NCBI GenBank assembly: GCA_030604325.1
Contig: JAUVWC010000002.1
Coordinates: forward strand, 1-13,956
Reading direction: 5' to 3'
Origin: Candidatus Zixiibacteriota bacterium
Lineage (GTDB): Bacteria; Blakebacterota; Blakebacteria; Blakebacterales; Blakebacteraceae
Length of the DNA: 13,956 bases
Positions 1 to 13,956 of the stretch are shown here, one piece after another. A model generated the notes under the pieces. That model searched no databases. It was given only the letters and a program-made list of their open reading frames with translations, and had not been told where the DNA came from. The position numbers and the translations under genes were made by a program. Position 1 is the stretch's first letter, and each line of letters opens with the position of its first letter.

Positions 1-1
1 G

Positions 2-250
2 ATGATCATTGCCGAGCGCTGCAAGGGATGCGGATTCTGCGTTGAATACTGTCCGAAGGGCGTACTGGTGCTCTCCGAGGAATTCAACCGCAAGGGGTAT
101 CATCCGCCGAAGGTGATCAAGCACGGGGAGTGCGTGAACTGCAACCTGTGCGAGATGATCTGCCCCGATTTCGCCATCTTCAGCGTGGAGGTGTCTGAAG
201 CCGGTGCTGCAGGTTCTCCTGCGGAGCAGAAGAAGGAGGACTCCCAGTGA
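2..250 (+). CDS. korD: 2-oxoacid:ferredoxin oxidoreductase, delta (2x[4Fe-4S] ferredoxin) subunit; start may lie upstream
   Basis: Small electron-transfer subunit that carries electrons from the KorB thiamine-diphosphate site to free ferredoxin in the cytoplasm. Two complete four-cysteine [4Fe-4S] motifs are visible: C7, C10, C13, C17 followed by Pro, and C44, C47, C50, C54 followed by Pro. The 82 codons fit the family size. The tail after about residue 64 is Ala/Glu/Lys-rich and looks unstructured. The ATG at position 2 could be the true start, because family members begin only a few residues before the first cysteine, but the upstream sequence is outside the window and a slightly longer protein is possible. 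Its stop overlaps the GTG start of korA (GTGA), which indicates translational coupling. The gene order D-A-B-C is the one known for archaeal KorDABC and related bacterial enzymes. Substrate specificity cannot be read from this subunit. Confidence 0.88.
   Translation: MIIAERCKGCGFCVEYCPKGVLVLSEEFNRKGYHPPKVIKHGECVNCNLCEMICPDFAIFSVEVSEAGAAGSPAEQKKEDSQ
233..240 (+). promoter_or_regulatory. Shine-Dalgarno site supporting the GTG start of korA
   Basis: AAGGAGGA lies 6 nt upstream of the GTG at 247 and inside the end of korD. It is an almost perfect anti-16S match at good spacing. It decides for the GTG, since the next in-frame ATG (position 322) falls inside the conserved N-terminal domain. Confidence 0.8.
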
Positions 251-1404
251 AAACTGATCCTGCAGGAGTACTGACGGGCGCTCACTATCTCGACGGTGAT
301 TTCGCCGCCGGCGAGGGAGCGATGGCCGCCGGATGTCGCTTCGTGGCCGGCTACCCTATTACGCCATCCACCGAGGTTGTGGAACGGATAGCACGCAGAT
401 TCCCGATGATGGGCGGCACCTTCATCCAGATGGAGGATGAACTGGCCAGCATGGCCGCCGTGGTGGGAGCTTCATGGACCGGCACGAAGTCGATGACCGT
501 CACCAGCGGTCCCGGCTTCAGCCTGATGATGGAGAACATCGGCCTGGCGGCGATGATGGAAACTCCCTGTGTGGTGGTGAACGTGCAGCGCGGCGGACCC
601 TCGACGGGGCTGCCCACGATGACGGGGCAGGCCGACATGATGCAGGCCCGTTGGGGCTCGCACGGCGACTACGAGCTGATCGCCATGAGCCCCAAGTCAC
701 CCCAGGAAACATTCGACCTGATGATCGACGCCTTCAACATTTCCGAAATCTACCGGGTGCCGGTCCTCTTCATGATGGACGAGTGTGTGGGTCACATGAC
801 AGAGAAGGTTATCATCCCCCCCGCCGAAGAGATCGAGATCGTCGCCCGCAAGCTTACCGACAAGAAGCCGGGGGAATACTGGCCCTATGAGCTCAACGGC
901 GGCGATATCCCCGAGTTCGCCCGCGCGGGTGACGGTTACCACTTCCATTCCACCGGCCTGACACACGACTACCGGGGCTATCCGGAAATGAGCGCCGAGT
1001 GCCAGTGGGACTGTGTGGGACACCTCGTTAACAAGATCCACAACAACGTGGACGACATCGTCCGCTTCGAAGAGGAAGAGATCGAGGGTGCCGACGTGGT
1101 CGTCCTGACCTACGGAATCACTTCTCGGGTGGCGCGCCTCGGCATCGAAATGGCCCGGGATAAAGGCATAAAGGTCGGCTCGATCCGGTTGATCGTCGTC
1201 TGGCCGTTTCCGGAGAAACGAATCCGGGAGCTGGCCGGGAAGATAAAGGGATTCGTAGTTCCGGAGATCAACCTCGGTCAGATGGTTCTAGAAGTGGAGC
1301 GCTGTGCGGCGGGCCAAGCCCCCGCGATCGGCGTACCGCACCCCGGTGGGGGTGTCCACGATCCGAACGCAATTGTTGAAGCAATCGTAGGAGCTGCAAA
1401 ATGA
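247..1404 (+). CDS. korA: 2-oxoacid:ferredoxin oxidoreductase, alpha subunit
   Basis: Alpha subunit of a 2-oxoacid:ferredoxin oxidoreductase, which with KorB forms the CoA-dependent decarboxylating core. The N-terminal pyrimidine-binding-type domain shows AGYPITPS at about residues 34-41, then QMEDELASMAAVVGAS, TSGPGFSLMMEN and QRGGPSTGLPT, all hallmarks of KorA/PorA-type subunits. The C-terminal domain (about residues 279-385) has VLTYGITSR, then VGSIRLIVVWPFPEK and an HPGGG segment near the end. Its 385 residues are typical for KorA-like proteins. The start is the GTG at 247, supported by AAGGAGGA. The gene ends in an ATGA overlap with korB. 2-oxoglutarate (succinyl-CoA product) is the likeliest substrate because of the four-subunit D-A-B-C organisation, but branched-chain 2-oxoacids (Vor) cannot be excluded by eye. 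Confidence 0.93.
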   Translation: MKTDPAGVLTGAHYLDGDFAAGEGAMAAGCRFVAGYPITPSTEVVERIARRFPMMGGTFIQMEDELASMAAVVGASWTGTKSMTVTSGPGFSLMMENIGLAAMMETPCVVVNVQRGGPSTGLPTMTGQADMMQARWGSHGDYELIAMSPKSPQETFDLMIDAFNISEIYRVPVLFMMDECVGHMTEKVIIPPAEEIEIVARKLTDKKPGEYWPYELNGGDIPEFARAGDGYHFHSTGLTHDYRGYPEMSAECQWDCVGHLVNKIHNNVDDIVRFEEEEIEGADVVVLTYGITSRVARLGIEMARDKGIKVGSIRLIVVWPFPEKRIRELAGKIKGFVVPEINLGQMVLEVERCAAGQAPAIGVPHPGGGVHDPNAIVEAIVGAAK

Positions 1405-2333
1405 GTGCAGAGGCAGAAACACAGAGTGCAGAGGCAGAAACACAGGTTGAGAAGAGAGAAGTCCAGGCGGAAGAGCACCCGGTTGCTCCATTCATCCGCA
1501 TGGACCGCATGCCCCACATCTGGTGTCCGACGTGCGGCATCGGCACGGTGGTCAAGTGTTACGCCAGTGCTCTCGAAAATCTGAAACTGGATCTGGATAA
1601 GGTGGCCATAGTCTCCGGAATCGGCTGCACCGGCCGGGTGGCCGGGTACATGAACATGGATGCGTTCCATACGACCCACGGCCGTGCCGTTCCCTTCGCT
1701 ACCGGGCTGAAGCTGGGGCGACCGGAACTGAATGTGACCGTCTTTTCGGGAGACGGGGACCTGTCGGGAATTGGCGGCAATCATTTCATCCACTCCGCCC
1801 GCCGGCACATGGACATCCTGGTGATCCTGGTCAACAACTTCATTTATGCCATGACCGGAGGGCAGAACGCGCCGACAACTCCCCTCGGGGCGAATTCGTC
1901 CACCATGCCGTTCGGCAACTTCGAGCCGCCCTTCAACCTGCCCCACCTGGCCGCCAGCTGCGGGGCGAGTTACGTGGCAAGGTGGACCTGCCTGCACATC
2001 CGCCGCATGACCAAGGCGTTCGAGGAGGGGCTCGAGCGCAAGGGATTCCGGTTCATCGAAATCATCGCCCCCTGTTCGACGCTGTATGCCCGCCGCAACA
2101 GACTGGGTACCGGTCTGAACCTGTTGCTTTTCTTTGTTGTTTTTGTGGAGATCCAGCACGGCGTGGACACCCGGGAAGTAGGCATCGCCTTCCAGGAGAA
2201 GATCATCTGCGGCAAGTTCGTCGATGACGAGGAACAGACCACCTTCCTCGAGAACATGAATGCGCATTACGAGAGGGTCCTCGGCGATAAATATGTCTCC
2301 ATGCCGCCCGAGGGAGGGTGGATCCATGAGTAG
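1401..2333 (+). CDS. korB: 2-oxoacid:ferredoxin oxidoreductase, beta (thiamine diphosphate) subunit
   Basis: Catalytic subunit that binds thiamine diphosphate and a [4Fe-4S] cluster. Visible motifs are WCPTCGIG at 41-48 (usually WCPGCG), GIGCTGR at 73-79, the TPP/Mg2+ motif GDGD at 117-120 with NN at 145-146, and TGGQ soon after. The C-terminal part has the usual ARRNRLGT, GKFVDDE and VLGDKY elements. Its 310 residues exceed most KorB proteins because of an acidic N-terminal extension of roughly 30 residues that begins with a perfectly duplicated heptapeptide (SAEAETQ twice). A strongly hydrophobic stretch, LLLFFVVFV, occupies a place that is normally a polar helix; it is encoded by an unusually T-rich patch at 2124-2146. 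The start at 1401 overlaps the korA stop, and the last codons overlap the korC start by 8 nt. Confidence 0.92.
   Translation: MSAEAETQSAEAETQVEKREVQAEEHPVAPFIRMDRMPHIWCPTCGIGTVVKCYASALENLKLDLDKVAIVSGIGCTGRVAGYMNMDAFHTTHGRAVPFATGLKLGRPELNVTVFSGDGDLSGIGGNHFIHSARRHMDILVILVNNFIYAMTGGQNAPTTPLGANSSTMPFGNFEPPFNLPHLAASCGASYVARWTCLHIRRMTKAFEEGLERKGFRFIEIIAPCSTLYARRNRLGTGLNLLLFFVVFVEIQHGVDTREVGIAFQEKIICGKFVDDEEQTTFLENMNAHYERVLGDKYVSMPPEGGWIHE
1404..1445 (+). repeat. Perfect 21-bp tandem duplication in the 5' end of korB
   Basis: Positions 1404-1424 and 1425-1445 are identical, 21 of 21 bases. The duplication is in frame and gives two copies of the heptapeptide SAEAETQ immediately after the initiator methionine. 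It probably arose by slippage in a disordered, acidic N-terminal tail. Confidence 0.95.
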
Positions 2334-2922
2334 GAAGGAAATCCGTATCACCGGCTTCGGCGGCCAGGGTGTCGTGCTGTCGGGTCACATAATCGGCCGC
2401 GCCTACTCTATCGACGCCGGCAACGAGGCCACCATGATCCAGAGTTTCGGCCCCGAGGCGAGGGGCTCGGCCTGCAGCACAACGCTGGTGCTCTCCGAAG
2501 GAGAAGTGCTCTACCCTTACCTGCAGGAGCTCGACGCCCTCGTGGCCATGTCCGGCGACGGGTACGAGAAGTACAAGGACGACCTGAACGACGACGGCAT
2601 CCTCGTCTACGAGAAGGACCTGGTGAAGCCCACTCTTAAGGAAGGGCAGCCCGCTTACGGTATCACCTCCACCCGCATTGCCGAGGAGATCGGACGGGTG
2701 ATCGTGCAGAACATCGTCATGCTCGGCTTCTTCGCCGCCGTCACCGATCTGGTCACTAAAGAGCAGTGGGAGAATGCAATCAAGGACTCGGTCCCGGCCG
2801 GCACCGAGGAACTGAACCTGAAGGCATTCCGCGCCGGATGGGACTACTTCGACGAGCACTACGACGGGGGGAAACCCGCCGGGCAGGAAACAGCATCAAT
2901 ACCGGCCGAGAAAGCCGATTAG
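2326..2922 (+). CDS. korC: 2-oxoacid:ferredoxin oxidoreductase, gamma subunit
   Basis: Gamma subunit that completes the Kor complex. The N-terminus carries GFGGQGV at residues 10-16, the signature of KorC/PorC gamma proteins, followed by SFGPEARGSACS at 40-51 and a VAMSGDGYEKY segment. Its 198 residues are a little over the usual 180-190; the excess is a polar tail (GGKPAGQETASIPAEKAD) that looks disordered. The ATG at 2326 is chosen because GGGAGGG at 2312-2318 sits 7 nt upstream and residue 1 then precedes the beta strand leading into the glycine motif. An in-frame ATG at 2260 would add 22 unconserved residues and overlap korB heavily. It is the last gene of the tightly coupled kor block; 85 nt separate it from hdrA. 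Confidence 0.93.
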   Translation: MSRKEIRITGFGGQGVVLSGHIIGRAYSIDAGNEATMIQSFGPEARGSACSTTLVLSEGEVLYPYLQELDALVAMSGDGYEKYKDDLNDDGILVYEKDLVKPTLKEGQPAYGITSTRIAEEIGRVIVQNIVMLGFFAAVTDLVTKEQWENAIKDSVPAGTEELNLKAFRAGWDYFDEHYDGGKPAGQETASIPAEKAD

Positions 2923-2940
2923 AACTGCCGGCAACCATAG

Positions 2941-2976
2941 AATGTCACTTTGAATGTCACTTTAAATGTCACTTAC
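2941..2976 (+). repeat. Three tandem 12-nt repeats (AATGTCACTT + 2 nt) between korC and hdrA
   Basis: The 10-mer AATGTCACTT occurs at 2941, 2953 and 2965, separated by 2-nt linkers (TG, TA) and followed by AC. The array lies in the 85-nt korC-hdrA gap and ends 31 nt before the hdrA ATG. Each copy contains ATGTCACTT; the first two are followed directly by an in-frame stop (TGA, TAA), so each reads as a three-codon mini-ORF, but no Shine-Dalgarno site precedes them. Multiple short repeats containing TGTCA are also characteristic of the termini of IS21-family elements, so this could be an insertion-sequence remnant or a protein-binding array. Function unknown. Confidence 0.85.
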
Positions 2977-3007
2977 GAGGAACGCGTTACTCTAGAGGAA
3001 TGTGAGG

Positions 3008-6000
3008 ATGACCACTAACGCCGCAGGATCGGACGAGGTGGTAAAGGCAGGGGGCAAGCGCGCCGTCGTGATCGGCGGGGGCATCGCCGGTATGCAGGCG
3101 GCCCTCGACCTGGCCGACGCACGCATCCCCGTGATCTTGGTGGAGGCATCACCGTCGCTGGGAGGCCGCATGGCCCAGCTCGACAAGACGTTCCCCACCA
3201 TGGACTGCTCTATCTGAATCCTCGGCCCTAAGGCCATGGATGCCGGTCGGCATCCACTGATCGATGTAGTCACCAACGCCGAGGTTGTCGGCTGCGAAGG
3301 CAGTCCGGGCAACTTCAAGGTCCAGGTACGCAAGAACCCGCGTTATGTCAGGGAAGATGCATGCGTAGCCTGCGGCACGTGCGTCGATTCCTGCCCCCAG
3401 GTCGGCGGCAATGAGTTCGACATGGGCCTCAAGGCGCGCAAGGCGATCTACCGGCCCTTCCCCCAGTCGGTACCGGCAGCCTATGTGATCGATCCCCAAT
3501 CCTGTCTGAACTTCTACCCCCATCTGGACGAAAAACAGATCACCCGGCTGGAGAAGGTCAGGGCGGCCAAGTTGCGCAAGCAGCCCGACCTCACCCTGCC
3601 CCACCTGCCCTGCGGCCACTGCATGGATGTATGCGACGTCGACGCCATCGACTTCGACATGACGGCCGAGGAGTTCGAGGTGGAGGCAGGTGCCATCCTG
3701 GTGGCCATCGGATTCCAGGAATTCGATGCGCGCAAGCTCGGTCAGTACGGCTACGGACGTTACCCGAACGTGGTCACCAGCCTGGAGCTGGAGCGGATGC
3801 TGAACGCTTCGGGTGTAACCGGCGGTCATGTGGTCCGACCCTCCGATATGGAAACCCCGGAGCGTATCGTATTCATCCAGTGCGTGGGCGCCCGCGGTGA
3901 CGGAGGCCGCCCCTACTGCAGCCGCTTCTGCTGCATGAACGCCGTCAAGGATTCGATGCTCATCCGCCAGCACGACCCGGCGGTGCAGGACATCACCATC
4001 CTCTACACCGATCTGCGCGCGTTCGGGAAAGGATTCGACGACTTCGTCAAACGCTCGGTGGAGGAACAGAGCGCCGTCTACATGCGGGGCCGCCCGGCCA
4101 AGATCGAGCACCGGCCGGAGGATGACACCCTGCTCATCTACATAGAGGACACGCTGGAGCACGAGCAGAAACAGGTCCCCGCCGACCTGGCCGTCCTCTC
4201 GGTGGCCGCCGCGCCCAACGACGGTGCGGTGGAACTGGCGAAAACGCTGGGCATCGAGACCAACCAGTACGGATTCATCACTCCCCGCGATCCGGCCGTG
4301 TCCGCTGTGGAGACGGTGCGGGAAGGCATCTACGTGTGCGGAAGCGCCGTCGGGCCGCAGGTGATCCCCGACTGCGTGGCCCAGGCCTCGGCCTCCGCCG
4401 CCAGGGCGGAGCTGTTTCTGGCCGGCTCCCGCCTCGAGGAAGAAGAAGAGAAACCCGAACCGCTGGAGCTGTCCGGCCCGCCGCGCATCGGCGTGATGGT
4501 CTGCAGCTGCGGGGCGAACATCGGCGGCGTACTGGATGTGGAGGACCTGGCTATCTACGCTCAGACGATCCCACACGTCGTGGCCACCACTACATCCCTG
4601 TTCTCCTGCGCCGAAACGGGCCAGGAAGAGCTGGTCGAACTGATCAGGGAAAACAACCTGAACCGTATCATTGTGGCCTCGTGTACACCGCGCACTCACG
4701 AACCGGTTTTCCGTGACACCTGCGCGCGGATCGGCTTCAACCCCTACCTGCTCGACATGGTGAACATCCGCGACCAGTGCTCGTGGGTGCACGCCAATCA
4801 GCCCGAGCTGGCCCAGGATAAGGCCCGCGACCTCATCAGGATGAGCGTGGCCCGGGCCCGCAACCTGGAGCCCCTGTTCGAGGGAGAGGTGCCGATGGTC
4901 CGCACCGCCCTCATCATCGGCGGGGGCATCGCCGGCATCCAGGCGGCCACCGACCTGGCCGAACAGGGATTCCAGGTAGTCCTGGTTGAGAAGGCTGACA
5001 AACTGGGCGGACGGCTCCGCTCCCCCAACCTGAAGGTTCTCTATCCGAACATGCGTCCGGCGGAGGAGATCCTGAAGAACAAGATCAAGCGACTGGAGAA
5101 GAGCAACGCCCGGATCTTGCTCAATACCGAAGTGGAGGATATCACCGGCTTTGTCGGCAACTTCGAAGTGACGCTGACGGGGGATACCGAGGAGGTGGTG
5201 AAGATGGGCGTGATCATCCTCGCCTTCGGCGCCGCGCTGCATGATCCGGCGGGCGAATTCGGCTACGGCAAACTGCCGAACGTCATCACCAGTGAGGAAC
5301 TGGAACGCATCTTCTTCGAGCACGACGACGAGGTCGTCATTAAAGGCAAAAAGCCGAAGAGCGCCTCATTCATCTTGTGCGTCGGCTCACGCGAGGAGGA
5401 AGGATTCACCGGGTGTTCCCGCTACTGCTGCCCCACCGCCATCAAGCAGGCGCTGCATCTCAACTCTCTCGGGATCGATACCACTGTCTTCTACCGTGAT
5501 ATCCGCACCATCTCCGCCGGAGCGGAGGAGATGTACCGCGAGGCCAGGGGCAAGGGCGTGCTCTTCGTGCGCATCCCGCCGGATGAAAAACCCGAGATCA
5601 TTGGGGAGAAGAAAGTCGAAGTGATCCGCTGCTACGATGAGCTGCTCGGGCAGAAGCTGGAGGTGGAAACCGACCTGATCGTGCTGAGCGTCGGCATGAG
5701 ACCGAAACAGCCCGAGACCGAGAAGTACCACCTCATGCTGAAGGCGAGCCTCGGCCTCGACGGTTTCTTCCTGGAGCGCCACCCCGAACTGGCGCCAGTG
5801 GAGACGGTGATAGAGGGGGTGTTCCTGGCGGGGACCGTCCAGGGCCCGAAAGATATCGTGGACTCGGTCGCTCAGGCCTCGGCCGCCGCCGCCAAGGCAG
5901 CCGTGCTCCTCTCTTTCGACAGCGTGCGGGTGGAGCCAACGGTCTCGGTGGTGGACGAGCTCAGGTGCCGGGCGTGCGGTACCTGCGTTGAGGTCTGCGC

Positions 6001-6190
6001 CTATGCCGCGGCGGAGCTTGTCGAGATCGAACCCGGCCTGCACGTGGCGCGCATCAACCCGTCGCTGTGCAAGGGTTGCGGGGTCTGCGCGGCATGGTGC
6101 CCCTCATCGGCGATCGCCGCCAGACACTCTACCGACAGCCAGGTGATGGCCATGATCGACACCGCCTTCGTCGAGGAGGAAGTGCAATGA
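3008..6190 (+). CDS. hdrA: Double HdrA-like flavoprotein, selenoprotein (UGA at 3215 = Sec70)
   Basis: Cytoplasmic FAD/iron-sulfur protein of the HdrA family, 1060 residues when UGA 3215-3217 is read as Sec70. Half A has FAD motif GGGIAG (23-28), PTMDCSI-U-IL, an inserted ferredoxin region with C119/122/125/129 and C166/C202/205/209, then C292 and C304/308/309 (CVG..CSxxCC). Half B starts near 491 with an HdrA N-terminal domain (C499, C501, C534, C559), a second GGGIAG (638-643) and CVG..CSxxCC (C791, C803, C807, C808). It lacks both the Cys/Sec motif and the inserted ferredoxin. The C-terminal ferredoxins use C987/990/993/997 and C1021/1024/1027/1031. Ordinary HdrA has about 650 residues, so this is a fused pseudo-dimer. 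The ATG at 3008 follows AGAGGAA with 7-nt spacing; a GTG at 3002 is in frame but has no spaced Shine-Dalgarno. The frame is open on both sides of the UGA. The stop overlaps the mvhD start (ATGA). The FAD site would be where bifurcation or confurcation occurs. Confidence 0.9.
3215..3256 (+). promoter_or_regulatory. Selenocysteine UGA and bacterial SECIS-like hairpin of hdrA (copy 1)
   Basis: The UGA at 3215-3217 sits where HdrA has Cys in DCSxC-I-L. Downstream, 3237-3244 pairs with 3249-3256 in a perfect 8-bp stem capped by the loop GGUC (3245-3248), 27 nt after the UGA. A smaller GGCC-CUAA-GGCC hairpin (3224-3235) lies between. Bacterial SECIS elements follow the UGA at once and usually expose G/GU in the apical loop for SelB. 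Nine codons in this stretch keep the same synonymous bases in the second hdrA. Confidence 0.85.
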
Positions 6191-6915
6191 CGGCCGCGCC
6201 CAGGAAGACCTCGACCGGGAAGACGGCCGCCAAGAAGAAGACGGCCGGCAAAGCTTCAGCCAAAAAGACGACGGTGAAGAAGACAACAGCCAGGAAGGTG
6301 ACAGCCAAGCAGGCCGCGGTGAAGAAGGCTGTCACAAAAAAAGCAGCATCCAGGAAAGCGGCTACCAGGAAGACCGCAGCGAAGAAGGCCGCTGCAAAGA
6401 AGGCTCGGGTAAAGAAGACCGTGGCCAAAAAGGTTGTTCCGGTAAAGGCCGCAGCCGAGAAGGCTCCCGCCAGGAAGGCGCCGCCGGCGAAGACGGGCTG
6501 GAATCCCAACATCGTCGTCTTCGCCTGCAACTGGTGTTCATATGCCGGCGCCGACACGGCGGGCGTGTCCCGGATCCAGCACGAACCGCACTTCCGGACG
6601 ATCCGCGTCATGTGTTCGGGAAGGATCCACCCTGGATTCGTGCTGCGGTCGTTCGAGAAGGGCGCCGACGGTGTGATGGTCTCGGGCTGCCACATCGGTG
6701 ACTGTCACTATGTATCAGGCAACGAGCGTCAGCTGGAGCTGTTCGAGATCACCAAGAAGCTGATCCATCTGCTCGGGCTGGAACCGGAACGGGTCCGGCT
6801 GGAGTGGATCAGCGCCGCCGAAGGTCCGCGGTGGGCGGCCATCATAAACGAGTTCACCGATCAGGTCCGCAGGCTGGGACCGAGTCCGCTCAAGGGCGAA
6901 CGCAAGGCAGGATAG
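6187..6915 (+). CDS. mvhD: MvhD-like [2Fe-2S] protein with histone-H1-like lysine-rich N-terminal extension
   Basis: Electron-transfer subunit that in methanogen complexes links a hydrogenase or formate dehydrogenase to HdrA. The MvhD domain spans about residues 107-235 of 242 and keeps the expected cysteines: C114 and C117 (FACNWCSYAG), C143 (VMCSGR), C168 and C173 (SGCHIGDCHY), followed by LEWISAAEG. No cysteine is replaced by Sec. Residues 1-102 are a low-complexity extension with 30 Lys and 6 Arg in alternating Ala/Thr-Lys-Lys patterns, resembling bacterial H1/HU-tail sequences. Normal MvhD is about 130-140 residues. The ATG at 6187 overlaps the hdrA stop; an earlier in-frame ATG at 6067 lies deep inside hdrA and is rejected. 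With no hydrogenase nearby, its electron donor is unknown; the Kor ferredoxin or an unlinked enzyme are candidates. Confidence 0.9.
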   Translation: MTAAPRKTSTGKTAAKKKTAGKASAKKTTVKKTTARKVTAKQAAVKKAVTKKAASRKAATRKTAAKKAAAKKARVKKTVAKKVVPVKAAAEKAPARKAPPAKTGWNPNIVVFACNWCSYAGADTAGVSRIQHEPHFRTIRVMCSGRIHPGFVLRSFEKGADGVMVSGCHIGDCHYVSGNERQLELFEITKKLIHLLGLEPERVRLEWISAAEGPRWAAIINEFTDQVRRLGPSPLKGERKAG

Positions 6916-6930
6916 AGAGAATCAGGGGCG

Positions 6931-8073
6931 ATGGTGGAACTGGCGGAAGTAACCAGGAAATCGAGGGCCTGGGCCTGCTACGACTGCGGCAAGTGCACGG
7001 CAACCTGCCCTATTGCAAGGGTCGGTGGTTCCTACAGCCCGCGCCGGCACATCCTGAGCAGCAATACGGGCGATCCCCGTGAAGTGCTCGAACTGGAAAC
7101 ACTGTTTGCCTGCCTCTCCTGCAGCCTCTGCGAGCAACGCTGCCCCGCACAGGTGATCTATACCGACATTGTCCTGGCGCATAGGGAGATAGCCCACGAC
7201 GAAGGGATCGAACCGGATTGCCCGCACGGAGGCACCCTGCAGTCCATCATGCGGCTGATGGCCACTGGCGGCATGGAGCAGAACCGTATGGAGTGGCTGG
7301 ACAAGGGCGTGCAGACCGAACCGGAGAAGGGCGAGATCTTCTACTGGACCGGCTGCGCCGTCTACTACGACGCCCTCTTTCCCGACTACGGGGCGAGACC
7401 GATCGAGGGTGTGAAGGCAGCCGTGAACATCTTCAACAAACTCGACGTCACCCCGGTCGTCTCCCCACTGGAGCGGTGCTGCGGGCACGACCTGCTCTGG
7501 AACGGCGACGTCGGGAACTTCGAGAAGCTCGCCAGGCACAATGTGAAGCTGGTGGAGGAGAGTGGAGCCGAAATGCTGGTGACCTCCTGCGCGGAGTGCC
7601 TGCACATATGGAAGAAGGAATACCAACGCTTCTTCGCGGGCCAGCCGCCGGAGATCCTCCACATCAGCGAGTACCTGGTCGAGCGTATGCCGGATCTGGA
7701 GCTGAAAGATAACGGCGGGCTCAAGGTCACCTATCAGGACCCCTGCCGCCTCGGCCGGCACTTGGAGATCTACGATCCGCCACGGGAGGTCGTAACGGCC
7801 GTCCCCGGCGTCGAACTGGTGGAGATGCAGCACACGAAAGCGAGCTCGGCGTGCTGTGCGGGGGGAACCTGGTCGAACTGTGACATCTTCGCCAAGAAGA
7901 TCCAGGTGGACCGTCTGCGCGAGGCCCGCGCAACGGGTGCCGAAATAATGGTGACGGCATGCCCCAAGTGCCAGATTCACTTCAGCTGCGCCATGAAGGA
8001 CCCCAACCTCAAGGAGGAGATTGAGATCGAGATGCGCGACGTTGCCGAACTGGTAGCGGACGCCATCGCGTGA
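6931..8073 (+). CDS. HdrC-HdrB fusion (HdrD-like) with two [4Fe-4S] motifs and two CCG domains
   Basis: A 380-residue protein joining an HdrC-type ferredoxin domain to an HdrB-type catalytic domain, as in HdrD and related (Fe-S)-oxidoreductases. Ferredoxin cysteines are C16, C19, C22, C26 and C61, C64, C67, C71. The first CCG domain uses C142, C183-C184-Gly and C220/C223; the second uses C272, C308-C309 and C344/C347. In HdrB such domains bind noncubane [4Fe-4S] clusters that split heterodisulfides. No membrane segment is visible, so a soluble complex is likely. The gene follows mvhD by 15 nt. ATG 6931 is used; a GTG three nt later is better spaced from AGGGG and cannot be excluded. The same architecture occurs in GlpC-, LutA- and TmcB-like proteins, so the substrate is not proven to be a disulfide. 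Confidence 0.87.
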   Translation: MVELAEVTRKSRAWACYDCGKCTATCPIARVGGSYSPRRHILSSNTGDPREVLELETLFACLSCSLCEQRCPAQVIYTDIVLAHREIAHDEGIEPDCPHGGTLQSIMRLMATGGMEQNRMEWLDKGVQTEPEKGEIFYWTGCAVYYDALFPDYGARPIEGVKAAVNIFNKLDVTPVVSPLERCCGHDLLWNGDVGNFEKLARHNVKLVEESGAEMLVTSCAECLHIWKKEYQRFFAGQPPEILHISEYLVERMPDLELKDNGGLKVTYQDPCRLGRHLEIYDPPREVVTAVPGVELVEMQHTKASSACCAGGTWSNCDIFAKKIQVDRLREARATGAEIMVTACPKCQIHFSCAMKDPNLKEEIEIEMRDVAELVADAIA

Positions 8074-8161
8074 GCGGATCCGGAGCCCGCGGCCACCTGC
8101 CGGGGATTCCGGGCCGGAAGCAGTAACAACAGAGAATCGTTTTCGGGAAGGAAAAGGATTG

Positions 8162-10657
8162 ATGGTTTCTAATGTAGCTACGGACGAGGAACTCCGCGTT
8201 GGTGTCTTTGTCTGCGACTGCGGTCTGAACATCGCGGGCGCCGTAGACACCGCTGCCGTGGCGGAATACGCCGAGACGCTGCCGGACGTGACGTGCGTGG
8301 TGCGCAATAAGTACACCTGCGCCGATCCCGGTCAGAACGAAATCAAGGACGCCGTCCGACAGCACAACCTCAACCGTGTCGTCGTCGCCTCCTGCACGCC
8401 GAGACAGCACGAGCCGACATTCAGGCAGTGTGTGTACGAAGCAGGCCTGAACCCGTACCTGATGGAGATGGCCAACCTGCGCGAACACTGCTCGTGGGTG
8501 CACCCCGACGACCGGGACGGCGCCACGGCAAAAGCCAAGGATCTCGTGGCCAGTGCCGTGGCGCGGGCGCGCTTCCTGCAGGCTCAGGAGGAGATGTCGG
8601 TACCGGTCTCACAGCGGGCGCTGGTGATCGGGGGCGGGATCGCAGGAATCGAGGCCGCCCTCGAGATGGCCGAGGCCGGGCACAAAGTCACTCTGGTCGA
8701 GAAGACACCGTCCATCGGTGGGGTCATGGCTCAGTTGGACAAGACCTACCCCACCATGGACTGCTCTATATGAATACTGGGCCCTAAGGCCATCGATGCC
8801 GGTCGGCATCCGAACCTAGAGCTTCTCACCTACTCCGAAGTCGAAGAGGTTTCCGGCTACATCGGAAACTTCACGGTCAAGATCCGGAAGAAGGCCCGCT
8901 ACGTAGATCCGGACGAGTGCAACTCATGCGGGGACTGCGTCGACGTCTGCCCACAGGTCGCCCCCGACGAGTACCAGATGGGTCTCTCCTCGCGCAAGGC
9001 GATCTATATCCCCTTCCCCCAGGCCGTACCCTGCTCCTACATCCTCAACATGGAGGACTGTCTCGGCAACAATCCGATAGCGTGCGGCAAGTGCGCTGAG
9101 GTCTGTGAGAAGAACGCCATCAATTACGACGACCAGGACGAGTTCGTGATACGGGAGGTGGGAGCGGTCATAGTGGCCATCGGTCTCGACGTCTACGACC
9201 CGACCGAGATGGACGAGTACGGCTACACCCGCTTCGAGAACGTCATCACCTCGATGGAGTTCGAGCGCCTGATCTGCGCCGGCGGGCCGACCGCCGGCCA
9301 CTTCGTGCGTCCCAGCGACCAGGTGCGTCCCACACGGATCGGGTTCATCCAGTGCGTCGGTTCGAGGAACCCGTCGATCGGCCGGCCCTACTGCTCGAAC
9401 ATCTGCTGCATGAACACCATCAAGGACACGCTGCTGCTGGCCGACCACTACCCGGATGTGAAAAACGTGGTCTTCTACCAGGACATCAGGGCATTCGGCA
9501 AGTCGTTCGAGGACATGTTCCAGCGCTCGAAGAAGGTGGGCACCCGCTACGTCAGGGGGCTGCCGGGTGATATCGAAGAGGACCCGGAGACGCAGAACCT
9601 GACCATCACGGTGGAGAATACGACCTCCGGTAAGCTCGAACATCACGAGCTGGACATGGTCGTGCTGTCGGTGGGTGTCGTCCCACCCGAGGACCTGAAG
9701 AAGATCTCGGGGCTGCTCACGCTGTCCAAGACTTCCGACGGCTTCTTCATGGAGTCGCACCCGAAGCTGAAGCCGATCGACGCTCCGACGAGGGGTGTGT
9801 ACTTCGCCGGCTTCTGCGAGGCCCCCAAGGACATCAAGGAATCGGTCTGTCAGGCGGGTGCGGCCGCCTCGAAAGTAGGAGGGCTCCTTAACGCCGGTGA
9901 GATCCACATCGAGGCGATCACCAGCGTCATCGACCAGGAAGCATGCACTATGTGCGGGGTGTGCGCCCCGATCTGCCCCTACTCCGCCATCGTCTGGGAG
10001 AAGGGTCAGCCCGCCATGGTGATCGAAGCGGCCTGTGCCGGCTGCGGTGCGTGCGCGGCGGCCTGCAACTTCAACGCCATTACCATGCGCCACTTCACCG
10101 ACGACCAGCTGCTCGCCCAGGTGCGCGCGGTGCTGGCGGAGAAACCGGAAGAGAAGGTGTTCGTCTTCGCCTGCAACTGGTGTTCCTACGCCGGTGGCGA
10201 CATGGCCGGTATCTCACGGCTGAAATACCCCTCTACCAACCGTGTGATCAGAACCATGTGCTCGGCTCGTGTGTCGGAAGAGATGGTCCTGGAGGCGTTC
10301 CTGTGCGGAGCTCCGGTCGTGCTTGTCTCGGGCTGCCACTACGCCGACTGTCACTACATCAACGCCAACCGGCAGACGGTCAAGCACGTACAGCGCCTGT
10401 GGAACAAGCTGGAGAGGGCCGGCGTGCGGCCCGAGCGCTTGCAGCTCGAATGGATCAGCGCCGCCGAGGGTCAGAAGTTTGCCAACGTGATGAGGCAGAT
10501 GGAGGAGCTGCGCCAGACCGTCACCGCCGAGGAGATCGAACACGCCCGCGAGGCACTCAAGCCGAAGCCGAAGAAGGAGAAGAAGCCGAAGACCGAGAAG
10601 GAAGAAGCCGACAAGGAGGAAACCCCAGAGGAAGAGGCCGAAACCGTTACCAGTTAA
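8162..10657 (+). CDS. hdrA: HdrA-MvhD fusion flavoprotein, selenoprotein (UGA at 8771 = Sec204)
   Basis: Second HdrA, 831 residues when UGA 8771-8773 is read as Sec204. In order: HdrA N-terminal domain (C18, C20, with SCTPRQHEP), FAD motif GGGIAG (157-162), PTMDCSI-U-IL (C201, U204), inserted ferredoxins C253/256/259/263 and C300/C308/311/315, CVG..CSxxCC (C398, C411, C415, C416), and C-terminal ferredoxins C595/598/601/605 and C625/628/631/635. A complete MvhD domain follows (about 664-785; C671, C674, C700, C725, C730, then EWISAAEG), ending in a Lys/Glu-rich tail from about 798. HdrA fused to MvhD is also known for QmoB-type proteins. The reading frame between the UGA and the next in-frame ATG (8978) translates into uninterrupted HdrA sequence, including a ferredoxin motif, so the gene is not two genes. 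ATG 8162 is preceded by GGGAAGG (8145-8151). It follows the HdrD-like gene by 88 nt. Confidence 0.91.
8771..8812 (+). promoter_or_regulatory. Selenocysteine UGA and bacterial SECIS-like hairpin of hdrA (copy 2)
   Basis: The UGA at 8771-8773 is in the same protein context as the one at 3215. A 6-bp stem (8795-8800 with 8805-8810) is capped by GGUC (8801-8804), again exactly 27 nt after the UGA. Positions 8780-8811 match 3224-3255 at 31 of 32 bases. The one difference (C at 8794 for G at 3238) shortens the stem but leaves loop and spacing intact. Confidence 0.83.
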
Positions 10658-10660
10658 CAA

Positions 10661-10680
10661 CCGTCCCCGCAGGGGGACGG
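10661..10680 (+). other. Intercistronic 8-bp hairpin after the hdrA-mvhD fusion gene
   Basis: CCGTCCCC (10661-10668) pairs perfectly with GGGGACGG (10673-10680) around the loop GCAG, beginning 3 nt after the hdrA stop. No T-run follows, so it is not a typical intrinsic terminator. It may be an mRNA-processing or stabilising element separating the large hdrA message from the zinc-ribbon/hdrC/hdrB part. Confidence 0.65.
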
Positions 10681-10708
10681 AACCGGCAGCGAGAGTGGAG
10701 AGAGAGAG

Positions 10709-10855
10709 ATGGCGATCGAGTACTTCAAATGCATGATGTGCGGCCACGACTGGGAGGAAGAGGTGGAGAAGGGTGAGGACGTGGAGCGCTCCTGCTCGCA
10801 GTGCCGCTCCAACAGCATCCGGCGTTTCAAGTCGAAACCGACACCGAAGGAGTGA
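10709..10855 (+). CDS. 48-residue zinc-ribbon protein
   Basis: A very small ORF with a clean double CxxC zinc-ribbon: FKCMMCGHDW (C8, C11) and SCSQCRS (C29, C32), separated by a Glu-rich linker and followed by the basic end RRFKSKPTPKE. Such ribbons usually bind one Zn2+ and serve as structural, assembly or nucleic-acid-binding modules; the exact role here is not recognised. A purine-rich GGAG/AGAGAG tract precedes the ATG. It lies in the 203-nt space between hdrA and hdrC, and the hdrC Shine-Dalgarno (AAGGAG, 10847-10852) is embedded in its last codons, which supports translation of both. It is easily missed because of its size. A rubredoxin-like iron site is less likely, since rubredoxins have a different spacing and aromatic pattern. 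Confidence 0.78.
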   Translation: MAIEYFKCMMCGHDWEEEVEKGEDVERSCSQCRSNSIRRFKSKPTPKE

Positions 10856-10860
10856 GCCGG

Positions 10861-11418
10861 ATGGCGGCAGAAAAAGGCAGGGCAGCCAAAGGCGGGGCTG
10901 CTAAAGGCACGGCCAGTAAAGGCGGGAAAGCCGACATTGTACACGTTGACTTCGCCTTCAAGAGGGAACTCGCCGAGAAGATCGAGGGAAACCTGGCCAG
11001 CTTCTGCTACCAGTGCGGAGCCTGTGTCGGCGACTGCCCGGCGGCAACCTACACCGACGACTTCAATCCCCGCATGATCATGCTCAAAGTACTCTACGGC
11101 CTCGGCGAAGAACTGATCGGCAGCGAATCGCTTCTCTGGGAATGCACGAACTGTTACAACTGCGCCGAGCGATGCCCGCAGGATGTGAAGCCGGTCGAGG
11201 TCATCATCAGCATGAAGAACATGATGGCCGACCGGGGCATCTACCCCGAAGGGGTGGAGAAGGTCATCAATACATTCGAGACCACGGGACGCACCGTCCC
11301 CATGAGCTCCGCGGTCGATAAGCAGCGTGCGCGGTTCGGACTACCGCCGCTGCCCCCCGTGCCGATGGAGGAGATCCAGGCGCTGATCGGACCGGCGCCG
11401 GCGACAGGAGAAGAATGA
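10861..11418 (+). CDS. hdrC: Heterodisulfide reductase subunit C-like ferredoxin protein
   Basis: HdrC-type subunit that relays electrons from HdrA to HdrB. The two [4Fe-4S] motifs are C49, C52, C55, C59 (FCYQCGACVGDCP) and C95, C98, C101, C105 (ECTNCYNCAERCPQ), with the helical linker FNPRMIMLKVLYGLG between them as in HdrC. Its 185 residues include a Gly/Ala/Lys-rich N-terminal tail of about 24 residues (repeats of AAKG type) that HdrC normally lacks. The ATG at 10861 is fixed by AAGGAG 8 nt upstream; the open frame further upstream overlaps the zinc-ribbon gene. The stop overlaps the hdrB start (ATGATG), so hdrC and hdrB are translationally coupled. The C-terminal part is Pro-rich and probably flexible. 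Confidence 0.92.
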   Translation: MAAEKGRAAKGGAAKGTASKGGKADIVHVDFAFKRELAEKIEGNLASFCYQCGACVGDCPAATYTDDFNPRMIMLKVLYGLGEELIGSESLLWECTNCYNCAERCPQDVKPVEVIISMKNMMADRGIYPEGVEKVINTFETTGRTVPMSSAVDKQRARFGLPPLPPVPMEEIQALIGPAPATGEE

Positions 11419-12317
11419 TGGAGCGCTTTGCCTTCTTCCCCGGTTGCCTGGTCCCCGCGCGCTATCCCGCCATGGAGTTCGCTATCCGGCAGAGCCTGCT
11501 GAAACTGGGTATCGAGATCGTCGACCTGGAGGGCACCTCCTGCTGCCCCGACCCGATCTACTTCAAGTCGAAGGATAAACTGTCCTGGCTGTCGGTGGCC
11601 GCCCGCAATCTCTGCCTCGCGGAAAAGACGGGAGTAGACCTCTTCACTAACTGTTCGGGCTGCACGGCAACCCTATCCGAGGCCTGGCACCTGCTCCATG
11701 AGGACGAGGAACTCAGGGAGAAAGTGAACCGGCGCCTGGCAAAGATCGGGATGGAGTGGAAAGGGACAAGCAAGGTCCGGCACATCGCAACGCTTGTTCG
11801 TGACTTCGTGGGTTACGAAAAGATCAGTGAGACGGTGGTGCGCCCGCTCGACGGGCTCCAGGTCGCGATCCATTACGGCTGCCACCTGCTCAAGCCGAGC
11901 AACATCATGAAGGTGGACGATCCCAACGATCCCTCCATGATGGAAGACTTGGTCAGGGCCCTCGGGGCCGACCCGGTCCGCCACCGGAAGTGGTACCTCT
12001 GCTGCGGCAAGGCTTGCACGGATGAGGACCTCCCTTCCAACATGATGAGGGACCTCCTTACCACTGTGAGGGACGAGCAGGCCGAGCTCCTCTGCCTCAT
12101 CTGCCCCACCTGTTTCGGGCAGTTCGACCACGGCCAGATGCGGATCGCCAAGCTGTTCGAAGAGGATTTCAGTACGCCGCCGGTCTATTACTTCCAGCTG
12201 CTTGCCCTGGCCCAGGGTGAACCGTACGAGAACCTGGGATTCGAGCGCCAGCGATTCAAGCCGGAGTGCCTGAAGCGTTTCGAGATACAGGAACCTGTGG
12301 AGGAAGCCACTTCGTAA
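11415..12317 (+). CDS. hdrB: Heterodisulfide reductase subunit B-like protein, two CCG domains
   Basis: HdrB-type catalytic subunit. Two full cysteine-rich CCG domains are present: C11, C43-C44, C80/C83 (spacings x31 and x35, matching the HdrB pattern) and C156, C196-C197, C230/C233. In methanogen HdrB each domain holds a noncubane [4Fe-4S] cluster and cleaves the CoM-CoB disulfide; a bacterium without those cofactors would use another thiol or acceptor, which the sequence does not reveal. The 300-residue length is typical. ATG 11415 overlaps the hdrC stop; the adjacent ATG 11418 lies 7 nt after AGGAG and is an equally good start. As the last gene of the cluster it is followed by a strong terminator. 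It coexists with the HdrC-HdrB fusion at 6931, so the cluster has two different catalytic heads. Confidence 0.93.
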   Translation: MMERFAFFPGCLVPARYPAMEFAIRQSLLKLGIEIVDLEGTSCCPDPIYFKSKDKLSWLSVAARNLCLAEKTGVDLFTNCSGCTATLSEAWHLLHEDEELREKVNRRLAKIGMEWKGTSKVRHIATLVRDFVGYEKISETVVRPLDGLQVAIHYGCHLLKPSNIMKVDDPNDPSMMEDLVRALGADPVRHRKWYLCCGKACTDEDLPSNMMRDLLTTVRDEQAELLCLICPTCFGQFDHGQMRIAKLFEEDFSTPPVYYFQLLALAQGEPYENLGFERQRFKPECLKRFEIQEPVEEATS

Positions 12318-12340
12318 GAAACAGATCGGGGTTTGCGCGA

Positions 12341-12386
12341 AGAGGCCCTGCCTGGAACCGTTCCGAGTCCGGGCAGGGCCTCTTTA
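12341..12386 (+). terminator. Intrinsic terminator of the Kor-Hdr cluster
   Basis: AGAGGCCCTGCC (12341-12352) pairs perfectly over 12 bp with 12372-12383, around a 19-nt loop that can itself fold (GGAA..TTCC). The right arm runs into TCTTTAATTA, a modest T-rich tail. It begins 24 nt after the hdrB stop, in the gap before the convergent acetyltransferase gene. Confidence 0.85.
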
Positions 12387-12411
12387 ATTAATGCATGTAA
12401 AATGTCGCTTA

Positions 12412-13002
12412 TCAGTGGATGCGGAAATCGGGTGTCTTGATATGGTCCTCCATCAGATACCACAATTCTTCTACGTCCAGGCTCATAATAACCAGATCTC
12501 TGCGGACACCGGTGATGTCGGTGACCTGTTTTCGAAGCGTCGCCTCCTTGCGGAATCCCAGTTTCTCGAACGCGCTCATCGCTGAGACCTGGGTGTCCAT
12601 CAACTCCGCCTGCAGCTTGTAGAGCTTCTTCTTCAAAGCCTGGAAGAACAGCTCCCTGGTAAGGATCGTGGCGAGCCCCTTCTTCTGGTACTCGGGCGCA
12701 ATGACCACCCTGACTTCCCCGAGGTTGCGCATCCAGCCGAATGCAGCCCGCCAGAGGGTGGCCATCCCGATCAATTCTTTATCCGCCCTCGCCAGAATAG
12801 GGAACATGGTCTCATAGTTGGGATTGCCGAACCGGCGTCTTACATTTTCGGGATTTGCGGTGTCCGATCGGAGGTAGAGCCTGTCCTTTTCGGGCAATGA
12901 CTGGAAAAACCCAATAACCTCTTCCAGATCGCCATCGGTCATTATGGAAAACGTGATGATCTTCCCGTCTTCCAGTTCGATCGATTTGGGATATGTTTCC
13001 AC
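12412..13002 (-). CDS. GNAT-family N-acetyltransferase
   Basis: Acetyl-CoA-dependent acyltransferase of the GNAT fold, target unknown. The domain begins with the IELEDGKIITFSIMTDGDLEEV strand-helix region and SLPEKDRLYLRSD, continues through LGEVRVVIAPEYQKKGLATILTREL (the R/Q-x-x-G-x-A/G acetyl-CoA motif appears as QKKGLA) and ends with AMSAFEKLGFRKEATLR and VIMSLDVEELW. This resembles a GNAT subgroup seen as a lone domain or fused to acyl-CoA synthetases. The GTG start (13000-13002) is preferred because AAGGAGAG lies 5 nt upstream and the protein (196 residues) then starts just before the domain. An ATG at 13117-13119 would add 39 residues with a CxxCx5Cx3C cluster but has only an abutting AGAGG. 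The longest open frame (from 13251) runs through the tRNA and is not credible. It converges on the Hdr cluster. Confidence 0.84.
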   Translation of the reverse strand: METYPKSIELEDGKIITFSIMTDGDLEEVIGFFQSLPEKDRLYLRSDTANPENVRRRFGNPNYETMFPILARADKELIGMATLWRAAFGWMRNLGEVRVVIAPEYQKKGLATILTRELFFQALKKKLYKLQAELMDTQVSAMSAFEKLGFRKEATLRKQVTDITGVRRDLVIMSLDVEELWYLMEDHIKTPDFRIH

Positions 13003-13007
13003 AGATG

Positions 13008-13015
13008 CTCTCCTT
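13008..13015 (-). promoter_or_regulatory. Shine-Dalgarno site favouring the GTG start of the GNAT gene
   Basis: On the minus strand AAGGAGAG lies 5 nt before the GTG at 13002-13000. This is much better placed than the AGAGG touching the upstream ATG at 13119. Confidence 0.6.
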
Positions 13016-13145
13016 GCTGCATTCTCCTGAAAGCAATGTTCGAAACATCCTAGCCGGTTCACACACAGAACACAATCGACTGCATGGCTATCCCGGATAT
13101 GGTATTCATCAGGATTCATCCTCTGAATCCCGCGGTGTCTATTAG

Positions 13146-13151
13146 AAAAAA
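13146..13151 (-). terminator. T-run ending the tRNA-Pro transcript
   Basis: Six consecutive T residues on the minus strand follow the tRNA 3' CCA directly, so the tRNA acceptor/T-arm structure plus the U-run could act as the terminator. Whether the GNAT gene downstream is co-transcribed is unclear. Confidence 0.45.
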
Positions 13152-13228
13152 TGGTCGGGGCGGCCGGATTTGAACCGGCGACCCCCGCGTCCCGAACGCG
13201 GTGCTCTACCGGACTGAGCCACGCCCCG
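13152..13228 (-). tRNA. tRNA-Pro, anticodon CGG, CCA encoded
   Basis: On the minus strand a full cloverleaf is visible: a 7-bp acceptor stem CGGGGCG/CGCCCCG, D stem GCTC/GAGC, anticodon stem CCGCG/CGCGG with loop TTCGGGA (anticodon CGG at 13194-13192, reading the proline codon CCG), variable loop GGGTC, T stem GCCGG/CCGGC with loop TTCAAAT, discriminator A and an encoded CCA. The body is 74 nt, 77 with CCA. It begins with C1, as usual for tRNA-Pro. It is isolated between two protein genes on the same strand and has no partner tRNA in the window. Confidence 0.97.
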
Positions 13229-13351
13229 ATGAAACTGCTTTTCAGCGGCACATCAACACTCTTGCCCTGATAATGTGTTCCGCCTTCCTAATTTATTTGT
13301 AGATAGCGTTCAGGCCAGCCTTCGATACCCTGAGACCGGTTTTTCAGGTGC

Positions 13352-13852
13352 TCAGTTTGTGAAGAGTTCGACCCCGCCGATCACCCCCATCGTGGCCAGC
13401 GTTACTACCGTCGCGGCGACAAGTATACCGCACAGAACCATCGGCAGCGCCAGCTTCAGTCGGATGCCGAACACGAAGGCCGCCGCGCAGCCGGTCCAGG
13501 CGCCGGTAACCGGCAGGGGGATGCTGACAAAGAGCAGCAGGCCCAGCGCCTCATAGCGTTCGACCACCTTGCCGCGCCGGCGGGTGCGGGCGAATAGCCA
13601 GGTGAAGAAACGGTCCCATATCTTCCAGCGGCGCAGCCAGTTGGAGACCGGTTCCAGCCCCAGCAGCAGCGGTACCACTGGAATGGCATTTCCGATCACG
13701 GCGAAGATATAGGCTGTCGGCCAGGATAGGCCGCCGAGCGTAATGGCATAGGGGATAGCGCCCCTTACTTCGGAGATGGGCAGCGCCGCCACCAGCACGG
13801 TGGTTACCTCGGCCGGCACACCTGCCAGCGCCTGCCACAGATCGCTCAACAT
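13352..13852 (-). CDS. Small integral membrane protein, Sm_multidrug_ex / COG2426 type
   Basis: A 166-residue hydrophobic protein. It carries the two family hallmarks PISEVRGAIPYA (about 25-36) and PLPVTGAWTG (about 112-121), each preceding or entering a membrane segment. Hydrophobic segments are visible at about 13-27, 44-66, 103-129 and 134-160, with a basic cytoplasmic loop between (RRWKIWDRF, ARTRRRGKVVERYEALG). The family is annotated as putative small multidrug export, but transport activity is not established to my knowledge. The ATG at 13852 is the likely start; the G-rich stretch just upstream is only a weak ribosome-binding site. The gene is followed by the tRNA on the same strand. 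Degenerate 20-bp tandem repeats lie immediately upstream. Confidence 0.86.
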   Translation of the reverse strand: MLSDLWQALAGVPAEVTTVLVAALPISEVRGAIPYAITLGGLSWPTAYIFAVIGNAIPVVPLLLGLEPVSNWLRRWKIWDRFFTWLFARTRRRGKVVERYEALGLLLFVSIPLPVTGAWTGCAAAFVFGIRLKLALPMVLCGILVAATVVTLATMGVIGGVELFTN

Positions 13853-13875
13853 GCCCCCCGACCTATATTACCAAC

Positions 13876-13955
13876 CACATTCACCGGTATCTATCCGCAT
13901 TCAACAGTATCCAGTCGTATTTAATCATTTTAAACCATACTTATCTGTATCTAGC
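13876..13955. repeat. Four degenerate 20-bp tandem repeats upstream of the membrane-protein gene
   Basis: Units 13876-13895, 13896-13915, 13916-13935 and 13936-13955 align without gaps. They share a C-R-Y-A-T/C-T-T/C-A start and, in units 1, 2 and 4, a GTATCYA core at the same place; unit 3 has diverged. The array is A+T-rich compared with the genes and reaches the window edge, so the copy number is unknown. It could be a binding array or just a decayed minisatellite. Confidence 0.7.
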
Positions 13956-13956
13956 C

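Follow-up and report, generated by a model that had tools for sequence, protein, structure and literature searches.

Predicted selenocysteine at the Cys197 site of two HdrA proteins encoded in a KOR–Hdr operon of a Candidatus Zixiibacteriota bacterium

HdrA proteins that contain selenocysteine (Sec) form an established selenoprotein family. The passages on HdrA in PMC1794560 place such proteins in archaea and Deltaproteobacteria, and describe fused hdrA-hdrA genes in Syntrophobacter operons as well as operons of the hdrA-frhD-frhG-frhA type; those in PMC2702500 add several Sec-HdrAs in Desulfobacterium. The part of PMC5029168 that treats HdrA gives the numbers 42 and 103, which we read as organisms and sequences, and the HdrA entry of the review PMC13188914 gives ‘1’, which we read as one Sec per protein. 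As for the motif, the HdrA entries of two reviews (PMC9312934; PMC13188914) give CxxU only. Two-module chains with the Cys197 site in one module and the N-terminal cluster domain in the other occur in ANME HdrA3/HdrA4 and Moorella MetFV-HdrABC-MvhD, according to the sections of PMC9012536 on these fused proteins. In the crystal structure discussed there, from Methanothermobacter wolfeii, the partner's N-terminal cluster has Cys197 among its ligands (we equate this structure with 5odc by residue number and alignment only). A further described arrangement, HdrA2 type Ia, comprises an N-terminal domain, an FAD domain, ferredoxins and a C-terminal MvhD (PMC12054007; NF040770).

The locus described here occupies a window of 13,956 nucleotides (the whole stretch of DNA that was analysed) and forms a single plus-strand operon in the order korD, korA, korB, korG, double HdrA, mvhD, a gene for a 380-aa protein, HdrA-MvhD, hdrC and hdrB (Table 1). 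Its double HdrA and HdrA-MvhD fusion are almost certainly further members of the Sec-HdrA family. As in the proteins treated in the HdrA passages of PMC2702500 and PMC1794560 (the latter also with fused hdrA-hdrA), a UGA replaces the Cys of a CxxC pair; unlike the operons described in PMC1794560, this is a KOR–Hdr operon with two predicted Sec-HdrAs, in a genome whose closest relative with a name carries the label Candidatus Latescibacterota. The double HdrA shares with the ANME and Moorella proteins, as presented in those sections of PMC9012536, the two-module chain and the division of Cys197 site and N-terminal cluster domain between modules, but its module order is the reverse of that in the ANME fusions, and in contrast to the ANME and Moorella proteins 16 of the 18 double HdrAs compared here have Sec at the Cys197 site. 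The fusion has the same parts as HdrA2 type Ia (PMC12054007) and differs from it in being bacterial, in having a UGA at the Cys197 site and in its lysine-rich C-terminal tail.

Table 1. Genes, in-frame UGA codons and hairpins of the operon (window coordinates).
Feature	Position	Strand	Basis
korD-like ferredoxin subunit	2..250	+	Pfam; start perhaps cut off by window edge
korA-like subunit of 2-oxoacid:ferredoxin oxidoreductase	247..1404	+	Pfam
korB-like subunit	1401..2333	+	Pfam
korG-like subunit	2326..2922	+	Pfam
Double HdrA, 1060 codons with UGA as Sec	3008..6190	+	ORF, profiles, solved-structure alignment
In-frame UGA, codon 70, predicted Sec	3215..3217	+	ORF, same-family relatives, homologue alignment
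SECIS hairpin GAUGCC-GGUC-GGCAUC, 21 nt past UGA	3239..3254	+	Sequence, folding, homologue comparison
MvhD-like protein, lysine/alanine-rich N-terminal tail	6187..6915	+	Pfam
380-aa HdrC/HdrB-like Fe-S protein, two CCG domains	6931..8073	+	Pfam
HdrA-MvhD fusion, 832 codons with UGA as Sec	8159..10657	+	ORF, profiles
Second in-frame UGA (codon 205 with TTG 8159 as start), predicted Sec	8771..8773	+	ORF, relatives, homologue alignment
SECIS hairpin of second UGA, identical 16 nt, equal spacing	8795..8810	+	Sequence, folding, homologue comparison
HdrC-like protein	10861..11418	+	Pfam
HdrB-like protein, two CCG domains	11415..12317	+	Pfam

Judged by its gene content, the operon would link a 2-oxoacid:ferredoxin oxidoreductase with an electron-bifurcating or confurcating Hdr/MvhD complex. 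Class II benzoyl-CoA reductase likewise has a double HdrA, BamE, but no benzoyl-CoA reductase genes are found among the window's genes by Pfam. The complete order from korD-A-B-G to hdrB is conserved at five other loci (L025, L028, L029, L156 in genome G002 and L158 in G304), and others depart from it to varying degrees: korG has moved downstream at L162 (G165), hdrC and hdrB lie on the opposite strand at L159 (G274) or upstream of the double HdrA at L160, L161 and L163, L166 (G209) is without the fusion and the 380-aa protein, and L167 and L168 combine a double HdrA with mvhD but have no kor genes (L026, L027 and L157 are truncated by contig ends in this comparison). The two HdrA genes may also differ at the site within one genome, as in G137, where a Cys double HdrA adjoins a UGA fusion in a stretch without hdrC/hdrB (L164), and in G139, which has a UGA fusion and, at another locus, a Cys double HdrA (L165, L169). 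Two side observations concern the genes around the HdrAs. The N-terminal tail of the MvhD-like protein matches the histone H1-like HC2 family (Pfam PF07382), and alignment with its counterparts at L025, L028 and L029 begins only at about residue 95–105. The GC-rich hairpin with which the HdrA-MvhD gene ends (10653–10684) resembles a CRISPR repeat on the minus strand at a sub-threshold Rfam score (22.6 bits against a cut-off of 39) and is more likely a terminator or mRNA hairpin.

The original prediction held that the double HdrA frame is open on both sides of a UGA that stands for a residue usually Cys in HdrAs, and that this UGA is a selenocysteine codon. The frame is indeed interrupted by this TGA alone, after 69 sense codons, and HdrA similarity crosses it without a break; the residue is Cys in both solved HdrAs aligned and in 36 distinct homologues, and codon 70 aligns, counted from the alignment, with Cys197 of 5odc chain A. 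Module 1 covers approximately residues 17–478 and module 2 approximately residues 491–1054. To the single site of the original prediction we add a second, in the HdrA-MvhD fusion, whose frame (alternative start ATG 8162) is likewise interrupted by one TGA alone. Both UGAs fall on the same HdrA residue, within PTMDCSI-U-ILGPKA in either protein. Both proteins match solved HdrAs or HdrA profiles: against NF040770 (cut-off 1100) the fusion scores 1125 bits, with C put for U, and the double HdrA 1022, under the cut-off and in three stretches.

The two TGAs recur among relatives. Genomes G002 and G003, of the same family, keep both, with double HdrAs 82% and 81% identical to ours. In the genus-mate G001, at the first site, the contig begins between UGA and hairpin (L036, G001:C8), a break in the assembly that may come from a near-repeat common to both HdrA genes. 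Among 11 named loci, seven have TGA in one HdrA or more (two MAGs with the label Acidobacteria and one each with Phycisphaerales, Candidatus Fermentibacteria, Planctomycetota, Candidatus Latescibacterota and simply ‘bacterium’), three have Cys (under the labels Deltaproteobacteria, Lokiarchaeota and Bathyarchaeota), and one, 90% identical and again with the label Candidatus Latescibacterota, starts past the site. A search of 386 whole genomes yielded 114 with a match of E no higher than 1e-15, with at least 42 TGA rows in at least 25 genomes among the matches listed. These 42 rows and 10 from the named loci, 52 in all, gave a set of 51 UGA homologues after one exact duplicate was dropped. The corresponding Cys set consists of 10 loci of the genome search, six from named loci and relatives, the first 18 non-TGA rows without a locus, two hand-picked Cys double HdrAs and one Cys row (G288), 37 in all and 36 once one duplicate was dropped. 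Members of both sets had an ungapped score of at least 60 to a 29-residue HdrA template and were compared without gaps. Cys67, the partner of the UGA residue, is Cys in 49 of the 51 UGA homologues and is itself UGA in the other two, the HdrA-MvhD fusions at L111 (G139) and L119 (G060). These have two UGAs three codons apart (PTMD-U-AI-U-ILGP, or UxxU) and one hairpin, 27 nt past the second UGA, which would serve both.

SelB- and SECIS-dependent bacterial selenoproteins have a SECIS hairpin just 3′ of the UGA, and the hairpin found here is conserved and carries compensating changes. A stem-loop with GGUC at its tip had been noted 27 nt past the first UGA, and it stands at that distance, counted from UGA to loop; the 16 nucleotides common to both sites, GATGCCGGTCGGCATC, form a 6-bp stem with a GGUC loop. 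Folded as single sequences, the two sites are modestly better than shuffles (z −2.66 and −2.09 for 41-nt pieces, −1.94 and −1.30 for 51-nt pieces), and Rfam, run over the window, reported neither hairpin, a tRNA being its one match above cut-off. The strong evidence lies in comparison, in the TGA kept by G002 and G003 and in the difference between the two sets. All six stem pairs are complete in 45 of 51 UGA copies versus none of 36 Cys copies (standard pair cells: 296/306 versus 110/216), the GGUC loop is present in 44/51 versus 2/36, mean folding energy is −12.0 versus −6.7 kcal/mol, and a bacterial-SECIS-like hairpin is found in 51/51 versus 8/36. One stem pair covaries across the UGA copies (C-G 28, U-A 16, U-G 4, unpaired 3), its 16 double changes being reached by 0 of 500 shuffles; the Cys control copies were indistinguishable from their own shuffles in the same covariation test. 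At the codon level, Ala GCC occurs with Arg CGG 27 times and with CGA never, and Val GTC with CGA 16 times and with CGG four times (Fisher p 3.2e-9; as the homologues are related, neither this p nor the shuffle counts are independent-sample values). A silent change of Arg codon thus tracks an Ala/Val change on the opposite side of the stem. Protein-level selection does not account for this, and we take the hairpin to be selected as RNA. Compensating changes are confined to this pair, with none at the other five among the 51 UGA copies, and RNAalifold gives just −4 kcal/mol. One stem pair is broken in five UGA copies (L032, L034, L129, L130, L132), which may, from their sequences, use a shifted hairpin, and another pair is broken in one copy.

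The original prediction also called for a search for selA, selB, selC and selD, and all of these except selB were found. The genome has selA on contig C253 (TIGR00474, 472 bits) and, on C102, a tRNA-Sec with anticodon UCA (Rfam 67.4 bits, cut-off 47) on which ARAGORN agrees, an agreement that matters because the Rfam tRNA-Sec model is also above cut-off in 5 of 14 control genomes. Two selD genes exceed the cut-off (G000:C168:2083-3000, L082, and G000:C304:1949-2872, L078); one has an in-frame TGA and is probably a Sec-containing SelD, and one lies inside a 741-aa open frame and is possibly a fusion. No selB was found in the assembly, which is 63% complete in 343 contigs; the sole candidate, on C266, is LepA. 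Absence of selB or selC from a complete genome had been named as evidence against selenocysteine, and the missing selB does not amount to this, since the assembly is incomplete and selB is over cut-off in both G002 (321 bits) and G003 (313 bits). In G001 there is a partial selB match under cut-off at a contig edge, and no tRNA-Sec above cut-off among the matches listed. More broadly, selB exceeds the cut-off in 21 of 22 further UGA-HdrA genomes (22 of the 25, the other three being those covered separately above) versus 11 of 22 genomes picked for having exactly one HdrA match, with Cys; the one UGA-HdrA genome without selB above cut-off is G165 (227 bits).

Could the UGAs be something other than Sec codons? 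The draft assembly is fragmented, as would suit a sequencing or assembly error (TGA for TGC/TGT) or a pseudogene, but we regard either as extremely unlikely: the same TGA is found in the paralogue, in G002 and G003 and in seven of the 11 named loci, its recurrence at one place in separately assembled relatives and a paralogue makes a base-calling error unlikely, and the remaining frame is open and conserved over 990 codons. That UGA is read as another residue, through general reassignment to Trp or a Cys-inserting suppressor tRNA, seems to us improbable, if slightly less far-fetched, since a Cys-inserting suppressor would fit the protein sequence equally well, the homologues having Cys. TGA is not simply reassigned, as it ends five of the 10 operon genes; moreover, the UCA-anticodon tRNA found is a tRNA-Sec by both Rfam and ARAGORN, and the conserved, covarying hairpin at the UGA is a SECIS feature absent from the Cys copies. 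A true or regulated stop would mean two polypeptides, or else a short regulatory product, and a restart of translation at ATG 3236; in favour of this reading, that ATG lies 19 nt downstream of the UGA and is used by gene callers. Such a cut would fall within the FAD-binding fold and lose the Cys197-site residue, at a site that is Cys and no stop in 36 distinct homologues and next to a hairpin conserved only with UGA, and we give this reading almost no weight, although partial termination may accompany Sec insertion. Homologues, hairpin, selA, tRNA-Sec(UCA) and selD all favour selenocysteine, and on this sequence evidence the UGAs at 3215–3217 and 8771–8773 each almost certainly encode it. The hairpin 21 nt past each UGA would recruit SelB with Sec-tRNA-Sec(UCA), and translation would continue through the UGA into full-length HdrA.

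The architecture of the double HdrAs bears on what the Sec may do. In all 18 whole double HdrAs compared (L027, which runs off its contig, and L036, which starts past the UGA, are excluded), the Cys/Sec197 loop belongs to module 1 (16 Sec, 2 Cys). Module 2 retains the N-terminal cluster cysteines at 499, 501, 534, 559 and 591, and its matching loop is without cysteine. In the 15 of the 18 for which the first FAD motif was read, it lies 23–47 residues from the start or the upstream stop, too close for module 1 to hold an N-terminal domain. Given these complementary modules and the position of Sec70 at the Cys197 site, the most likely arrangement is that Sec70 meets the cluster of module 2 in the same chain and, as judged from sequence, probably completes that [4Fe-4S] cluster. 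Electrons passing from the bifurcating FAD to ferredoxin would travel by way of the cluster so completed. For the HdrA-MvhD fusion, the exchange of Sec would be reciprocal between two copies. We tentatively suggest, with confidence a little short of even, that Sec at the Cys197 site could be a selenolate ligand to a [4Fe-4S] cluster bridging two HdrA modules (intrachain in the double HdrA, reciprocal in the fusion) and could tune the ferredoxin branch of a KOR-tied bifurcating complex.

Alternatively, the Sec is inserted but works together with Cys67 as a thiol/selenol redox pair of the CxxU type, not as a cluster ligand, a reading that is doubtful but well within reach. It agrees with the classing of HdrA as a CxxU selenoprotein in the HdrA entries of the two reviews (PMC13188914; PMC9312934) and with the near-invariance of its partner, residue 67, as Cys, or else UGA, in the UGA homologues. 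It sits less well with the ligand role of Cys197 towards the partner's cluster in the crystal structure, as reported in the structural passage of PMC9012536, and with the complementary fashion in which loop and cluster domain are lost or kept in 18 of 18 double HdrAs. If the Sec is instead a bridging-cluster ligand, the UxxU fusions, two of the 51 UGA homologues, would put two selenols at the cluster site. Our literature search met neither a UxxU HdrA nor a statement that the HdrA Sec ligates a cluster, although such a statement may stand in the original HdrA structure paper (Wagner 2017).

The Sec-HdrA family is known, and what has been hidden, by annotation, is the nearest branch of the double HdrA. 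A standard gene call had been expected to split this gene into a short fragment and a truncated HdrA, and ORF calling does so, giving 71 aa from GTG 3002 (69 aa from ATG 3008) and 984 aa from ATG 3236. The same pattern is seen in its closest database relatives: of the best 120 of 7,515 (P0003–P0122, with P0003 the window's own fragment), 117 start at query residue 77, two at 76 and one at 105, 107 begin with MDAGRHPLI, and none contains the UGA site. As this search scored the 7,998 candidates sharing most words, it describes the nearest branch and not HdrAs in general. Gene callers begin at a methionine past the UGA, so that these 120 relatives are left without the start of the FAD-binding domain and without the Sec. 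Reading through the UGA in such truncated entries would restore a selenium requirement to the KOR–Hdr energy metabolism of little-studied anaerobes, and a Sec on the very residue described as an inter-module cluster ligand would offer a concrete and testable answer to what selenocysteine does in HdrA.
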